Positions 1 to 64,000 of a stretch of DNA of 64,000 bases are shown here, one piece after another; the first letter of the stretch is position 1; every line of letters starts with the position of its first letter. A model generated the notes under the pieces. The model saw only the letters and a program-made list of their open reading frames with translations. It did not search any database and was not told the DNA's origin. Made by a program: the position numbers and the translations under genes. This DNA comes from Clostridia bacterium (GTDB lineage: Bacteria > Bacillota > Clostridia > TANB77 > CAG-465). The stretch is from positions 1 to 64,000 of the forward strand of contig JAFXHJ010000021.1 of assembly GCA_017536445.1 (NCBI GenBank), read 5' to 3'.

Positions 1-168
1 TGTTTAACCCCTCTTATACCATTTATTTTATTATATATTTTGTTTTTATTCAATGTTTTTCTTTAAATTATTTGTTATTTTTTGTAAAAAATAAACTACC
101 TTGTATTCATATTAATCTAATCTCCTATTACCAAACACTTTCGTTTATTATTCATTCTTATAATCGTC

Positions 169-200
169 GCCTAATTTTAATATTAGGTGTTCTTTTTATT
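169..200 (+). terminator. Possible terminator upstream of serS
   Basis: A 6-7 bp stem (cctaat/attagg, loop of 6) is followed by a T-rich run. It could end transcription entering from the left edge. The first 168 bases are very AT-rich and I see no gene or T-box leader in them. Confidence 0.3.
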
Positions 201-227
201 GAAATATACTTGCTTTTGTAATATAAT
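199..227 (+). promoter_or_regulatory. Sigma-A promoter of serS-ysxC
   Basis: TTGAAA at 199-204, a 17 bp spacer, and a perfect TATAAT at 222-227. The start codon is 30 bp downstream. Confidence 0.75.
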
Positions 228-256
228 ATACCTATGAATTTTAAGGAGGAAAGATT

Positions 257-1546
257 ATGTTAGACATTAAATTCGTACGCGAAAATCCCGACATAGTTAG
301 GGAAAACATTAAAAAGAAATTTCAAGATAAAAAATTACCTCTAGTTGATGAAGTAATTGAACTGGATAAACAAGTACGTTCCTTAAAACAACAAGGCGAT
401 GAATTAAGAACTAAAAGAAATAATATTAGCCAAACTATTGGTATGCTAATGAAAGAGAAAAAGGTTGAAGAAGCCGGCTTAAGAAAAGTTGAAGTTGTTA
501 AGATTAACGAAGAACTTGTACATATCGAAGAAGAAGAGGCTAAAGTATCCGCTATATTAAAAGAAAAAATGATGGTTATACCAAATATAATAGATGACTC
601 TGTACCTATCGGTAAAGACGATAGCGAAAATGTTGAAGTAGAAAAATTCGGCGAACCAGTGGTACCAAGTTATGAAATACCATATCATGCAGATATTTTA
701 GGTTACTTTGCAGGTTTAGATAAAGAAGCTTCTGCTAGAACAAGTGGTAATGGTTTCTATTACCTTATGGGAGATATGGCACGCCTACACTCTGCTATGA
801 TTTCTTATGCAAGAGACTTTATGATAAATAAAGGTTTCACATATTGCATACCACCATTTATGATCAAATCTGATGTTGTAACTGGTGTTATGAGCTTTGA
901 AGAAATGGGCGCTATGATGTATAAAATCGAAGGTGAAGATTTATACCTAATTGGTACATCTGAACACTCTATGATTGGTAAATTCAAAAACCAAACAATA
1001 GATGAAAAGAACTTACCATTAAACCTTACTTCTTATTCTCCATGCTTTAGAAAAGAAGTTGGAGCTCATGGTATTGAAGAAAGAGGCGTATATAGAGTAC
1101 ACCAATTCGAAAAACAAGAAATGGTTGTATTGTGTTTACCAGAAGAATCTATGGATTGGTACAATAAAATGTGGAGTTATACAGTAGAATTCTTTAGAAG
1201 CTTAGATATACCTGTAAGAACATTGGAATGTTGTAGTGGAGATTTAGCTGATCTTAAAGTTAAATCTTGCGATATTGAAGCATGGTCACCAAGACAACAA
1301 AAATACTTTGAAGTTGGTTCTTGCTCTAACCTAACTGATGCTCAAGCTAGACGTTTAGGAATACGTGCAAGAGGTGAAAATGGTAACTACTTCTTACACA
1401 CATTAAACAACACAGTACTTGCCACTCCTCGTGGACTTATTGCATTTGTAGAAAACAACTACAACGAAGATGGAACAATATCTATTCCAGAAGCATTAAG
1501 ACCATATATGGGAGGACAAGAAAAAATTTATCCAAAGAATAAATAA
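257..1546 (+). CDS. serS: Seryl-tRNA synthetase
   Basis: Class II aminoacyl-tRNA synthetase that charges tRNA-Ser (and tRNA-Sec where present) with serine in the cytoplasm. At 429 aa it has the normal family length. The N-terminal ~110 residues form the long helical tRNA-binding arm (LDIKFVRENPD start, then charged heptads). Motif 2 begins near residue 263 (FRKEVGAHG...RVHQFEKQE) and motif 3 is near 392 (GLIAFVENN). The start is set by AAGGAGGAAAG just upstream. It is the first gene of a two-gene unit with ysxC, which begins 15 bp after its stop. No T-box leader is visible; a plain consensus promoter precedes it. Confidence 0.97.
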   Translation: MLDIKFVRENPDIVRENIKKKFQDKKLPLVDEVIELDKQVRSLKQQGDELRTKRNNISQTIGMLMKEKKVEEAGLRKVEVVKINEELVHIEEEEAKVSAILKEKMMVIPNIIDDSVPIGKDDSENVEVEKFGEPVVPSYEIPYHADILGYFAGLDKEASARTSGNGFYYLMGDMARLHSAMISYARDFMINKGFTYCIPPFMIKSDVVTGVMSFEEMGAMMYKIEGEDLYLIGTSEHSMIGKFKNQTIDEKNLPLNLTSYSPCFRKEVGAHGIEERGVYRVHQFEKQEMVVLCLPEESMDWYNKMWSYTVEFFRSLDIPVRTLECCSGDLADLKVKSCDIEAWSPRQQKYFEVGSCSNLTDAQARRLGIRARGENGNYFLHTLNNTVLATPRGLIAFVENNYNEDGTISIPEALRPYMGGQEKIYPKNK

Positions 1547-1561
1547 TATTAAAGGAGATTT

Positions 1562-2143
1562 ATGGAATACTTAAAAAATGTAGAATTTGTAAAATCTGTA
1601 TTTAATAAAGGTGATTTAATACGTGACGATTTGCCTATCATTGCTATGGTAGGTAAATCTAACGTTGGTAAATCTTCGTTTATTAATTCACTTACAAACA
1701 ATAAAAATACTGCTAAAGTTGGTCAAACACCTGGCAAAACAAAATGTTTAAACTTCTTCTTGGTAGATAAAAAATTCTATTTAGTAGACTTACCCGGTTA
1801 CGGCTACTCTACTATGTCTGAAAAAGAAAAAGAAAATATAAACAAACTAACAAACTACTTTTTAGAGAATAATAAAAACATTAGACACATATTTTCTCTA
1901 ATAGACATACGCCACCTTCCATCTAAAGATGATAGAGCTATGTATGATTGGTTAGTAGCTTTAGAAAAGGATTTTACAATAATACTAAACAAAGCAGATA
2001 AGCTTTCAAATGCTAAAATTGAAGCAAGCATAAAAGATATGACTAAAGCATTATTTGCTAAAGAAGAAATGATACCATTCTCTACTGAAACAAAATTAAA
2101 TCTAGATAAAGTGTTAGATATAATTAAAGAAAAAATGAATTAG
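1562..2143 (+). CDS. ysxC: Ribosome biogenesis GTP-binding protein YsxC/EngB
   Basis: Small TRAFAC-class GTPase needed for large-subunit (50S) assembly in Firmicutes. It shows the G1 motif GKSNVGKS at residues 31-38, the G2 region VGQTPGKT, G3 DLPGYG near 76 and G4 NKAD near 143. At 193 aa it is full length. It is preceded by AAGGAGATTT and lies directly behind serS, so the two are probably co-transcribed. A strong hairpin terminator follows its stop. Confidence 0.95.
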   Translation: MEYLKNVEFVKSVFNKGDLIRDDLPIIAMVGKSNVGKSSFINSLTNNKNTAKVGQTPGKTKCLNFFLVDKKFYLVDLPGYGYSTMSEKEKENINKLTNYFLENNKNIRHIFSLIDIRHLPSKDDRAMYDWLVALEKDFTIILNKADKLSNAKIEASIKDMTKALFAKEEMIPFSTETKLNLDKVLDIIKEKMN

Positions 2144-2150
2144 ATATGTT

Positions 2151-2177
2151 AAAAGCAACGATTTAATCGTTGCTTTT
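2151..2177. terminator. Bidirectional terminator after ysxC
   Basis: A 12 bp perfect stem (aaaagcaacgat/atcgttgctttt) with a 3-base loop lies between two convergent genes. Confidence 0.85.
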
Positions 2178-2199
2178 AATTTCATTACTTTTTATTTTA

Positions 2200-3205
2200 T
2201 TACTTTTTTTCATCAGATATTTTTAAGTTCCACATTCCATTAGAAAATGTAGCACCCACCTCTTCTTTTAAACAAACCACTGGCCTTATTGCATATCTTG
2301 AAACGTCTCCAGAGTGCGCATAATATACTCTTCCATCAAAATTAATTCTTATTATGTATTTTTCGCCATTTGCTGACGGTGACGCAATCCAATATCCTTT
2401 GCACGCAACATTATATGAATCCGTTATTGTCTCTTTATGCGGATAATATAAATTATTGCTTTCTTCTACTTTATACCCAGCTTTTTCTTGCATTTCTTCG
2501 AGCGGAATAACCTTTACCATATTATCTTCAGATAAACCTACCATATATCCAATAGCATTTGTTTCTGTATTTGGTTTATATAATATTTTATCTTCTGGAT
2601 ATTTTGCGTTCCATGAAGCTATCCACATTCCAATAGTTGGGGTGCCTATTGCATCCACTGCAAATTCGTTAGTAAAATCTGCCCACTTCTCTGTATTTAA
2701 CAATAACGCACACGATCTCATATTATAATTTGTATTCACAAATTGCCCATATTCTTCAATTTTATATTTGCCTGCTTGTTCATTGTTAATAATTGCGGCT
2801 TCTGGGAAATCAAGCGAATTATATGCAAATGATGTAGAAAATTCAGTTCCTGTATTCCTTAGCGCTACATTTGATGGTATTTTAATACTTGGAAGATAGT
2901 CTGTAGTTATTATATATACATTCTTCCCATCATTATAAAATACTCTCCAATCATTTATACCGTTAGCTGAATAATTTACCTTGTCTCCATAATTACTTGC
3001 CGTTATTTGACTTACTAGAGATTTTGGCACCAATTCATTTAACGTTTCTTGGTAGCTCTCTTGTTGCTTGTTAGTACTATCTACAGCTTGGTTCGCTTTA
3101 TCTATTATATTTGAATTGCCTATCGAAATAAATACCGCTCCTGCTAATATTATCATAACAATTATTGTTATAACTAAAACTATTAGTGATATACCTTTTT
3201 TTCAT
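2200..3205 (-). CDS. Pseudopilin-like surface protein with DUF6273-type domain, frameshifted near its start
   Basis: The long frame (to 3156) encodes a hydrophobic N-terminal helix followed by a secreted domain of about 300 aa ending in GYWIASPSANG...RYAIRPVVCLK, the pattern of DUF6273-type domains in clostridial surface proteins. The only good ribosome binding site (AAAGGAGG) precedes an ATG at 3205. From that ATG a run of seven A (3196-3202) puts the reading frame one base off the pilin-like frame. With six A the product would begin MKKGISLIVLVITIIVM, matching the N-terminus of the protein at 14863-16521. So the gene is either broken, phase-variable, or a homopolymer sequencing error. The N-terminus resembles a class III (prepilin-type) signal but lacks the usual Glu at +5. 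Function unknown; probably membrane-anchored or assembled outside the cell. Confidence 0.65.
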
Positions 3206-3225
3206 TTTTAATCCTCCTTTGCTTA

Positions 3226-3771
3226 TTATAAATTTATCATACCCATTGAAAGTTTTTCATAACATTCCCTACATACAGGCATATATCCTGCTTCTCCAAC
3301 AAGAATATCTGAATCTTTTGGCCCAGAGTAATATGTGTATATCGCTTCTTCAGATTTACACACTTCACATACTGAAGTCATAAGCTCTATTTTATCTGCC
3401 ATACACATTACTTCGCCCATTCTTCCAAATGGTTTTCTATCTGATGTTAAGTTAAGTCCAGATATATATATTCTTTTATCCTTATTTGCAAGTCTATTTA
3501 TTGCTTCTAAATCTCCATCTAAGAATTGGAATTCATCTATTACATAAACATCTGCATCATAATTCTCTATATCTTCTATGCAAGAAATATTTAATGTATC
3601 TAATTCTTTTCCCGATCTTGTTACTATTTTATTTTCAGCAAATCTGTTATCTATACCTGGTTTAAATACTTTTATATCTTTACCTCTTATCTTTTGTATA
3701 GTTGCCGCTTCTATAGCTCTTTTAGTTTTTCCACACTTCATAGGCCCTGTAAATACATTAATACTTCCCAT
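3226..3771 (-). CDS. tdk: Thymidine kinase
   Basis: Type II thymidine kinase (about 181 aa, normal length) that phosphorylates thymidine with ATP in pyrimidine salvage. The P-loop GPMKCGKT is at residues 9-16, the Walker B-like DEFQF at 79-83, and a structural zinc site uses CEVC (135, 138) and CREC (167, 170). The gene starts four bases after the stop of the phosphoglycerate-mutase-like gene upstream, so the two are probably translated from one mRNA. Confidence 0.95.
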   Translation of the reverse strand: MGSINVFTGPMKCGKTKRAIEAATIQKIRGKDIKVFKPGIDNRFAENKIVTRSGKELDTLNISCIEDIENYDADVYVIDEFQFLDGDLEAINRLANKDKRIYISGLNLTSDRKPFGRMGEVMCMADKIELMTSVCEVCKSEEAIYTYYSGPKDSDILVGEAGYMPVCRECYEKLSMGMINL

Positions 3772-3775
3772 AACA

Positions 3776-4504
3776 TTAACCTTCCATATCTTTATTTATA
3801 TTATACTCTGTTAATACTTCATACCCATTTTCTTTATCTAGTCTCAAATCATATATTTTAAGCGCACATGTTGCAAATCTTAGTTCCGACATTTTTTTAT
3901 ATGTTAAGTTTTGTAATCTCTTAGAAATTAACTTTATTGGATTTGCGTGAGTTACTATTAATATTGTTTTCTTTTCATTTTCCGGAACAAGTATTTCATC
4001 TAGAAATTCGTTAAGTCTTTTTTCTACATCTAAAATACTTTCCGAACGCGGAATAATATCCTCTAATTTTTTAATAGGTAAATTTAATTTTTCCGAATAC
4101 TCATTTAATGTTGCACAACGTCTTAATTCATTTTCCGGAACAAGTTTGTTTTCTAAATCCAACTTTTTCTCAGATAGTGTGTTATACTCAGGAAACGCTT
4201 TAGCATCAACTCTTTTCATTCCTTGAAACATACCATAATGACGTTCGTTAAGTCTTAAATCCCTTACTATTTTACCTTTATAGTTTAGCGCGTCAGCAAA
4301 AATACAAGCAGTATCATATGTTCTAGATAAGTATGAAGTATACACCTTGTCTAGTTTAACTGTACCTAGTAACATTTGTATATCTTTAGCAGCAGTATAT
4401 GGTTCTTTCCTACCTTTAGCAGTTAAAGGATAGTCTCTCCAACCATTTATTACTCCTTCTTTAATACCTTTGCAATCTGCATGTCTCATGAATATTAATC
4501 TCAC
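3776..4504 (-). CDS. Histidine phosphatase superfamily protein, phosphoglycerate-mutase-like
   Basis: It starts with GTG behind GGAGGAAAAAAC. The phosphohistidine motif is RHAD (His8) instead of the usual RHGE. LNERHYGMFQG and a C-terminal THANP closely follow the cofactor-dependent phosphoglycerate mutase (GpmA) pattern, so it may be a divergent mutase or a phosphatase derived from one. The genome's main phosphoglycerate mutase is probably gpmI in the glycolytic operon of this window. It lies 12 bp after ftsY and just before tdk in a run of same-strand genes. Exact substrate unknown. Confidence 0.8.
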   Translation of the reverse strand: MRLIFMRHADCKGIKEGVINGWRDYPLTAKGRKEPYTAAKDIQMLLGTVKLDKVYTSYLSRTYDTACIFADALNYKGKIVRDLRLNERHYGMFQGMKRVDAKAFPEYNTLSEKKLDLENKLVPENELRRCATLNEYSEKLNLPIKKLEDIIPRSESILDVEKRLNEFLDEILVPENEKKTILIVTHANPIKLISKRLQNLTYKKMSELRFATCALKIYDLRLDKENGYEVLTEYNINKDMEG

Positions 4505-4516
4505 GTTTTTTCCTCC

Positions 4517-5392
4517 TTATATTATAGAGTCCACAAATTCCTCCGCATTGAATTCCTTTATATCGTCTATTTTCTCCCCTACACCAATATACTTGATTGG
4601 TATATTTAATTCGTTTATTATTGAAAATACTACGCCACCTTTTGCAGTTGAATCTAGTTTTGTAAGTATTATTCCGTCTACACTTGTCTTATCGTAAAAA
4701 GCTTTAACTTGCTCTACAGCATTTTGCCCTGTAGTAGCATCTATTACCATTAATACTTCTGTATCAATATCTTCGATATTTCTATCTATTGTTTTCTTTA
4801 TTTTTTCTATTTCATCCATTAGATTTTTCTTGTTATGAAGTCTTCCAGCTGTATCACAAATTAATGTATCATAACCTTCATCTGTATACTTTTTAGAAGC
4901 TTCAAATACTACTGATGCTGGATCTTGTCCATCTTTTCCAGATACACATTCTACCCCAACATTTCTCGCCCAAATCTCTAATTGTTCTATTGCTCCAGCT
5001 CTAAATGTATCTCCAGCTGCTAACAATACTTTGTTTCCCATCTTTTTGTATAAATTAGATATCTTTGCTATTGAAGTTGTTTTACCAACACCATTAACAC
5101 CAACCACTAATATTACATTTTTCTTAGGATCAAATTCTTTAACTTCTTCTAATGTTAAAATATTAATCATTTTCTCTTTCAAGAGTTCCATGACATGTTC
5201 TTTTGATGTATCATCTTCTTTTAATAAATCTTTTCTTAATTCATTACAAATTTCTGATGTAGTTTTCATACCTACATCAGAAAGTATTAATAGTTCTTCT
5301 ATTTCGTCTATGATTTCATCAATATCTTCATGCGATTTAAATATGTTATTAATCTTACTTGAAAAAGCCTCTTTAATCTTTGAAAATATCAT
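4517..5392 (-). CDS. ftsY: Signal recognition particle receptor FtsY
   Basis: SRP-family GTPase that docks the ribosome-SRP complex at the membrane. It is a short form of 291 aa: essentially the N and G domains without the long acidic A region of proteobacterial FtsY. Seen motifs are GVNGVGKT (residues 98-105), DTFRAGAIEQL, DTAGRL and TKLDSTAKGG. Its partner ffh is elsewhere in the same window. The acidic, helical N-terminus probably supports membrane association. Confidence 0.96.
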   Translation of the reverse strand: MIFSKIKEAFSSKINNIFKSHEDIDEIIDEIEELLILSDVGMKTTSEICNELRKDLLKEDDTSKEHVMELLKEKMINILTLEEVKEFDPKKNVILVVGVNGVGKTTSIAKISNLYKKMGNKVLLAAGDTFRAGAIEQLEIWARNVGVECVSGKDGQDPASVVFEASKKYTDEGYDTLICDTAGRLHNKKNLMDEIEKIKKTIDRNIEDIDTEVLMVIDATTGQNAVEQVKAFYDKTSVDGIILTKLDSTAKGGVVFSIINELNIPIKYIGVGEKIDDIKEFNAEEFVDSII

Positions 5393-5437
5393 TTTTGCTC
5401 CTTATATTATTTCGTTTAATATTATAATAATTATTTA

Positions 5438-5935
5438 TTAAAACTTGTATCCACATTTAGTACAGAAGTTAACATCTACACCGTGTACAGCTTTACATTC
5501 TGGACACACTTTTTCTGTTATAACTTCTTCTACCTTCTCTACTGGTATTCTTACTTTCTTTTGTTTAGCGCCACAATGAGGACAGAATTTATTTTCTATT
5601 CCTATTGTTTCTTTACATTCTTCGCACACTCTTAAATCTTTAAGATATAGTGTTTTAACATCAATTTTATCTATATCTTTATACATTTTTTCTATTCTTT
5701 TACATTCTTTTACAAGTTCTGGCGCTACTTTTTCACCACTTTTATATTTTTCGTATACCATTACACCGATTTCGCCAAGAGTTGCTGTTATTTCATCTTC
5801 AATATCACTAGCTTGTATTTTAAGCTTAGTTTCTTCCATAAATTTAGATGATTTATCTGCTACTGTTTTATATGTTTTTTCTGCAACATCTCCTGCTTTA
5901 TCTAATACGTCTTTTACTTTATCTTTAAATTCCAT
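5438..5935 (-). CDS. Double zinc-ribbon protein with coiled-coil N-terminus
   Basis: 165 aa. The first ~100 residues are helical and charged, with a Lys/Asp-rich start. They are followed by two zinc ribbons, CEEC...CPHC and CPEC...CTKC, spaced like tandem zinc_ribbon_2 domains. No enzyme motif or membrane segment is visible. It lies between murF and ftsY on the same strand and is preceded by GGAGG. Function unknown. Confidence 0.75.
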   Translation of the reverse strand: MEFKDKVKDVLDKAGDVAEKTYKTVADKSSKFMEETKLKIQASDIEDEITATLGEIGVMVYEKYKSGEKVAPELVKECKRIEKMYKDIDKIDVKTLYLKDLRVCEECKETIGIENKFCPHCGAKQKKVRIPVEKVEEVITEKVCPECKAVHGVDVNFCTKCGYKF

Positions 5936-5974
5936 AATTAAACCTCCAATTATACCTTGTTTATATCACAAAAG

Positions 5975-7354
5975 TTATATAAGTTCAATGATTTTTGAAA
6001 CTATATTTTCAAATTTCATTCCTCTTGAAGCTTTAGCTGCAATAAGCGAATCTGGCATTAAAAATCTATCTACATGTTCATAGAATATTTCCTTAGTTTT
6101 ATACCAATTTGCTTTTAACTGTTTATCTTCATCCAAACTCTTATATGCGTCTTCCATATGTTCTCCAATAACAATTATATTCGTTATTTGCTTATCTATC
6201 GCATACTCTATAACAGACTTGTGACCATTTAGCGTTTCATCACCCAGTTCATACATATCTCCCATTATTATTGTCTTGCAATCTCTATTAGATGCCGCTA
6301 CAGTATCTATTAAAGATTTCATAGAAACTGGATTTGCATTATATGTATCATCTATTAAAAGGACATTATTGTTAAGTTTTTTAACATCCATTCTCATTTT
6401 TATACCTTCATATGATTCGACACCTTTAATTATTTCGTCTATTGTCATATTATATCTTTTACCTACTGCTATACCTGTTAAAGCTGCATATACAAGATGT
6501 CTACTTAGTCCTGGTATTCTTAATTCATAAATATTGTTGTCTATTAATATTTCTGCTTTAACTACTCCTTCTGTATAATCTACTACCGCGTCTATTGCTT
6601 TAATATCTGCATTTTCTGAATATCCATACCATACTTTTTCTATCTGATCAGTTACTGTAACAAGCATATCATCATCTGCGTTAAGAATAGCTACACCGTT
6701 TTCTGGCATATTAGCAAACACCTCTGTCTTTGCTTTTAGTATGTTTTCTCTTGTTTTAAGATACTCTATATGTGCTACACCTATATTTGAAATAACTGCC
6801 GTATCCGGTTTTACTATTTTACTTATACTATCTATTTGACCTAAATGGTCCATTCCCATTTCTATTACTGCTACTTCATGTTCACTCTTAAGTCCAAGTA
6901 CTGTAACAGGCGCACCAATTTCACTATTTAAATTTCCAGCAGTTTTTAATACATTATATTTAATACTTAAAACTGATGCTATCATTTCCTTGGTAGTTGT
7001 TTTTCCTACACTACCTGTTATAGCTACAACGGGGATATTAAACTTTGTACGATACCAAGTAGCCAAATCTTTTAATGCTTTAATTGTATCTTCTACAAGA
7101 ATGTACACTATTCCTTCTAAATATTCATCTAATTCTTTAGAAATTATGCAAGCTATTGCTCCATTTTCTTTAGCCATACCTATATAACTATGGCCATCTG
7201 TATTTTCCCCTACAATAGCAAAAAATAGCCCATTAGTAGTTTTAACTCTACTATCTGTGACTACTTCTTGTACATAGGAGTCAAGGATAGTAGTTTTACC
7301 TACTACCTTTCCATTAGTTTTACTTACTACATCTAACAATGATACGTTTTCCAT
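5975..7354 (-). CDS. murF: UDP-N-acetylmuramoyl-tripeptide--D-alanyl-D-alanine ligase
   Basis: It adds D-Ala-D-Ala to the UDP-MurNAc-tripeptide in the last cytoplasmic step of peptidoglycan precursor synthesis. At 459 aa it is full length. It has the Mur ligase ATP-binding loop TGSVGKTT (113-120), the central motif EMGMDHLGQI and the C-terminal DDTYNANPVSMKSLI motif typical of MurF. Its substrate dipeptide is made by ddl, which lies directly upstream in the same orientation (25 bp gap), so the pair forms a functional unit. RBS: AGGAGG. Confidence 0.96.
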   Translation of the reverse strand: MENVSLLDVVSKTNGKVVGKTTILDSYVQEVVTDSRVKTTNGLFFAIVGENTDGHSYIGMAKENGAIACIISKELDEYLEGIVYILVEDTIKALKDLATWYRTKFNIPVVAITGSVGKTTTKEMIASVLSIKYNVLKTAGNLNSEIGAPVTVLGLKSEHEVAVIEMGMDHLGQIDSISKIVKPDTAVISNIGVAHIEYLKTRENILKAKTEVFANMPENGVAILNADDDMLVTVTDQIEKVWYGYSENADIKAIDAVVDYTEGVVKAEILIDNNIYELRIPGLSRHLVYAALTGIAVGKRYNMTIDEIIKGVESYEGIKMRMDVKKLNNNVLLIDDTYNANPVSMKSLIDTVAASNRDCKTIIMGDMYELGDETLNGHKSVIEYAIDKQITNIIVIGEHMEDAYKSLDEDKQLKANWYKTKEIFYEHVDRFLMPDSLIAAKASRGMKFENIVSKIIELI

Positions 7355-7378
7355 TGTTCCTCCTACTTTATTTAATAT

Positions 7379-8434
7379 TTAATTTACTTTACCACTATAT
7401 TTTCTTAAAGATATTTCTATTATCTTTTCGCATAAATCTCCATACTCTATACCAGCAGCTCTTGCTTCTTGTGGAAGTAGGCTTGTTGGTGTCATACCAG
7501 GTAATGTATTAGCTTCTAAACAATATGGCAAATTATCTAAATTAGATAGCATAAAGTCTATTCTTGCATAAACATTTAACCCTAAAGCTTTATATGCTTT
7601 TTCTGCCTCTTTTTGCATCAATGTTGTTATGAATGGATTTAAATTTGCAGGACAAATTTCATCTGTCATACCCGCTTGATATTTATTCTTATAGTCATAA
7701 AAACCAAATTTAGGAATTATCTCTATAATTGGAAGTGCATTTCCTTCCATAACACCTACAGAGAATTCTCTACCACGAATATATTCTTCTACTACTACAG
7801 TGTCATCATACTCTCTAGCATTTCTTACAGCTGCTCTTAGTTCATCCATATCTGTTGCTATTGTAACACCAACACTCGAACCACCGTTTGAAGGTTTAAC
7901 TACCGCTGGAACAAATAAATCCATCTTTACATCGTCAAATACTTGTTCTTTAGTTATTGTTAATCCCTTAGCCATTCTAACACCTCTTGGTATTAACATC
8001 TTACGAGTAAGATCTTTACTCATAGCTATCATACTACCTTCATAGCCAGTACCAGTGTATTTAATTCCCATTAAATCGAAGGCTGCTTGAACTTTACCGT
8101 TTTCTCCGTTCTCGCCGTGTAATGCCATAAATACTATATCTGCTGCCTTACAAATATTTATTACATTAGGGCCAAAGAACTCATTTGGATTGTCTCTTAG
8201 CGCTCTAATTTCGTCTATATTTGCTATTTGTTCTCCAACAACCGCTCTTTTATATAATCCATTTTCTCCTAGTGTAAATACTGTATTCATATCTACATCT
8301 TGTAAACCTAGGTATACATCTAACAAAACAACGCTATGTCCTTTTTCTTTTAATGCCTTACATATTAAAGTTCCTGATGTTAATGAAACATCTCTTTCTG
8401 TACTTGTTCCACCACATAAAACTGTTATTTTCAT
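7379..8434 (-). CDS. ddl: D-alanine--D-alanine ligase
   Basis: ATP-grasp enzyme that joins two D-alanines for peptidoglycan synthesis. 351 aa. Visible signatures are the N-terminal GGTSTERDVSL loop, the ENGKVQ region (HGENGENGKVQ), KPSNGGSSVGV in the ATP-grasp core, and EANTLPGMTPTSLLP at the C-terminus. The residue after ENG...Q is in a Phe-type context, as in D-Ala-D-Ala rather than D-Ala-D-Lac ligases; this is an inference only. It is transcribed with murF. Confidence 0.95.
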   Translation of the reverse strand: MKITVLCGGTSTERDVSLTSGTLICKALKEKGHSVVLLDVYLGLQDVDMNTVFTLGENGLYKRAVVGEQIANIDEIRALRDNPNEFFGPNVINICKAADIVFMALHGENGENGKVQAAFDLMGIKYTGTGYEGSMIAMSKDLTRKMLIPRGVRMAKGLTITKEQVFDDVKMDLFVPAVVKPSNGGSSVGVTIATDMDELRAAVRNAREYDDTVVVEEYIRGREFSVGVMEGNALPIIEIIPKFGFYDYKNKYQAGMTDEICPANLNPFITTLMQKEAEKAYKALGLNVYARIDFMLSNLDNLPYCLEANTLPGMTPTSLLPQEARAAGIEYGDLCEKIIEISLRKYSGKVN

Positions 8435-8510
8435 AATTATTTACTCTCCTTTGATATATTCTAAATATATCTACTTCATTATATCACTATATATTTTGTA
8501 TTTCTACTAT

Positions 8511-10823
8511 TTATCCAATAATTTCTAGTGTCGTTCCTGTTATTATTAATCTCTTCATTCCAGCTGTTTCAAATTTTATTTCTGCAACTTTCATATCTGA
8601 ATCTTCTGTAAGGTTTGTTACAATACCAACACCAAACTTCTTGTGTCTAACCTTATCTCCCTCTTTAACTTCTACACTTGTATCATTAGTTTTAGATACA
8701 ACTTTACCAATGTTTACATTTTTTAAGAAGCTTGATGCATCAATTCCAATTTTAGAAGGTGTGCGTCTAGGCGAATATCCGCCCATAGATTCGCTTTCAC
8801 TAATTTCATTAAATGTACTAGATAGCCAGCTTTCTACTCTAGAGTATTCGTGATCAAGATACTTTTCTTGTTTCATTTTAGCTTTTTCTAGATTTTCTTT
8901 TGCCGCTTCATCTAAATATTCTTTTGGAATTTCTTCAGTAAATCTAGAAGGTATTGTGTATGTTGTTGTACCATACATTGTTCTTTGTTTGGCATTTGTT
9001 AAGAATAATTCTTTCTTTGCTCTTGTTATACCAACATAACAAAGTCTTCTTTCTTCTTCTATACCATTATCCTCATCTATACTTCTCTTAGATGGGAATA
9101 ATCCTTCTTCCATACCAACTAAGAATACTACAGGATATTCTAGACCTTTGGCGTTGTGCATAGTCATAAGAATAACTGCTTCACTGTCTTCTTCTAAATT
9201 ATCTACATCTGCTACTAAAGCAATACTATCTAAGAAATCTGTTAATGAGTTATCTGCATTTTCTTCTTCAAATTCTTTTGCAACACCTAATAACTCATAT
9301 AGGTTTTCTAGTCTAGATTCATTTTCAGGATTCTTTTCCTTCATAAGTTCTGCTTCATAGCCTGTAACTTCAAGTATTCTTTTCATAAGTTCAGATGGAA
9401 GCATTGTATCTTTAACCGCATTTAAGTCTAGTATTAAATCTCTAAAGTTTGCTACTGCACCGCTGCATCTAAGTTCTGCTATATTTGCAGGTTCTGTAAT
9501 ATACTCAAACGCACTAATTTCCATAGACTCTGCTTTTTCTTTTATTCTATCTACAGAAGTATCTCCAATACCACGTTTAGGTTCGTTTATTATTCTAGTA
9601 AACGAGACATTATCTTTAAGGTTATTTACAAGCTTTGTATATGCTAGTAAATCTTTAATTTCTTTTCTAGCATAGAACTTAGTACCACCAATTAATCTAT
9701 ATGGCGTTCCTGTTTTCATAAATACATCTTCAATTACACGACTTTGTGCATTTGTTCTATAAAGAAGCGCAAAATCTCCGTATTTGAATTTACCAGTTCT
9801 ACACATAGAATCTATTTTATCTACTATATATTCTACTTCGTCATATTCGTTTTTAGCAGTATAATATTTAACTTTTTCACCTTCATCATTTTCTGTCCAA
9901 AGGTTCTTTTCTATTTTAGAAGTATTGTTGTTTATTACTGCATTTGCTACATTAAGAATTGTTTTAGTACTTCTATAGTTTTGTTCTAGCTTAACTATTT
10001 TTGCACCATCATATTCTTTTTCAAAATCTAGTATGTTAGATATATCTGCACCTCTAAATGCATATATACTTTGTGATTCATCACCAACAACACATACATT
10101 ACCATGCATTGCAGCAAGCATGCTTATTAGCATGAATTGTACATGGTTTGTATCTTGATACTCATCTACTAATATATGCTTAAACTTGTTTTGATAATAA
10201 CTTAATCTATCTGGATTTTTCTTAAATAACTCAACTGTATAATTTAAGATATCGTCAAAGTCTAGTGAGTTATTTAATTTTAATGTCTTTTGGTACTCTT
10301 CATATATTTTTGCTATAGTTTCTTTTCTGTAATCTCCTATAGACTCTTTCATATATTTTTCTGGAGTCTTAAATACATTCTTTGCTGCGCTAATTTCGTT
10401 TACCAAACAAGAAACCGAATAATTCTTTTCATCTATTTCAAATTTCTTAAGTATTTCTTTTAATACTTTTTGTTTATCTAACTCATCTAATATATTAAAG
10501 TCTCTAGTAAAACCTAAAGCTTCTATTTCCCTTTTAAGTATTCTTACACAAATTCCATGGAAAGTTCCAAGCCACATATCTTTAGCATCATCTCCTACTA
10601 AATTTATAACTCTTTCTTTCATTTCTTTTGCCGCTTTGTTTGTAAATGTAATTGCAAGTATCTCCCAAGGCTTACAAAGTCCTTGTTCTAAAAGATATGC
10701 AATTCTATATGTTAAAACTCTAGTTTTACCACTTCCTGCACCTGCTAATATTAAAAGTGGTCCATCTGTATATGATGCCGCTTCTCTTTGCACAGGATTT
10801 AATCCGTTTAGTAATTCACTCAT
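8511..10823 (-). CDS. pcrA: ATP-dependent DNA helicase PcrA/UvrD
   Basis: Superfamily 1A 3'-5' helicase for repair and for clearing RNA polymerase or RecA from DNA. 770 aa, close to PcrA of Gram-positives. Walker A is LAGAGSGKT (26-34), motif II is VDEYQDT near residue 220, and QNYRST and late GITRAKK motifs are present. The C-terminal ~60 residues form the Tudor-like RNA-polymerase-binding region (GDKVRHKKFGVGIV). Its ATG overlaps the stop of the upstream DUF6873-like gene as TAATG, so the two are translationally coupled. Confidence 0.96.
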   Translation of the reverse strand: MSELLNGLNPVQREAASYTDGPLLILAGAGSGKTRVLTYRIAYLLEQGLCKPWEILAITFTNKAAKEMKERVINLVGDDAKDMWLGTFHGICVRILKREIEALGFTRDFNILDELDKQKVLKEILKKFEIDEKNYSVSCLVNEISAAKNVFKTPEKYMKESIGDYRKETIAKIYEEYQKTLKLNNSLDFDDILNYTVELFKKNPDRLSYYQNKFKHILVDEYQDTNHVQFMLISMLAAMHGNVCVVGDESQSIYAFRGADISNILDFEKEYDGAKIVKLEQNYRSTKTILNVANAVINNNTSKIEKNLWTENDEGEKVKYYTAKNEYDEVEYIVDKIDSMCRTGKFKYGDFALLYRTNAQSRVIEDVFMKTGTPYRLIGGTKFYARKEIKDLLAYTKLVNNLKDNVSFTRIINEPKRGIGDTSVDRIKEKAESMEISAFEYITEPANIAELRCSGAVANFRDLILDLNAVKDTMLPSELMKRILEVTGYEAELMKEKNPENESRLENLYELLGVAKEFEEENADNSLTDFLDSIALVADVDNLEEDSEAVILMTMHNAKGLEYPVVFLVGMEEGLFPSKRSIDEDNGIEEERRLCYVGITRAKKELFLTNAKQRTMYGTTTYTIPSRFTEEIPKEYLDEAAKENLEKAKMKQEKYLDHEYSRVESWLSSTFNEISESESMGGYSPRRTPSKIGIDASSFLKNVNIGKVVSKTNDTSVEVKEGDKVRHKKFGVGIVTNLTEDSDMKVAEIKFETAGMKRLIITGTTLEIIG

Positions 10824-11557
10824 TATATATTAACCTCTACTACTCCACCATAATCTACTACATCTAGTCCTTCAAAATGATGGAATTTTAACCCTTTCTT
10901 TTCTATAAAAGATTTTATTTTATTACCATTTATTAAATTATTTACATCTCCGAATAATACAACTGTGTCTCCAAATCTAGCCATAGCTCCGCCAATAAAG
11001 CCTTCCATAGTTGAATCCATAAAAGACATTTGACTTTGCTTCTCAAAGATTTTATTTGTTCTTGTTTTAAGCTTAACATCTGGTTCACTAACATATAGTA
11101 CTTCTATTCCAGCATCCATTAATGCTCTGGCTACACCAATATCTGATGTAATGCAAGAATTATCATCTACTGGGAACGTACTACATCTAGCATAACCTTG
11201 TCCAACATCTATTAGTCTATATCCACTATTTATTAAATATGTTTTAACCACTTCATCTGTATATTTAAAGTTGTGAACAGCATTGTTACCAACAATACAC
11301 ACATTGTATGGCACATCCAAAGGATATTTTCCGCCCACATGTGTAACACAAGTAGTTGCCGCAAAAGGAAGCTTGTCCGCTTTTTCTGGAGCAGCAAATA
11401 GTACTCTACCCACCTTTAAATAATATATATCTACATGTGCAGATATCTCATCATACACATCTAAGTTAAAGTTATTTTCTATTAATTCGTAGCCTAAAGA
11501 TTTAATAAATTCTTTTTCTACGCTTCTCATTCTGAAGTCTATGATTGCATATTTCAT
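10823..11557 (-). CDS. DUF6873-like protein (possible guanidino-modifying-enzyme fold)
   Basis: 244 aa, no signal peptide. The layout of short beta strands with conserved Asp, Cys and Gly (THVGGKYPLDVPYN, NCI/SCITSDIGVARAL, GFIGGAMARFGD) is one I associate with a clostridial family annotated as DUF6873, thought to share the amidinotransferase/GME fold. I give this from memory and cannot confirm it. A catalytic role is not demonstrated. The Shine-Dalgarno (AGGTGAT, 11566-11572) lies inside the hairpin that also looks like a terminator for the amidase gene upstream. Its stop overlaps the pcrA start. Confidence 0.6.
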   Translation of the reverse strand: MKYAIIDFRMRSVEKEFIKSLGYELIENNFNLDVYDEISAHVDIYYLKVGRVLFAAPEKADKLPFAATTCVTHVGGKYPLDVPYNVCIVGNNAVHNFKYTDEVVKTYLINSGYRLIDVGQGYARCSTFPVDDNSCITSDIGVARALMDAGIEVLYVSEPDVKLKTRTNKIFEKQSQMSFMDSTMEGFIGGAMARFGDTVVLFGDVNNLINGNKIKSFIEKKGLKFHHFEGLDVVDYGGVVEVNI

Positions 11558-11563
11558 AAAGTA

Positions 11564-11602
11564 AAATCACCTGCTAAAAGTATACCTTTAAGCAGGTGAT
11601 TT
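11564..11602 (-). terminator. Hairpin between amidase and DUF6873-like gene, containing the latter's SD
   Basis: A 12 bp perfect stem (aaatcacctgct/agcaggtgattt, loop 15) is followed on the minus strand by TTTTAC. The 3' arm holds AGGTGAT, eight bases before the next ATG. It is either a terminator or a translational switch. Confidence 0.6.
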
Positions 11603-11617
11603 GTCAATTGAAAACGA

Positions 11618-12421
11618 CTAACCTAGAAGCATTTCATTGACTATTTTTTGCACAGCATAATAATCATATCCGGCGCCTGTAAGTCTGTCTTTTCTTTCCT
11701 TACCATTCCCCCATTTTCCTTGTATTACCTCTTTTGCAATTTGCTCATTTGTTTTCTTTCCAAGTAATTTTTCATTAACTATATTTTGAATAGTATAATA
11801 ATCGTATCCAGCAGCTTTAAGGCTGTCTTTTCTTTCTTTGCCGTTTCCCCATAAACCTCTAATTACTTCGTCTGCTATTTCTTCATTGGATTTTCTACTT
11901 TCACTACCTTCTTCATCTATTCCGTTTATTTTATTTGCTTCTAAAATAATATAATCTAGCTTGCTTAAAAGATATTTACCAGGGCAAGCAGTTGCGGTAT
12001 ACATATTATGCCAAGTTAGATTTTTACCTTTAACCAATTTCCCTAAATTATTTCTCTTAGCTACATCCGCAACTAGAAGTATTAATTTTTCTAGTGCTTT
12101 ATCCGACACGGGATAATCTCCACTAGCTTTGCTATTAGATACTTCTATTGTTACAGATTCTTTGTTAGATTCAAAATTGCTGTTTGTATATGCTGTATCT
12201 TTTTCATTTACATAGAGAGCCACTCTTCCATCACTACCAATTCCGTAATGACTAGAAGCTTTTCTATCCGGATTCTTAAATACATTTCCGCACTCTTCTA
12301 TTGTTAGTACTGCTCCCATATGATGCACAGTTACCGCTTTTATCTTACTACCATTTCTTCCTTGCATATAGTTTGCACTATTTGCTAAGATTGTTTTATC
12401 TATTAGTTTTGAATTACTCAT
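11618..12421 (-). CDS. N-acetylmuramoyl-L-alanine amidase with two Cpl-7 wall-binding repeats
   Basis: The Amidase_2/PGRP zinc amidase domain spans about residues 20-160, with zinc ligands suggested by VHHMGA (His33, His34) and WHN...TACPGKYL near 141-155. Two near-identical C-terminal repeats of about 42 aa (from ~178 and ~224; NEEIADEVIRGLWGNGKERK and NEQIAKEVIQGKWGNGKERK) match the Cpl-7/CW_7 peptidoglycan-binding module of phage lysozymes. There is no signal peptide. This layout is typical of phage endolysins, but no other phage genes are near. It cuts the amide bond between MurNAc and stem peptide. Confidence 0.85.
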   Translation of the reverse strand: MSNSKLIDKTILANSANYMQGRNGSKIKAVTVHHMGAVLTIEECGNVFKNPDRKASSHYGIGSDGRVALYVNEKDTAYTNSNFESNKESVTIEVSNSKASGDYPVSDKALEKLILLVADVAKRNNLGKLVKGKNLTWHNMYTATACPGKYLLSKLDYIILEANKINGIDEEGSESRKSNEEIADEVIRGLWGNGKERKDSLKAAGYDYYTIQNIVNEKLLGKKTNEQIAKEVIQGKWGNGKERKDRLTGAGYDYYAVQKIVNEMLLG

Positions 12422-12484
12422 ATTTCATATTACACCCCATATATTATATGAGTATGAATTAATATGTTTCCGTTAATTTGAAGC

Positions 12485-13075
12485 CTATTTTTCTTGTTTT
12501 ATTCTTTTTCTTTTTACTATATTTTTAGTTATATTACCTATTAAAAAGATAACATATAACACTGGCAACACATCAAACATATTGTTTCTAAAAAGCAAAC
12601 TGTCTCCTAGTGCTAACGCGTTATGAATAACCCATAACACAATAAATACTAATAAAATACCTATGTTGTCTAATATATATTGTTTAATATCTTTGTATAC
12701 AAGTGTTATCATACAATAAACAAAAAATGTAATGCTTAAACTATAAAAAAGCAAATTAATTATTTCTACCATACGCGCATTAACATTTGTATATTCTAAT
12801 AGATATTTGGTGTTAATAGATGATATATATGATTTTAATGCTTTTTCCCTATCTGTACAATTATTATCCTCGTTTACATTCATATGTTGTTTAATACCAT
12901 CTTCTATTTCAAAAGAATACTTATCTAAATATTTTCCATTTTCTATTTCTTCCCAAAGTTTAGATTGCTCATTACTTACTTTATTAAATTCTATATAACC
13001 GGCCACTACACTTCCTATACTAAGTATTACTATTGTTATCATGAATATTAATAAAAACTTTTCTATATTTTTCAT
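12485..13075 (-). CDS. Hypothetical membrane protein
   Basis: 196 aa. One N-terminal membrane segment (residues ~7-28) is followed by an extracytoplasmic loop of about 80 aa with a charged region and one Cys, and then three closely spaced hydrophobic segments and a Lys/Arg-rich tail (KRKRIKQEK). I do not recognise a family. RBS GAGGGG. It stands alone between the amidase and spoIIID. Confidence 0.6.
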   Translation of the reverse strand: MKNIEKFLLIFMITIVILSIGSVVAGYIEFNKVSNEQSKLWEEIENGKYLDKYSFEIEDGIKQHMNVNEDNNCTDREKALKSYISSINTKYLLEYTNVNARMVEIINLLFYSLSITFFVYCMITLVYKDIKQYILDNIGILLVFIVLWVIHNALALGDSLLFRNNMFDVLPVLYVIFLIGNITKNIVKRKRIKQEK

Positions 13076-13143
13076 TTGTTATCCCCTCTATTCTTATACT
13101 CATATGTTATTATATATGATTTAATTATTCAAGCATATATAAA

Positions 13144-13171
13144 AAACACACGCATATTATTGCGTGTGTTT
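13144..13171 (-). terminator. Terminator of spoIIID
   Basis: An 11 bp perfect stem (aaacacacgca/tgcgtgtgttt) with a 6-base loop, 12 bases after the spoIIID stop. Confidence 0.8.
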
Positions 13172-13183
13172 CTTAGGTTAGTC

Positions 13184-13459
13184 TTAGGCTTTCTTCTTTG
13201 AATATTTTGCCTTGGTAGACTGACCACCCCTTGTTGAGCGTTCGGTAACATTCTTTTCAACAAGCTCTGCTACTTTATGAGCAAGTTCAGTGTCTCTTGT
13301 ATACCGATCGCATCTATAATCTGCGAGTGCTCTGTGAACGTAAGACTTAGGGATGCCAAAATGTGCCGCTGTTTTTCTGATCGTGCTATTTTCGTACACA
13401 TAATATTCTGCTATCTGCTGTCTTTTTTTCCGTCCTATCCTGTACTTAGATTTGAACAT
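13184..13459 (-). CDS. spoIIID: Sporulation transcriptional regulator SpoIIID
   Basis: 91 aa DNA-binding protein that in Bacillus and Clostridium tunes sigma-E and sigma-K regulons in the mother cell. The helix-turn-helix STIRKTAAHFGIPKSYVHRA is followed by the family's basic tail with RGGQSTKAKYSKKK, equivalent to RGGEATKLKYK of B. subtilis. Its codon use is noticeably less AT-rich than that of its neighbours (CTG, ATC, CGT, GCA). It has its own promoter and terminator, so it may have been acquired or replaced by transfer. Confidence 0.85.
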   Translation of the reverse strand: MFKSKYRIGRKKRQQIAEYYVYENSTIRKTAAHFGIPKSYVHRALADYRCDRYTRDTELAHKVAELVEKNVTERSTRGGQSTKAKYSKKKA

Positions 13460-13505
13460 TTTTTACCTCCATAAATTTATTTTGGTCTTTATTTCAACCA
13501 TATAT

Positions 13506-13534
13506 ATTATATTATTTTTTAGGTAAAAAGTAAA
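13506..13534 (-). promoter_or_regulatory. Sigma-A-type promoter of spoIIID
   Basis: On the minus strand: TTTACT (13534-13529), 17 bp, TATAAT (13511-13506), 46 bp before the start codon. This is a vegetative-type promoter. No sigma-E site was recognised. Confidence 0.5.
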
Positions 13535-13553
13535 GTAAAGGTCTTAAAATTCG

Positions 13554-14735
13554 CTACATTTCAACATATTTTAACAAATTTAGTATTAAAACTTCTGTTG
13601 GGTCTTTTATTAAAGAATCTCTTTGCTTTTTCATATATTTTGGTATTTTCTTTTTGAACTCTTCTAAAAGCTCTTCAAAAGTGTAGAATTTGAATACATC
13701 TTTTTCATCATCTAATACATATTCTATCATAGAAACTATCGTCCTTTGATAGGTTAACGTGTCTGCGCTTTTTAATTTTGTAGCAAGATTTGGAAGTATC
13801 TTTTCAAATAAAATTTTCTTAGGTTCCATATTCTCTGTAACGCCACTTATTTTAACTTTTTTAGTTATATTATTAATTTGTTCATCAGTAATATTAATTA
13901 ATGAGTTAAATACTTTACTATCTTCCGTAGGTATTACATAGAACTTATCTCCTATATACCCTTTAAGTACACGCATAGCATCATAATATCCCATTTCCAT
14001 ATCTCTACGAACAGATTTATTATCGCTTATTGCAATACCACTTAAAACTTTTTTACTTGGTTCTATAACTATAATGTTTAGACCTTTTTTATTAACCCAT
14101 TTAGTTACACCTATTGCATTTGTTCTTATTTCTATAAAATCTGTATATCCCTTATCTATTAAAAGAGAGATTGGGCGATTATCAAAAAAGCCACCATCTA
14201 TATATGTTTTATTATCTTTTAACAAATCTCCTTGTTTGAAAAAAGGAAGATATGAACTTGCCAAAACATATGATGCAACTTCACCTTCTGGTATATCTTC
14301 TTTATATATATATACAGGTTTCATATCTGTTAAAGATACTGTAACCATACCATAATCTATTTTAGATTTTCTAAGTTTCTTTTCATCTATATATGTACTA
14401 TATAATCTCTTTAATTTATCCGAATCTACACCTTTATTTTCCACATTAGATTTTAAGAAATTAGCCCAATATTTTATAGATTTAATACTGAATTTCTTAT
14501 CTACTAATTTTTCTATTTCTTTTTCATCTACATCTAATCCTAAAGTTGATGAACCTCTATACCATGCATCATATAATCTTTCGAAATCTCCTTGTGCAAG
14601 GACAGCAGCATTAAACGAACCAATTGACGTTCCTACATAACCGCCAATTTTATATCCACATTCATAAACAGCTTTCATCGCTCCTAAGTGGTAACTACCT
14701 TTAAGCCCACCACCTTCTAGTACTACTCCATACAT
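13554..14735 (-). CDS. Patatin-like phospholipase
   Basis: 393 aa from the ATG at 14735. I chose this start over a GTG at 14744 because the GTG lies inside the Shine-Dalgarno AGGTGAT. The N-terminus carries the oxyanion loop GGGLKG (8-13) and the nucleophile elbow GTSIG (Ser37). The catalytic dyad Asp is in IDGGFFDN near residue 175. Patatin family enzymes are lipid acyl hydrolases with a Ser-Asp dyad. The C-terminal ~170 residues are helical and charged with no known domain. Cytoplasmic; substrate unknown. Confidence 0.88.
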   Translation of the reverse strand: MYGVVLEGGGLKGSYHLGAMKAVYECGYKIGGYVGTSIGSFNAAVLAQGDFERLYDAWYRGSSTLGLDVDEKEIEKLVDKKFSIKSIKYWANFLKSNVENKGVDSDKLKRLYSTYIDEKKLRKSKIDYGMVTVSLTDMKPVYIYKEDIPEGEVASYVLASSYLPFFKQGDLLKDNKTYIDGGFFDNRPISLLIDKGYTDFIEIRTNAIGVTKWVNKKGLNIIVIEPSKKVLSGIAISDNKSVRRDMEMGYYDAMRVLKGYIGDKFYVIPTEDSKVFNSLINITDEQINNITKKVKISGVTENMEPKKILFEKILPNLATKLKSADTLTYQRTIVSMIEYVLDDEKDVFKFYTFEELLEEFKKKIPKYMKKQRDSLIKDPTEVLILNLLKYVEM

Positions 14736-14803
14736 TTTTATCACCTAAAAAAATTATATAACAAAGTATAATTTAAAATCAATAAGTATTACAATTACAA
14801 ACA

Positions 14804-14837
14804 AAAACAACCTAATGTTTACGCATTAAGTTGTTTT
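14804..14837. terminator. Terminator between the Hint-domain gene and the patatin gene
   Basis: A stem of 8+5 bp with one mismatch (aaaacaac-taatg / catta-gttgtttt) and a T-run on both strands. Confidence 0.7.
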
Positions 14838-14862
14838 GTATAATTTTGATATAACATACTAG

Positions 14863-16521
14863 TTATTGTACACACGTTATTATATTATGTACTACAACAC
14901 CATTTGCAATATAATTATGATAACCTTCTATTGTTAAATTATATGTGTCATAATTGGGTTCCCCATTTCTTATCTCTATTGAAACTATCCTTACATTTTC
15001 TTCATATCCTATTAGCGTATCCCCTACTTTAAGCAGTTCTACTTTATCTAGCTCTTCAATAGTTTGAACATTGTTTGGTCTTAATGATTTCCAGCCCTCT
15101 ATAGTTAACAACGGGTGATAAGCTCTCATTCCTATTCTTATGCCATTCGAAAGATTAACATATACCAAATCATCCGAATTATGCTTAATTATTGTTTTTA
15201 ATACCTTTTGTGGTATATATTTTCCCGTTTCCTCATTAAGGGACATTACTATGTCTCCAACTTTTACATCTTCAATATTTTTAATTGTCCCATCTGCCAT
15301 CAATACTTTTGTTCCCGGATCAAAGCAACAATCTTCTGTTCCATCTGTATATGTATCACCACTAATAATTTTATCTGTTATAAGCACATTTTTTCCATAA
15401 TGAGAAACTCTTGCGCCGCCTAGATACGTTACATATGTATTTTCATATATTTCATAATCTCCGTTTAGGTTATATGAACTGTTTACCCAATTTTCCCAAG
15501 TCATTCCATTTATAGCGCTAAATATTTTGCCGCTTATATTAAATGTAATTAAACTTTCTTGTTCGGTAGCATTTGCTGTAAACCAGTTATAGAATTCTTC
15601 CGACACACTCTGTGGTGTTGTGCCAAAGTCAATATATCTTAATTCATCACCTTCCCACCCCGAATTATGTGAATAGTATATTTCTTGATTATAGAACGAA
15701 AGATACAATTTATTAATTTCAATATCATAGTATTCATAATCTACCGTATATGTAACTTTTTGAGTAATTTTAGTTGTTGGTAAATTTAAAGTTTCATTAA
15801 ATACCCATTGGCCACTTATTTCATATGTAGCTGGTGTATTCTCTGTTACAACAACTGTACAACTTGCGCTCGTACTACCATATGTTGCTGTTATTACTGC
15901 TGTTCCTGCTGATTTCATTGTTATCGTTGCAGTGTTGCCACTTGCACTTACCGTTGCTACACTTGTATTTGACGACTTCCACGTAAGACTTCCAGATATA
16001 TTGGCTGTAGTTACTGTTATTGTTTCTGTTGCTGTACTTCCACTATTTATTGTTTTAGATATTGTTGTTTTATTTAATGTTATTGTTGGCGTTGGAGTTG
16101 TTGTATCTCCTCCTGTATTTCCACCAACGTTACTACTTGGTGGTGTATATCCATCTATAACAATATTTAAATTACTTATTCCATCTTGAGATATTTTTAC
16201 ATTAAATCCTGTTTTAGTTGTTACCGATTTACTTCCATCTGCATTTGTTATTATTGCACTTTCAATTAATCCTTTATTTGACAATTCTGCAACATATTCA
16301 TCTATCGTTATTGTTCCAAGATTGTCTGTAAGTATTCCATTTTTTATTACTACTAATCTAGTATACTCATCTGAATAATTATTATTCTTAACAGTATTTT
16401 TACTTCTTTTTATAACACCACTATCTTCTAATGCAATTATTGCAGTTGCAGCTAAAATTGCCATTACAAGAATTGTTATACTTAGAACTATTAAGGATAT
16501 ACCCTTATTATTTTTTTTCAT
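14863..16521 (-). CDS. Pseudopilin-like N-terminus + Big_2 domain + C-terminal Hint (intein-like) domain
   Basis: 552 aa. Residues 1-35 are a prepilin-like segment (KKNNKG then ISLIVLSITILVMAILAATA) without Glu at +5. Residues ~147-226 form a Big_2 Ig-like domain (LTWKSSNTSVATVSASG). Residues ~235-360 are a second beta-rich region with RYIDFGTTPQSVSEEFYNWF. Residues 399-546 form a Hint domain: block A CFDPGTKVLMADG beginning at Cys399, block B with His469 (MRAYHPLL, where the usual Thr three residues before His is Arg), block F YNLTIEGYHNYIANG, and block G VVVHN (His545-Asn546). Asn546 is followed by Ile, not Cys/Ser/Thr, and only six residues remain. Protein splicing is therefore unlikely; self-cleavage, or transfer to another nucleophile, as in bacterial intein-like proteins, is possible. 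It lies 90 bp behind ypeB. Confidence 0.8.
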   Translation of the reverse strand: MKKNNKGISLIVLSITILVMAILAATAIIALEDSGVIKRSKNTVKNNNYSDEYTRLVVIKNGILTDNLGTITIDEYVAELSNKGLIESAIITNADGSKSVTTKTGFNVKISQDGISNLNIVIDGYTPPSSNVGGNTGGDTTTPTPTITLNKTTISKTINSGSTATETITVTTANISGSLTWKSSNTSVATVSASGNTATITMKSAGTAVITATYGSTSASCTVVVTENTPATYEISGQWVFNETLNLPTTKITQKVTYTVDYEYYDIEINKLYLSFYNQEIYYSHNSGWEGDELRYIDFGTTPQSVSEEFYNWFTANATEQESLITFNISGKIFSAINGMTWENWVNSSYNLNGDYEIYENTYVTYLGGARVSHYGKNVLITDKIISGDTYTDGTEDCCFDPGTKVLMADGTIKNIEDVKVGDIVMSLNEETGKYIPQKVLKTIIKHNSDDLVYVNLSNGIRIGMRAYHPLLTIEGWKSLRPNNVQTIEELDKVELLKVGDTLIGYEENVRIVSIEIRNGEPNYDTYNLTIEGYHNYIANGVVVHNIITCVQ

Positions 16522-16610
16522 TTTCTTTCGTACCCCTTTTGCTTATATAATTATATATTATACTTAAATCTTAATTTATTCAATAATTTTAGCGCTTTGT
16601 AACACAATTG

Positions 16611-18023
16611 TTACATAGTAAGAATTCCGCCGGGGGTTTCTAATATTAATAAAACATTTTCCTCTTTTCCGTTATTAGCATTAATATATATAAGCACATC
16701 ATGATTATCTATTTTACCCTTTATTTCATATGTTAAAACTTCCTCTTTAGACTCTTTTGGAATAACTGCAATTCTAATATTTTTAATTTCTATATCTTTG
16801 TTTATTTTGCTTATAGCCTCCATTTCAGTTATTAGTGGTGTTAAACCTTCTCTTATTTCATGATTATATATATATCCACTGCATTCTACTGAACAGATAT
16901 CCCCATTATCCATAGCAACTTTAACTTTAATTAAATCTGGATAAAGTAAAACTCCATCTTGTACAGCGGCATAGTTTATTGTTACCATATTGTTTGCTTC
17001 AAGATAATATGTTGGATCAAAATTCTTTAGTCCTAACGCTTTTAAATACTCATCTCCAATTTGCTTACATTCTTCTATATTTAGTTTCTTTTCCTTAATA
17101 TCTCTATTGCTTAATATTAAAAGTAGCTTTCCTTCCTGTTTTGTTATTTGTACATCTACTTCTATCTTTTCTTTTTCGTTGCTATTTCTTATACATTTAA
17201 CATTAAAATCATAAAGCGGGATATTTCCATTTATTTCACCGTTATATTTAACATCTTTTATTTCATATTTTTCTTTTCTTCCAAGATTTATTACACATTC
17301 TTTTACTTTTTCTACTGCTTGTTCTACAGTTACATCTTTATCCAATAAATTCTTTGCTTTATTGCTTACTATGTGTTCTGAGAAAGCACCATCATATATT
17401 AGTCCTTCATAATCTTCTAGTACCGAAGCTATATTATTTACGCCTTCTAAATTAAGTTCTGACTTATCTTTAGTAAGTTCCTCTGATGCTACCTTTTCTA
17501 CTTCATTCCATTTTATTTTACCTTCTGTAAGCCTTGTATATATATCTGACAATGTTTCGTTTAATTTATCTGCAACATCACCAATTTTGTCTATATTGTT
17601 ATAGTCTTTTTCATTTAAGTTAGCTTCTTTAGCTATTAATGTTTCAGTAAATGATATAACTTGAGTAAAGAATTTAGAGACATTATTAAGAGCACTTTGG
17701 TTAATCGGAAGCGCTGATAGATTATCTTTTGCTCTACTTGCTTCGGACATTATTTTGGATAAAACTGGCAAGTTGTATTCGCTAGTCTTGGTTATTTTTA
17801 CTTTTGTAACTAACACATCTATATTGTTTACGCTTGTTATTATCTCGTACATATTTCTATTATTTGTATCCATATTTTCTTGTTTTTCTCTGCCATAAAT
17901 ATTTATACTGTTCATCATAAGCAACGTTACTAATCCAAAAACGAAAAAAGCTGCTACTCCAACTGCTTTTGGATTTTGTTTCTTTTTTATTTCTTTTATT
18001 TTTGCTTCTATTTTTCCTAACAT
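16611..18023 (-). CDS. ypeB: Germination protein YpeB
   Basis: 470 aa. One N-terminal membrane segment (~20-40) is followed by a long helical region, then PepSY-like repeats in the C-terminal half (EECKQIGDEYLKALGLKNF, EAISKINKDIEIKNIRIAVIP). In Bacillus, YpeB is needed to localise and stabilise SleB in the dormant spore. The directly adjacent sleB (7 bp gap) confirms the assignment. Here the order is sleB then ypeB, as in Bacillus. Confidence 0.92.
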   Translation of the reverse strand: MLGKIEAKIKEIKKKQNPKAVGVAAFFVFGLVTLLMMNSINIYGREKQENMDTNNRNMYEIITSVNNIDVLVTKVKITKTSEYNLPVLSKIMSEASRAKDNLSALPINQSALNNVSKFFTQVISFTETLIAKEANLNEKDYNNIDKIGDVADKLNETLSDIYTRLTEGKIKWNEVEKVASEELTKDKSELNLEGVNNIASVLEDYEGLIYDGAFSEHIVSNKAKNLLDKDVTVEQAVEKVKECVINLGRKEKYEIKDVKYNGEINGNIPLYDFNVKCIRNSNEKEKIEVDVQITKQEGKLLLILSNRDIKEKKLNIEECKQIGDEYLKALGLKNFDPTYYLEANNMVTINYAAVQDGVLLYPDLIKVKVAMDNGDICSVECSGYIYNHEIREGLTPLITEMEAISKINKDIEIKNIRIAVIPKESKEEVLTYEIKGKIDNHDVLIYINANNGKEENVLLILETPGGILTM

Positions 18024-18030
18024 ATTCCAC

Positions 18031-18567
18031 CTACTTTGTAAATCTATGTTTTCCTATTGTTGTTATTGTTGGTCTACTGAATATCCATTTGTTTGTACTT
18101 GTTTTAGGGTTATAAAAGAAAAGGCAACCGTTAGTTGGGTCTGCTCCGTTATATGCTTCTCTTGCCGCCTTATACACAGTAGAATCTTTAGATATTGGTT
18201 TATCGAACTGTCCATCTCTTACACAAGAGAATTGATTTTTTTGGTAAATAACTCCTGAAATAGTATCTGGGAATTCTGAACTTTTAACCCTGTTCATAAC
18301 TATTGCTCCAACTGCTACTTGACCTTTATATGGTTCACCTCTTGCTTCACCATTTATTAATCTTGCAAGCAGGTCTACCATATCCCCATTGTTAGATACA
18401 GAACTTTGATCTGTTTTCTTTTTACTACTTGTTGAACTTTGATCTTTAACTGCCGCAATTACCTCTGGAAAAAGCTTTATTTGATCGTGATTAAACGTTA
18501 TATATAACATTACAAAAAGCGCCATTAAAATAACTATAATTATTCCAAAATTAAATATGTTTTTCAT
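18031..18567 (-). CDS. sleB: Spore cortex-lytic enzyme SleB
   Basis: 178 aa: a membrane or signal segment (~6-26), a Ser/Lys-rich linker, and a Hydrolase_2 domain (67-178). The catalytic Glu is probably Glu74 in GEARGE, with GQVAVGAIVMNRV and QKNQFSCV following. This is a lytic transglycosylase that degrades spore cortex during germination. It lacks the N-terminal peptidoglycan-binding domain of Bacillus SleB, as in many clostridial versions. It is co-transcribed with ypeB and uses the host-like AT-rich codons. Confidence 0.9.
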   Translation of the reverse strand: MKNIFNFGIIIVILMALFVMLYITFNHDQIKLFPEVIAAVKDQSSTSSKKKTDQSSVSNNGDMVDLLARLINGEARGEPYKGQVAVGAIVMNRVKSSEFPDTISGVIYQKNQFSCVRDGQFDKPISKDSTVYKAAREAYNGADPTNGCLFFYNPKTSTNKWIFSRPTITTIGKHRFTK

Positions 18568-18649
18568 AAATACCTCACTTAAATTTTATTAGTATTTTGA
18601 GTTACAAATAAAAAAATATGCATATATTTAATATGCACATTTTAATTAA

Positions 18650-19285
18650 TTATTTTTCTTTTATTATATATTTTTCTAATGTATTTATTATTTCCATAAA
18701 CACTTCATCTTTTTCAAATTTATATTTATGAAATTCTCTAAATATATCTCCTGCATCATTTGCACCTTTTTCTATATATTCTTTTACATCTTCTATTTGT
18801 TCCTTTGGTGCTGTTTCTAAACTTATTCTACCTGTATCCGAATATTTTTTAGCCCATAAAATACATTCTAGCTTATCTATAAGATAAGCAAACATTCCCT
18901 CTTTAGTTTCACGTTTTTCAAACTCGTCTATATATCTTTTTATATATTCTCCATTTTTTATTTTTGATGCTATATTAGAAACTGCTATTTGTCCAAGCTC
19001 AAGTTTCTTTGTATCTGTAACACCATCAAACGGTGTTATATCTCCAATTTCTATTTCTTCTGTTTCATGATGTGCAAGCATAGTTGTAACCTTATCTATA
19101 TTTAAATCTAATTCATATTCTAAATATATAGCCATTGCTAGAATTTGTGTTCCATAAATATGTTCTGCTATTCTTTCAACCGGCCCGGTTCTAGATATAT
19201 TCCAATCTACCCACCCACTTCTTTCAACTTCTTTTAATTTACATGCTTTATAATAATAATCTAATACATTTTCTGCTTTATTCAT
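18650..19285 (-). CDS. HD-domain hydrolase, YfbR-like
   Basis: 211 aa, COG1896/HD_3-type. RIAEHIYGTQ gives the first His and LAHHETEEIEIGDITPF the second motif. In this motif the usual HD pair reads HH followed by Glu, a change at a metal ligand. Later helices (YLIDKLECILWAKKYSD) fit the family. Relatives are 5'-nucleotidases or related phosphohydrolases; the substrate here is unknown. It is single-gene, with a TATAAT-like -10 in front and GAGGGGA as RBS. Confidence 0.8.
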   Translation of the reverse strand: MNKAENVLDYYYKACKLKEVERSGWVDWNISRTGPVERIAEHIYGTQILAMAIYLEYELDLNIDKVTTMLAHHETEEIEIGDITPFDGVTDTKKLELGQIAVSNIASKIKNGEYIKRYIDEFEKRETKEGMFAYLIDKLECILWAKKYSDTGRISLETAPKEQIEDVKEYIEKGANDAGDIFREFHKYKFEKDEVFMEIINTLEKYIIKEK

Positions 19286-19435
19286 AATATCCCCTCGCGT
19301 TCATATTATACCATAAAAATATATTTTTTCACATTATTTTAACTATATATTTACAAAGTGTTTTTAGGTGTATATAATATACATATGGTGTGAATCTTAA
19401 TGCTAAAAGTGTACAAATTTCGACAAAAAATAAAT

Positions 19436-19464
19436 TTGACAGCCATTATATATTATAGTATCTT
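19436..19464 (+). promoter_or_regulatory. Promoter of the toxin-antitoxin operon
   Basis: TTGACA (19436-19441), 17 bp, TATCTT (19459-19464), 23 bp before the antitoxin ATG. Confidence 0.55.
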
Positions 19465-19487
19465 ATATGTCCAAAGGAGGAATATAT

Positions 19488-19673
19488 ATGATTAAAAACA
19501 AAAAAGAAAAATATACTAACACTTTATGTGTAAACAAAAATCTTAATAATCTAAATAACGAAGACGCTGCTATAGATAGAGTTATTGAACTATATGAAAG
19601 TGGTGCTTTTACTAAAAAAGATTTTATATCTTTAGACGAGTTCGAAAAAAGAATAAGAGGTGTTATATCTTGA
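19488..19673 (+). CDS. Predicted antitoxin of a RelE/ParE-type module
   Basis: 61 aa. I place the start at the ATG at 19488 because AAAGGAGG (19474-19481) lies between it and an in-frame upstream ATG. The protein is small and charged, with a helical C-terminus (DAAIDRVIELYESGAFTKKDF...EKRIRGVIS) that could wrap around a toxin. No DNA-binding motif is obvious. Its TGA overlaps the toxin's TTG start (TTGA), the usual coupling of type II pairs. The assignment rests mainly on this arrangement. Confidence 0.55.
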   Translation: MIKNKKEKYTNTLCVNKNLNNLNNEDAAIDRVIELYESGAFTKKDFISLDEFEKRIRGVIS

Positions 19674-19978
19674 CATATAGAGTAAATATAACTAATCTCT
19701 CGACAATTACTACAGAATACAATTTAAATTTCTTAAAAATATTTAATCCAAATTACGCTGAAAAAGTAGGTACTAAAATAATATCTGAAACCCGAACTCT
19801 TTCGCTATTTCCACATTCGCATCCAATATACAAGAAAACAAACTCCTATGTATATCGAAAATTGCTAATTAATGATTTTTTTCATATAATTTACACCGTT
19901 TTTAACAACGAAGTAGTTGTATTATATACAACTGATGCAAGAAAAGAATTTGATGAATACTATTATTATCTTAATTAA
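19670..19978 (+). CDS. Predicted RelE/ParE-superfamily toxin
   Basis: 102 aa with a TTG start overlapping the antitoxin stop. The C-terminal half, YRKLLINDFFHIIYTVFNNE then VVVLYTTDARKEF, follows the RelE/ParE beta-sheet pattern (YRxLxINxxxxIxYxVxxxxVxVLxxxxxR). RelE members cut mRNA on the ribosome and ParE members poison gyrase; the sequence alone does not decide. The N-terminal helix region is weakly conserved. Confidence 0.6.
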   Translation: MTYRVNITNLSTITTEYNLNFLKIFNPNYAEKVGTKIISETRTLSLFPHSHPIYKKTNSYVYRKLLINDFFHIIYTVFNNEVVVLYTTDARKEFDEYYYYLN

Positions 19979-20047
19979 TTTTTAATCCAATTTTATCTCG
20001 TATAACTTGTTATTTTTATACATATATTAATACTGGTGAGTGTATAT

Positions 20048-20524
20048 ATGATTAGTAAAATAAAAAAATTATGGAACAAATACAAAAGATTATTGTTATA
20101 TATTTTTGTTGCGTTAGCTGCTGGCTTTATTGGTAATTTGCTAGCTGGTGGTACGGAAATATACGAGCAAATTAACACCCCATCTTTTGCTCCGCCAGGA
20201 TTCTTATTTCCTATTGTTTGGAGTATATTATATATACTTATGGGAATAGGCGCATATTTAATATCCAAAGAAGAAAATAATTCTAAAGCTCTTAAGTTAT
20301 ATTATACACAGTTAGTAGTAAACTCTTTATGGTCTATTTTATTCTTTAGATTTAAATTGTTTGCTGTATCTACATTGTGGCTTGTTTTATTAATTGTATT
20401 GGTGTCTTTTATGACATATGAATTTTATAAAATGAATAAAAAAGCCGCATTGATTCAAGTACCATATATATTATGGATTGTTTTTGCATTTGTGCTAAAT
20501 TACTCTATATACCTACTAAACTAA
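20048..20524 (+). CDS. TspO/MBR family membrane protein
   Basis: 158 aa from the ATG at 20048, chosen because GGTGAG (20035-20040) serves as RBS. Five hydrophobic helices are visible. Family signatures are the PSFAPPGFLFPIVWSILYILMG region in loop 1/TM2 and ALIQVPYILWIVFAF near the C-terminus. Members bind tetrapyrroles and similar ligands; the physiological role in bacteria is unsettled. It lies 69 bp behind the toxin gene and is followed by a strong terminator. Confidence 0.9.
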   Translation: MISKIKKLWNKYKRLLLYIFVALAAGFIGNLLAGGTEIYEQINTPSFAPPGFLFPIVWSILYILMGIGAYLISKEENNSKALKLYYTQLVVNSLWSILFFRFKLFAVSTLWLVLLIVLVSFMTYEFYKMNKKAALIQVPYILWIVFAFVLNYSIYLLN

Positions 20525-20553
20525 AAACAGATACCTTATTGGTATCTGTTTTT
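20523..20553. terminator. Bidirectional terminator between tspO and gtrA genes
   Basis: A 13 bp perfect stem (aaaaacagatacc/ggtatctgttttt) with a 5-base loop. Confidence 0.85.
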
Positions 20554-20577
20554 ATATTCTTTACTTCTATTCTTATT

Positions 20578-21012
20578 TTATTTATCTGTCTTTCTAAATA
20601 CAAATAATTTACTAAATAAATAGTTCACTATAATTACCATAATTTGAGTTACTATTTTAGATATAACATCGTTTATATGTAATACTTTTACCATTAATGC
20701 AAATGTTCCAACATCGCAAGTTATTGCAGATATTATTCTGCAGCCAATAAATGATGCAAATTCCTTAAATCCAGCCTTAAATCCTTTTGTTTTGCTTTCA
20801 AATACAAATATTTTATTTACAACATATGCAAATATTACTGCAACAACCCACGCTAAACTGCTACTTGTTACTTCTTCTAGATGCATTAATCTTGTAAACA
20901 ACATATATGCTACGAAGTTTAATACTGTAGTTAGTCCACCACATATTAAATAATTTATTATCTCTTTATATTTCAAATAATATTTTTTTGCTAGTTCATA
21001 TAATTTCTTCAT
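20578..21012 (-). CDS. GtrA family membrane protein
   Basis: 144 aa with four membrane helices and the family start EIINYLICGGLTTVLNFVAY, plus WVVAVIFAYVVNKIFVF and a C-terminal VNYLFSKLFVFRK. GtrA-like proteins are thought to act in moving lipid-linked sugars or in cell-surface polysaccharide synthesis. No glycosyltransferase lies next to it here. RBS AAAGGGG. Confidence 0.88.
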   Translation of the reverse strand: MKKLYELAKKYYLKYKEIINYLICGGLTTVLNFVAYMLFTRLMHLEEVTSSSLAWVVAVIFAYVVNKIFVFESKTKGFKAGFKEFASFIGCRIISAITCDVGTFALMVKVLHINDVISKIVTQIMVIIVNYLFSKLFVFRKTDK

Positions 21013-21103
21013 ATATTTACCCCTTTAACACAGACATTATATCATAAAAAGTTGTTTTTGCAAATCTTAACACTTGAATAATTATAGTCCATATAAACAG
21101 AGA

Positions 21104-21128
21104 AAAGGTTGCCCATCGGGCAACCTTT
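21104..21128 (-). terminator. Terminator of the second SleB-type gene
   Basis: An 11 bp GC-rich perfect stem (aaaggttgccc/gggcaaccttt, loop atc) overlapping the stop codon by two bases. Confidence 0.8.
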
Positions 21129-21768
21129 ACTTTGCGAAATTATGGTTTCCAATTACTTTTACTACAGGTCTAGTGAAAATCCACTGACTTGTACTAATCC
21201 GAGGATTGTAAAAGAATGTAGCACCACCAGTAGGATCAACTCCATTAAGAGCTTCAATTGCAGCTTGGTAACAAGTACCATAATCTGTAATTTCAGAATT
21301 CCACTTACTGCTACCAACAGGACTAAACTGATTCTTCTGATAGATTACATCGTGAATTGTATTTGGGAAGCCAGATGTTTTAATCCTGTTCATTACAACA
21401 GCACCAACAGCAACTTGACCTTCATAACATTCACCACGAGCCTCGAAATAAATGAGTCTTGCGAGTAAATCTAACTCTTCTTCAGTGTACCAAGTATCCT
21501 CTTTAGCAGTAGTTTCAGGAAGTTCTTTTAAAGGAACCTTTTCTTCAGGAATTTCTTCTACAGGTGCTATAGGTTTGCTAGGAAGTGTAGGTTCACTCTT
21601 AAAGCTATGTGTATTATCTATTCTTTCAACATAAGTGTTGTCTGCGACATCACTTGCTGATACGACGATACTAACATAAACTATAAGAAGAATTGCAAGA
21701 ATAATTGTCAAAACGACAATCAACCGTACCATAATTTTCATTGTTTTTTCAAACATTTCAGTCGTCAT
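21127..21768 (-). CDS. SleB-type cell wall hydrolase (second copy)
   Basis: 213 aa. A membrane or signal segment (~10-33) is followed by a Pro/Glu-rich linker and a Hydrolase_2 domain (~103-213). The domain has FEARGE, GQVAVGAVVMNRI and QKNQFSPVG, aligning along its length with SleB at 18031-18567. Unlike that gene it is written in a less AT-biased codon set (CCA, ACC, AAC, GGA with few ATA/TTA). It has its own consensus sigma-A promoter and a GC-rich terminator. It may act in growing cells rather than in germination. It has no ypeB partner nearby. Confidence 0.85.
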   Translation of the reverse strand: MTTEMFEKTMKIMVRLIVVLTIILAILLIVYVSIVVSASDVADNTYVERIDNTHSFKSEPTLPSKPIAPVEEIPEEKVPLKELPETTAKEDTWYTEEELDLLARLIYFEARGECYEGQVAVGAVVMNRIKTSGFPNTIHDVIYQKNQFSPVGSSKWNSEITDYGTCYQAAIEALNGVDPTGGATFFYNPRISTSQWIFTRPVVKVIGNHNFAK

Positions 21769-21823
21769 TGTTTTTTATACCTCCAATAAAATTTTACGTT
21801 GGACTAAAAATATTGATATGTAT

Positions 21824-21852
21824 ATTATACCACAAGTGCGCCTATTTTTCAA
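21824..21852 (-). promoter_or_regulatory. Sigma-A promoter of second SleB-type gene
   Basis: Minus strand: TTGAAA (21852-21847), 17 bp, TATAAT (21829-21824). The bases before the -10 read TGTGG, as in the promoter at 38278-38306. Confidence 0.7.
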
Positions 21853-21877
21853 ATTATGTTAATATCACACATAATAA

Positions 21878-21903
21878 AACAAGCCATATTTCCATGACTT
21901 GTT
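21878..21903 (-). terminator. Terminator of the glycolytic operon (after eno)
   Basis: An imperfect stem (aacaag-cat/atg-cttgtt, one mismatch) 28 bp after the eno stop. Confidence 0.6.
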
Positions 21904-21930
21904 AATTACATTTTATTATATTTATATGTT

Positions 21931-23247
<1,317 letters not shown>

Positions 23248-23266
23248 CTATTACTTCCTTTCTATA

Positions 23267-24805
23267 TTATTTTACTAAAGAATGACCTGTCATTTCTTTT
23301 GGTTTAGTAAGCCCCATCATATCTATTAATGTTGGAGAAACATCTGTTAATGTTCCGCTTTCTACCTTTTTATATCTATCTGATACTATTATGATAGGCA
23401 CATCAAATGTTGTATGAGATGTTACTACTTCACCTGTAACTACATCTATCATTTGTTCACAGTTTCCATGGTCTGCTATTATTATTGCTTCGCCTCCCAT
23501 TTCAACTAATTTATCCATTACTTTACCAACACATTCATCTACAGTTTCTACCGCTTTAACTGCAGCATCAAAATCTCCAGTGTGTCCAACCATATCTCCA
23601 TTTGCATAATTTATTATTATTACATCATGTTTCTTAGCTTCTATCTCTGCTACTAGCTTATCTGTAACTTCATATGCAGACATTTCTGGTTTAAGATCAT
23701 ATGTTGCAACCTTTGGTGATGGCACAAGAATTCTAGATTCACCATTAAATTCTTTTTCTTCTCCACCATTAAAAAAGAATGTAACATGGGCATACTTTTC
23801 TGTTTCAGCAATTCTTAATTGTGTATATCCTCTCTTAGATAAGAACTCCCCTAATGTTTCTTTTATTTCTTCTTTTCTAAATGCAACTTTAACTGTATCT
23901 AGAGTTTCTTCATATTCTGTCATACCAACATACATTAGATTTGAAAGCTTACCTGTTTTTCTAGTAAAGCCAGTAAAGTTTGTATCTTTAAACGCATGAG
24001 ATATTTCTCTTGCTCTATCTGGTCTAAAGTTTGCAAATATTACTGCATCCCCTGATTCTACTAAAGCTAGTGGTTTATCTTCATCATCTACTATAACGAC
24101 TGGTTTTACAAACTCATCAAATTCTTGACATTCATATGAATTTTCCAATGCTCTTTCAGCAGATTTAAAGTGTTTACCTTCACCTGTAGTCAAAGCGTTA
24201 TATGCAAGTTCTACTCTTTCCCAGCGTTTATCTCTATCCATTACGTAGTATCTTCCACATATGCTTGCAACTTTACCCACTTCTAGTTCTTTACATTTAT
24301 TTTCTAAAGCTCTCATATATTCCACACCAGATGTTGGAGGTGTATCTCTACCATCCATAAATGCATGAATATATACCTTAGATATTCCTTCACGTTTAGC
24401 AAGTTCAAGTAACGCATAAAAATGTTCTATATGCGAATGAACTCCACCATCAGATAAAAGTCCAAATATATGTAACTTGCTATTTTTTTCTTTAACATGG
24501 TTAACTGCATCTAAAAGAACTTTGTTCTTGAAAAACTCACCTGTTCTTATCTTTTCTGAAATTAATGTTAAGTCTTGATAAATTACCCTACCAGCACCTA
24601 TACTCATATGTCCAACTTCAGAATTCCCCATTTGACCTTCCGGAAGTCCTACACTTAGCCCACTTGTTTTAAGTGTTGCATTTGGATACTTAGCAAATAA
24701 CTTATCTAAGTTAGGTTTCTTTGCCGCTTTAAATGCATTACCTTTTTCATCCTCATTTATGCCAACGCCATCTAAGACCATTAGCACATACTGTTTATCT
24801 TTCAT
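23267..24805 (-). CDS. gpmI: 2,3-bisphosphoglycerate-independent phosphoglycerate mutase
   Basis: Interconverts 3- and 2-phosphoglycerate using two metal ions. 512 aa, normal length. The N-terminal MVLDGVGINEDEKGNAF metal site, the phospho-Ser loop GNSEVGHMSIGAGR (Ser near residue 61), DGRDTPP, and the C-terminal IADHGNCEQM and SHTTFDVP metal motifs are all present. It lies 13 bp behind tpiA and 22 bp before eno. Confidence 0.97.
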   Translation of the reverse strand: MKDKQYVLMVLDGVGINEDEKGNAFKAAKKPNLDKLFAKYPNATLKTSGLSVGLPEGQMGNSEVGHMSIGAGRVIYQDLTLISEKIRTGEFFKNKVLLDAVNHVKEKNSKLHIFGLLSDGGVHSHIEHFYALLELAKREGISKVYIHAFMDGRDTPPTSGVEYMRALENKCKELEVGKVASICGRYYVMDRDKRWERVELAYNALTTGEGKHFKSAERALENSYECQEFDEFVKPVVIVDDEDKPLALVESGDAVIFANFRPDRAREISHAFKDTNFTGFTRKTGKLSNLMYVGMTEYEETLDTVKVAFRKEEIKETLGEFLSKRGYTQLRIAETEKYAHVTFFFNGGEEKEFNGESRILVPSPKVATYDLKPEMSAYEVTDKLVAEIEAKKHDVIIINYANGDMVGHTGDFDAAVKAVETVDECVGKVMDKLVEMGGEAIIIADHGNCEQMIDVVTGEVVTSHTTFDVPIIIVSDRYKKVESGTLTDVSPTLIDMMGLTKPKEMTGHSLVK

Positions 24806-24818
24806 ATTTTCTCCCTTA

Positions 24819-25571
24819 CTATCTCGCAGCTTTTATTATATTAGTAAATGTTGGTTTTAAGCTAGCACCACCAACTAATGCGCCATCAATATTAGGCATT
24901 TCAAATAGCTCTTTTGCATTAGATTCATTTACGCTTCCGCCATATTGAATTCTAACATTATCTGCTACATTTAATCCGTACATCTTAGCTACATTATATC
25001 TAATGTGTGAACACATTTCTTCCGCTTGTTCTTTGCTTGCAGTTTTACCTGTACCTATTGCCCATATTGGTTCGTATGCTATTATTATTTTATCTACGAA
25101 TCTTACATCAATATTATCTATTGCTTTTCTTATTTGGTCTTCAATTCTTCCCATATGAACATTAGCTTCTCTTTCTTCTAATGTTTCGCCAACACATATT
25201 ACTGGTGTTATTCCGTTTTCTAAAAGCACTTTAGCTTTTTTGTTTACAGCTTCATCTGTTTCGTTAAAATACTGTCTTCTTTCACTATGTCCAATTATGC
25301 AATACTTCACGCCAGCTTCTTTAAGCATTTCTACGCTTATTTCGCCAGTATACGCACCCCTTGGTTCAAAGTGAACATTTTGTGCTGCAATACCGATGTA
25401 TTCGTTATCTCTTACAGCATCTATACTTGCCCATAAAGCTGTATATGGTACAGCAAATCCAACTTCAACTTCATCATCTTTAACTTCTACAGACATAAAT
25501 CTTAAAAAGTTTTTAGCTTCTTCAGCTGTCATGTTCATTTTCCAATTTCCTATTACAACTTTTTTACGCAT
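24819..25571 (-). CDS. tpiA: Triosephosphate isomerase
   Basis: TIM-barrel enzyme of 250 aa that interconverts DHAP and glyceraldehyde-3-phosphate. The catalytic Lys is in GNWKMN (residue 11), the His in IGHSERRQYF, the Glu in AYEPIWAIGTG, and the phosphate loop is YGGSVN. It lies between the unknown gene (25582-26055) and gpmI with short gaps, as part of the glycolytic operon. Confidence 0.97.
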   Translation of the reverse strand: MRKKVVIGNWKMNMTAEEAKNFLRFMSVEVKDDEVEVGFAVPYTALWASIDAVRDNEYIGIAAQNVHFEPRGAYTGEISVEMLKEAGVKYCIIGHSERRQYFNETDEAVNKKAKVLLENGITPVICVGETLEEREANVHMGRIEDQIRKAIDNIDVRFVDKIIIAYEPIWAIGTGKTASKEQAEEMCSHIRYNVAKMYGLNVADNVRIQYGGSVNESNAKELFEMPNIDGALVGGASLKPTFTNIIKAAR

Positions 25572-25581
25572 ATCTTACTCC

Positions 25582-26055
25582 TTACTTTATACAATCTTTC
25601 ATTTCTAATTCACTTACCCAGTTTGGTTTAATTTCTTTATGTGAGAATGTAAAATACAGTTTACCTTTAGAATCTAAAGACCAATTTCCCATCCAAAATG
25701 AAGGATAGATTAGTTCTAAATAATCCCAATCAGACGACTTAAACATCTTGTTGATTTTATCTATCTCTAATTTTAACTCTTCATCTGAAGTTACAGTTCC
25801 ATCTAAAAATTTAGATGCTACCGTTTGCTCTATATTGTTATATACATCCTCAAATTCTTCTTTGTTTCCTTCTTCTTCATACTGAGACTTTATACTTAGC
25901 ATTTGTTCTGAAGTTAGGCTATCTGTATTTTCTGCATTAGGAATAATTTCTTTATTTTCTTTTTTATCCCCTAAAAGCATCAAAATACTTACAGCGATAA
26001 TTATTATCGCCGCAAGTATTAATATAACAAATTTATTTGATGCTAAATTCTTCAT
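25582..26055 (-). CDS. Unknown membrane-anchored protein inside the glycolytic operon
   Basis: 157 aa. One N-terminal hydrophobic segment (~8-28, VILILAAIIIIAVSILMLLG) is followed by an acidic, Glu/Asn-rich extracytoplasmic region. It ends WNLDSKGKLYFTFSHKEIKP-like (seen: MGNWSLDSKGKLYFTFSHKE). No lipobox Cys. I do not recognise a family. It sits 15 bp after pgk and 10 bp before tpiA, so it must be expressed with glycolysis. Its role is unknown; a link to the pathway is not shown. Confidence 0.65.
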   Translation of the reverse strand: MKNLASNKFVILILAAIIIIAVSILMLLGDKKENKEIIPNAENTDSLTSEQMLSIKSQYEEEGNKEEFEDVYNNIEQTVASKFLDGTVTSDEELKLEIDKINKMFKSSDWDYLELIYPSFWMGNWSLDSKGKLYFTFSHKEIKPNWVSELEMKDCIK

Positions 26056-26070
26056 TTAATTCTCCTACAT

Positions 26071-27249
26071 TTATTTGTCATTTAGAGCAACTATACCTGG
26101 AAGTTCTTTTCCTTCCATAAATTCTAGTGATGCCCCACCACCTGTTGATACGTGTGTCATTTCTTGTTCAAGGCCAGCTTTAGCAACTGCTGATGCGCTG
26201 TCTCCACCGCCAATTATTGTTTCAGCATTAGATTCTGCCATAGCTTTTGCTACTGCATTTGTTCCTGCCCCAAATTTCTTAAACTCGAATACTCCAACTG
26301 GTCCATTCCATACAACTGTTCCAGCACCTTTAATTACTTCTGTAAATAGTTCTATAGATTTAGGTCCAATATCCATACCTTGGTATCCATCTGGAATATT
26401 CATTGATTCTACTACTTTGCTATCTGCATCTTCTGCAAAGTCTACAGCAGCTACTGTATCTACTGGAAGTACTACTTTAACTCCTTTTTCTTCTGCTTTA
26501 GCAAGTATTTCTTTTGCTACTTCTATCTTGTCCTCTTCTAAGATGGAGTTACCAATAGTTCCGCCTAGAGCTTTAACGAATGTGTATGTCATTCCACCAC
26601 CTATTATTATTGTATCTACTTTTTCTAATAGGTTTAAAAGCACTGCAATTTTAGATGAAACTTTAGCTCCACCTATTATTGCTACTAGCGGTCTTTTAGG
26701 ATTATCTATTGCATCTCCTAAAGCTTTAAGTTCTTTTTCTATTAAGAATCCACATACTGCTGGTAAGTGTTTTGCAACACCCTCAGTAGAAGCATGCGCT
26801 CTATGTGCTGTTCCGAATGCATCATTTACATATATCTCTGCAAGAGATGCAAGTTCACGAGCAAACACTTCATCGTTAGCTTCTTCTTCAGCGAATCTTC
26901 TAACATTTTCTAGTAATACTACATCACCAGGTTTCATATTAGAGATAACAGCTTTAGCGTTATCTCCAATGATTTCAGGAATAAGTGTTACTGGCCTTTC
27001 TAAATATTCGCTAAGTCTTTTAGCTACTGGAGCTATTGAAAGTTTTTCTTTAGTCTTACCTATGTGAGAGCAAAGAATTACTTTCGCATTATTCTCTATT
27101 AAATAGTTTATAGTCTTTAATGATTCTCTAATTCTTTTATCGTTAGTTATTGTAGTTTTCGTTTCCAAATCTAGTGGAACGTTAAAGTCTACTCTAACTA
27201 AAACTTTCTTATTAGATACATCAATATCTCTAACACTTTTTTTATTCAT
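26071..27249 (-). CDS. pgk: Phosphoglycerate kinase
   Basis: 392 aa. Transfers phosphate from 1,3-bisphosphoglycerate to ADP. Signatures: [10 protein letters not shown] near the N-terminus, [44 protein letters not shown], and [13 protein letters not shown]. It lies 28 bp after gap in the operon. Confidence 0.97.
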
Positions 27250-27277
27250 ATATTTTTATCCTCTTAAATCTAACCTC

Positions 27278-28300
<1,023 letters not shown>

Positions 28301-28317
28301 TTAAATTGGCTAACTAT

Positions 28318-28346
28318 ATTTTATATCACTAATATTTATTTTGCAA
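28318..28346 (-). promoter_or_regulatory. Promoter of the glycolytic operon
   Basis: Minus strand: TTGCAA (28346-28341), 17 bp, TAAAAT (28323-28318), 29 bp before the gap ATG. An inverted repeat, ATAACTTA/TAAGTTAT (28363-28384), lies just upstream of the -35 and could bind a regulator. Confidence 0.6.
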
Positions 28347-28403
28347 TAGTTGTGGGAATTTTATAACTTATTTTTTTAAGTTATTTTTCCATTGTTTAAA
28401 TGC

Positions 28404-28436
28404 AAAAAAGCAGGGGTGTGTTTATCCCTGCTTTGT
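28404..28436 (-). terminator. Terminator of the Mrr-like gene
   Basis: A 9 bp perfect stem (aaagcaggg/ccctgcttt) with flanking A/T runs, after the stop of the gene at 28458. Confidence 0.75.
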
Positions 28437-28457
28437 TTATTGTTATAGTTATTATAA

Positions 28458-30224
28458 TTACTTTTCTAAAATCTTATTTGCATATTCTTTAAGTTTTATT
28501 TTATCCACAAGTTGTATTTTATTTTCTTTTGCTTGCTCAATTGCCTGTTTAGTAAACAAATTGTTTGTTGCAATAATTCCTTTACTAACTTTTTGCGTTT
28601 CTTTTAATTTCAACATTTCTTTAACAATTTTAACCCCAACATTAACTTCTGAGCATTTAAACAATATTAAATATTTTGTATTTCCTTTTTGTACAACAAT
28701 CGCATCTTTTTTTAAATCTGTTTCACATACTTTATAACCCAAATCACTATATATATTTATTATATATCTCTTAAGTTCTTCATCATCTTTTATGTAAGTC
28801 CAAGCTACTTTTTGTTCTTTTGATAAATCTCCTTTTAAAAGTCTATCTCGTTCTTTTTCAGCACTCGCTATTTTTTCTTTTAATTCTCTTTTACTTATAA
28901 TCTTATATGATACTTCATCTATGTTTCTAACTATATCAATTTTATCTTCTTTTTCCATATTATTTGTTTCGTTCAAAATCTTCACAATCCAATATATTAC
29001 GTCTTTTTCCAACATTTTATCTATGTCATTCACCATATAATTTACAAGTTGCTGTTTAGTTTTAATATTAACTGCTTCTTTTATATTAATCTTTTTGGGT
29101 TCATCCTTTTCTATTAATACAATAATTTTTTCTATATCTTCTTTCGTTATTTTTTTACCAGTTACATCTTTATATAAAACTTGATATAAAGAATATATTT
29201 TTTCTACAATATATTCTTTATCGCATTTGCCATTCTTCAAATTATTATATATTTTCATCAACTCTTCATTTGCGATAAATGGTTTATATACATTTTCATA
29301 AAACTCAATATGGAATTTAAATTTATATGCATAAAGATTAATATCTTTAACATAATTTTCTAAATCATTTAAAGATACTTTTCGGCTATTTTTAGATGCT
29401 CCTTTTTTTGTTGTTTGACTCCTTACAAGAGTTTCAATATTTTCATTTACATTAAATCTTATACCTGTTTCATCCAACCATGTCTCAAAAGTTTCTATAT
29501 ATTTATAATTATCCAATATAAGTTTAGATCTATATAATTCTATCGTTAAATTATTCTCTTCTAAATCTGCTTCAGAAGCTATTAAGAAATCAAAAAACAA
29601 GGTTTTAAAATTTTCTTTTGTGAAAAATATTTTTTCTATTTCACTTAATTGCGCGCTATTCTTCTCACTACTTTCAGAATATCTATTAAATTCATTTAAA
29701 ATATCATTATATAACAATAATATTATTGGATTTTTTATAATATATTCCAAACATCTTATTTCAGTTTCTTTTCTATACGCCGCGTATTGTTCTTGCTTTT
29801 CCACCATTTGTTTTAGCAACGTCTCTTTTGCTTTTTCTCGTTCTATTTTTGCTTTTTCTATTTGTTGTTTTTCTTTTTCTTCTCGTTCTTTAATTTCGTT
29901 ATAAATTCGCGTATTGTTAGCAATTATATTTTTTTCTTTTCCCAAGCCAAAGATAGTAACTAAAGCAAATAAAAAACATATTGTAGCAAGTACCCACATT
30001 ATAGCAGAAAATGCATATAGAGTTTCATCTGCATTCACAAATATAAAACCACTAATAGAAAGGAATATTCCACATCCAATTTGACTTTTTGTATTTTTAT
30101 TATATTTAGCTATTACGTTTTCCTTACAAAACTCACATTTACTATTTATGCAAACACTTTGCTGAAAACAATTTGGGCAACATATCTTTTGCATCACATC
30201 ATTATTACAATTATTATTTTTCAT
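28458..30224 (-). CDS. Zinc-ribbon membrane protein with C-terminal Mrr-like nuclease domain
   Basis: 588 aa from the ATG at 30224; GGTGAG just before it is the RBS, so the longer TTG start is unlikely. The N-terminus has a zinc-ribbon-like CCPNC...CEFC (~14-40) and two membrane helices (~50-95). These are followed by a Lys/Glu-rich coiled coil and a long helical region. The last ~105 residues look like the restriction-endonuclease-like Mrr fold: LGYKVCETDLKKDAIVVQ, then YLILFKCSE, then KGIIATNNLFTKQAIEQA and IQLVDKIKLKEY. The usual catalytic Q/E-x-K appears as L-F-K, so activity is uncertain. It is a lone gene with no methylase nearby. Confidence 0.65.
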   Translation of the reverse strand: MKNNNCNNDVMQKICCPNCFQQSVCINSKCEFCKENVIAKYNKNTKSQIGCGIFLSISGFIFVNADETLYAFSAIMWVLATICFLFALVTIFGLGKEKNIIANNTRIYNEIKEREEKEKQQIEKAKIEREKAKETLLKQMVEKQEQYAAYRKETEIRCLEYIIKNPIILLLYNDILNEFNRYSESSEKNSAQLSEIEKIFFTKENFKTLFFDFLIASEADLEENNLTIELYRSKLILDNYKYIETFETWLDETGIRFNVNENIETLVRSQTTKKGASKNSRKVSLNDLENYVKDINLYAYKFKFHIEFYENVYKPFIANEELMKIYNNLKNGKCDKEYIVEKIYSLYQVLYKDVTGKKITKEDIEKIIVLIEKDEPKKINIKEAVNIKTKQQLVNYMVNDIDKMLEKDVIYWIVKILNETNNMEKEDKIDIVRNIDEVSYKIISKRELKEKIASAEKERDRLLKGDLSKEQKVAWTYIKDDEELKRYIINIYSDLGYKVCETDLKKDAIVVQKGNTKYLILFKCSEVNVGVKIVKEMLKLKETQKVSKGIIATNNLFTKQAIEQAKENKIQLVDKIKLKEYANKILEK

Positions 30225-30281
30225 TTTACTCACCAACTATTTATTTCATATCCGTATTATACCACTCTTTAGTATAAAATA

Positions 30282-30310
30282 AAAGTAACAGATATAATTT
30301 CTGTTACTTT
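30282..30310 (-). terminator. Terminator after the gene at 30317
   Basis: An 11 bp perfect stem (aaagtaacaga/tctgttacttt) with a 7-base loop. Confidence 0.8.
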
Positions 30311-30316
30311 ACATTT

Positions 30317-31123
30317 TTAATAATTTATTTGCTCTACTTCTATAAGATAATACGACTTGCCGTCTTTCTTTAATGTATATCTCAGAACCGGCATTTCGTC
30401 TCTATGGTCATTTATCCATATTTCTTCTTTTTCCATATCTTCATAGTTATCAAAAACATGTACTAAATCATGCCCATTTTTATCTCCTATTATTACTTGT
30501 ACTTTTGTGTTTTCAAAATCTATATCTCCATATTCATCTGTAACTACACTATCTTCATCATAGTTGTATACTCCAGATAACATATATGTATACACATAAT
30601 AATAATCTTTTGTTTCTGTTGCATTCATTAATATTTGTTTGCTAAATATTCCAACATATCCTAAAGGTATTACAGAATATGATTTAGATTCCTCATCATA
30701 GTAAAATATTGATTTACTTACATCTGGTTCTGTTACTTCTTTAGTATTTATCTTTGCATCTTTACCAAATATTTTCTTTACATATTTGTTTACATTAGCT
30801 TCAGAATAATCAAAATCCTCATCATCTGTCATTTTTTGAAGTGTTGCATCCATTATGAAAAAGCTTGAAAATGGAGCTATTTCTTCATAATATATTTTAG
30901 GTATGAAGCTATATAATTCTTCTCGCATAGCTTTTGTTACATCTTTTTCATCATCTTCTATTTTAGATGGTGCTTTACCTGTTAACTCCCCAGTACTACT
31001 ATTATTATTTGTATTTTCAGTTACTGGTGGTGTTTCTTCATTCCCAGTAAACAATAATATTCCTAAACATATAACTACTATTAATACTATTATAGATATT
31101 ATTGTTATTTTTTTCTTATCCAT
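30317..31123 (-). CDS. Hypothetical membrane-anchored protein
   Basis: 268 aa. A hydrophobic N-terminal helix (~6-26) is followed by a Thr/Asn-rich linker and an acidic secreted domain rich in Tyr, Asp and Glu (YYDEESKSYSVIPLGYVGIF). No lipobox and no recognised family. It begins 15 bp after the nuclease gene, so the two are probably co-expressed and both face outside. Confidence 0.6.
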   Translation of the reverse strand: MDKKKITIISIIVLIVVICLGILLFTGNEETPPVTENTNNNSSTGELTGKAPSKIEDDEKDVTKAMREELYSFIPKIYYEEIAPFSSFFIMDATLQKMTDDEDFDYSEANVNKYVKKIFGKDAKINTKEVTEPDVSKSIFYYDEESKSYSVIPLGYVGIFSKQILMNATETKDYYYVYTYMLSGVYNYDEDSVVTDEYGDIDFENTKVQVIIGDKNGHDLVHVFDNYEDMEKEEIWINDHRDEMPVLRYTLKKDGKSYYLIEVEQINY

Positions 31124-31138
31124 ATATTCTCCTTTATT

Positions 31139-31696
31139 TTATTCTGCCCATAAACCAACTTTATTTTCTCTTGCTTGTTTTTGTATTTCCTTAAAGTCCT
31201 CTACATATTTTACGTTTGGTGGATATGTAGCAATTTTAGCATATCCTATTTCTAATAAATGTTTGTTATACATTTCTCCATCTATATATACATATGCAAG
31301 AAGTCTTCCATACTTGTCTCTTTCTTGCACATCAAATTCTAATTTTACTTTTTTACCTGTTAACTTTGATTTAGTATAATCTGACACTAATATTCCTTCT
31401 TTAGTATTCTTAGTTTCATCTGCATGTACGCTTTCAGGTGTGTCTACTCCTATTAGTCTTACCTTTTCATCTTTACCATTAAAATCTACAACTATTGTAT
31501 CGCCATCAACAACTCTTACCACTTCGCATTCTGTTAAACCATCTACATTTATGTAAGCGTTGTTTTCTGTAACAACAGCATTATTATCTAAATATTTTTC
31601 TAAATCTATATAACCGGCTTGATCTAACACTACTAATACTAATGCTAATACCCCTGTTATTATTCCGCTTATTAATTTCTTTTGTTTCTTTTTCAT
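31139..31696 (-). CDS. Secreted or membrane-anchored thermonuclease (SNase family)
   Basis: 185 aa. An N-terminal hydrophobic signal or anchor (~8-26) is followed by a staphylococcal-nuclease domain: VVDGDTIVVDFNG, VRLIGVDTPES, and ERDKYGRLLAYVYIDG. These contain the Ca2+-binding Asp residues and the catalytic Arg/Glu pair expected for the family. It degrades DNA and RNA outside the cell. It is the first gene of a pair with the protein at 30317. Confidence 0.92.
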   Translation of the reverse strand: MKKKQKKLISGIITGVLALVLVVLDQAGYIDLEKYLDNNAVVTENNAYINVDGLTECEVVRVVDGDTIVVDFNGKDEKVRLIGVDTPESVHADETKNTKEGILVSDYTKSKLTGKKVKLEFDVQERDKYGRLLAYVYIDGEMYNKHLLEIGYAKIATYPPNVKYVEDFKEIQKQARENKVGLWAE

Positions 31697-31774
31697 ATTA
31701 ACCTCACATAAATACTAACATAAAAAAGTCTATATTTCAACAAAAATCGCAGTTTAACCCATTATTTAACATAA

Positions 31775-31804
31775 AAAATATAGCTAACGTATTAGCTATA
31801 TTTT
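31775..31804 (-). terminator. Terminator at the end of the papain-like gene
   Basis: A 13 bp perfect stem (aaaatatagctaa/ttagctatatttt, loop cgta) that overlaps the last codons of the gene. Confidence 0.75.
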
Positions 31805-32388
31805 CTTTTTGTTTTTGTTTTTAATTTTGCTTTTTCTATTTGTTTTAATTCTTTTTCATTAAACTTCACTCTATATCTGTAATCTCTTAAAAATCCTTTA
31901 TATATGCTCTTGTGTGGAAGTACTAAGAAATGTTCTGGTTTTATTATTTCTGGCAAGCCATCTATTATTCCAGCTTCTTTAAGTACAAGTTTTACAAACT
32001 CTGCGCAATACAAATGATTTTCTTTACTAATCTTTTTATTTATACTCACTGCAAAAAGACCTGGTATATTAAATTTGTATTTCTCTTTTTCCGCTTCCAT
32101 TTTTAATATAACTTGTTCTAACTTTGCATATTGTTCATCAGTTACTCTAACTCTTAACACTTCGCAAGTTGTATTTCTAAATCTATAAAATGTTCCACTA
32201 TGTATGTACTCGTGTACAAAACCACCAATAAAAGTATTATATGGGTTAAGTCTACCAAAGCTATACATTCTTTCTAATTCTTTATCTAACGCTATTGATA
32301 CATGTCCATATTCTTTTTTGGTATAGAACTTTACTATTCTAGATACTAGCGTTCCTGTCATTGTTAATACTATATATATACTTCTCAT
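31792..32388 (-). CDS. Permuted papain-like (YiiX-type) cysteine hydrolase
   Basis: About 198 aa from the ATG at 32388; a GTG at 32397 is also possible. GHVSIALD near residue 30 supplies the His of a permuted NlpC/P60-like active site, and HLYCAEFVKLVLKEAG near 130 the Cys. This order (His before Cys) is typical of the YiiX/permuted papain amidases. The C-terminus is very Lys-rich. No signal peptide. The substrate may be a peptidoglycan peptide or a lipid; unknown. Confidence 0.7.
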   Translation of the reverse strand: MRSIYIVLTMTGTLVSRIVKFYTKKEYGHVSIALDKELERMYSFGRLNPYNTFIGGFVHEYIHSGTFYRFRNTTCEVLRVRVTDEQYAKLEQVILKMEAEKEKYKFNIPGLFAVSINKKISKENHLYCAEFVKLVLKEAGIIDGLPEIIKPEHFLVLPHKSIYKGFLRDYRYRVKFNEKELKQIEKAKLKTKTKRKYS

Positions 32389-32425
32389 TTTTACCACTTT
32401 CTTTAAGTATGTATATTATACACAA

Positions 32426-32458
32426 AACAAGGCGAGATTTCAACAATCTCACCTTGTT
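32426..32458 (-). terminator. Terminator after the 32471 membrane gene
   Basis: A stem of 7+6 bp with one mismatch (aacaagg-gagatt / aatctc-ccttgtt). Confidence 0.75.
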
Positions 32459-32470
32459 AAGACAATATAT

Positions 32471-32809
32471 TTAGATATTTATTATACTAGAGAAAATCCA
32501 AATTAAGGTTACTCCTATTATTAATTCTAGAAGTATAGCACCCATAAATAGCCATGGGATAAAAAGTATTACCCATAATTTGCAAAACTCAGTTTTACTC
32601 TTCTTAACTGTTGCTATTATACTTAACGCTATAACAAGTGCTCCATATGGAAATATACTTAGTATTGTACATACAGGGAATCCCCCTTCAGTAACGCCAT
32701 ACCACATTATATAGTCTCCTATCATTCCTAGTAATGGTATTACAAATGATGCTATTACAAAGATTTTATCTAATATATGTAATTTTTTCTTTTTTGTTTC
32801 TTGTTCCAT
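32471..32809 (-). CDS. Small hypothetical membrane protein
   Basis: 112 aa with a Lys-rich start (MEQETKKKKLH) and three hydrophobic helices separated by short loops. No family recognised. It starts 12 bp after the alcohol dehydrogenase and is followed by a terminator, so it is probably the last gene of that transcript. Confidence 0.6.
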   Translation of the reverse strand: MEQETKKKKLHILDKIFVIASFVIPLLGMIGDYIMWYGVTEGGFPVCTILSIFPYGALVIALSIIATVKKSKTEFCKLWVILFIPWLFMGAILLELIIGVTLIWIFSSIINI

Positions 32810-32821
32810 TTTCTTCTCTAA

Positions 32822-33976
32822 TTACATAGCTTCTCTGTATAATTTGATAAAGTCTTCTTTAGTAACTTCTCTTGGGTTACCTGGCATACATGGATCTGCC
32901 ATTGCTTTTTCTGCAAGCATATCTAAATCTTCTTCTTTGCATCCAGTATCTTTAACTGTTGTAGTTATTCCAACTGTTCTAGAAAGTTCTTCTATTTTTC
33001 CTACAAATACTTCTACTGCTTGTTCATCTGTAAAGCTTAATGCTCCTATTACGCCAAGACCAGCAAGTATTTCTTTAAATCTATCTGCACATACAGCTCC
33101 ATTATATCTCATAACTGTTGGAAGTAATATTGTATTAGCTAAACCGTGTGGTGTATCATATACAGCACCTAATTGGTGAGCCATTGAGTGAACTATTCCA
33201 AGTCCAACATTTGAGAATCCCATACCAGCTATATATTGAGCAAGAGCCATTTTTTCTACTGCTTTTGGATCTTTTTCATTTACAGCTGCTGGTAAATATT
33301 TAAATATTAATTTAATAGCTTGCATGTGGAACATGTCAGACATAGTATTGTGTCCTTTAGTAATATATCCTTCTACAGCGTGTGTTAATGCATCCATACC
33401 TGTTGAAGCTGCTATAGATTTTGGAAGTGTTTCCATAAGTTCAGAGTCTACTATTGCAAGAAGTGGTATATCGTTAGGGTCTACACAAACCATTTTAACT
33501 TCTCTATCCTCATCAGTTATTACATAGTTTATTGTAACTTCTGCTGCAGTACCATGAGTTGTTGGAAGTGCAACCATTGCCATACCTCTATTTTTAGTAT
33601 TAGATACTCCTTCTAGTGATACAACATCTGCTCTATCTGGGTTAGTCATTATTATTGAAATACCCTTAGCTGTATCCATTACAGATCCACCACCTACTGC
33701 AACTATTACATCTGCACCTGATGCTTTGCATACTGCTACACCATCTTGTACATTTTTAACAGTTGGGTTTGGTTTAATATCTGCATAAGTATCATAAGGG
33801 ATTCCTGCTGTATCTAAAACAGCACTAACTTTACCAGCAACACCACAATCTAAAAGAGTTTTATCTGTTACAAATAATACTTTTTTGTATCCTCTATTAG
33901 TTATTTCACTTGCTAATACTTCTCTTGAACCTCTACCAAAATGTGAAGTTTCATTTAAAACAAATCTTTCTGACAT
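32822..33976 (-). CDS. Iron-containing alcohol dehydrogenase (group III)
   Basis: 384 aa of the FucO / 1,3-propanediol dehydrogenase type. The NAD(P)-binding GGGSVMDTAKG, the PTTHGTAAEVT loop and the iron ligands (Asp/His in TGMDALTHAVEGY, HSMAHQLGAVYDTPHG) are all visible. It reduces an aldehyde to an alcohol or the reverse. The exact substrate cannot be told from sequence, but the neighbouring adhE suggests ethanol or short-chain alcohol metabolism. It is 78 bp behind the kinase-like gene, in a gap containing a GTAC-N4-GTAC repeat. Confidence 0.92.
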   Translation of the reverse strand: MSERFVLNETSHFGRGSREVLASEITNRGYKKVLFVTDKTLLDCGVAGKVSAVLDTAGIPYDTYADIKPNPTVKNVQDGVAVCKASGADVIVAVGGGSVMDTAKGISIIMTNPDRADVVSLEGVSNTKNRGMAMVALPTTHGTAAEVTINYVITDEDREVKMVCVDPNDIPLLAIVDSELMETLPKSIAASTGMDALTHAVEGYITKGHNTMSDMFHMQAIKLIFKYLPAAVNEKDPKAVEKMALAQYIAGMGFSNVGLGIVHSMAHQLGAVYDTPHGLANTILLPTVMRYNGAVCADRFKEILAGLGVIGALSFTDEQAVEVFVGKIEELSRTVGITTTVKDTGCKEEDLDMLAEKAMADPCMPGNPREVTKEDFIKLYREAM

Positions 33977-34054
33977 ATCTTATTCCTCCTTATTTACATC
34001 AAAAATATATAATAACGTACCTAAGTACAATTATCCGAATTTATTACTACTTTA

Positions 34055-34816
34055 TTATTGGAAATCTACTACATTTATCCAACGTCTTAAAAATTCTTGT
34101 TCTTCTTCTATTCCTTTAGTAAGCTGAGTTGCTGCAACTATTGGAATCCATCTTCTAATATGAGTTTTTTCTATTCCACTTTTTTCTGAGAATAGTTCTA
34201 AATATTTGTCTGCTAGTTCCTCTTTACCTTGTATTGAGAATAAAAGGAATGTTCTTGCAGCATCCCCAGATGCGTTACCCTGAGTTGCATGTGACCAATC
34301 TAGTACATATGCATCACCTTTTTCTGTGATTATTATATTACTTGGATTGAAGTCTCCATGGCAAAGTTTAGCATGGTTTTTCATACCTTCTAACCTTTGT
34401 TCTAGTTCATATTTAGTTGCATCATCTATAAGATTAGTATCTTTTAATTTTTTACTAAACTTGTCCTTCATCCTACTAAGTAAAGGAACTCTTTTAGATA
34501 ATACACTTAATTGAAGATTTACAAATATATCTAGATAATTATCCATTTTTTCTGGATGTTTATCCATAAGTTCAGCTAGCGTAGTACCTGAAACATATTC
34601 AGATACTAGTGCCCAACCTTCTTTTATCTTTGTAACTTCCAATAGTTTTGGAATATTTAAGTCTGTAGCTTCTTCTACTCTTGCTTGATTTAATGCTTCG
34701 TTTAATATATTAGATTTAGGGTGTTTCTTTTCGAATAATTTTATTACTCTATCTCCATCTCTATATATTGTTTTATTTTTTCTTTCCGCTAATGTTCTAA
34801 CAATTTTTACTGCCAT
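34055..34816 (-). CDS. Aminoglycoside-phosphotransferase-like kinase coupled to adhE
   Basis: 253 aa with the APH/choline kinase fold: a Lys-containing N-lobe (RVIKLFEKK), the catalytic loop CHGDFNPSNIIIT, and the metal Asp in YVLDWSHATQG. Relatives phosphorylate small molecules, including but not mainly antibiotics. The gene's ATG overlaps the adhE stop (TAATG), so it is made from the same message at a coupled rate. What it phosphorylates is unknown. Resistance is only one possibility and not well supported by the location. Confidence 0.8.
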   Translation of the reverse strand: MAVKIVRTLAERKNKTIYRDGDRVIKLFEKKHPKSNILNEALNQARVEEATDLNIPKLLEVTKIKEGWALVSEYVSGTTLAELMDKHPEKMDNYLDIFVNLQLSVLSKRVPLLSRMKDKFSKKLKDTNLIDDATKYELEQRLEGMKNHAKLCHGDFNPSNIIITEKGDAYVLDWSHATQGNASGDAARTFLLFSIQGKEELADKYLELFSEKSGIEKTHIRRWIPIVAATQLTKGIEEEQEFLRRWINVVDFQ

Positions 34817-37410
34817 TATTCTTTACCTCCATAATATGCGTTTAAGTACATTTCTTTTATTTCGCTCATTAATGGATATCTTGGATTTGCGCCAGTACAT
34901 TGATCATCAAAAGCTTGTTCTGTCATTTCATCAAGTCTAGCTAGGAAGTCTTTTTCATCTATGCCATAATCTTTTATTGTTTTCTTTATGCCAACTTTTT
35001 CTTTTAAGTCGTTAACTGCTTTTATTAAGTTTTCTAATTTTTCTTCATTTGTTTTTCCACCTAATCCTAACGCATCTGAAACTTTAGCATATTTTTCTAA
35101 AGTCTTTGGATGGTCATACTGTGGAAAAGTTCCCATCTTAGGTGGTGCATCTACACTATTAAATCTTAATACGTGTTCTATCATTAAAGCGTTTGCTACA
35201 CCATGCGGTAAGTGATGGAATGATCCTAGCTTATGTGCCATTGAGTGACATACTCCAAGGAATGCATTTGCAAATGCCATACCAGCCATAGTAGCTGCAT
35301 TAGCCATTTTTTCTCTTGCTTCTGGATCGTTAGAACCGTTATCATAAGCACGAGGTAAATATGCAAATATATTCTTTAAGCTTTCTATAGCTAAACCGTC
35401 TGTATATTCTGTAGCCATCATTGATGCTAATGCTTCAAGGTCGTGTGTTACTGCATCTATTCCTGATGCTGATGTTAATCCTTTAGGCGCATTCATCATC
35501 ATATCCGCATCTACTATTGCCATATTAGGCATAAGTTCGTAATCTGCTAAAGGATATTTAGTTCCAGTCTTTTCATCTGTTATTACAGCAAATGGTGTTA
35601 CTTCCGAACCTGTACCTGCTGTTGTTGGAACTGCAATAAAGTATGCTTTTTCACCCATCTTAGGGAATGTGTATACTCTCTTACGGATATCCATAAATCT
35701 CATAGCCATATCCATAAAGTCTACTTCAGGATGTTCATACATTACCCACATAATCTTTGCAGCATCCATAGCACTACCACCACCAATTGCTATTATGCAG
35801 TCTGGTGCAAATGCTTTCATTTGTTCTGTTCCTTTTACCGCACATTCCAAAGTTGGATCTGGTTCTACATCAAAGAATGATGCGTGTGCTATTTTTAATT
35901 CGTCTAATTTATCTGTTACTGGTTTTGTATAACCGTTTTCATACAAGAATTTATCTGTAACTATAAATACTCTCTTTTTATTAAGTACTGTGCCAAGTTC
36001 ATCAAGTGCAACTGGCAAACAGCCTTTTTTAATATATACCTTTTCTGGTGCTCTAAACCAAAGCATGTTTTCTCTCCTTTCAGCAACCGTTTTAACATTT
36101 AACAAGTGCTTTATTCCTACGTTTTCAGATACTGAGTTTCCTCCCCAAGATCCACAACCAAGTGTTAGTGATGGAGTTAATTTAAAGTTGTATATATCTC
36201 CTATACCACCTTGTGCTGCAGGAGTATTTATTAATACCCTACATGTTTTCATTGAGTTATAGAACTGTTCTATTTTTTCTTGCTCAGTAAGTGTGTTTAT
36301 GTATAATGATGAAGTATGACCTAAGCCACCATCTTCTACTAGAACTTTTGCTTTACTAATAGCTTCCTTAAAGTTCTTTGCTTTATACATTGCAAGAACT
36401 GGAGATAGCTTTTCGTGAGCAAATTCTTCGTCTAGATTTACATTTTCTACTTCACCTATTAACACTTTAGTTGTTTCTGGTACTTCTACTCCTGCAAGTT
36501 TTGCAATTGTATATGCACTTTGTCCAACTATCTTTGCATTTAGTGCTCCATTTATTATTATTGTTTTTCTAACTTTTTCTGTTTCTTCTTCATCAAGGAT
36601 ATAGCATCCGCGTTTTACAAACTCTGCTTTTACATCGTCATATATCTTGCTATTTACTATTACAGATTGTTCTGATGCACATATCATACCATAGTCAAAA
36701 GTCTTAGAATGTATAATTGAGTTTACTGCTAAAACTATATCCGCAGATTCATCTATAACAGCTGGTGTATTACCTGCTCCAACTCCAAGTGCTGGTTTAC
36801 CACTAGAGTATGCAGACTTAACCATACCTGGTCCACCTGTTGCAAGTATTGTATCTACTGAATGCATTAATGTATTTGTTAGTTCTAATGATGGAACATC
36901 TATCCAAGAGATTATTCCCTTTGGTGCGCCAGCTTTAACTGCTGCATCTAGAACTATTCTTGCTGCTTCTATAGTAGAATTCTTTGCTCTAGGGTGTGGA
37001 CTTATTATTATCCCATTTCTTGTTTTAAGAGCTATCAATGTCTTAAATATTGCTGTTGAAGTTGGATTTGTTGTTGGTATAACCGCTCCAATAATTCCAA
37101 TTGGTTCTAATACTTTCCTTATACCAAAAGCTTTATCTTCTTCTACAACACCACATGTTTTTGTATCTCTATATTTGTTATATATATATTCTGCAGCATA
37201 ATGGTTCTTAATTACTTTATCTTCTACAAGGCCCATTCCTGTTTCTTCTACTGCCATTTTTGCAAGCGGTATTCTTGCTGAGTTAGCTGCAATAGCTGCT
37301 GCTTTAAATATTTCATCTACTTGTTCCTGACTAAACTTTGCAAATTCTTCTTGCGCTTTTCTTGTACTAGCAATTGCTTTTTCTAATTTTTCTACGCTAT
37401 CTACTACCAT
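34816..37410 (-). CDS. adhE: Bifunctional aldehyde-alcohol dehydrogenase AdhE
   Basis: 864 aa. The N-terminal half is a CoA-acylating acetaldehyde dehydrogenase with its catalytic Cys in FDYGMICASEQSV. The C-terminal half is an Fe-dependent alcohol dehydrogenase with GGGSAMDAAKIMW and the iron site HDLEALASM / HSMAHKLGSFHHLPHG. Together they reduce acetyl-CoA to ethanol and regenerate NAD+. The family forms long filaments (spirosomes). It has a sigma-A promoter in front and a coupled kinase-like gene behind. Confidence 0.97.
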   Translation of the reverse strand: MVVDSVEKLEKAIASTRKAQEEFAKFSQEQVDEIFKAAAIAANSARIPLAKMAVEETGMGLVEDKVIKNHYAAEYIYNKYRDTKTCGVVEEDKAFGIRKVLEPIGIIGAVIPTTNPTSTAIFKTLIALKTRNGIIISPHPRAKNSTIEAARIVLDAAVKAGAPKGIISWIDVPSLELTNTLMHSVDTILATGGPGMVKSAYSSGKPALGVGAGNTPAVIDESADIVLAVNSIIHSKTFDYGMICASEQSVIVNSKIYDDVKAEFVKRGCYILDEEETEKVRKTIIINGALNAKIVGQSAYTIAKLAGVEVPETTKVLIGEVENVNLDEEFAHEKLSPVLAMYKAKNFKEAISKAKVLVEDGGLGHTSSLYINTLTEQEKIEQFYNSMKTCRVLINTPAAQGGIGDIYNFKLTPSLTLGCGSWGGNSVSENVGIKHLLNVKTVAERRENMLWFRAPEKVYIKKGCLPVALDELGTVLNKKRVFIVTDKFLYENGYTKPVTDKLDELKIAHASFFDVEPDPTLECAVKGTEQMKAFAPDCIIAIGGGSAMDAAKIMWVMYEHPEVDFMDMAMRFMDIRKRVYTFPKMGEKAYFIAVPTTAGTGSEVTPFAVITDEKTGTKYPLADYELMPNMAIVDADMMMNAPKGLTSASGIDAVTHDLEALASMMATEYTDGLAIESLKNIFAYLPRAYDNGSNDPEAREKMANAATMAGMAFANAFLGVCHSMAHKLGSFHHLPHGVANALMIEHVLRFNSVDAPPKMGTFPQYDHPKTLEKYAKVSDALGLGGKTNEEKLENLIKAVNDLKEKVGIKKTIKDYGIDEKDFLARLDEMTEQAFDDQCTGANPRYPLMSEIKEMYLNAYYGGKE

Positions 37411-37476
37411 ATGAGTTTTCTCCTTGTGTTATATCTTATGTATAAATATATATTTTCGCCTCTTAATAACAAAATC

Positions 37477-37505
37477 ATAGTATCACATAAGTAGATTTTT
37501 GTAAA
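37477..37505 (-). promoter_or_regulatory. Promoter of adhE
   Basis: Minus strand: TTTACA (37505-37500), 17 bp, TACTAT (37482-37477). A half-site TTGTTA is near, but I see no full Rex operator. Confidence 0.5.
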
Positions 37506-37555
37506 TAGCATTTAAGCCACATATTTTATACATTTTATGACTTATCTAACAAGCA

Positions 37556-37589
37556 AAAGAGAGCAATACTTTTAAGTATTACTCTCTTT
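37556..37589 (-). terminator. Terminator of the 37.6-38.2 kb pair
   Basis: A long stem (aaagagag-aatactt / aagtatt-ctctcttt, one mismatch, loop of 2). Confidence 0.8.
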
Positions 37590-37598
37590 ATTTGAAGC

Positions 37599-37850
37599 TT
37601 AAAGTCCTTCCAATTCTTTCTTAATCTGAGCCATCCGTGTTTTCATATATTCACGAATTCCTTCAAATGCCTGTGAACTAAGCTTCGTAGTCACCTCTTT
37701 AAGCACCTTGTTGTTATGGTTATAAAAGGTGGAGCACTTGAGGGAAATCTGAGCATCCGGATTTGTAAGGATATCCAAAGCTTCTTCAAGCTCATGGTAC
37801 TCGTTTAGGAGTTTTCTTCCTTTCTTCATTGCTTCATCGCTTGTCTTCAT
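37599..37850 (-). CDS. Hypothetical protein of foreign composition
   Basis: 83 aa, mostly helical and charged (EYHELEEALDILTNPDAQ; EGIREYMKTRMAQIKKELEGL), with no membrane segment or recognised domain. Codons such as CTG, ATC and CGG are far more common than in neighbouring genes. It follows the gene at 37865 after 14 bp. The pair has one promoter and one terminator of its own. Confidence 0.6.
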   Translation of the reverse strand: MKTSDEAMKKGRKLLNEYHELEEALDILTNPDAQISLKCSTFYNHNNKVLKEVTTKLSSQAFEGIREYMKTRMAQIKKELEGL

Positions 37851-37864
37851 ATTATATCTCCTTA

Positions 37865-38215
37865 TTATTTATATTTTTCTACAAACTCGATTAATTTGTC
37901 CAGTCTATGCAAGTTGTACAAACTCGTGTAGACTTCCGGGGTATCCCAACAGGCAGATGTCTTCATGAAAATATCATAGAGAAAAATCCGTACAGCTCCA
38001 TCATTATAGATTTGGATACGCACAGCATCCTTAAGATTACAAAGCATAAAGTGACATACATCACTATATGTTGCCTTGTCTGATACATTGACATATACAC
38101 TGCCGGTTGCATTTTTTGTGGTCTGTTCTGCTAGGTATTTTTCCAAAACGTCTTTTGGAATCTGTTTCTTTTTTCCGTTCCACCATACTTCGAACTTCTC
38201 GTTAAGCCAAAACAT
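37865..38215 (-). CDS. Hypothetical protein of foreign composition
   Basis: 116 aa, probably cytoplasmic, with alternating strand-like segments (RIQIYNDGAVRIFLYDIF) and a helical end. Two or three Cys but no metal motif. No family recognised. Codon use differs from the surroundings, as in its partner at 37599. RBS GGAG at the right distance. Confidence 0.6.
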   Translation of the reverse strand: MFWLNEKFEVWWNGKKKQIPKDVLEKYLAEQTTKNATGSVYVNVSDKATYSDVCHFMLCNLKDAVRIQIYNDGAVRIFLYDIFMKTSACWDTPEVYTSLYNLHRLDKLIEFVEKYK

Positions 38216-38277
38216 AATTATTCTCCTTCGTTCTATTGTTTAATTAAACTAAAGCCAACTATTTAATTGACATAAAA

Positions 38278-38306
38278 ATTATACCACAGAAAACAAAAAG
38301 TTACAA
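38278..38306 (-). promoter_or_regulatory. Promoter of the 37.6-38.2 kb pair
   Basis: Minus strand: TTGTAA (38306-38301), 17 bp, TATAAT (38283-38278), with TGTGG just before the -10. It overlaps the terminator of the XRE gene. Confidence 0.65.
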
Positions 38307-38329
38307 CTACAAATTGTAATTGTAACCTT
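38302..38329 (-). terminator. Terminator of the XRE gene
   Basis: An imperfect stem (gttacaa...ttgtaac with inner acaa/tt pairs) just after the stop at 38347. Confidence 0.55.
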
Positions 38330-38346
38330 TATTCTCTGTCTATTTA

Positions 38347-39876
38347 TTAATCTGCCATTTCATATTGTCTAATAGTATCTCTTAAATTATTTATTTCTTC
38401 TTTTTGTTCATCTATTGTATTTTGTAAACGTTCTATTTTATCTCTTAAGTTTTCATTTTCGTTTATTTGTCTTTGAATTTCATATTCATTAGATATTCTT
38501 TTATCATTGTTCTCTTGAATTTTTTCTATGTTTTCCTTAGATGCATAAATATGTACTTCTGCTACATAAGGATAATCTTTTATTTGTTTATTATTTATAT
38601 CTTTTATTATTTGTTTTATTAAATCTATTGTTTTTAGTTCATCACTACCACAATATATTTCAATTCCATGATTTAAGTCATGCACATAACATTTAGCATA
38701 TTTAGTATAATTTACTACTATTTTAACATCTTTTATATCTGTTTCAATATATCTATATGCACAGTTATATGTATTAAAAGCAAAGTCTTCTTTCATTTTA
38801 TATACATATTCATCAGACATAGTAAATGTATTATCATTGTTTTCTATAACTTCAAAATCAGCAAATCCAATTAATATTAGCCCTATACTTATTCCTGTTA
38901 TTATTAATGATACTAAGAATAACACTCCTACTCTTACCTTATTAAATTTTCTATTTACAATAAAGTCATAAAGTATTTCTAGTATTACAAAATTAGCTAT
39001 AAGTAATGCTATTATTAAAAGTACTGTTCCCACAAACAACATACCAGTCTTTATGAACAACATACTTAGTACTAGAAGTGTACATAGTGATACAAATGTA
39101 AATACAAATAGCAAACCCAAGCAAATTACTACAAACTTTATAAAAGCTAAAACTAAGTTAAATAACCCATTTAGGAATTTAGAACTCGAATGATTTGGAT
39201 CACGAATTATTACTCTTTCTTTTTTCTTCTCTACAAATATCTTCTTATTGTCCTTATCTTCTTTTATTTCTTTATCCTTGTCTTCCTCTTTAATACTTTC
39301 TGAATCTTCTACATTTTCTTTTACTATTTCATAATAATCTAAATATCTAATCTTAAATATATGTAAGAAAACTGTAGTTCCAGCAATTATAGAAAAGACA
39401 ATGTATATTGCTTCTAATATATTTCTTAATCCGTAATAATAAAAGTCTCTAAAGATAGTTCCAAAAACATTATTAGCTATATAATCTCCTACTGCTCCTA
39501 TTAATAAAAATACTAAGAATATTAAACAAAACATAAAACATTCTTCTATAATACATTTTAGTTTTTGCTTAAACTTCATACTACTAAACATATCTATTGT
39601 TTTAGTAATAAAACTAAAGAAATCTTTTGCATATTTATTTACTATACTAGTAGACTCCTTTGTTTCCTCCACCACTTTAACGTTTTCGTTCATAAGTTCA
39701 TCAATATTGTAATTAAATAATTTGCATATAAGAAGAACCTTATCCATTTCAGGATAGCTTTGTCCAGATTCCCATTTAGAAACTGCTTGTCTAGATACTC
39801 CAAGTTTCTCTGCAAGTTGTTCTTGAGACAAGTTATTATCTCTTCTAATTATTTTTAAGTTTTCAGATAATTTCAT
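38347..39876 (-). CDS. XRE-family regulator with membrane and coiled-coil domains
   Basis: 509 aa. The HTH_3 domain fills residues 1-60 (NLSQEQLAEKLGVSRQAVSKWESG). It is followed by a linker, two membrane helices (~112-170), an acidic Lys/Glu stretch, then three or four more helices (~235-340). There is an extracytoplasmic DUF-like region and a C-terminal coiled coil (LRDKIERLQNTIDEQKEEIN). It could sense a membrane or outside signal and act on DNA directly. A 10 bp palindrome in its promoter region suggests self-regulation. Confidence 0.82.
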   Translation of the reverse strand: MKLSENLKIIRRDNNLSQEQLAEKLGVSRQAVSKWESGQSYPEMDKVLLICKLFNYNIDELMNENVKVVEETKESTSIVNKYAKDFFSFITKTIDMFSSMKFKQKLKCIIEECFMFCLIFLVFLLIGAVGDYIANNVFGTIFRDFYYYGLRNILEAIYIVFSIIAGTTVFLHIFKIRYLDYYEIVKENVEDSESIKEEDKDKEIKEDKDNKKIFVEKKKERVIIRDPNHSSSKFLNGLFNLVLAFIKFVVICLGLLFVFTFVSLCTLLVLSMLFIKTGMLFVGTVLLIIALLIANFVILEILYDFIVNRKFNKVRVGVLFLVSLIITGISIGLILIGFADFEVIENNDNTFTMSDEYVYKMKEDFAFNTYNCAYRYIETDIKDVKIVVNYTKYAKCYVHDLNHGIEIYCGSDELKTIDLIKQIIKDINNKQIKDYPYVAEVHIYASKENIEKIQENNDKRISNEYEIQRQINENENLRDKIERLQNTIDEQKEEINNLRDTIRQYEMAD

Positions 39877-39904
39877 ATATCTTTTTCCTCCTCTCTTACT
39901 GCAA

Positions 39905-39926
39905 ATTATATAGAATCAACCGGTTG
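39905..39926 (-). promoter_or_regulatory. -10 box and palindromic operator of the XRE gene
   Basis: TATAAT (39910-39905, minus strand) with the perfect palindrome CAACCGGTTG (39917-39926) where the spacer should be. No good -35 is seen. Two copies of TTTTAGTTG lie just upstream. Confidence 0.5.
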
Positions 39927-40010
39927 CACTCTACCAAGTTTTAGTTGTTTTTTGTTAATTTTTAGTTGCATTTAATGATTTTATATATTATTTTCATATT
40001 ATTTATATAT

Positions 40011-40814
40011 TTATGCTTCTTTTCGCTTAATCATAATCTTTTCTACAAAAGAATGTTTTTCTTTATTTTTTAGATATAAAAAGCCAAATATATTAAATAC
40101 TGCCGCACCGATAAAATTTACTATTAAATCTTTCATTGTGTCTTTAATACCAATATCTAAGTATCCATCAAATCTAACTAATTCTTTTCCGGTTTCATCA
40201 TAAACTATAGTTTTAGCTATATTATCTATCGTCACTACATTATTATTTTGCTCAGGATCTATAGTTACTGTTCTTATTACAGATATATACTCATCTTTTT
40301 GCATATCTGTTTTCATTATTTCGTCCATACCATATTCAAAGAATTCCCAAACTACTCCTACAGTCATTGAAAAGCAGAACGCAAATAAACATAGATAAAT
40401 TGGAGATAAATTTAACTTTTCTGAATTCTTATTTAATATATCTACTAATGAGAATCCTATTGCTCCCATTAGGAATCCATTTAATGTATGTAGCATTGTG
40501 TCCCAAAAAGGTATCATACCATAAAAGTTATTTATCTCTCCTAATATTTCAGCTGAAAACACAAACAACATTGTTATTATTTCAAGTACATTTGGCATAT
40601 CTATTTTCATATACTTTTCTACAAAAAATGGAATAAGTAACAATACCAAAGTAAGTGCGCAAAGAAGTACATTTTGTAAATCTCCCCTTAGTATTTGCAA
40701 TACCATACAAAGTATAACTAACGCTCTTAATGTAAAGTACACAATTAATGTACTCTTGTCATCTTTCCAAGTTTCTTTAATTTCATTTCCTAATCTTTTA
40801 ATATACCCTATCAT
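40011..40814 (-). CDS. Membrane protein, possibly DUF2238/YjdF-like
   Basis: 267 aa with six or seven hydrophobic segments. The segment FSAEILGEINNFYG...WDTMLHTLNGFLMGAIGF followed by VGVVWEFFEYGMDEI resembles the conserved core of YjdF (DUF2238) proteins. An extra loop of about 60 aa with a beta-rich sequence is inserted before the last two helices. Function unknown. It lies between the XRE regulator and the CPBP protease on the same strand. Confidence 0.6.
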   Translation of the reverse strand: MIGYIKRLGNEIKETWKDDKSTLIVYFTLRALVILCMVLQILRGDLQNVLLCALTLVLLLIPFFVEKYMKIDMPNVLEIITMLFVFSAEILGEINNFYGMIPFWDTMLHTLNGFLMGAIGFSLVDILNKNSEKLNLSPIYLCLFAFCFSMTVGVVWEFFEYGMDEIMKTDMQKDEYISVIRTVTIDPEQNNNVVTIDNIAKTIVYDETGKELVRFDGYLDIGIKDTMKDLIVNFIGAAVFNIFGFLYLKNKEKHSFVEKIMIKRKEA

Positions 40815-40891
40815 AAAACCACCTCATAATTTATTATTAATTAATTCTATTACTGATATTTTCCCCTTTTAAACAAATCACTTATATATAT

Positions 40892-41587
40892 TTACTCTTT
40901 AATCTTTTTATTTAAATACAATGCATATATTAGCGGTACTATTATTAATATTACTGGAGATATGTATATGGTAATAAAGTTTTCCGCATTAAATACTGAA
41001 AGAGCGTTTACTACGCTATGTGTAATTATCTGAGGCCATATACTCTTAGATTTTACAAGTATAACTGCAAATAAATATCCCGTTGTTATTGCATAGCATA
41101 TTTGAAGTAATGTTGGTATAAGTTCTGCACCATTTAATAGATTAATTATATGTCCTATTCCAAATGTTATTGATGTTACAATTATGGCAGCTTTTATATT
41201 ATCTTTTGCTATCATTTGAAACAAGAATCCTCTAAATATTATTTCTTCTAGAAAACCTACACACACCATAGAAACCATATATATTACTACTTCTGTTACA
41301 GATAATTTTATATTTATTCCACCAATTAGATTTACTGACATAAGCATTACTAATGGTATAAAATACAGATATTGTTTTGGTTTTGGAAAGTGTGTTAAAC
41401 CTAAATATTTACCTAATTTATTTAATAATACAAATACTACTATTAATACTATAAGAAGTATATTTGTAATTAGTGTTTTTACATCTTCTAATCCAAAATT
41501 ATTCATACAATATGAATTAGTTATTAGGTATATTACTATTAACCCCAGACTAATTAACGTTTCATTTTTTTCATAAAATTTTTTCAT
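40892..41587 (-). CDS. CPBP family intramembrane metalloprotease
   Basis: 231 aa, six or more membrane helices. The family motif EEIIFRG lies near residue 120 and the second His motif is TFGIGHIINL. Members (Abi/CAAX protease-like) cut membrane or lipidated substrates; in bacteria they often serve bacteriocin immunity or signalling. It follows a small unknown gene at 41608 by 20 bp. Confidence 0.88.
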   Translation of the reverse strand: MKKFYEKNETLISLGLIVIYLITNSYCMNNFGLEDVKTLITNILLIVLIVVFVLLNKLGKYLGLTHFPKPKQYLYFIPLVMLMSVNLIGGINIKLSVTEVVIYMVSMVCVGFLEEIIFRGFLFQMIAKDNIKAAIIVTSITFGIGHIINLLNGAELIPTLLQICYAITTGYLFAVILVKSKSIWPQIITHSVVNALSVFNAENFITIYISPVILIIVPLIYALYLNKKIKE

Positions 41588-41607
41588 AATTATTCCCTAC
41601 TTTTATT

Positions 41608-42039
41608 CTATTTATCCCCATTTAACATATTTAACAAATTTATTTTGAACATATCTTTTTCCGAATGTTCTTTACTTACCATTACTCCTTTATATGTCTT
41701 TAATTCATTCGTATAACCTTCTACAAATATGTCTGGCAATATATTATTTAGATAAATTATACATTTTTCTTCATTCACTACATACTCTAACGTTACTTTT
41801 CCATGTACTTTTTCAAACAAACTGTCTACAGGAAGTTTTAAGGAATATTGTGTTTCTTTGGATTTCTTATTCTCGGATATGACATCACCTAAAAACTTTC
41901 CGTTCCTTAAATTAGGATAATGCTCAAACATTAATTTTTTATATGCAAGCATATTATACTTTTTAAGACCTCTTTCTCTCTTCTTAAATTCTGTTTCGTT
42001 TGCATATTCTAAAGTATATACTTTATTTTCTTTTTTCAT
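41608..42039 (-). CDS. Hypothetical cytoplasmic protein
   Basis: 143 aa, Lys/Glu/Asn-rich, no membrane segment, no Cys cluster. Mixed helix and strand. Not recognised. It has an AGGAGG RBS and probably shares a transcript with the CPBP protease gene downstream. Confidence 0.6.
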   Translation of the reverse strand: MKKENKVYTLEYANETEFKKRERGLKKYNMLAYKKLMFEHYPNLRNGKFLGDVISENKKSKETQYSLKLPVDSLFEKVHGKVTLEYVVNEEKCIIYLNNILPDIFVEGYTNELKTYKGVMVSKEHSEKDMFKINLLNMLNGDK

Positions 42040-42060
42040 ATTTCCTCCTAAAAAATAAAA

Positions 42061-42079
42061 GCAGACTTATTTAGTCTGC
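42061..42079 (-). terminator. Terminator of tRNA-Leu
   Basis: A 7 bp stem (gcagact/agtctgc, loop tattt) flanked by A-rich DNA, 10 bp after the tRNA 3' end. Confidence 0.7.
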
Positions 42080-42088
42080 CTTATAAGT

Positions 42089-42175
42089 TGGTGCCGAAAG
42101 TGGGAATCGAACCCACACATAGTTGCCTATATCAGATTTTGAGTCTGACGCGTCTGCCAGTTCCGCCATTTCGAC
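42089..42175 (-). tRNA. tRNA-Leu (anticodon CAA)
   Basis: 87 nt on the minus strand with a 7 bp acceptor stem (gtcgaaa/tttcggc), a CCA encoded in the gene, the anticodon loop CTCAAAA between TCAGA and TCTGA, a long variable arm and the GGTTCGATTCC T-loop. It reads UUG codons. No integrase or flanking repeat is near. Confidence 0.95.
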
Positions 42176-42251
42176 ATAAATAAATTTTGTATGCCGTTAT
42201 TCTACCACACAAAATCTATTTTGTAAACATATTATTTTTGTTTTGTATATT

Positions 42252-43352
42252 TTATTCTTCTATATTCGCTTCTTGTTCTTCGGCTATTTCAAGTTCATCT
42301 GCTTTGCCATAAACCGATTCTTCTAAATTATATATTTCTGTCATTATTGGCTTAAATAGTCTTTCTTTTTTTGCCATTAATATAAAAGACTCATCTTGAT
42401 TAGTAGCGTTAGTTATATGTTCAATAGCATCGTTTATATCTCCTGTTTTCATAGAGATCATCGCAAGCGAATATTCAGCTTTTGCAATTAGGCTCTTATC
42501 TTTTAACGCTTTCTCTAAATTTTCTTTAGCTAAAACATATTCGTCTGTTGCATAATATAGTCTTCCTACACTATAATATGCTTCATACATTGCATCATCT
42601 AACTCTAAAGCTTTTTCATAAGCAGGTATTGCGTTTTTTATTTCTCCTAGAGCAGAATATATTACAGCCAAGTTAAAGAATGTATCTGCTGTAGCTTCAT
42701 TGTTCATAGCAATATCTTCATATATTGCTTTTGCTTCTTTCAAATGGCCTAAATCTGAAAATAATATACCTAGCATCTCTTTAGCTTCTATATATGCAGC
42801 ATCTATAGTAACCGCTTGATTTAGCATTGATATAGCTGCCTCTTTATTTCCCAATTTATCTAATAGAACTGCTATTTTATAATATATTTCTTCATTATTA
42901 TTATCTACCGCTAGTGAGCTTATTAACACATCTCTTGCTTCTGCTAATTTATCCATTTTTTCTAGTGCTTTACTTCTTAAATAATAAAACTCAACATTTT
43001 TTCTTGCCTTAGTCATTATCCTTGCAAGCAAGCCTTCTGCAAACTCATAGTTACCTATTAGATACATGAATTTTGCAACATAATATACTAATGTTATTTT
43101 CGCATTCTTAGCAAGGCCTTTTACAGTCACTAATGCCATTGGTATTAAATACGCAAAAATTAATACTAATGCTTGTAAAATGCTATTTAGTTTTTCATCA
43201 CTTAAAAGATAAAATATAAATAGGCTTTCGAAGAAAATTGCAAGGGCAATTATTACAAATAACGCCGGTTCTTTCTTTCTTACTGCTTTAGATACTATTT
43301 GCGCTATAAAATATACGAAGGTAATTATTATTACTACATTTATTAACCACAT
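42252..43352 (-). CDS. TPR-repeat membrane protein
   Basis: 366 aa. Two or three hydrophobic helices at the N-terminus (to ~85) are followed by about seven tetratricopeptide repeats (LAEARDVLISSLAVDNNNEE; AIPAYEKALELDDAMYEAYY and similar). Such proteins act as scaffolds. Partner unknown. It has a perfect sigma-A promoter divergent from murC. An acidic tail (EIAEEQEANIEE) follows the repeats. Confidence 0.82.
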   Translation of the reverse strand: MWLINVVIIITFVYFIAQIVSKAVRKKEPALFVIIALAIFFESLFIFYLLSDEKLNSILQALVLIFAYLIPMALVTVKGLAKNAKITLVYYVAKFMYLIGNYEFAEGLLARIMTKARKNVEFYYLRSKALEKMDKLAEARDVLISSLAVDNNNEEIYYKIAVLLDKLGNKEAAISMLNQAVTIDAAYIEAKEMLGILFSDLGHLKEAKAIYEDIAMNNEATADTFFNLAVIYSALGEIKNAIPAYEKALELDDAMYEAYYSVGRLYYATDEYVLAKENLEKALKDKSLIAKAEYSLAMISMKTGDINDAIEHITNATNQDESFILMAKKERLFKPIMTEIYNLEESVYGKADELEIAEEQEANIEE

Positions 43353-43372
43353 ATTATCACCTACATGCTCAT

Positions 43373-43401
43373 ATTATATACTAGTTATCCACATTTTTCA
43401 A
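43373..43401 (-). promoter_or_regulatory. Promoter of the TPR gene
   Basis: Minus strand: TTGAAA (43401-43396), 17 bp, TATAAT (43378-43373), back to back with the murC promoter. Confidence 0.65.
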
Positions 43402-43430
43402 CTATTAGGGATAAATTAGAGCTAATACAA

Positions 43431-43459
43431 TTGCAACTATTTTTAACATAGTGTATAAT
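43431..43459 (+). promoter_or_regulatory. Promoter of murC
   Basis: TTGCAA (43431-43436), 17 bp, TATAAT (43454-43459). It excludes the upstream ATG at 43451 as the murC start. Confidence 0.75.
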
Positions 43460-43483
43460 ACATATTGCCTAGAGGTGGTAATT

Positions 43484-44893
43484 TTGAATAAAAATGATTT
43501 TAATGAATTAAAAAATATATCTAAAATACACATGATTGGAATTGGTGGAATAAGTATGAGCGGTATTGCTGTAATGCTTAAGAAATCTGGTTTTATAGTA
43601 ACTGGCTCAGATAGTATGGGTTCAGCTATGGTTGAAATGCTTGAAAGTGAAGGAATTCCTGTACACATCGGTTCTAATCCTGATTTAATAAAAGATGCAG
43701 ATATGGTTGTATATACCGCTGCAATAAACCTTGAAACAGATAAAGAATATCTTGAAGCAGTAAAACTTAATAAACCAGTTTTTGAACGCGCTCCTTTCTT
43801 AGGAAAACTTCTTAAACAATATGATAAACCAATCTGTATAGCTGGAATGCATGGTAAAACTACAACTACATCAATGATAGCTTCTGCTCTTCAAACAGCA
43901 GGCGTTGAACCTACAGTTTTAGTTGGTTCTAAACTAAAAGAACTAAACAACTTCAACTACTCTATTGGAAAGAATGAATACTTTGTATTAGAGTCTTGTG
44001 AATATGTAGATAGTTTCTTAAATTTTCCTGGTGATACAGCAATAATATTAAATATTGAAGAAGAACATTTAGATTATTTCAAAAATCTAGATAATATAAA
44101 AGAATCATTTGCTAAGTTCATTGGTATAATGCACGAAAATGGAAAACTTATAGTTAACAAAGATGATGAAAATATCCAAGATGTTTTAACACTTGCTACA
44201 AGCTCAATAACATCTAAAAGCATTGGTGTTTATACATATTCTACTAAAACAACTGACGCAGATATGTATGCAGAAAACATTAAAATTGCAGATAACAAAT
44301 GTTATGAATTTGATGCATATTATAAAGGAACACTTCTTACTCACATTAAGTTAAATGCACCTGGTGTACACAATGTTTCAAATGCTTTAGCCACACTTCT
44401 TTCTTGTGTTGTTAATGATATACCCGTTGAACTTGCAAAAGCCGGTCTTGAAGAATTTACTGGGGCAAGTCGTAGATTTGAATATAGAAAAACAATTGGT
44501 GAAAATGTTAATGTTTATGACGACTATGCTCATCACCCAACAGAGATAATGACTACTTTAAATACTGCTCGCGAAAAAACAGATGGTAGAGTTATAGCAG
44601 TATTCGAGCCACATACATATACAAGAACTTATACTCTTTTTGATAAGTTTGTAAATGTATTAAAGACAGCAGATATAATTCTTCTAGCAGATATATATGC
44701 TGCAAGAGAAAAAGACGAAGGAATTGTTTCTTCTACAATGCTTGCAGATGCAATAACTAAAGCTGGTACAGATGCTAAAAACCTACACACATTAGAAAAT
44801 ATAGCTAAACATATACATAAAATTATTGAACCAAACGATATCGTTTTAACAATAGGCGCTGGTACAATAACAAAACTTGCAGATATGTTATAA
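43484..44893 (+). CDS. murC: UDP-N-acetylmuramate--L-alanine ligase
   Basis: 469 aa from a TTG at 43484, set by AGAGGTGG (43471-43478) and by the promoter that covers the in-frame upstream ATG. It adds L-Ala to UDP-MurNAc, the first amino acid of the peptidoglycan stem. The N-terminal HMIGIGGISMSGIA, the ATP loop GMHGKTTTTSMIA, and the C-terminal DDYAHHPTEIM are all present. It stands alone, with a terminator behind. Confidence 0.96.
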   Translation: MNKNDFNELKNISKIHMIGIGGISMSGIAVMLKKSGFIVTGSDSMGSAMVEMLESEGIPVHIGSNPDLIKDADMVVYTAAINLETDKEYLEAVKLNKPVFERAPFLGKLLKQYDKPICIAGMHGKTTTTSMIASALQTAGVEPTVLVGSKLKELNNFNYSIGKNEYFVLESCEYVDSFLNFPGDTAIILNIEEEHLDYFKNLDNIKESFAKFIGIMHENGKLIVNKDDENIQDVLTLATSSITSKSIGVYTYSTKTTDADMYAENIKIADNKCYEFDAYYKGTLLTHIKLNAPGVHNVSNALATLLSCVVNDIPVELAKAGLEEFTGASRRFEYRKTIGENVNVYDDYAHHPTEIMTTLNTAREKTDGRVIAVFEPHTYTRTYTLFDKFVNVLKTADIILLADIYAAREKDEGIVSSTMLADAITKAGTDAKNLHTLENIAKHIHKIIEPNDIVLTIGAGTITKLADML

Positions 44894-44911
44894 TGAAGAA
44901 TTAATATATAA

Positions 44912-44941
44912 AGAGAGGAAATATATATACATTTCCTCTCT
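44912..44941. terminator. Bidirectional terminator after murC
   Basis: An 11 bp perfect stem (agagaggaaat/atttcctctct) with a T-run, between convergent genes. Confidence 0.85.
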
Positions 44942-44951
44942 CATTTTTTGC

Positions 44952-45476
44952 CTATTTGATCATAGACTTAATCTTGGGTGCTATAGCTTTACAAATAGGT
45001 ATACTTATAACGATTATTACTACATCTGCTATAAATGCATAAATGTTAGTAAGTACTCTAACACCAAACGGCAAACTATATATAATATGTTCTACGCCTG
45101 ATTTAATTACAAGCATTCCTAATGCCACACTGAATACAGCTACTGCTGTAGATATTACTATCTCAATTATTGGTTTCTTTATTTTTCTTGTTAACTTAAA
45201 TGTTAATCCTAAAATTATTCCGATAACGAGATTGCCTAACGCCCATCCAGGCATTCCCCGAAGTCCTCCTGTAACCAAACAATAAATAACAACTCCCATT
45301 GTTCCTACTATTGTTCCGCTTGTCGTTCCAACAATATAACAAAAGGCTGTCATTACAAAATAACCTAAGCACAGATAGTAATTCTGAAAGACTGGTACCT
45401 GAACACATAATGTTAATGCTACAAATAGTGCTACTCCCATTGCTGTTATGCAAATTTGCTTTGTTGCATTTTTCAT
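44952..45476 (-). CDS. ECF transporter S component (riboflavin-type family)
   Basis: 174 aa with five or six membrane helices. The pattern TAMGVALFVALT, then VFQNYYLCLGYFVM, GTIVGTMGVVIYCLVTGG and MPGWALGNLVIG resembles the S components of the ECF-ribofla_trS family. The subunit binds a vitamin or similar micronutrient and works with a shared EcfA/EcfT energizing module, which is not in this window. Substrate unassigned. No riboswitch is seen in front, but the promoter spacer contains a palindrome. Confidence 0.8.
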   Translation of the reverse strand: MKNATKQICITAMGVALFVALTLCVQVPVFQNYYLCLGYFVMTAFCYIVGTTSGTIVGTMGVVIYCLVTGGLRGMPGWALGNLVIGIILGLTFKLTRKIKKPIIEIVISTAVAVFSVALGMLVIKSGVEHIIYSLPFGVRVLTNIYAFIADVVIIVISIPICKAIAPKIKSMIK

Positions 45477-45523
45477 TTTATCCCCCTATTTAATTAAATG
45501 TGGTTTATATTTTTTACAGCCGT

Positions 45524-45552
45524 ATTATACCAAAATGCACATGCATTGTCAA
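45524..45552 (-). promoter_or_regulatory. Promoter and operator of the ECF S component gene
   Basis: Minus strand: perfect TTGACA (45552-45547), 17 bp, perfect TATAAT (45529-45524). The spacer holds the inverted repeat ATGCA-N2-TGCAT (45535-45546), a likely repressor site. Confidence 0.7.
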
Positions 45553-45574
45553 TTTTATGTAAATTATAATAATT

Positions 45575-45614
45575 ACACTCAAAGCATTAGGTATAGTCCT
45601 AATGTTTTGAGTGT
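45575..45614 (-). terminator. Terminator after the DUF378 gene
   Basis: A stem of 9+7 bp with one mismatch (acactcaaa-cattagg / cctaatg-tttgagtgt) separating DUF378 from the ECF gene. Confidence 0.6.
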
Positions 45615-45693
45615 TCTTTATTCTTTATCTCTTTTTTCTTATTTATAAATTTCTTTATATTATCTTTAATCTTTCTTTTAACTGCAAATTTAA

Positions 45694-45894
45694 CTATCCA
45701 TCTATGGACATTCTTGTGAAGAATGTTATAGCCCAAAGCCCACAAATAGCCACCAAACCGTAAACAAGTCTAGTTAACATTGTCATTGAACCAAACGCCC
45801 AAGCGACTAAGTCAAAGTTAAATAAAGCAATTAGTCCCCAGTTTAAAGCTCCAACTATAACTAGCACAAGTACTAATGTATTTAAAAACTTCAT
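45694..45894 (-). CDS. DUF378 family small membrane protein
   Basis: 66 aa with two hydrophobic helices and the DUF378 signature VIVGALNWGLIALFNFDLVA. Function unknown in the family. RBS AAGGAGG. It stands alone. Confidence 0.88.
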   Translation of the reverse strand: MKFLNTLVLVLVIVGALNWGLIALFNFDLVAWAFGSMTMLTRLVYGLVAICGLWAITFFTRMSIDG

Positions 45895-46038
45895 ATTATA
45901 CCTCCTTACAAATAATCTTTTTAATTATCTTCACATATATTGTGTGCCTTAAAAATATTTTTATTCTATATTTTTTAATACAATTTTTAACAAAATTTTT
46001 CAAAACACATAAACTACTAATATATTAGGAGGTATTCT

Positions 46039-46911
46039 ATGTTTAAAGGCGCATATACTGCACTTGTTACACCTTTTAAAGATGGCAAGATAAACTATAA
46101 CAAGATGGCAGAATTAATTGAATTCCAAATTAATGAAGGAATTGATGGTTTAGTAGTTTGTGGCACCACAGGTGAAAGTGCTACACTAAGCGATAAAGAA
46201 AAAAGAAGACTTATTAAATTCACTGTTGAAACTGTTAACGGAAGAGTTCCTGTTATAGCTGGAACAGGATCTAATAACACAATACATACAATAAAACTTT
46301 CTAAATTTGCTGAAAAGGTCGGTGTAGATGGATTACTATTAGTTACTCCATATTACAATAAAAGTTCTCAAAATGGTCTTATAGCACATTTTAGAGCTAT
46401 TGCAGAAAGCGTTACTACACCTTGTATTTTATATAATGTTCCAAGTAGAACTGGAGTAAACCTTTTACCAGACACTGTAGTAAAACTTGCAGAGACTGAA
46501 AACATTGTTGGTATAAAAGAAGCAAGCGGCAACTTTTCTCAGCTGTTAGAATTGATGGCTAAAGTTCCGAAAGATTTTATTGTATTATCTGGTAACGATG
46601 ATAGCATTGTTCCATTACTTTCTATTGGTGGTAAGGGTGTAATTTCCGTATTATCTAACATATATCCTAAAGATACACATAATATGTGTCAAGCATTCTT
46701 TTTAGGTGAAACAAACTATGCTAAAGAGTTACAATTAAGATATGCTAGTCTTATTAAAGCATTATTTATTGAACCTAATCCAATGCCCGTAAAAGATGCA
46801 ATGAATATCTTAGATATGGATGTTGGAAATACACGTCTACCTTTAGTTGAAGTATCCGATGACACACATGAAATACTAAAAAGTGTCCTTTATGAATTAA
46901 AAGATAAATAA
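46039..46911 (+). CDS. dapA: 4-hydroxy-tetrahydrodipicolinate synthase
   Basis: 290 aa TIM-barrel enzyme that condenses pyruvate with aspartate semialdehyde, the first step to diaminopimelate and lysine. It supplies the wall and, in spore formers, dipicolinate. GTTGESATL (near residue 44), YNVPSRTGVN, and the Schiff-base Lys in IVGIKEASGN are present. RBS AGGAGG. It is a single gene here, not next to dapB. Confidence 0.96.
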   Translation: MFKGAYTALVTPFKDGKINYNKMAELIEFQINEGIDGLVVCGTTGESATLSDKEKRRLIKFTVETVNGRVPVIAGTGSNNTIHTIKLSKFAEKVGVDGLLLVTPYYNKSSQNGLIAHFRAIAESVTTPCILYNVPSRTGVNLLPDTVVKLAETENIVGIKEASGNFSQLLELMAKVPKDFIVLSGNDDSIVPLLSIGGKGVISVLSNIYPKDTHNMCQAFFLGETNYAKELQLRYASLIKALFIEPNPMPVKDAMNILDMDVGNTRLPLVEVSDDTHEILKSVLYELKDK

Positions 46912-46940
46912 CATTATTTATTTTATTTTTACATATTATT

Positions 46941-46967
46941 AAAGCTTACAAAACATTTGTAAGCTTT
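46941..46967. terminator. Bidirectional terminator between dapA and the DUF4363 gene
   Basis: A 12 bp perfect stem (aaagcttacaaa/tttgtaagcttt) overlapping the end of the DUF4363 gene. Confidence 0.8.
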
Positions 46968-47344
46968 AATCTTTCACTTTCTACTACTTTATTTATTCTT
47001 TCTTTTAATACATTGCATTCTATTAATAAATGCGGTTTAACTGTTTCTTCTTCGTTTAATAACAAAATATATTTATATATGCTAGACATGCTTTCTTTTA
47101 TATCCGATACTGCACTATGTTCACAAAATATACCATAACCTAATTCTTTTTTATTCCATAGTTTTTCTAATTCTTGTTTGTTTTCTTGTATTTTATCCAA
47201 ACTTTCATCATTTGTTATGCTTTCTTCTAGTTTAGATATCTTAGACATTAATATTTCGCTTGAATCTTTTAGAAAAGAATATTGTATAAAATGTAACCCA
47301 AGAATTAATAGAAGTGTACAAGATATTATTAATATTTGTTTCAT
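46946..47344 (-). CDS. DUF4363 family protein
   Basis: 132 aa with an N-terminal membrane or signal helix and a helical rest with KLEESI...IQENKQELEKLWNKK. DUF4363 members commonly accompany DUF421 genes, as here: its ATG overlaps the DUF421 stop by four bases. Function unknown. Confidence 0.78.
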   Translation of the reverse strand: MKQILIISCTLLLILGLHFIQYSFLKDSSEILMSKISKLEESITNDESLDKIQENKQELEKLWNKKELGYGIFCEHSAVSDIKESMSSIYKYILLLNEEETVKPHLLIECNVLKERINKVVESERLKLTNVL

Positions 47345-47982
47345 ACTTTCTTCTCCTTTTCTTGGTATACAAATCTACCATTTGCATCTATTGTTGCTAT
47401 TAATACATTTTTTAGTTTTATATTTTTCTTAAGTAACTTTTTATCTATATCCTTTCTAGTAAGATTTAGCATTTTAATATTTTTATCTGCATATTCTCCG
47501 TTTACCACTACGTTTAATGGTATGCTATTTCCAGTTGCATCTTCCATTTTTACTGCATTTAAATCTCCATTAGTTTCTAGTATTGCATAAGCTGTTTCTT
47601 GCACTGTATATATATCTTTACTTCTTAATTGTTCCATAAGTTCTTCTATTGTTAGTTGCTGTTTTTTCATTTCTTTTTCTAATATTTTACCTTTGTATAT
47701 AACTAAACTTGGTGTTCCGCAAATAACACTTTCTACCTTGTTACTAGACTGTATAACAAGCGTAAATATACCATACAGAATAAGGAGCGCTATTATTGGG
47801 ATAACACCTGCAAAAATTTGAGTATCTCTAGATTGCATTGGGCCTGAAGCTAGATCAGATATCATAACAATAATGGCAAGTTCAAAAGGTTGAACTTTAG
47901 AAAGTTCTCTCTTTCCCATTAGCCTTATTACAAGAAAAACAACTGTAAATAAAATTAAACCTCTAAAAAATACTACTAACAT
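47341..47982 (-). CDS. DUF421 (YetF-like) membrane protein
   Basis: 213 aa from the ATG at 47982 (RBS AAGGAGAAG); the longer frame is not supported. Three membrane helices with the family motif RLMGKRELSKVQPFELAIIVMISDLAS are followed by a soluble alpha/beta domain (ICGTPSLVIYKGKI...QLTIEELMEQLRSKDIY). Spore formers carry several YetF-like proteins, some linked to spore membranes. The exact role is unknown. Confidence 0.88.
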   Translation of the reverse strand: MLVVFFRGLILFTVVFLVIRLMGKRELSKVQPFELAIIVMISDLASGPMQSRDTQIFAGVIPIIALLILYGIFTLVIQSSNKVESVICGTPSLVIYKGKILEKEMKKQQLTIEELMEQLRSKDIYTVQETAYAILETNGDLNAVKMEDATGNSIPLNVVVNGEYADKNIKMLNLTRKDIDKKLLKKNIKLKNVLIATIDANGRFVYQEKEKKV

Positions 47983-48066
47983 TTTCTTCTCCTTATATAC
48001 ATTTGTATTTTTTGCATATTTTATAAAATTATACAAATACTATTTGTATATTTAGAGGTAAAAAAT

Positions 48067-48435
48067 ATGGTAAAACAAGCAATTATGAATAAACAAATAA
48101 ATAAAATTAGAACAAAACAAATGGCTATTAGATTTTTTTCAGCGCTAGTTATATTCTTTGCTACTGCATATATGGCACCAAACTTTAATACAGAAAGTGC
48201 ACCGATTCTAGTATTATGTGCATTTGTTACAGTAGTATTAGATTACCTAGTAGCAACAGTTACTGAAATACATGATATTCCTTTTGGTAGAGCTATTGTT
48301 GGCTTTGTATCTGCGACTTTAATTATATATATGTCTCAATTTATTATCCGCGGCTACTACATCTCTATGTTAAGTAGTGTTATTGCAGCTGCTATCTATG
48401 GAGTAATAGATTACTATTTACCAAATAAAACTTAA
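48067..48435 (+). CDS. Small hypothetical membrane protein
   Basis: 122 aa with a basic start (NKQINKIRTKQMAIR), then four hydrophobic segments. The middle TVVLDYLVATVTEIHDIPFG has conserved-looking polar residues between helices. I see some resemblance to small YndM/holin-like proteins but cannot assign it. RBS AGAGGT. It is transcribed away from the DUF421 gene. Confidence 0.6.
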   Translation: MVKQAIMNKQINKIRTKQMAIRFFSALVIFFATAYMAPNFNTESAPILVLCAFVTVVLDYLVATVTEIHDIPFGRAIVGFVSATLIIYMSQFIIRGYYISMLSSVIAAAIYGVIDYYLPNKT

Positions 48436-48447
48436 TATATATATGAC

Positions 48448-48474
48448 AAAGCCACGAGAAAAATCTCGTGGTTT
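48448..48474. terminator. Bidirectional terminator between convergent genes
   Basis: A stem ccacgaga/tctcgtgg with flanking A/T pairs, just before the stop of the gene at 48478. Confidence 0.75.
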
Positions 48475-48477
48475 ATA

Positions 48478-49491
48478 TTATTCTGATATTATTGACTCTA
48501 AAAATTCATATTCAAAAGTTACGTTTTTCTTGTCTTTAATCTTTTTATCCATTTTGAATACAACATCATATTCCATAGAATCATATAGCCTATTTGTAAT
48601 GTATCCTTCGCCTAATAATATTCCTTCTTCAAACATATTTATTTTTATCTTACAATACATTATAGCTGGTTTCTTAAACATTTTTACTTCGGGTGCTTTA
48701 ATATTAAATCTTACTTCTTCTGAACCAAATTCTAATTTTCTCATTTTTACTGGCTCAACTTTTATCTTGTCTATATGTTTTTTTGCACCTTCTTCATCTT
48801 TCATTTTTCCTGAACCTATTAACATAGGTAGATGCTCTAACTTAGCATCATAATATGGTTTTAATTCTCTTTCAAGTTCAAATTCTTTATTTATATTTCT
48901 TATTTTAGCATCTATTTTCTTTCCTATATTAAACAACCTTTTTGGATTTTCTATTTCATCATCCATATTTTTTACTATAAGTTCAAAGTCTGGATCATTC
49001 ACAGAATTAACATTCCTTGCTTTGCATTCTAAGTAGAAGTCTATCACGTCTTCTAAATATCCTGCTCTTAATGCTATATATGGTTGTACACTTGGTTTTT
49101 CTAGCGGTTGTATGCTTGGTTTTTTATTTTTAATTATGCTAATCGCTATTAAAAAAACAATATATATTGCTGGTATTATAAACCAAAACAAATTAGATAT
49201 GGAAACTCTATTCCAAGATGAATCTATTATTAACAATCCTACCGGAAGTATTAACGTTACTAGCAAAATAACAATTTGCACAATAAATACGACTATATCT
49301 CCATTAGCCAAAAATTCAACAATTCCTTTTTTCTTTTTAGGTGTTACTTTTATTTCTTCTTTTTTATCTGGGTCATAACCAAATTCTTTTAGTGGCAACA
49401 AATCATCTATATCACAATTCTTTTCTATACAAGTTAAACAAAAGTCATGTAATTCCGTTGCATTTTCTATTCCACAGCATTTACACTTCAT
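48478..49491 (-). CDS. Zinc-ribbon membrane protein of unknown function
   Basis: 337 aa. CKCCG...FCLTC at residues 3-20 forms a short zinc site. Two hydrophobic helices lie at ~68-118. The rest is a long soluble part rich in Lys and Glu, with strand-rich repeats near the end (EVRFNIKAPEV, KMFKKPAIMYCKI). Not recognised. RBS GGAGATG. Confidence 0.65.
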   Translation of the reverse strand: MKCKCCGIENATELHDFCLTCIEKNCDIDDLLPLKEFGYDPDKKEEIKVTPKKKKGIVEFLANGDIVVFIVQIVILLVTLILPVGLLIIDSSWNRVSISNLFWFIIPAIYIVFLIAISIIKNKKPSIQPLEKPSVQPYIALRAGYLEDVIDFYLECKARNVNSVNDPDFELIVKNMDDEIENPKRLFNIGKKIDAKIRNINKEFELERELKPYYDAKLEHLPMLIGSGKMKDEEGAKKHIDKIKVEPVKMRKLEFGSEEVRFNIKAPEVKMFKKPAIMYCKIKINMFEEGILLGEGYITNRLYDSMEYDVVFKMDKKIKDKKNVTFEYEFLESIISE

Positions 49492-49551
49492 ACTATCATC
49501 TCCAAAAGAATTATATCATATAAAGGTGTATTTTTGTACAGTTATTAAGAA

Positions 49552-49586
49552 AAAACAGAAGTAACTATATTTGTTACTCCTGTTTT
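49552..49586 (-). terminator. Terminator after the beta-CASP gene
   Basis: A stem of 7+6 bp with one mismatch (aaaacag-agtaac / gttact-ctgtttt), ending in a T-run on the plus strand as well. Confidence 0.7.
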
Positions 49587-49589
49587 GCT

Positions 49590-51248
49590 TTATTCTTCAT
49601 TCATATCTTCTATTTTAACTCTATTTTTAATTTTTTGCATTTCCTCTTTAAGACCTACAAGTTTCATTTTGATTTCAAACATTTCTTCTTCTGTTGCTCC
49701 ATGTTTTACATCAGATTTAACTATTTTAGATACATCTTCCATATCTAATTTTAAGTATGTAAGCATTTCATAGATATCTAATCTTAAGTTTGTTTCGCGT
49801 ACATTGTAGCTTGCTTTTTCAAACTTACTATCTCCTAGGTAGTATCTTTCATCCCTTTCAGGAATTACTACATCTATTCCGAACTTAGATTCTATTGCAT
49901 TCGCAAGTATCTTTTGGCCTTCATATTCTCCATGAACTAAGAATATTCTTTTTGGTTTCTTTTCTATTTTTTCTATAAAATCTAATATACCTTGTTGGTC
50001 TGCATGTCCTGAGAATGCGTCTAGCATTCTTATTTCTGCATTAACACCAATTTCTTCACCAAATATTTTAACTCTTGGTTCTCCAGACACTATCTTGCGA
50101 CCTAATGTTCCTTCTGCTTGGTATCCTACAAATAATATTGTAGACTCTGGTCTCCATAGATTGTGTTTTAAGTGGTGCTTTACACGTCCCGCTTCGCACA
50201 TTCCACTTGCAGATATTATTATCTTTGGTGTTTTGTCTTCGTTTAGTGCTTTAGATTCATCTGCTGATGCAGTAAATCTTAGGTTCTTGAAACTTATTGG
50301 ATTATCTCCCATAAGTAAATAACTTAATGCATCTTCGTTATAACAATTAAAGTTATCTTCAAATATTTCTGTAGCATTTTTGGCTAAAGGACTATCTACA
50401 ACTATTGGTATATTATCTAATCTTTCTATATATTTTTCTGAATCTACATCTTTAGATAAATATTTATTTAGTTCAAATAATATTTCTTGTGTTCTACCAA
50501 CTGCAAATGATGGTATTACTACATTACCACCTCTATCTATTGTATTTAATATTATTTTAATAAACTCTTCAGATTGTTCCTTTATTGGGCTGTGGAATCT
50601 TCCACCGTATGTAGATTCTATTACTAGATAATCTGTATCTATTACATTTTCTGGTTCACGTATTATTGGATTTTCTTCATTTCCAAGGTCGCCTGTGAAT
50701 GTTAATTTTTCTGTTTTACCATTTTCTGTGATGTATAGTTCAACTATTGCAGATCCTAACATATGTCCGGCATCAAGGAATTTGAAAGTAACATTATCAT
50801 TTATTTTATGTTCTCTTCCATAATCTATCTTTTTTAATAACTTGCAGCTATCTAATCCATCTTTGGCAGTGTATATTGGTGGTTCTGGCGCCTTACCAGC
50901 TCTCATACGTTTTCTATTTACCCACTCTATTTCTTTTTCTTGTATATGTCCACTGTCTGGCAACATTACAGAACAAAGATCTGCAGTTGCTGGTGTACAA
51001 TACACCGGATTATTATATCCTGAAACAAATAGTTTTGGTATTCTACCACTATGGTCTATGTGAGCGTGTGTAAGTATAACAAAATCTATATCGTTTATAT
51101 CAAATTGGAAATTCTCATAGTTTAATATTTGTTCTGTTAATGTTCCTTGAAACAAACCACAATCTACAAGAAATTTTGTATCTCCTACTTCTATCATGTG
51201 ACACGAACCAGTTACACCTCTTGCTGCTCCAAAAAATGTTATTTTCAT
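49590..51248 (-). CDS. MBL-fold beta-CASP ribonuclease-like protein
   Basis: 552 aa. The metallo-beta-lactamase motif HAHIDHSG (His61, His63, Asp65, His66), AGHMLGSAIVEL, and FTGDLGNEENPI are followed by the beta-CASP insert (GGNVVIPSFAVGRTQEILFEL) and motif B/C residues VHGEYEGQ. This is the CPSF-like branch rather than RNase J. It has an extra helical C-terminus of about 80 aa. It probably cuts RNA. It lies 16 bp behind the gene at 51264. Confidence 0.85.
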   Translation of the reverse strand: MKITFFGAARGVTGSCHMIEVGDTKFLVDCGLFQGTLTEQILNYENFQFDINDIDFVILTHAHIDHSGRIPKLFVSGYNNPVYCTPATADLCSVMLPDSGHIQEKEIEWVNRKRMRAGKAPEPPIYTAKDGLDSCKLLKKIDYGREHKINDNVTFKFLDAGHMLGSAIVELYITENGKTEKLTFTGDLGNEENPIIREPENVIDTDYLVIESTYGGRFHSPIKEQSEEFIKIILNTIDRGGNVVIPSFAVGRTQEILFELNKYLSKDVDSEKYIERLDNIPIVVDSPLAKNATEIFEDNFNCYNEDALSYLLMGDNPISFKNLRFTASADESKALNEDKTPKIIISASGMCEAGRVKHHLKHNLWRPESTILFVGYQAEGTLGRKIVSGEPRVKIFGEEIGVNAEIRMLDAFSGHADQQGILDFIEKIEKKPKRIFLVHGEYEGQKILANAIESKFGIDVVIPERDERYYLGDSKFEKASYNVRETNLRLDIYEMLTYLKLDMEDVSKIVKSDVKHGATEEEMFEIKMKLVGLKEEMQKIKNRVKIEDMNEE

Positions 51249-51263
51249 TAGTTTCCTCCTATA

Positions 51264-51746
51264 CTACCAGTATAATTCTTTTTCGTCTAGCTTCTCCCTT
51301 ACATATTTGATTCTAAACTCATCATCAAAGAATCTATAATATGTACCATTTTCATATTGTGCTAAAGAACCGATATAATCACTCTTAAGTGCATCTTCTT
51401 CAGTTTCTTCCATTCCAAAGAATTTTGTTAATGCTTCATATTTTGTTTTATCTTCAGACATATTTGCATTATCTAATATTTCTTTGAAATACTTTTCAGT
51501 TCTGTCTTCAATATAACCGTCATCATATTCTCTAGTTACTGGTTCGATTAAAACCATTTTTTCTATTGTTCTTCTATTATTTATTATATATTCCACACAA
51601 GCGCTATGTAGTACCTTATCTCCTACATTGCACAAACCACCGAAGAATACATTTATATCTTTTCCATCTTCATTCTTTATACGCATTGGTTGCGCTTCTG
51701 ATAATAAATATGCATCTCTTTTCTTTTGTCTAGTTAATATACTCAT
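51264..51746 (-). CDS. Hypothetical protein between ftsK and the beta-CASP gene
   Basis: 160 aa, acidic, soluble, with no recognised domain (ILTRQKKRDAYLLSEAQPM at the start). Its ATG overlaps the ftsK stop (TAATG), so it is coupled to it. It could be a conserved partner of the division operon; unknown. Confidence 0.6.
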   Translation of the reverse strand: MSILTRQKKRDAYLLSEAQPMRIKNEDGKDINVFFGGLCNVGDKVLHSACVEYIINNRRTIEKMVLIEPVTREYDDGYIEDRTEKYFKEILDNANMSEDKTKYEALTKFFGMEETEEDALKSDYIGSLAQYENGTYYRFFDDEFRIKYVREKLDEKELYW

Positions 51747-54172
51747 TATATACTCTCCTCATTAGTTGGAAGGATTGGTGTCATTTTTAATTCTTCCCAT
51801 TCTTCCTTAGATATTAATACTTGACGAGGTTTAGAACCTTCGTATCCAGAAACAATCCCTCTTGCTTCCATTTGGTCTATTATTCTTCCTGCTCTTGAAT
51901 ATCCTATTCTAAATCTTCTTTGTAGCATTGACGCTGATGCTTGCCCCATATCTACAACAAGATCTATAGCTTGATCTAAAAGCGCATCTGCATCATCTTC
52001 ATCTTCACCTTCAGGATCATCCATTCCTTTATTTACTTTACCTTGTTTTTCTATATGTTCTATTATATCTTCATTGTATCTAACTTCCGAATTACCTTTA
52101 ATAAATGTTACTATGTTTTCTACTTCTGCATCTGAAACAAATGCACCTTGCATTCTTTGTGGTTTCATCTCTCCTGTTGGGAAGTATAACATATCTCCTT
52201 TTCCAAGAAGTGTTTCTGCACCAACTTGGTCAAGTATTGTTCTTGAGTCTACTTGTGAAGATACTGTAAACGCTATTCTTGAAGGTATATTTGCTTTAAT
52301 TACACCTGTGATAATATCTACAGATGGTCTTTGTGTAGCAACTACAAGGTGCATACCAGCAGCTCTTGCTTTTTGTGCTATTCTACAAATGCTTGCTTCA
52401 ACATCGTTTGCTGCTACCATCATAAGGTCAGCCAACTCATCTATTATTATTACTATTTGTGGTAATTTCTTACCGTTTTCTTCTCTTTCAATTACTTTAT
52501 TGTATCCCTTAATATCTCTTACTCCGTATTCTGCAAACTTAGCATATCTTGCTTCCATTTCAGATACTGCCCAGTCTAAAGCACCTGCTGCTTTTTTAGG
52601 GTCTGTTACAACTGGAATTAATAAATGTGGGATTCCGTTATATACAGAAAGTTCAACTACTTTAGGGTCAACTAATATTAATTTTACATCGCTTGGTTTA
52701 GCTTTATATAATATTGATGTTAAAAGTGCATTTATACATACGCTCTTACCAGAACCCGTTGCACCAGCAATAAGTACGTGAGGCATTTTAGCAATATCTC
52801 CAATTGCTACATCTCCTGCTGTATCTTTACCAAGGGCAAATGTTAATTTAGATTCTGCATTATTAAATTTATCTGATGCTATTACATCTTTAATATATAC
52901 AGCTTCTTTAACCTCATTTGGTATTTCTATACCAACTGTACCTTTACCAGGTATTGGAGCTTCAATACGTATTGCTTTAGCTGCAAGATTAAGTGCAATA
53001 TCATCTGCTAGGTTAACTATTTTGCTAACCTTAACACCTGGAGCTGGTAGTAGTTCATAACGTACTACTGTTGGTCCACGAGTTATATTTTTAACTTTAG
53101 CTTCAACACCAAAGCTTAATAATGTCTTCTCTAATTTGTCTGCTATCATATCTAGTTGTTTCTTAGTAACAACTTTAAGTGATGGTGCTGGATCTCCAAG
53201 TAAAGATAATGGTGGGAAGTTGTAATCTTCCAAATCATCTTCATGCATTGAGTGATCAAGTTGAAGAACTTCTTTAACATTCTTTTCTTCACTCTCTTCT
53301 TTTTGTTTTTTGAAGAATTCATCTTGAAGCCCTTTTAATTTTTCTTGCTTTTGTTTAGCTTCAGATTCACTAGATAAATCTAATTTAATTTGTCCATTTT
53401 CTTCCTCTTGTACATTAGCATAATTTCTAACTACATTTTCTGCACGTTTCAAATCTTCTTTGTGTATTTTTTCTATTTCTTTTTCTCTTTTTATTTTTTC
53501 ACGTTCTTTTAATTTTAATTCTTTTCTTTGTATCGCTTCTTCATCTGTAGTAAATACTGTGATAAACATATTAGCTATAAATTCTACTATTGTTATTACT
53601 ATGTTATATACAATTGCAAAGAAATCTCTTAAACTTAAGTTTATAAAGAACAATATAAAGAAAAATGTGAATGTTACAAGTATTATTTTAGATATTATAA
53701 CACCACCACATAAATTAGTAAGCGATGCAACTATACCACCTAAAAGACCAGCATAGTTATTTCCTGTTATTGCACCTTTATATGCAAAGTTTACAAATGC
53801 TCCTGGATTAGACCAGAAATCATATCTATCTACTGTAAATGCATAAACCGTTGCAGATGCAAGTGCTGTTATTAATACACCTTTTAGAAGTTCTGCTCCT
53901 ACTTTTTTCTTTTTACTAGATATTATCGATGCTATTCCAACATACATGCAAGATATCGGTAATAGTATTCTTGCTTCACCAAATAGCCCTGTAAAGAACA
54001 TATTTATATTATCTGCCATATAGCCTATATTATCAAACTTAAATAAAACTATTAATGCTAAACCTAATACAAAGACAAATCCACCCATAAATTCAGATAA
54101 AAATGTCTTTTGTGTTTCTTTGGCTGCAGTAGTTTTTTTCTTCTTATTTTTGCTTCCTTTTCTTCTACCCAT
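51746..54172 (-). CDS. ftsK: DNA translocase FtsK/SpoIIIE
   Basis: 808 aa. A Lys-rich start and four membrane helices (~25-170) are followed by a charged linker and the RecA-like motor with Walker [15 protein letters not shown] near residue 470 and DELADLM. A winged-helix gamma domain (~740-800, [19 protein letters not shown]) reads KOPS/SRS-type signals. It pumps the chromosome at the division or sporulation septum. In spore formers this gene type serves as spoIIIE. Confidence 0.94.
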
Positions 54173-54295
54173 AGTAATCCCCTTTTACACTAATATAATT
54201 CTATATTATATTAAAAAAAAAAGCAACAAAAGTATTTAGTATTTAAGCATTTTTTACTAATTTACTTTTGCCACTTTTATATTCAAATTTATATA

Positions 54296-54733
54296 TTATT
54301 TTAATTCTTTTCTGTTATCATGAATAACGTTTAATGTTTCTTTTAATATTTCTTCTAATCTTCCAAGTAATGCATCAGCATATTGTCTTGTTCCTTCAGA
54401 AATTTCACGTGCTACTCTATCTGCAGATTCAATTATTTCTTCTTTTTGTGCTAGAGCTTGTCTTGTTATTTCATGATCATCTACTAAAGAAATTATCTTT
54501 GTTTCTGTTTCTTTAACTATTTGGTCTGCTTCTTTTTGAGCGTCCATTATTATTCTTTGTCTTTCTTCTTTTACCCATTTAGCTTGCTTTAATTCATCAG
54601 GTAATTTCATACGAATTTCTTCTAAAATTTCACTTAATTCGTCTTTATCTACAAGAACCTTTGATGATAAAGGAACTTTAGTACCGTTTTCAACTAACTC
54701 TTCTAAATTTTCTAATAATGTAAATATTTCCAT
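54296..54733 (-). CDS. Coiled-coil protein (DivIVA-like/ATPase-like helical protein)
   Basis: 145 aa, nearly all helical with long heptads (MDAQKEADQIVKETETKI; ADRVAREISEGTRQYADALL). No motif for catalysis. Similar proteins with names such as ATPase lie after rsmD in many Clostridia. It starts three bases after rsmD and is co-transcribed with it. Confidence 0.65.
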   Translation of the reverse strand: MEIFTLLENLEELVENGTKVPLSSKVLVDKDELSEILEEIRMKLPDELKQAKWVKEERQRIIMDAQKEADQIVKETETKIISLVDDHEITRQALAQKEEIIESADRVAREISEGTRQYADALLGRLEEILKETLNVIHDNRKELK

Positions 54734-54735
54734 GT

Positions 54736-55290
54736 TTAATCCTCCAACTCATACAACCTAATAACTACTCTTCCATATGTTCTTTTATCTTTAAGGTTTA
54801 GCCCTTGTATATTTTCTTCAACATCTTTTCTTTTGTCGCTTTCTAATACAACAATTCCATCCTCTTCAAGTATTCCATATTCCAGTATTAGTTTTAATAT
54901 TTTTTCTTCACTATCTATGCCATAAGGTGGATCTAAAAAAATAATATCAAATTTGATTCCTTCCTCATGTATTTGCTTTAAACATTTTGCATAATCTTTC
55001 CCCGTTATTTTAACACAATTTTCCGTATGTGTCAACGAAACATTACCAGAAATTAACCTTAAAGCCTTTTTATTTATATCATTCATCCAAGCAAAAGATG
55101 CACCTCTAGATAGTGCTTCTATTGCAAGATTACCTGTGCCACTAAAAAGATCTAATACTTTAGCATCTTCAAGATACGGCATAAGTATTGAAAACATAGG
55201 CTCTTTTATTCTATCTAATGTTGGTCTTGTACTATCTACATCAAATTCTAATAATTTTCTTCCTCTAAATTTTCCTGCTATTATCCTCAT
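54736..55290 (-). CDS. rsmD: 16S rRNA (guanine(966)-N2)-methyltransferase RsmD
   Basis: 184 aa SAM-dependent enzyme that methylates G966 of 16S rRNA. MRIIAGKFRGRKL at the start, RPTLDRIKEPMFSIL, the SAM loop VLDLFSGTGNLAIEALSRGA, and catalytic FLDPPYG are all seen. It leads the pair with the coiled-coil gene. Confidence 0.94.
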   Translation of the reverse strand: MRIIAGKFRGRKLLEFDVDSTRPTLDRIKEPMFSILMPYLEDAKVLDLFSGTGNLAIEALSRGASFAWMNDINKKALRLISGNVSLTHTENCVKITGKDYAKCLKQIHEEGIKFDIIFLDPPYGIDSEEKILKLILEYGILEEDGIVVLESDKRKDVEENIQGLNLKDKRTYGRVVIRLYELED

Positions 55291-55339
55291 ATATTCTCCT
55301 AAAATGTATAAGTATTATACTATAGTTTAACAAAAAAAT

Positions 55340-55368
55340 AAAGAGCAACTTATTATTAAGTGCTCTTT
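55340..55368 (-). terminator. Terminator of the SRP/ribosome operon (after rplS)
   Basis: A stem aaagagca/tgctcttt with inner ctta/taag, 20 bp after the rplS stop. Confidence 0.75.
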
Positions 55369-55388
55369 ACATATTTACTTAATTTTTA

Positions 55389-55730
55389 TTATACTCTTTC
55401 AGCAGGTTTAGCTGCTTTACCTGTTCTTTCTCTTAGGTAGTATAATTTAGCTCTTCTTACTTTAGAACTTCTTACAACTTCGATTTTATCGATGTTTTTA
55501 GAATGTACAGGGAATGTTCTTTCAACACCTACACCATAAGATATTTTTCTTACTGTGAAAGTTTCGTTAGAACCAGCATTTTGACGTTTGATAACAAATC
55601 CTTCAAATACTTGTATTCTTTCTCTGTTTCCTTCTTTTATTTTAACGTGAACTTTAACTTGATCCCCAACTTTGAAGTTAGCTACGTTTTCGTTAATTTG
55701 TTCTTGTTCTATAGCTTTGATTATATCCAT
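55389..55730 (-). CDS. rplS: 50S ribosomal protein L19
   Basis: 113 aa. It lies at the 30S-50S interface. [43 protein letters not shown] and [18 protein letters not shown] match the family. It is the last gene of the ylxM-ffh-rpsP-khpA-rimM-trmD-rplS transcript. Confidence 0.97.
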
Positions 55731-55731
55731 T

Positions 55732-56478
55732 TTAGTTTCCCTCCTTTTTGGTTATGATTTCATTTACTTTGTTTATGTCTAATTTGTTTTCATTTATGTA
55801 TCTTTTAAATAAATCTGGTCTTTTTATTAGTGTTGTATATAGTCTTTCTTCGTATCTATACTCATCTATTTTACTATGATTACCACTAAGTAATATCTCA
55901 GGAACTTTTAGTCCTTTATATTCTTCTGGTTTAGTGTATTGTGGTTCTTCAAGTAAAGAATTGCTAAAGCTTTCATTCTTACTTGAGTCTTCCTTAATTA
56001 CACCAGGTATCAAACGAGTTATTGTATCTAATAGTACAAGTGCTGGTAGTTCTCCACCAGTTAAAACATAATCTCCAATAGATATTTCTTCTATGTTATA
56101 TAGACTAAATATTCTTTCGTCTATGCCTTCATAATGTCCTGTTAAAAGAACAATGTGCTCATATTCTTTAGACATCTTTTCAGATAGCTTTTGACTTAAC
56201 ACACGACCTTTTGGACTTAAATATATAATGTGTGTATTAGCATCTTGTATATTTTCTATACTAGCTAACGCTTCATCTAATACTGGTACAGTTATTACCA
56301 TACCATCTCCACCACCATAAACAGTGTCATCTACATTTCTTCTTGCACCTTTACCAAAGTTTCTTAAATCTATTACATCAACACTTATTTTTTCTTTTGC
56401 TATTGCACGAGAAATAATACTTGTGTTTATGTATTCATTAATTACATTTGGGAAAAGCGTTAGTATTGTAAACTTCAT
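55732..56478 (-). CDS. trmD: tRNA (guanine(37)-N1)-methyltransferase TrmD
   Basis: 248 aa SPOUT-fold methyltransferase that makes m1G37 to prevent frameshifting. ILTLFPNVI at the start, GDGMVI (in [11 protein letters not shown]), the knot region [12 protein letters not shown] and [17 protein letters not shown] are present. It starts one base after rimM and is followed at once by rplS. Confidence 0.96.
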
Positions 56479-56479
56479 A

Positions 56480-56968
56480 TTAAAGCCCCTCCATTAGTTC
56501 TACTGTCATCTTATGAGAGCTAATATCTATGCTTTTTATTACTTTCTTGATTGCAGGTAAGTAAATAGATTTATTATTTTCATCTACTACTTCATATACA
56601 TCATTTGCACCAGTTCTAAATACTTCTTTTAGTGTACCAACTTTATTGCCATCTAAATCTACAACTTCTAATCCTACTAAGTCTTTTATGAAGTATCCCT
56701 CGTCATCATTTGACTCGTTCTTTTCTACTTCTCTAAAACACATTTCGTTCATTATATTTTTAGTTTGTTCAATGTCATCTATACCTTGAAGTTTCATTAA
56801 AAACATTTGCTTTTGAAGTCTCATGCTTTCAACTTTATACTCAATGCCTCTAATATATACTTTTTTAAGCTTAAGTATTTTCTTTTCATTATCTGTATAA
56901 GAATATACTTTAACTTCACCTTTCAATCCGTGAGTATTTACGATTTTACCAAATTCAATTGTTTCCAT
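56480..56968 (-). CDS. rimM: 16S rRNA processing protein RimM
   Basis: 162 aa maturation factor for the 30S head; it binds S19. GKIVNTHGLKGEVKVYSYTD at the start and the PRC-barrel part (DLVGLEVVDLDGNKVGTLKEV, YLPAIKKVIKSID) are typical. It lies between khpA and trmD. Confidence 0.95.
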   Translation of the reverse strand: METIEFGKIVNTHGLKGEVKVYSYTDNEKKILKLKKVYIRGIEYKVESMRLQKQMFLMKLQGIDDIEQTKNIMNEMCFREVEKNESNDDEGYFIKDLVGLEVVDLDGNKVGTLKEVFRTGANDVYEVVDENNKSIYLPAIKKVIKSIDISSHKMTVELMEGL

Positions 56969-56971
56969 CTT

Positions 56972-57205
56972 TTACTCTTCTATATTAACAACTACTTTAT
57001 CGTTGTTTTTTGCACTATATGCGCGAACTATTTCTCTGATAGATTTTATAATTCTTCCATCTTTACCAATAACTCTGCCCATATCTTTAGAATCTACTTT
57101 AACTGTTATAACAGTTTTAGTGTCTTCTTTAGCTTTTGTTAAAACTACAGCGTCTTTGTTATCTACTAATGATTTTACAAGATACTCTATTAATTCTTTA
57201 TACAC
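56972..57205 (-). CDS. khpA: KH-domain RNA-binding protein KhpA
   Basis: 77 aa with a GTG start behind AAGGAGG. A single KH domain with the loop GRVIGKDGRIIKSIR. In Gram-positives it pairs with KhpB (Jag/EloR) and affects cell length and RNA. This location between rpsP and rimM is conserved. Confidence 0.93.
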   Translation of the reverse strand: MYKELIEYLVKSLVDNKDAVVLTKAKEDTKTVITVKVDSKDMGRVIGKDGRIIKSIREIVRAYSAKNNDKVVVNIEE

Positions 57206-57208
57206 CCT

Positions 57209-57460
57209 CTAGACCTCCTTAAGATCGATTCCTGCTTTTTCTATTAAAGCTTTTGCAGTATCTGTAGGTTTTGCACCTTTCTTAACCCATTCTTTTATTT
57301 TATCAGCATCTAGGTTTAATGCTTTAGGTTCAGTCATTGGATTGTATGTTCCAACTTTTTCGATGAATCTACCATCCATTGGATATCTAGAATCTGCAAC
57401 TACCATAGTATAGTATGGAGCTTTTTTAGAACCATCTCTTCTTAATCTGATTTTTACCAT
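57209..57460 (-). CDS. rpsP: 30S ribosomal protein S16
   Basis: 83 aa. [20 protein letters not shown] and [12 protein letters not shown] are the family's signature. It starts 50 bp after ffh with a GGAGGTG RBS. Part of the ylxM-ffh operon. Confidence 0.97.
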
Positions 57461-57510
57461 CTTTTATTTCACCTCCCTGAAATTTATATTAATCTATTTT
57501 TTACTATATT

Positions 57511-58842
57511 TTATCTAAACCCTTTGCGTTTACCCATAAGGTTCGCTAGTGGGTTTTTACCATTAGATAAGTCTTTCATCATTTTTCTCATTTGTTCATA
57601 TTGACCAACTAGTTGGTTAACATCTGATACCTGAGTACCACTACCTGCTGCAATTCTTTTTCTTCTTGAAGCGTTAAGTATACTTGTATCTCTTTTTTCT
57701 TTGTTTGTCATAGATGAAATAATAGCTTCTATTTTATCTATTTGTTTTTCATCTATTTCAGCATTTCTAAGTTCGCTTGGGATACCTGGTAGCATAGACA
57801 TTAATTTGTTCATTCCCATTTTGCGGATCTTTTTAATTTGCTTTCTGAAGTCTTCTAATGTAAATTCATTTTGTCTAATTTTTCTTTCTAAATCTTCAGC
57901 TTCTTCTTCAGCATAAAGTTCTTCAGCTTGTTCTATTACAGTAAGCACATCGCCCATACCAAGTATTCTTGATGCAACTCTTTCTGGATGGAACATCTCA
58001 AGATCATTCATTTTTTCACCAACAGATGCAAACTTTATTGGTTTACCTGTTATGTGTTTTACTGAAAGTGCAGCACCACCACGTGTGTCTGAATCTAATT
58101 TTGTTAAAGATATACTATCTATACCTATCTTTTCATTAAACGCGCTTGCTACATTTACAGCTTCTTGACCAACCATACCGTCAACTACAAGCATTACTTC
58201 GTGCGGTTTTGCGAATGATTTTAGTCTTACCAACTCATCCATAAGCACTTCATCTACTTGAAGACGTCCAGCTGTATCTATTAATATTACATCACACATT
58301 TTAGAATTAGCTTCCTTAAAAGCATTCTTTGTGATGGATATTACATCTTTGTTATCCTCCTCGCTATACACAGGTATATCTAAAGCTTTACCTAATGTTT
58401 TAAGTTGTGTTATAGCAGCTGGTCTATACACGTCACATGCAACCATAAGTGGTTTCTTGCCTTGTTTTCTTAAGTAGTTTGCAAGTTTTCCAGCAAGTGT
58501 TGTTTTACCACTACCTTGAAGACCTATTAGCATTATTACCGTTGGTCCATGCATCGCCATATTTAATTTAGAATCCGTTCCACCAAGCATTGTTGTTAAT
58601 TCATCTTTAACTATTTTAACAACTTGTTGTCCTGGTGTAAGAGATTTCATTACTTCTTCGCCTAAAGCTTTTTCTTCTACAGATTTAATAAAAGCTTTAA
58701 CTACCATGTAGTTAACATCTGCTTCAAGAAGTGCTAGTTTTACTTCTCTTAACATTTCTTTTAAGTCTTTCTCTGTTATTCTAGCTTGGCCCCTTAGTTT
58801 TCGTGTTATATTTTGAAGTTTATCTGATAGACTTTCAAACAT
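57511..58842 (-). CDS. ffh: Signal recognition particle protein Ffh
   Basis: 443 aa. N domain, G domain (GLQGSGKTTLAGKLA, DVYRPAAITQL, DTAGRL, TKLDSDTRGGAAL) and Met-rich M domain (MGMNKLMSMLPG; RRKRIAAGSGT) that binds SRP RNA and signal peptides. It partners FtsY at 4517-5392. It lies directly behind ylxM, three bases apart. Confidence 0.97.
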   Translation of the reverse strand: MFESLSDKLQNITRKLRGQARITEKDLKEMLREVKLALLEADVNYMVVKAFIKSVEEKALGEEVMKSLTPGQQVVKIVKDELTTMLGGTDSKLNMAMHGPTVIMLIGLQGSGKTTLAGKLANYLRKQGKKPLMVACDVYRPAAITQLKTLGKALDIPVYSEEDNKDVISITKNAFKEANSKMCDVILIDTAGRLQVDEVLMDELVRLKSFAKPHEVMLVVDGMVGQEAVNVASAFNEKIGIDSISLTKLDSDTRGGAALSVKHITGKPIKFASVGEKMNDLEMFHPERVASRILGMGDVLTVIEQAEELYAEEEAEDLERKIRQNEFTLEDFRKQIKKIRKMGMNKLMSMLPGIPSELRNAEIDEKQIDKIEAIISSMTNKEKRDTSILNASRRKRIAAGSGTQVSDVNQLVGQYEQMRKMMKDLSNGKNPLANLMGKRKGFR

Positions 58843-58844
58843 AT

Positions 58845-59159
58845 TTAATTTTCTCCTAATCCTCTTATTTTATTTTTTAATTCTTCTATATCCATATTAT
58901 CAGTCGATATATATTCTTGTAATTCTTGTATTTCATTTTTAAGTTTAACAACTTGTAATTTTTCTTCTAGCTCAGTTAACGTCTTTTCTGCCTTCTTTAG
59001 CGCATCTCTAACTGCTTGAAAAGAAATGTTGTTGTTCTCTCCAATTTCCCTTAGGGATAAATCTGAATAATAATATTGTTCAAATACATCTTGCATATTT
59101 AATGTAAGCATTTCTTTATATGTTTCATAAAGAAGTATCTTCTCTAATTTATCCTCCAT
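58845..59159 (-). CDS. ylxM: YlxM/p13-like DNA-binding protein
   Basis: 104 aa from the ATG at 59159; the RBS TTAGGAGGAAAT fixes it, and a longer in-frame start would run over the promoter. A helix-turn-helix LSLREIGENNNISFQAVRDAL follows the start MEDKLEKILLYETYKEML, then a coiled coil. Regulator-like protein linked to the SRP pathway by its position before ffh. Confidence 0.88.
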   Translation of the reverse strand: MEDKLEKILLYETYKEMLTLNMQDVFEQYYYSDLSLREIGENNNISFQAVRDALKKAEKTLTELEEKLQVVKLKNEIQELQEYISTDNMDIEELKNKIRGLGEN

Positions 59160-59175
59160 ATTTCCTCCTAAAAAG

Positions 59176-59211
59176 AATATCCAGTAAAGCAAATTTACTT
59201 TACTGGATATA
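59176..59211 (-). promoter_or_regulatory. Leader hairpin of the ylxM-ffh operon
   Basis: A perfect 13 bp stem (atatccagtaaag/ctttactggatat, loop 8) lies between the -10 box and the ylxM RBS. It is followed by TTCTTTTT on the transcript, so it could attenuate or protect the mRNA. Confidence 0.65.
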
Positions 59212-59239
59212 TTATACACGGTGAATTGAAGTTTGTCAA
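59211..59239 (-). promoter_or_regulatory. Consensus sigma-A promoter of the SRP/ribosome operon
   Basis: Minus strand: perfect TTGACA (59239-59234), 17 bp, perfect TATAAT (59216-59211). The transcript would begin at the leader hairpin. Confidence 0.8.
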
Positions 59240-59267
59240 CTAAAAAGTTAACATTTTGCTGTTTTTC

Positions 59268-59420
59268 TTAAGTTAACAAGCAAACCATAATTAAAATTAC
59301 AGCAATAGCAACAGCTGAAAATGCCATTGAAATTATAATAGCCCCTTTTTGAACCTTCTTTGATTCTTTCTCAAGCTCAGGATCAAGGCAAAGTTTTAGA
59401 TACTTATTTTTCTTTTCCAT
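59268..59420 (-). CDS. Small single-pass membrane protein
   Basis: 50 aa, below the usual ORF cut-off. Start MEKKNKYLKLCLDPELEKES, then one hydrophobic helix (GAIIISMAFSAVAIAVILIM) to the end. An RBS-like GAGGAT lies inside the end of the upstream gene, and the ATG is one base past its stop. The two genes share the less AT-biased codon style and one promoter. No clear terminator is seen after it. Confidence 0.6.
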   Translation of the reverse strand: MEKKNKYLKLCLDPELEKESKKVQKGAIIISMAFSAVAIAVILIMVCLLT

Positions 59421-59421
59421 A

Positions 59422-59775
59422 TTATTTATCCTCTTCCACATAATATGGACAAATCTTTACATTTTTAGCATTCCATCTGTTTTTTACGCCTACAACAATT
59501 CTTCCCTTACACTTAGGATTACCAGCATAGACACAGTCTGGTTCACAACAGTACTTGTATGCTTTAGCATCTTCGTGCTCCATAGCAAAGCTTACAAGCT
59601 GTTCTACTGCATCTATGAACTCATTAATAGTTACAGCGCTCATAGGTGCATGTAATTGATTCCCCGGATTAAACTGGTGATTCAACACTTCCCGAATCTT
59701 GATACAAGCTTCTTTCGTTCCTCCTTTAATACATTTTTCTTCTTTAATCAAAGATTCTAATTCATATCTTTCCAT
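59422..59775 (-). CDS. Hypothetical Cys-containing protein of foreign composition
   Basis: 117 aa from the ATG at 59775 (GGAGGA is directly before it, inside the longer reading frame). Soluble, with a helical N-half and a Cys-rich C-half: CCEPDCVYAG, CKGR and KICPYY could bind a metal. Not recognised. Codon use (CAG, GTC, CGA etc.) differs from the flanking genes. Confidence 0.6.
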   Translation of the reverse strand: MERYELESLIKEEKCIKGGTKEACIKIREVLNHQFNPGNQLHAPMSAVTINEFIDAVEQLVSFAMEHEDAKAYKYCCEPDCVYAGNPKCKGRIVVGVKNRWNAKNVKICPYYVEEDK

Positions 59776-59825
59776 ATTTTCCTCCATAATAGTTATATAG
59801 TTTTTTATTTATTTCTTGCACAGAT

Positions 59826-59853
59826 ATTATAACATATTTTACTATTTTATCAA
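59826..59853 (-). promoter_or_regulatory. Promoter of the 59.3-59.8 kb pair
   Basis: Minus strand: TTGATA (59853-59848), 16 bp, TATAAT (59831-59826). Confidence 0.6.
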
Positions 59854-59888
59854 GCAACTAACTTTTTTTACATTTTCGCACACAAAAA

Positions 59889-59918
59889 AATAAAAGCAAG
59901 TACTGACTTGCTCTTATT
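59889..59918 (-). terminator. Terminator after the gene at 59914
   Basis: A 12-13 bp stem with one mismatch (aataa-agcaagt / acttgct-ttatt) overlapping the stop. Confidence 0.75.
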
Positions 59919-60258
59919 TATCTTTTACTACTTCTCCCTTTGCGGGTTCAACTTTGATTTTACCTTCTTCTATAGTAAATTTATAACTTGATATTGTATA
60001 AAGATTAACTCCATCTTTCCTAAGTTGCTTTATAACATCTGCAACTTTAACATCTTCTCTAACTCCAGCTTTAACTTGTTCAAAATACACCGTTTTATAT
60101 GCCTGCTCTGCTTTAGCTTGCATATCTTTTAGCTCTGTTTCTGTTATTTCTGCATCGCCATACAACAAGCTTGCTAATATACACGCAAGTACTCCTAATA
60201 ATATTACTAAAAAAAGTGATCTAAATAAGCTATGCCCATTTTTTAATTTTTTCATCAT
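59914..60258 (-). CDS. Hypothetical membrane-anchored protein downstream of spoIVB
   Basis: 114 aa (or 113 from the second ATG, better spaced from GAGG). One membrane helix (~14-33, LFLVILLGVLACILASLL) is followed by a soluble helical then strand-rich part (LYTISSYKFTIEEGKIKVEP). No family recognised. It is 60 bp behind spoIVB on the same strand and ends at a terminator, so it may be co-expressed during sporulation. Confidence 0.6.
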   Translation of the reverse strand: MMKKLKNGHSLFRSLFLVILLGVLACILASLLYGDAEITETELKDMQAKAEQAYKTVYFEQVKAGVREDVKVADVIKQLRKDGVNLYTISSYKFTIEEGKIKVEPAKGEVVKDK

Positions 60259-60318
60259 ATCGCCTCACTACTAATATAGTTTATACAATATTAAAACGAA
60301 ATGCAAGCATTTTATATA

Positions 60319-61380
60319 CTATATTGTTTTCATATCTTCAATCATATTCTCTATAAACGAGCCATAACCTTTCTTTGGATTATTTAAAAACACATGCGTT
60401 ACCGCTCCTATTAATTTCCCATTTTGTACAATTGGACTTCCGCTCATTCCTTGAACGATTCCGCCAGTTTCCTTCAATAATTTTTCGTCCGTTATTTTTA
60501 TTATCATATTCTTATTTCCACTAGAATCTAAAAGCACATTTTCAATTTCCGCTTCAAATTTTTCCACTTCTTTATCTAATGTGCAATAAATATACGCTTT
60601 TCCTACTTTAATTTCATTCTTTGACGCTACTTCTATTAGTTCTTTCTTTTCTGTTAGTTTTTCTTTATTTTCCATAGTTCCATATAGTCCGTTTCCTGTA
60701 TTTTTTCTAATTTGTCCTAATACCTCTTTATATATTGTCGCTCTTAAATCTCCCGGTAATTTTGGCTTTGCTTTATTTATGCTGTTTATCTTCGCTCTTA
60801 CAATAGCACCTGTGAGCATAGGAAGTATTATATTATTTTTAGTTTCTGTTATCCCGTGCCCTAATGCAGCAAAAGAATTCGTAGTTAACTCATAAAAAGT
60901 AACCATTCCTACTCCTGCACTACTGTCTTTAACCCATAATCCTAGTTCATAGATATTGTCTACTTTATTATGCACAAGTTCTATCTCTTTAGTAATTGTA
61001 TTCTCATCTCTTTTTATAGTTAACAATACTTTCTTCTTCTTTATTATTTCATCTTTATTTACATATTCTATTATCTCTTTATTTGTATCCACAAGAGTAT
61101 CATCTACCTTTAATATGACATCTCCTATCTTGACCCCGCTTTTAATGTTATCCACTTCTACTACCAATACTCCATTTGCTAAAAGCTTTATACCACACGC
61201 TTCCCCACCTAATACAAATTCATAATTATCTGTATTTTTAGCAAATTCTATTTTACTACTTACAGTTTCTCTAACATCAAACAATTCTAATGTTACATAT
61301 GCTAGTATTAACAGAAATAATATAACTAGAAGCGATATTAACTTTTTGCTTTTATTTACTTTAATATATTCTACTCTCAC
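60319..61380 (-). CDS. spoIVB: SpoIVB peptidase
   Basis: 353 aa with a GTG start. A membrane anchor (~14-32) is followed by a PDZ domain (~55-125, GIKLLANGVLVVEV) and an S55 serine peptidase domain. FAALGHGI gives the catalytic His (175), Asp298 and GMSGSPI (Ser313) complete the triad; the Asp-Ser spacing of 15 matches B. subtilis SpoIVB. It is made in the forespore and cuts SpoIVFA to release pro-sigma-K processing. The usual neighbour spo0A is not next to it here. Confidence 0.93.
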   Translation of the reverse strand: MRVEYIKVNKSKKLISLLVILFLLILAYVTLELFDVRETVSSKIEFAKNTDNYEFVLGGEACGIKLLANGVLVVEVDNIKSGVKIGDVILKVDDTLVDTNKEIIEYVNKDEIIKKKKVLLTIKRDENTITKEIELVHNKVDNIYELGLWVKDSSAGVGMVTFYELTTNSFAALGHGITETKNNIILPMLTGAIVRAKINSINKAKPKLPGDLRATIYKEVLGQIRKNTGNGLYGTMENKEKLTEKKELIEVASKNEIKVGKAYIYCTLDKEVEKFEAEIENVLLDSSGNKNMIIKITDEKLLKETGGIVQGMSGSPIVQNGKLIGAVTHVFLNNPKKGYGSFIENMIEDMKTI

Positions 61381-61388
61381 TACTACAC

Positions 61389-61745
61389 CTACATATTTAC
61401 ACCTAAGATACCGCCAAACATTCCTGTTAGAATCGCGGTAGCTAGATATATCGCTACAGACACATTCATTACAAAACCAAATGCCACTCCAGATAAAAGA
61501 TATATTAAAAGGAAATACATTAATCCAAAAACAACACCTAGTATAATCCCTTTTTCTTTTATTTTTCTTGCTACAAGCATACTTCCTATTAAATTTGTTA
61601 TTCCCACTATTACATATACAAATGTATCCATATAGCCATCGTTTATATTAGTATATGTAAAAAGGACCGCTGTTAAACACAAAAGTATAAATGCTAAGAT
61701 ATATGATAACATCATATATTTTGTATATTGTTTTATATATAACAC
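61389..61745 (-). CDS. TIGR04086 family membrane protein
   Basis: About 118 aa from a GTG at 61745 (spacing to AGGAGA favours it over the GTG at 61754). Four membrane helices, with VIVGITNLIGSMLVARKIKEKGI and a Gly-rich last helix (LATAILTGMFGGILGV) as in TIGR04086. Function unknown; common in spore-forming Clostridia. It lies nine bases before spoIVB. A 10 bp hairpin ends directly before its start codon. Confidence 0.78.
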   Translation of the reverse strand: MLYIKQYTKYMMLSYILAFILLCLTAVLFTYTNINDGYMDTFVYVIVGITNLIGSMLVARKIKEKGIILGVVFGLMYFLLIYLLSGVAFGFVMNVSVAIYLATAILTGMFGGILGVNM

Positions 61746-61788
61746 AATAACCACTCTCCTACTACTTAATAGTATGATAGTGGTTATT
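61746..61788 (-). promoter_or_regulatory. Hairpin directly before the TIGR04086 start codon
   Basis: A 10 bp perfect stem (aataaccact/agtggttatt) with a 23-base loop that includes AGGAGA. No U-run follows, so a role in translation is as likely as termination. Confidence 0.45.
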
Positions 61789-61791
61789 AAT

Positions 61792-63063
61792 TTATTCTAC
61801 ACTTTCTTTAGCTTTTCTGCATCCCCATGTTCTACCAACATTTGTATTATCTTCTTTTCTATCTCTTAATTCCATTATTGGATTTGGCGCTACCTCAAAT
61901 CTATAATCTATGCCACATTTGCATATATGCTTTTCTATTACATTATGACTAGGTACAGTTCCCACTTCTTCATTTACTTGGCATTGATACTTAAAGAATC
62001 CCGCATTAGGTTCTAGATTCTGTACAAGTACATAGTTCTCTCTTTTAGCTGTATAGTCTACTGTACATTTTAATACTTCTCGCACATATTCTATATTTGG
62101 GCCTAAATCTAAAAGCTCTGGAAAAGCAGGATTTGGAATTACTTGTTCTACTTCTTTACCATCATACTCGCGGAGTAGATATGCAGCAAGATGAAGCCCT
62201 GCTACTGAGCGTTCATATCCCATACACCAAACTTTGCGTATGTATTCATTTGTTTCATATTTCATACAAGAATAATACAAATAACACATTGTGTACATAT
62301 GCATAAGTAGATTTTCATACCAAGTTGTATTTGGATCCATAAGGCTACCATAGTGTGTAACATGTTGTTCTTCTATCATAGCTATTTCTTGATACACTCT
62401 TCTACCTAAATCTGTCGGATAAAGATTACATATGTTCATATAGAAATTCATTGTTTGTTGTTCTGCAGCAGTTATAATATTTACATGTAGTTTTGTTAAA
62501 ATATCTGCCTCTTTATTATTTATATGATATCTAATCGAATCTAATGGGCATCTATGGTGAGCTATTGTTGGTCTTCCTGGCGTTATTTCAGTATATCTAC
62601 CAACTAACTTTTCTGCAGGAATTCCACATTCCATTTCAAGAAGATTTGCATATCTATATAAATGGTCAAAATCTTCTAACAAAGCAAAATCTAATGCTTG
62701 TTTTACATATGGATCAGGTTCACATTTGGCTAGTCTAGCTGTTAAATCCACTGCAAGTTGCTCATAAGTTATTGTTTCTTCTAATGCATTCTCGTTAATT
62801 GGTTTTAAGCATTGTATTAACTTCTGCATCTGTTGCGAAGTTCTTCTAATCACAGCTAATTTTCTTCTCACATCATTATCATTGCAATTTCTACTAAATT
62901 GATGCATAAAAAATATTTGCTCTGTTTCTGCCCCATTCATAAGTATTATTCTTGTTTTAGTATACGGATCAACATTATTTTTATCATAAGATTTTGGATA
63001 TATTTCTCTCCAGTTCATATACGATTTTTCTAAATCTATAGGTTGTTCGTTAAATGGGTTCAA
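61792..63063 (-). CDS. Ferritin-like-fold protein of unknown function
   Basis: 423 aa from a TTG at 63063, chosen because AAGGAGTG precedes it. Helix-rich, with ferritin-like iron-site patterns: ALLEDFDHLYRYANLLEME, AAEQQTMNFYMN and MIEEQHVTHYGSL. The C-terminal quarter has HICKCGIDYRFEV and several Cys. No signal peptide. Not an enzyme I can name; it may be a diiron or iron-storage-like protein. A terminator separates it from recG upstream. Confidence 0.6.
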   Translation of the reverse strand: MNPFNEQPIDLEKSYMNWREIYPKSYDKNNVDPYTKTRIILMNGAETEQIFFMHQFSRNCNDNDVRRKLAVIRRTSQQMQKLIQCLKPINENALEETITYEQLAVDLTARLAKCEPDPYVKQALDFALLEDFDHLYRYANLLEMECGIPAEKLVGRYTEITPGRPTIAHHRCPLDSIRYHINNKEADILTKLHVNIITAAEQQTMNFYMNICNLYPTDLGRRVYQEIAMIEEQHVTHYGSLMDPNTTWYENLLMHMYTMCYLYYSCMKYETNEYIRKVWCMGYERSVAGLHLAAYLLREYDGKEVEQVIPNPAFPELLDLGPNIEYVREVLKCTVDYTAKRENYVLVQNLEPNAGFFKYQCQVNEEVGTVPSHNVIEKHICKCGIDYRFEVAPNPIMELRDRKEDNTNVGRTWGCRKAKESVE

Positions 63064-63108
63064 AATTACCACACTCCTTCTATAGATATGTATGCATAAA
63101 AACATAAA

Positions 63109-63130
63109 AAAAGCACTAAAAAGTGCTTTT
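63109..63130 (-). terminator. Terminator of recG
   Basis: A 9 bp perfect stem (aaaagcact/agtgctttt) just after the recG stop. Confidence 0.75.
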
Positions 63131-63131
63131 C

Positions 63132-64000
63132 TTATGTTCCTATGTTTACTAATTGTTCATTGTATTTTGTAAATAATTCTTCCTTTAGAACTTTGTTTTC
63201 TTCAGTCTCAAACTTAGGATCTTTAGCTAAGACTTCTTTAGCCGCATCATTAGAAAGTTTAAGTAGCTTAACATCCTTTAAAAGATTAGCAAGTTTAAAC
63301 TCTGGCAAACCATGTTGGCGAATTCCAAAGAAATCCCCCGGACCACGTATTTCCAAATCCTTTTCTGCTATTTCAAAACCATTGTTAGACTTAACCATTA
63401 TTCCTAAACGTTCTCTTGTTTCTTTACCCATATTTTTGGCTTTAAGCACACAATATGATTCTAGAGATGATCTTCCTACTCTTCCTCTTAATTGGTGAAG
63501 TGTTGCTAAACCAAACCTTTCTGCATTTTCTATAACCATCAGTGTAGCATTTGGTACGTTAACACCAACTTCAATTACAGTAGTGGAAACTATCATTTGT
63601 ATTTTTCCATCTTTGAAATCTTGCATTACTTCTTCTTTTTCTTTTTTCTTCATCTTACCATGCAAGAAACCAACAGAATAATCTTTGAAAACTTCGTTTT
63701 TGTATCTTTCATAAACATTAGTTGCATCTGTTAAATCTAGTTCTTCATTTTCTTCTATTAAAGGACATACAACATATACTTGTCTTCCCTTATCCATTTC
63801 TTTAGCAATAAACTTATCTATTCTTTCTTCTAATGTTTCATTTACTACATATGTTTTAATTGGTATTCTTCCTTTAGGTAGTTCGTCTATAATACTCATA
63901 TCTAGGTCGGAATATACCATAAGCGCAAGTGTTCTTGGAATTGGTGTTGCGGTCATAACAACTACATCTGGATTTTCTCCTTTAGCATTTAGTTTCATTC
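63132..64000 (-). CDS. recG: ATP-dependent DNA helicase RecG (C-terminal part)
   Basis: Partial: the gene runs off the right edge of the window, and about 288 residues are seen. Helicase motif III is MTATPIPRTLAL, followed by DELPKGR, GFLHGKMKKKEK (IV), VSTTVIEVGVNVPNAT (V) and HQLRGRVGRSS (VI). RecG unwinds branched DNA and drives fork reversal and repair. The C-terminal part seems intact. Confidence 0.96.
   Translation of the reverse strand, partial: MKLNAKGENPDVVVMTATPIPRTLALMVYSDLDMSIIDELPKGRIPIKTYVVNETLEERIDKFIAKEMDKGRQVYVVCPLIEENEELDLTDATNVYERYKNEVFKDYSVGFLHGKMKKKEKEEVMQDFKDGKIQMIVSTTVIEVGVNVPNATLMVIENAERFGLATLHQLRGRVGRSSLESYCVLKAKNMGKETRERLGIMVKSNNGFEIAEKDLEIRGPGDFFGIRQHGLPEFKLANLLKDVKLLKLSNDAAKEVLAKDPKFETEENKVLKEELFTKYNEQLVNIGT

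Follow-up and report, generated by a model that had tools for sequence, protein, structure and literature searches.

What does an intein-like domain do at the far end of a pilin-like surface protein? The question is raised by a gene in the 64,000-nucleotide stretch of a gut-type Clostridia genome that we analysed (the window), which a sequence-only reading had described as a surface protein with a prepilin-like N-terminus, a Big_2 domain and a non-splicing Hint domain. An open reading frame of 552 codons plus stop was found on the minus strand at positions 14863–16521, the interval given by that reading; the plus-strand frame there contains many stops. All features of the gene given below lie on the minus strand. 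Its GC content is 31%, against 30% for the window, and the part encoding the Hint domain is compositionally ordinary. A terminator-like stem-loop with a T-rich tail lies just past the gene (14804–14837, minus strand; one found where 0.7 were expected), and the region around the gene gave no Rfam matches at gathering scores.

The protein begins with a K-rich leader and Gly7, followed by ISLIVLSITILVMAILAA, and the model of residues 1–125 (16147–16521) comprises two helices, of which the N-terminal one is long, and four strands. The basic leader, the Gly at −1, the hydrophobic N-terminal helix, the predicted helix and four-stranded sheet, and the presence of an assembly machine in the genome are shared with type IV pilins and pseudopilins, but Val occupies mature position 5 in place of Glu, and Ig and Hint modules are added. 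Glu5 was also missing in all aligned relatives and in the pilin within the genome's own type IV pilus operon, and because of its absence incorporation of the protein into a pilus is not assured. The solved pilins MshA and geopilin were among the best profile matches, weakly and over the first helix only (E 0.058–0.25); the N_methyl family was matched in 1 of 13 relatives (E 0.0065), and the fold comparison of the full-length model returned Hint matches exclusively. The prepilin-like character proposed earlier is thus borne out by the leader, Gly7, the hydrophobic helix and the modelled pilin-like head, but not at Glu5.

The Big_2 domain at residues 146–222 (15856–16086) falls slightly below the Pfam cut-off (E 1.2e-4, 22.4 bits against 22.8) but is supported by sequence matches to Big_2 and LigA/LigB Ig structures at E 0.0085–0.035. 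Residues 230–397 form stalk modules that are partly common to paralogues, as found by blastp against the pilins of the same genome: a module containing DFGTTPQSVSEEFYNWFTANAT at residues 230–325 (15547–15834) and a poorly predicted GMTWxxW module at residues 326–397 (15331–15546), similar to one that precedes the Hint domain in G276.

Residues 399–546 (14884–15327) are a genuine Hint domain. Residues 407–546 matched the Pfam profiles Intein_splicing (E 1.1e-11) and PT-HINT (PF07591, E 6.5e-9), and the NCBIfam profile TIGR01443 intein_Cterm was matched as well (E 1.1e-6), all above their cut-offs, with intein_Nterm under its own. Among PDB sequences, the Tetrahymena BIL2 domain, a Streptomyces protein from an umbrella-toxin study (PMC11062931), DnaB inteins and the C. 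thermocellum BIL were matched. The structure predicted with 35 Hint domains as input had a mean pLDDT of 91.5 and a pTM of 0.87, and its nearest solved folds were BIL2 (6y75; Z 24.2 over 145 residues, rmsd 1.5, 26% identity) and the C. thermocellum BIL (2lwy; Z 20.3 over 134 residues, rmsd 1.4), with mini-inteins at Z 18–21 and Hedgehog lower (1at0; Z 17.3 over 131 residues, rmsd 1.9). In the full-length model, residue 399 was aligned with residue 1 of many inteins. The superfamily is marked by the Hint fold and a Cys or Ser at position 1, and the domain has both, with Cys. Taken together, the Hint evidence, the support for Big_2 and the prepilin-like N-terminus go far beyond what chance would produce.

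The predicted nucleophile Cys399 (15325–15327; intein residue 1) opens the domain and His545-Asn546 (14884–14889; block G) closes it, as the sequence-only reading had stated, and the six-residue tail IITCVQ (14866–14883) follows. MRAYHP occupies residues 465–470, which places Arg466 (15124–15126) at the block-B Thr position and makes His469 (15115–15117) the block-B His. A script-based translation check returned Cys398, Cys399, Arg466, His469, His535, His545, Asn546, Ile547 and, in the tail, Cys550, which together with the alignment confirmed the two departures already noted by eye, Ile after Asn and Arg for the block-B Thr. In the alignment of 35 Hint domains, Cys1 and the Phe next to it, one Gly, one Ile and the block-B His were invariant and the terminal His-Asn nearly so; the window domain retained Cys399, His469, His535, His545 and Asn546 but was exceptional in having R-A-Y-H at 466–469 against a nearly invariant T-x-x-H. 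Its sole close relative, the Hint domain of G276 (51–53% identical), keeps T-A-Y-H and His-Asn.

The lack of a +1 nucleophile is the defining trait of BILs, and those of type A end in His-Asn and mostly cleave, with cleavage products dominating (PMC4031507). The window domain, with HN-I at its end, has the type A C-terminus, in which +1 is not Cys, Ser or Thr, and it keeps the His but not the Thr of block-B T-x-x-H, a motif that is widely shared among Hint domains and not strictly required of a BIL. By these residues and that definition we regard it as BIL-like of type A, with one departure that matters. Reactions at the N-terminal splice site are influenced by Thr B:7 and His B:10 (PMC4031507); since Arg466 replaces the nearly invariant Thr, cleavage at that site may proceed slowly or not at all, and there is real doubt, judging from sequence, as to whether this copy is active at all. 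The proposed non-splicing Hint on a pilin-like, Ig-bearing surface protein is therefore upheld as to its type-A BIL-like residues and the Ile at +1, but the change of Thr to Arg sets it apart among the 35.

The genome has its own type IV pilus operon (L078, from G000:C4, at 4269–10303 of L078), with a PilB/T2SSE ATPase, a PilT-like ATPase, T2SSF, a pilin of the KGISLIVL type and, adjoining the pilin, a gene with the A24_N half of a prepilin peptidase only; genes resembling PilM, PilN and PilO are probably also present, to judge by their position and sequence. A further A24 prepilin peptidase is located on another contig (L079). By motif count, about 26 open reading frames with a KGISLIVL-type N-terminus were found in the 1.31 Mb genome, the count covering fetched stretches, some cut at contig ends, and being no full census. 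These cassettes are mostly lone genes amid unrelated genes, with their C-terminal modules swapped (e.g. L057–L077); several lie at contig ends, some end in ..RPVVCLK.. domains, and several are followed by terminator-like sequences recognized by eye. The Hint profile had one match in the genome, and the window gene is the only KGISLIVL cassette with a Hint domain.

Across the order, Hint profile matches were found in 26 of 385 genomes, many of them true inteins or other Hints, and a pilin-like N-terminus combined with a C-terminal Hint was found in nine genomes besides that of the window. The His-Asn pair is intact in the window and in G276, G369, G218 and G037, where the next residue is Ile, Ala, Thr, Ala and Ala, respectively, and in each of the five the Hint ends the protein but for a tail of about 5 to 30 residues. 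The other five (G202, G363, G299, G143 and G374) carry a Hint-like domain without His-Asn. Elsewhere in the Clostridia, a classical GFTILELI prepilin is joined to a Hint without His-Asn (L107), so that the pairing, of which the sequence-only reading was aware of no case in Clostridia, both recurs within the order and occurs outside it. L107, together with L108 and L109, belongs to a set of very large surface-type proteins of Clostridia metagenome-assembled genomes with a C-terminal Hint lacking His-Asn. Mapping the pilin label onto a tree built from 47 Hint domains took 6 changes, of which well-supported branches forced at least 3, and a single pilin-Hint origin appeared in 0% of bootstrap trees; the pairing was therefore gained, or gained and lost, several times.

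A phage origin of the Hint domain was considered and is unsupported. Phage records and viral contigs contained no close full-length Hint (best about 40% identity), a scan of viral contigs with the single window sequence gave no match, and in the tree the window and G276 domains group by themselves as a starred pair. Structural-type proteins with a tandem pair of Hint-like domains were observed in four viral contigs (L118, L121, L123 and L124). Related genomes also carry inteins in UvrD/PcrA helicases at one site (GDNDQ|C...HN|CIYGFRG; L083, L088, L090 and L091 in G068, G098, G308 and G241), in phage terminase-like genes (L081 with two in one gene, L082 and L089) and in a ribonucleotide-reductase-like gene (L086); the window's own helicase (8511–10823) is without the UvrD/PcrA intein.

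The reading that we prefer, with a probability of about one half, is that of a pilin-like accessory protein of the cell surface in which the C-terminal Hint serves as a type-A BIL-like processing domain acting via a Cys399 thioester. Since nothing of domain size follows the Hint in the window protein or its four His-Asn relatives, the reaction would concern the part that precedes it. The protein would be exported, probably via the genome's own type IV pilus system, after which Cys399, assisted by His469, would attack the preceding peptide bond in an N-S acyl shift and place the pilin/Ig stalk (residues 1–398) on a thioester. Water or another nucleophile would then take the stalk C-terminus and the Hint would depart; candidate acceptors are thiol or amine groups, which a surface polymer, an adjacent pilin or a molecule of the host might supply. 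Asn546 with His545 may in addition cyclise and drop the six-residue tail. The sequence-only reading suggested that a cut at Cys399 could release or attach an outer part of the protein, but no such part remains: because the Hint is outermost, with only six residues beyond it, a break at Cys399 would shed the Hint itself and activate the C-terminus of the anchored pilin/Ig portion. The nearest folds being BILs, the retained catalytic residues, the pilus machinery and the repeated fusions argue for this processing reading, and Arg466, the five pilin-Hint proteins without His-Asn and the absent Glu5 count against it. The fold and its limits, the catalytic residues, the architecture, its recurrence and the presence or absence of the gene are established, and the export route, the chemistry and the kind of acceptor are inferred from them. 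In sum, the data point to, but do not so far demonstrate, pilins that cleave or chemically activate their C-termini once they are outside the cell.

A doubtful explanation, but one to be taken seriously, is that the Hint has lost its activity or is in decay: it would be a captured module in a pilin cassette that is reshuffled rapidly, where, if retained at all, it would serve as a folded tip. Arg466 in place of the nearly invariant Thr, the absence of the gene from a sister species (see below), the module swapping among paralogues and the Hints without His-Asn in five other pilin-like proteins are all in keeping with decay, whereas the open frame with Cys399, His469, His535, His545 and Asn546 intact, the predicted fold at pLDDT 91.5 and the retention of Thr and His-Asn in G276 at about 52% overall identity are not. 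Splicing, which would join residues 1–398 to IITCVQ, remove the Hint and leave the pilin with a Cys-bearing C-terminal tag, is quite improbable. A +1 nucleophile is not indispensable for splicing by type-A BILs, some of which splice to a small extent, but their products are mainly those of cleavage (PMC4031507). A Cys is found in the short tail of four of the five His-Asn proteins, Thr stands at +1 in G369, and the G369 and G218 tails share the ending SCGLEEYPIE; against this, Cys is missing from the remaining tail (AKSIS in G037) and the tails are otherwise dissimilar. An ordinary class 1 intein was ruled out by the Ile at +1 and by a host protein that is accessory and absent from the sister species.

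We consider it very unlikely that the protein is a PT-HINT protein of the polymorphic-toxin type, whether as a form whose C-terminal toxin was lost or as a carrier of exchangeable toxin tips. The profile match of 6.5e-9 and the abundance in the class of PT-HINT proteins with large C-terminal domains would fit, but the Hint is terminal in all five His-Asn proteins, and the toxin candidate was rejected for the window protein, where IITCVQ alone follows the Hint and C-terminal cargo is absent. The neighbouring downstream gene, a patatin-like lipase, is no dedicated partner, because it also follows ypeB in the sister species without the cassette. In that species (G001, same genus), the flanks are 91% (ypeB side) and 95.5% (patatin side) identical and YpeB is 95% identical, but the gene is cleanly absent, window positions 14785–16607 being replaced by 8 bp; either an insertion or a deletion may account for the difference. 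A second cassette (L061) is also absent from G001, with a different gene in its place, so that both sites compared there are without the cassette. Five further relatives have ypeB without an adjoining pilin. A spore or germination role tied to sleB-ypeB, a question raised by the sequence-only reading, is accordingly most improbable, and a conserved link through this neighbourhood was ruled out. The gene adjoins ypeB, whose product passes TIGR02889, and SleB has a Hydrolase_2 domain and a sub-cut-off match to TIGR02869, but a terminator-like site follows the gene, and the empty site between conserved flanks makes the neighbourhood incidental to function. The window also holds, close together, an amidase with two CW_7 repeats and two SleB-type hydrolases (11618–12421, 18031–18567 and 21127–21768); the amidase and the ypeB-adjacent sleB are conserved in the sister species.

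Several known systems resemble parts of the protein. Hedgehog proteins have a sterol-recognition region, of which none was seen in the window protein, and are not known to have the block-G His-Asn. The Hedgehog autoprocessing domain (PDB 1at0) is likewise a Hint at a protein C-terminus that acts on the preceding domain. The C. thermocellum BIL (PDB 2lwy) shares the fold, Cys1, the block-B His, the C-terminal His-Asn and the lack of a +1 nucleophile, but the window domain has Arg for the block-B Thr and sits at the extreme C-terminus of a pilin-like anchor. BIL2 of Tetrahymena thermophila BUBL1 (PDB 6y75 and 6tmm), the closest structure, belongs to a eukaryotic protein rather than a bacterial surface pilin. 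Polymorphic-toxin PT-HINT proteins, such as some Neisseria MafB proteins (PMC7738311), match the same Hint subfamily (PF07591) and are secreted, but the window protein has no toxin domain beyond the Hint. Hint and BIL domains are known on bacterial secreted proteins, and on large modular proteins such as the scaffoldin ScaO of C. clariflavum (PMC4582956). Among the open-access journal papers searched, none mentioned both a Hint domain and a prepilin, and looking for BIL or Hint domains together with pilins or type IV pili brought up Neisseria papers only. We did not find the repeated use of a Hint as the C-terminal tip of pilin-like proteins in the literature searched, in which it therefore appears new.

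For bacterial BIL domains, whose natural role is largely open, the recurrent fusions described here point to a clear substrate: in small genomes that also encode a type IV pilus, a Hint forms the very end of pilin-like proteins and could act on the C-terminus of the pilin itself, which mass spectrometry could readily follow. It is conceivable, if unlikely, that such proteins form a self-activating pilus, arisen several times in one Clostridia order, in which the Hint would make a C-terminal thioester on a surface pilin outside the cell and the filament or its tip would be covalently joined to a partner such as an envelope polymer, a neighbouring pilin or host mucus. If the domain is active, thioester chemistry of this sort would join the known routes for processing or attaching the surface fibres of bacteria.
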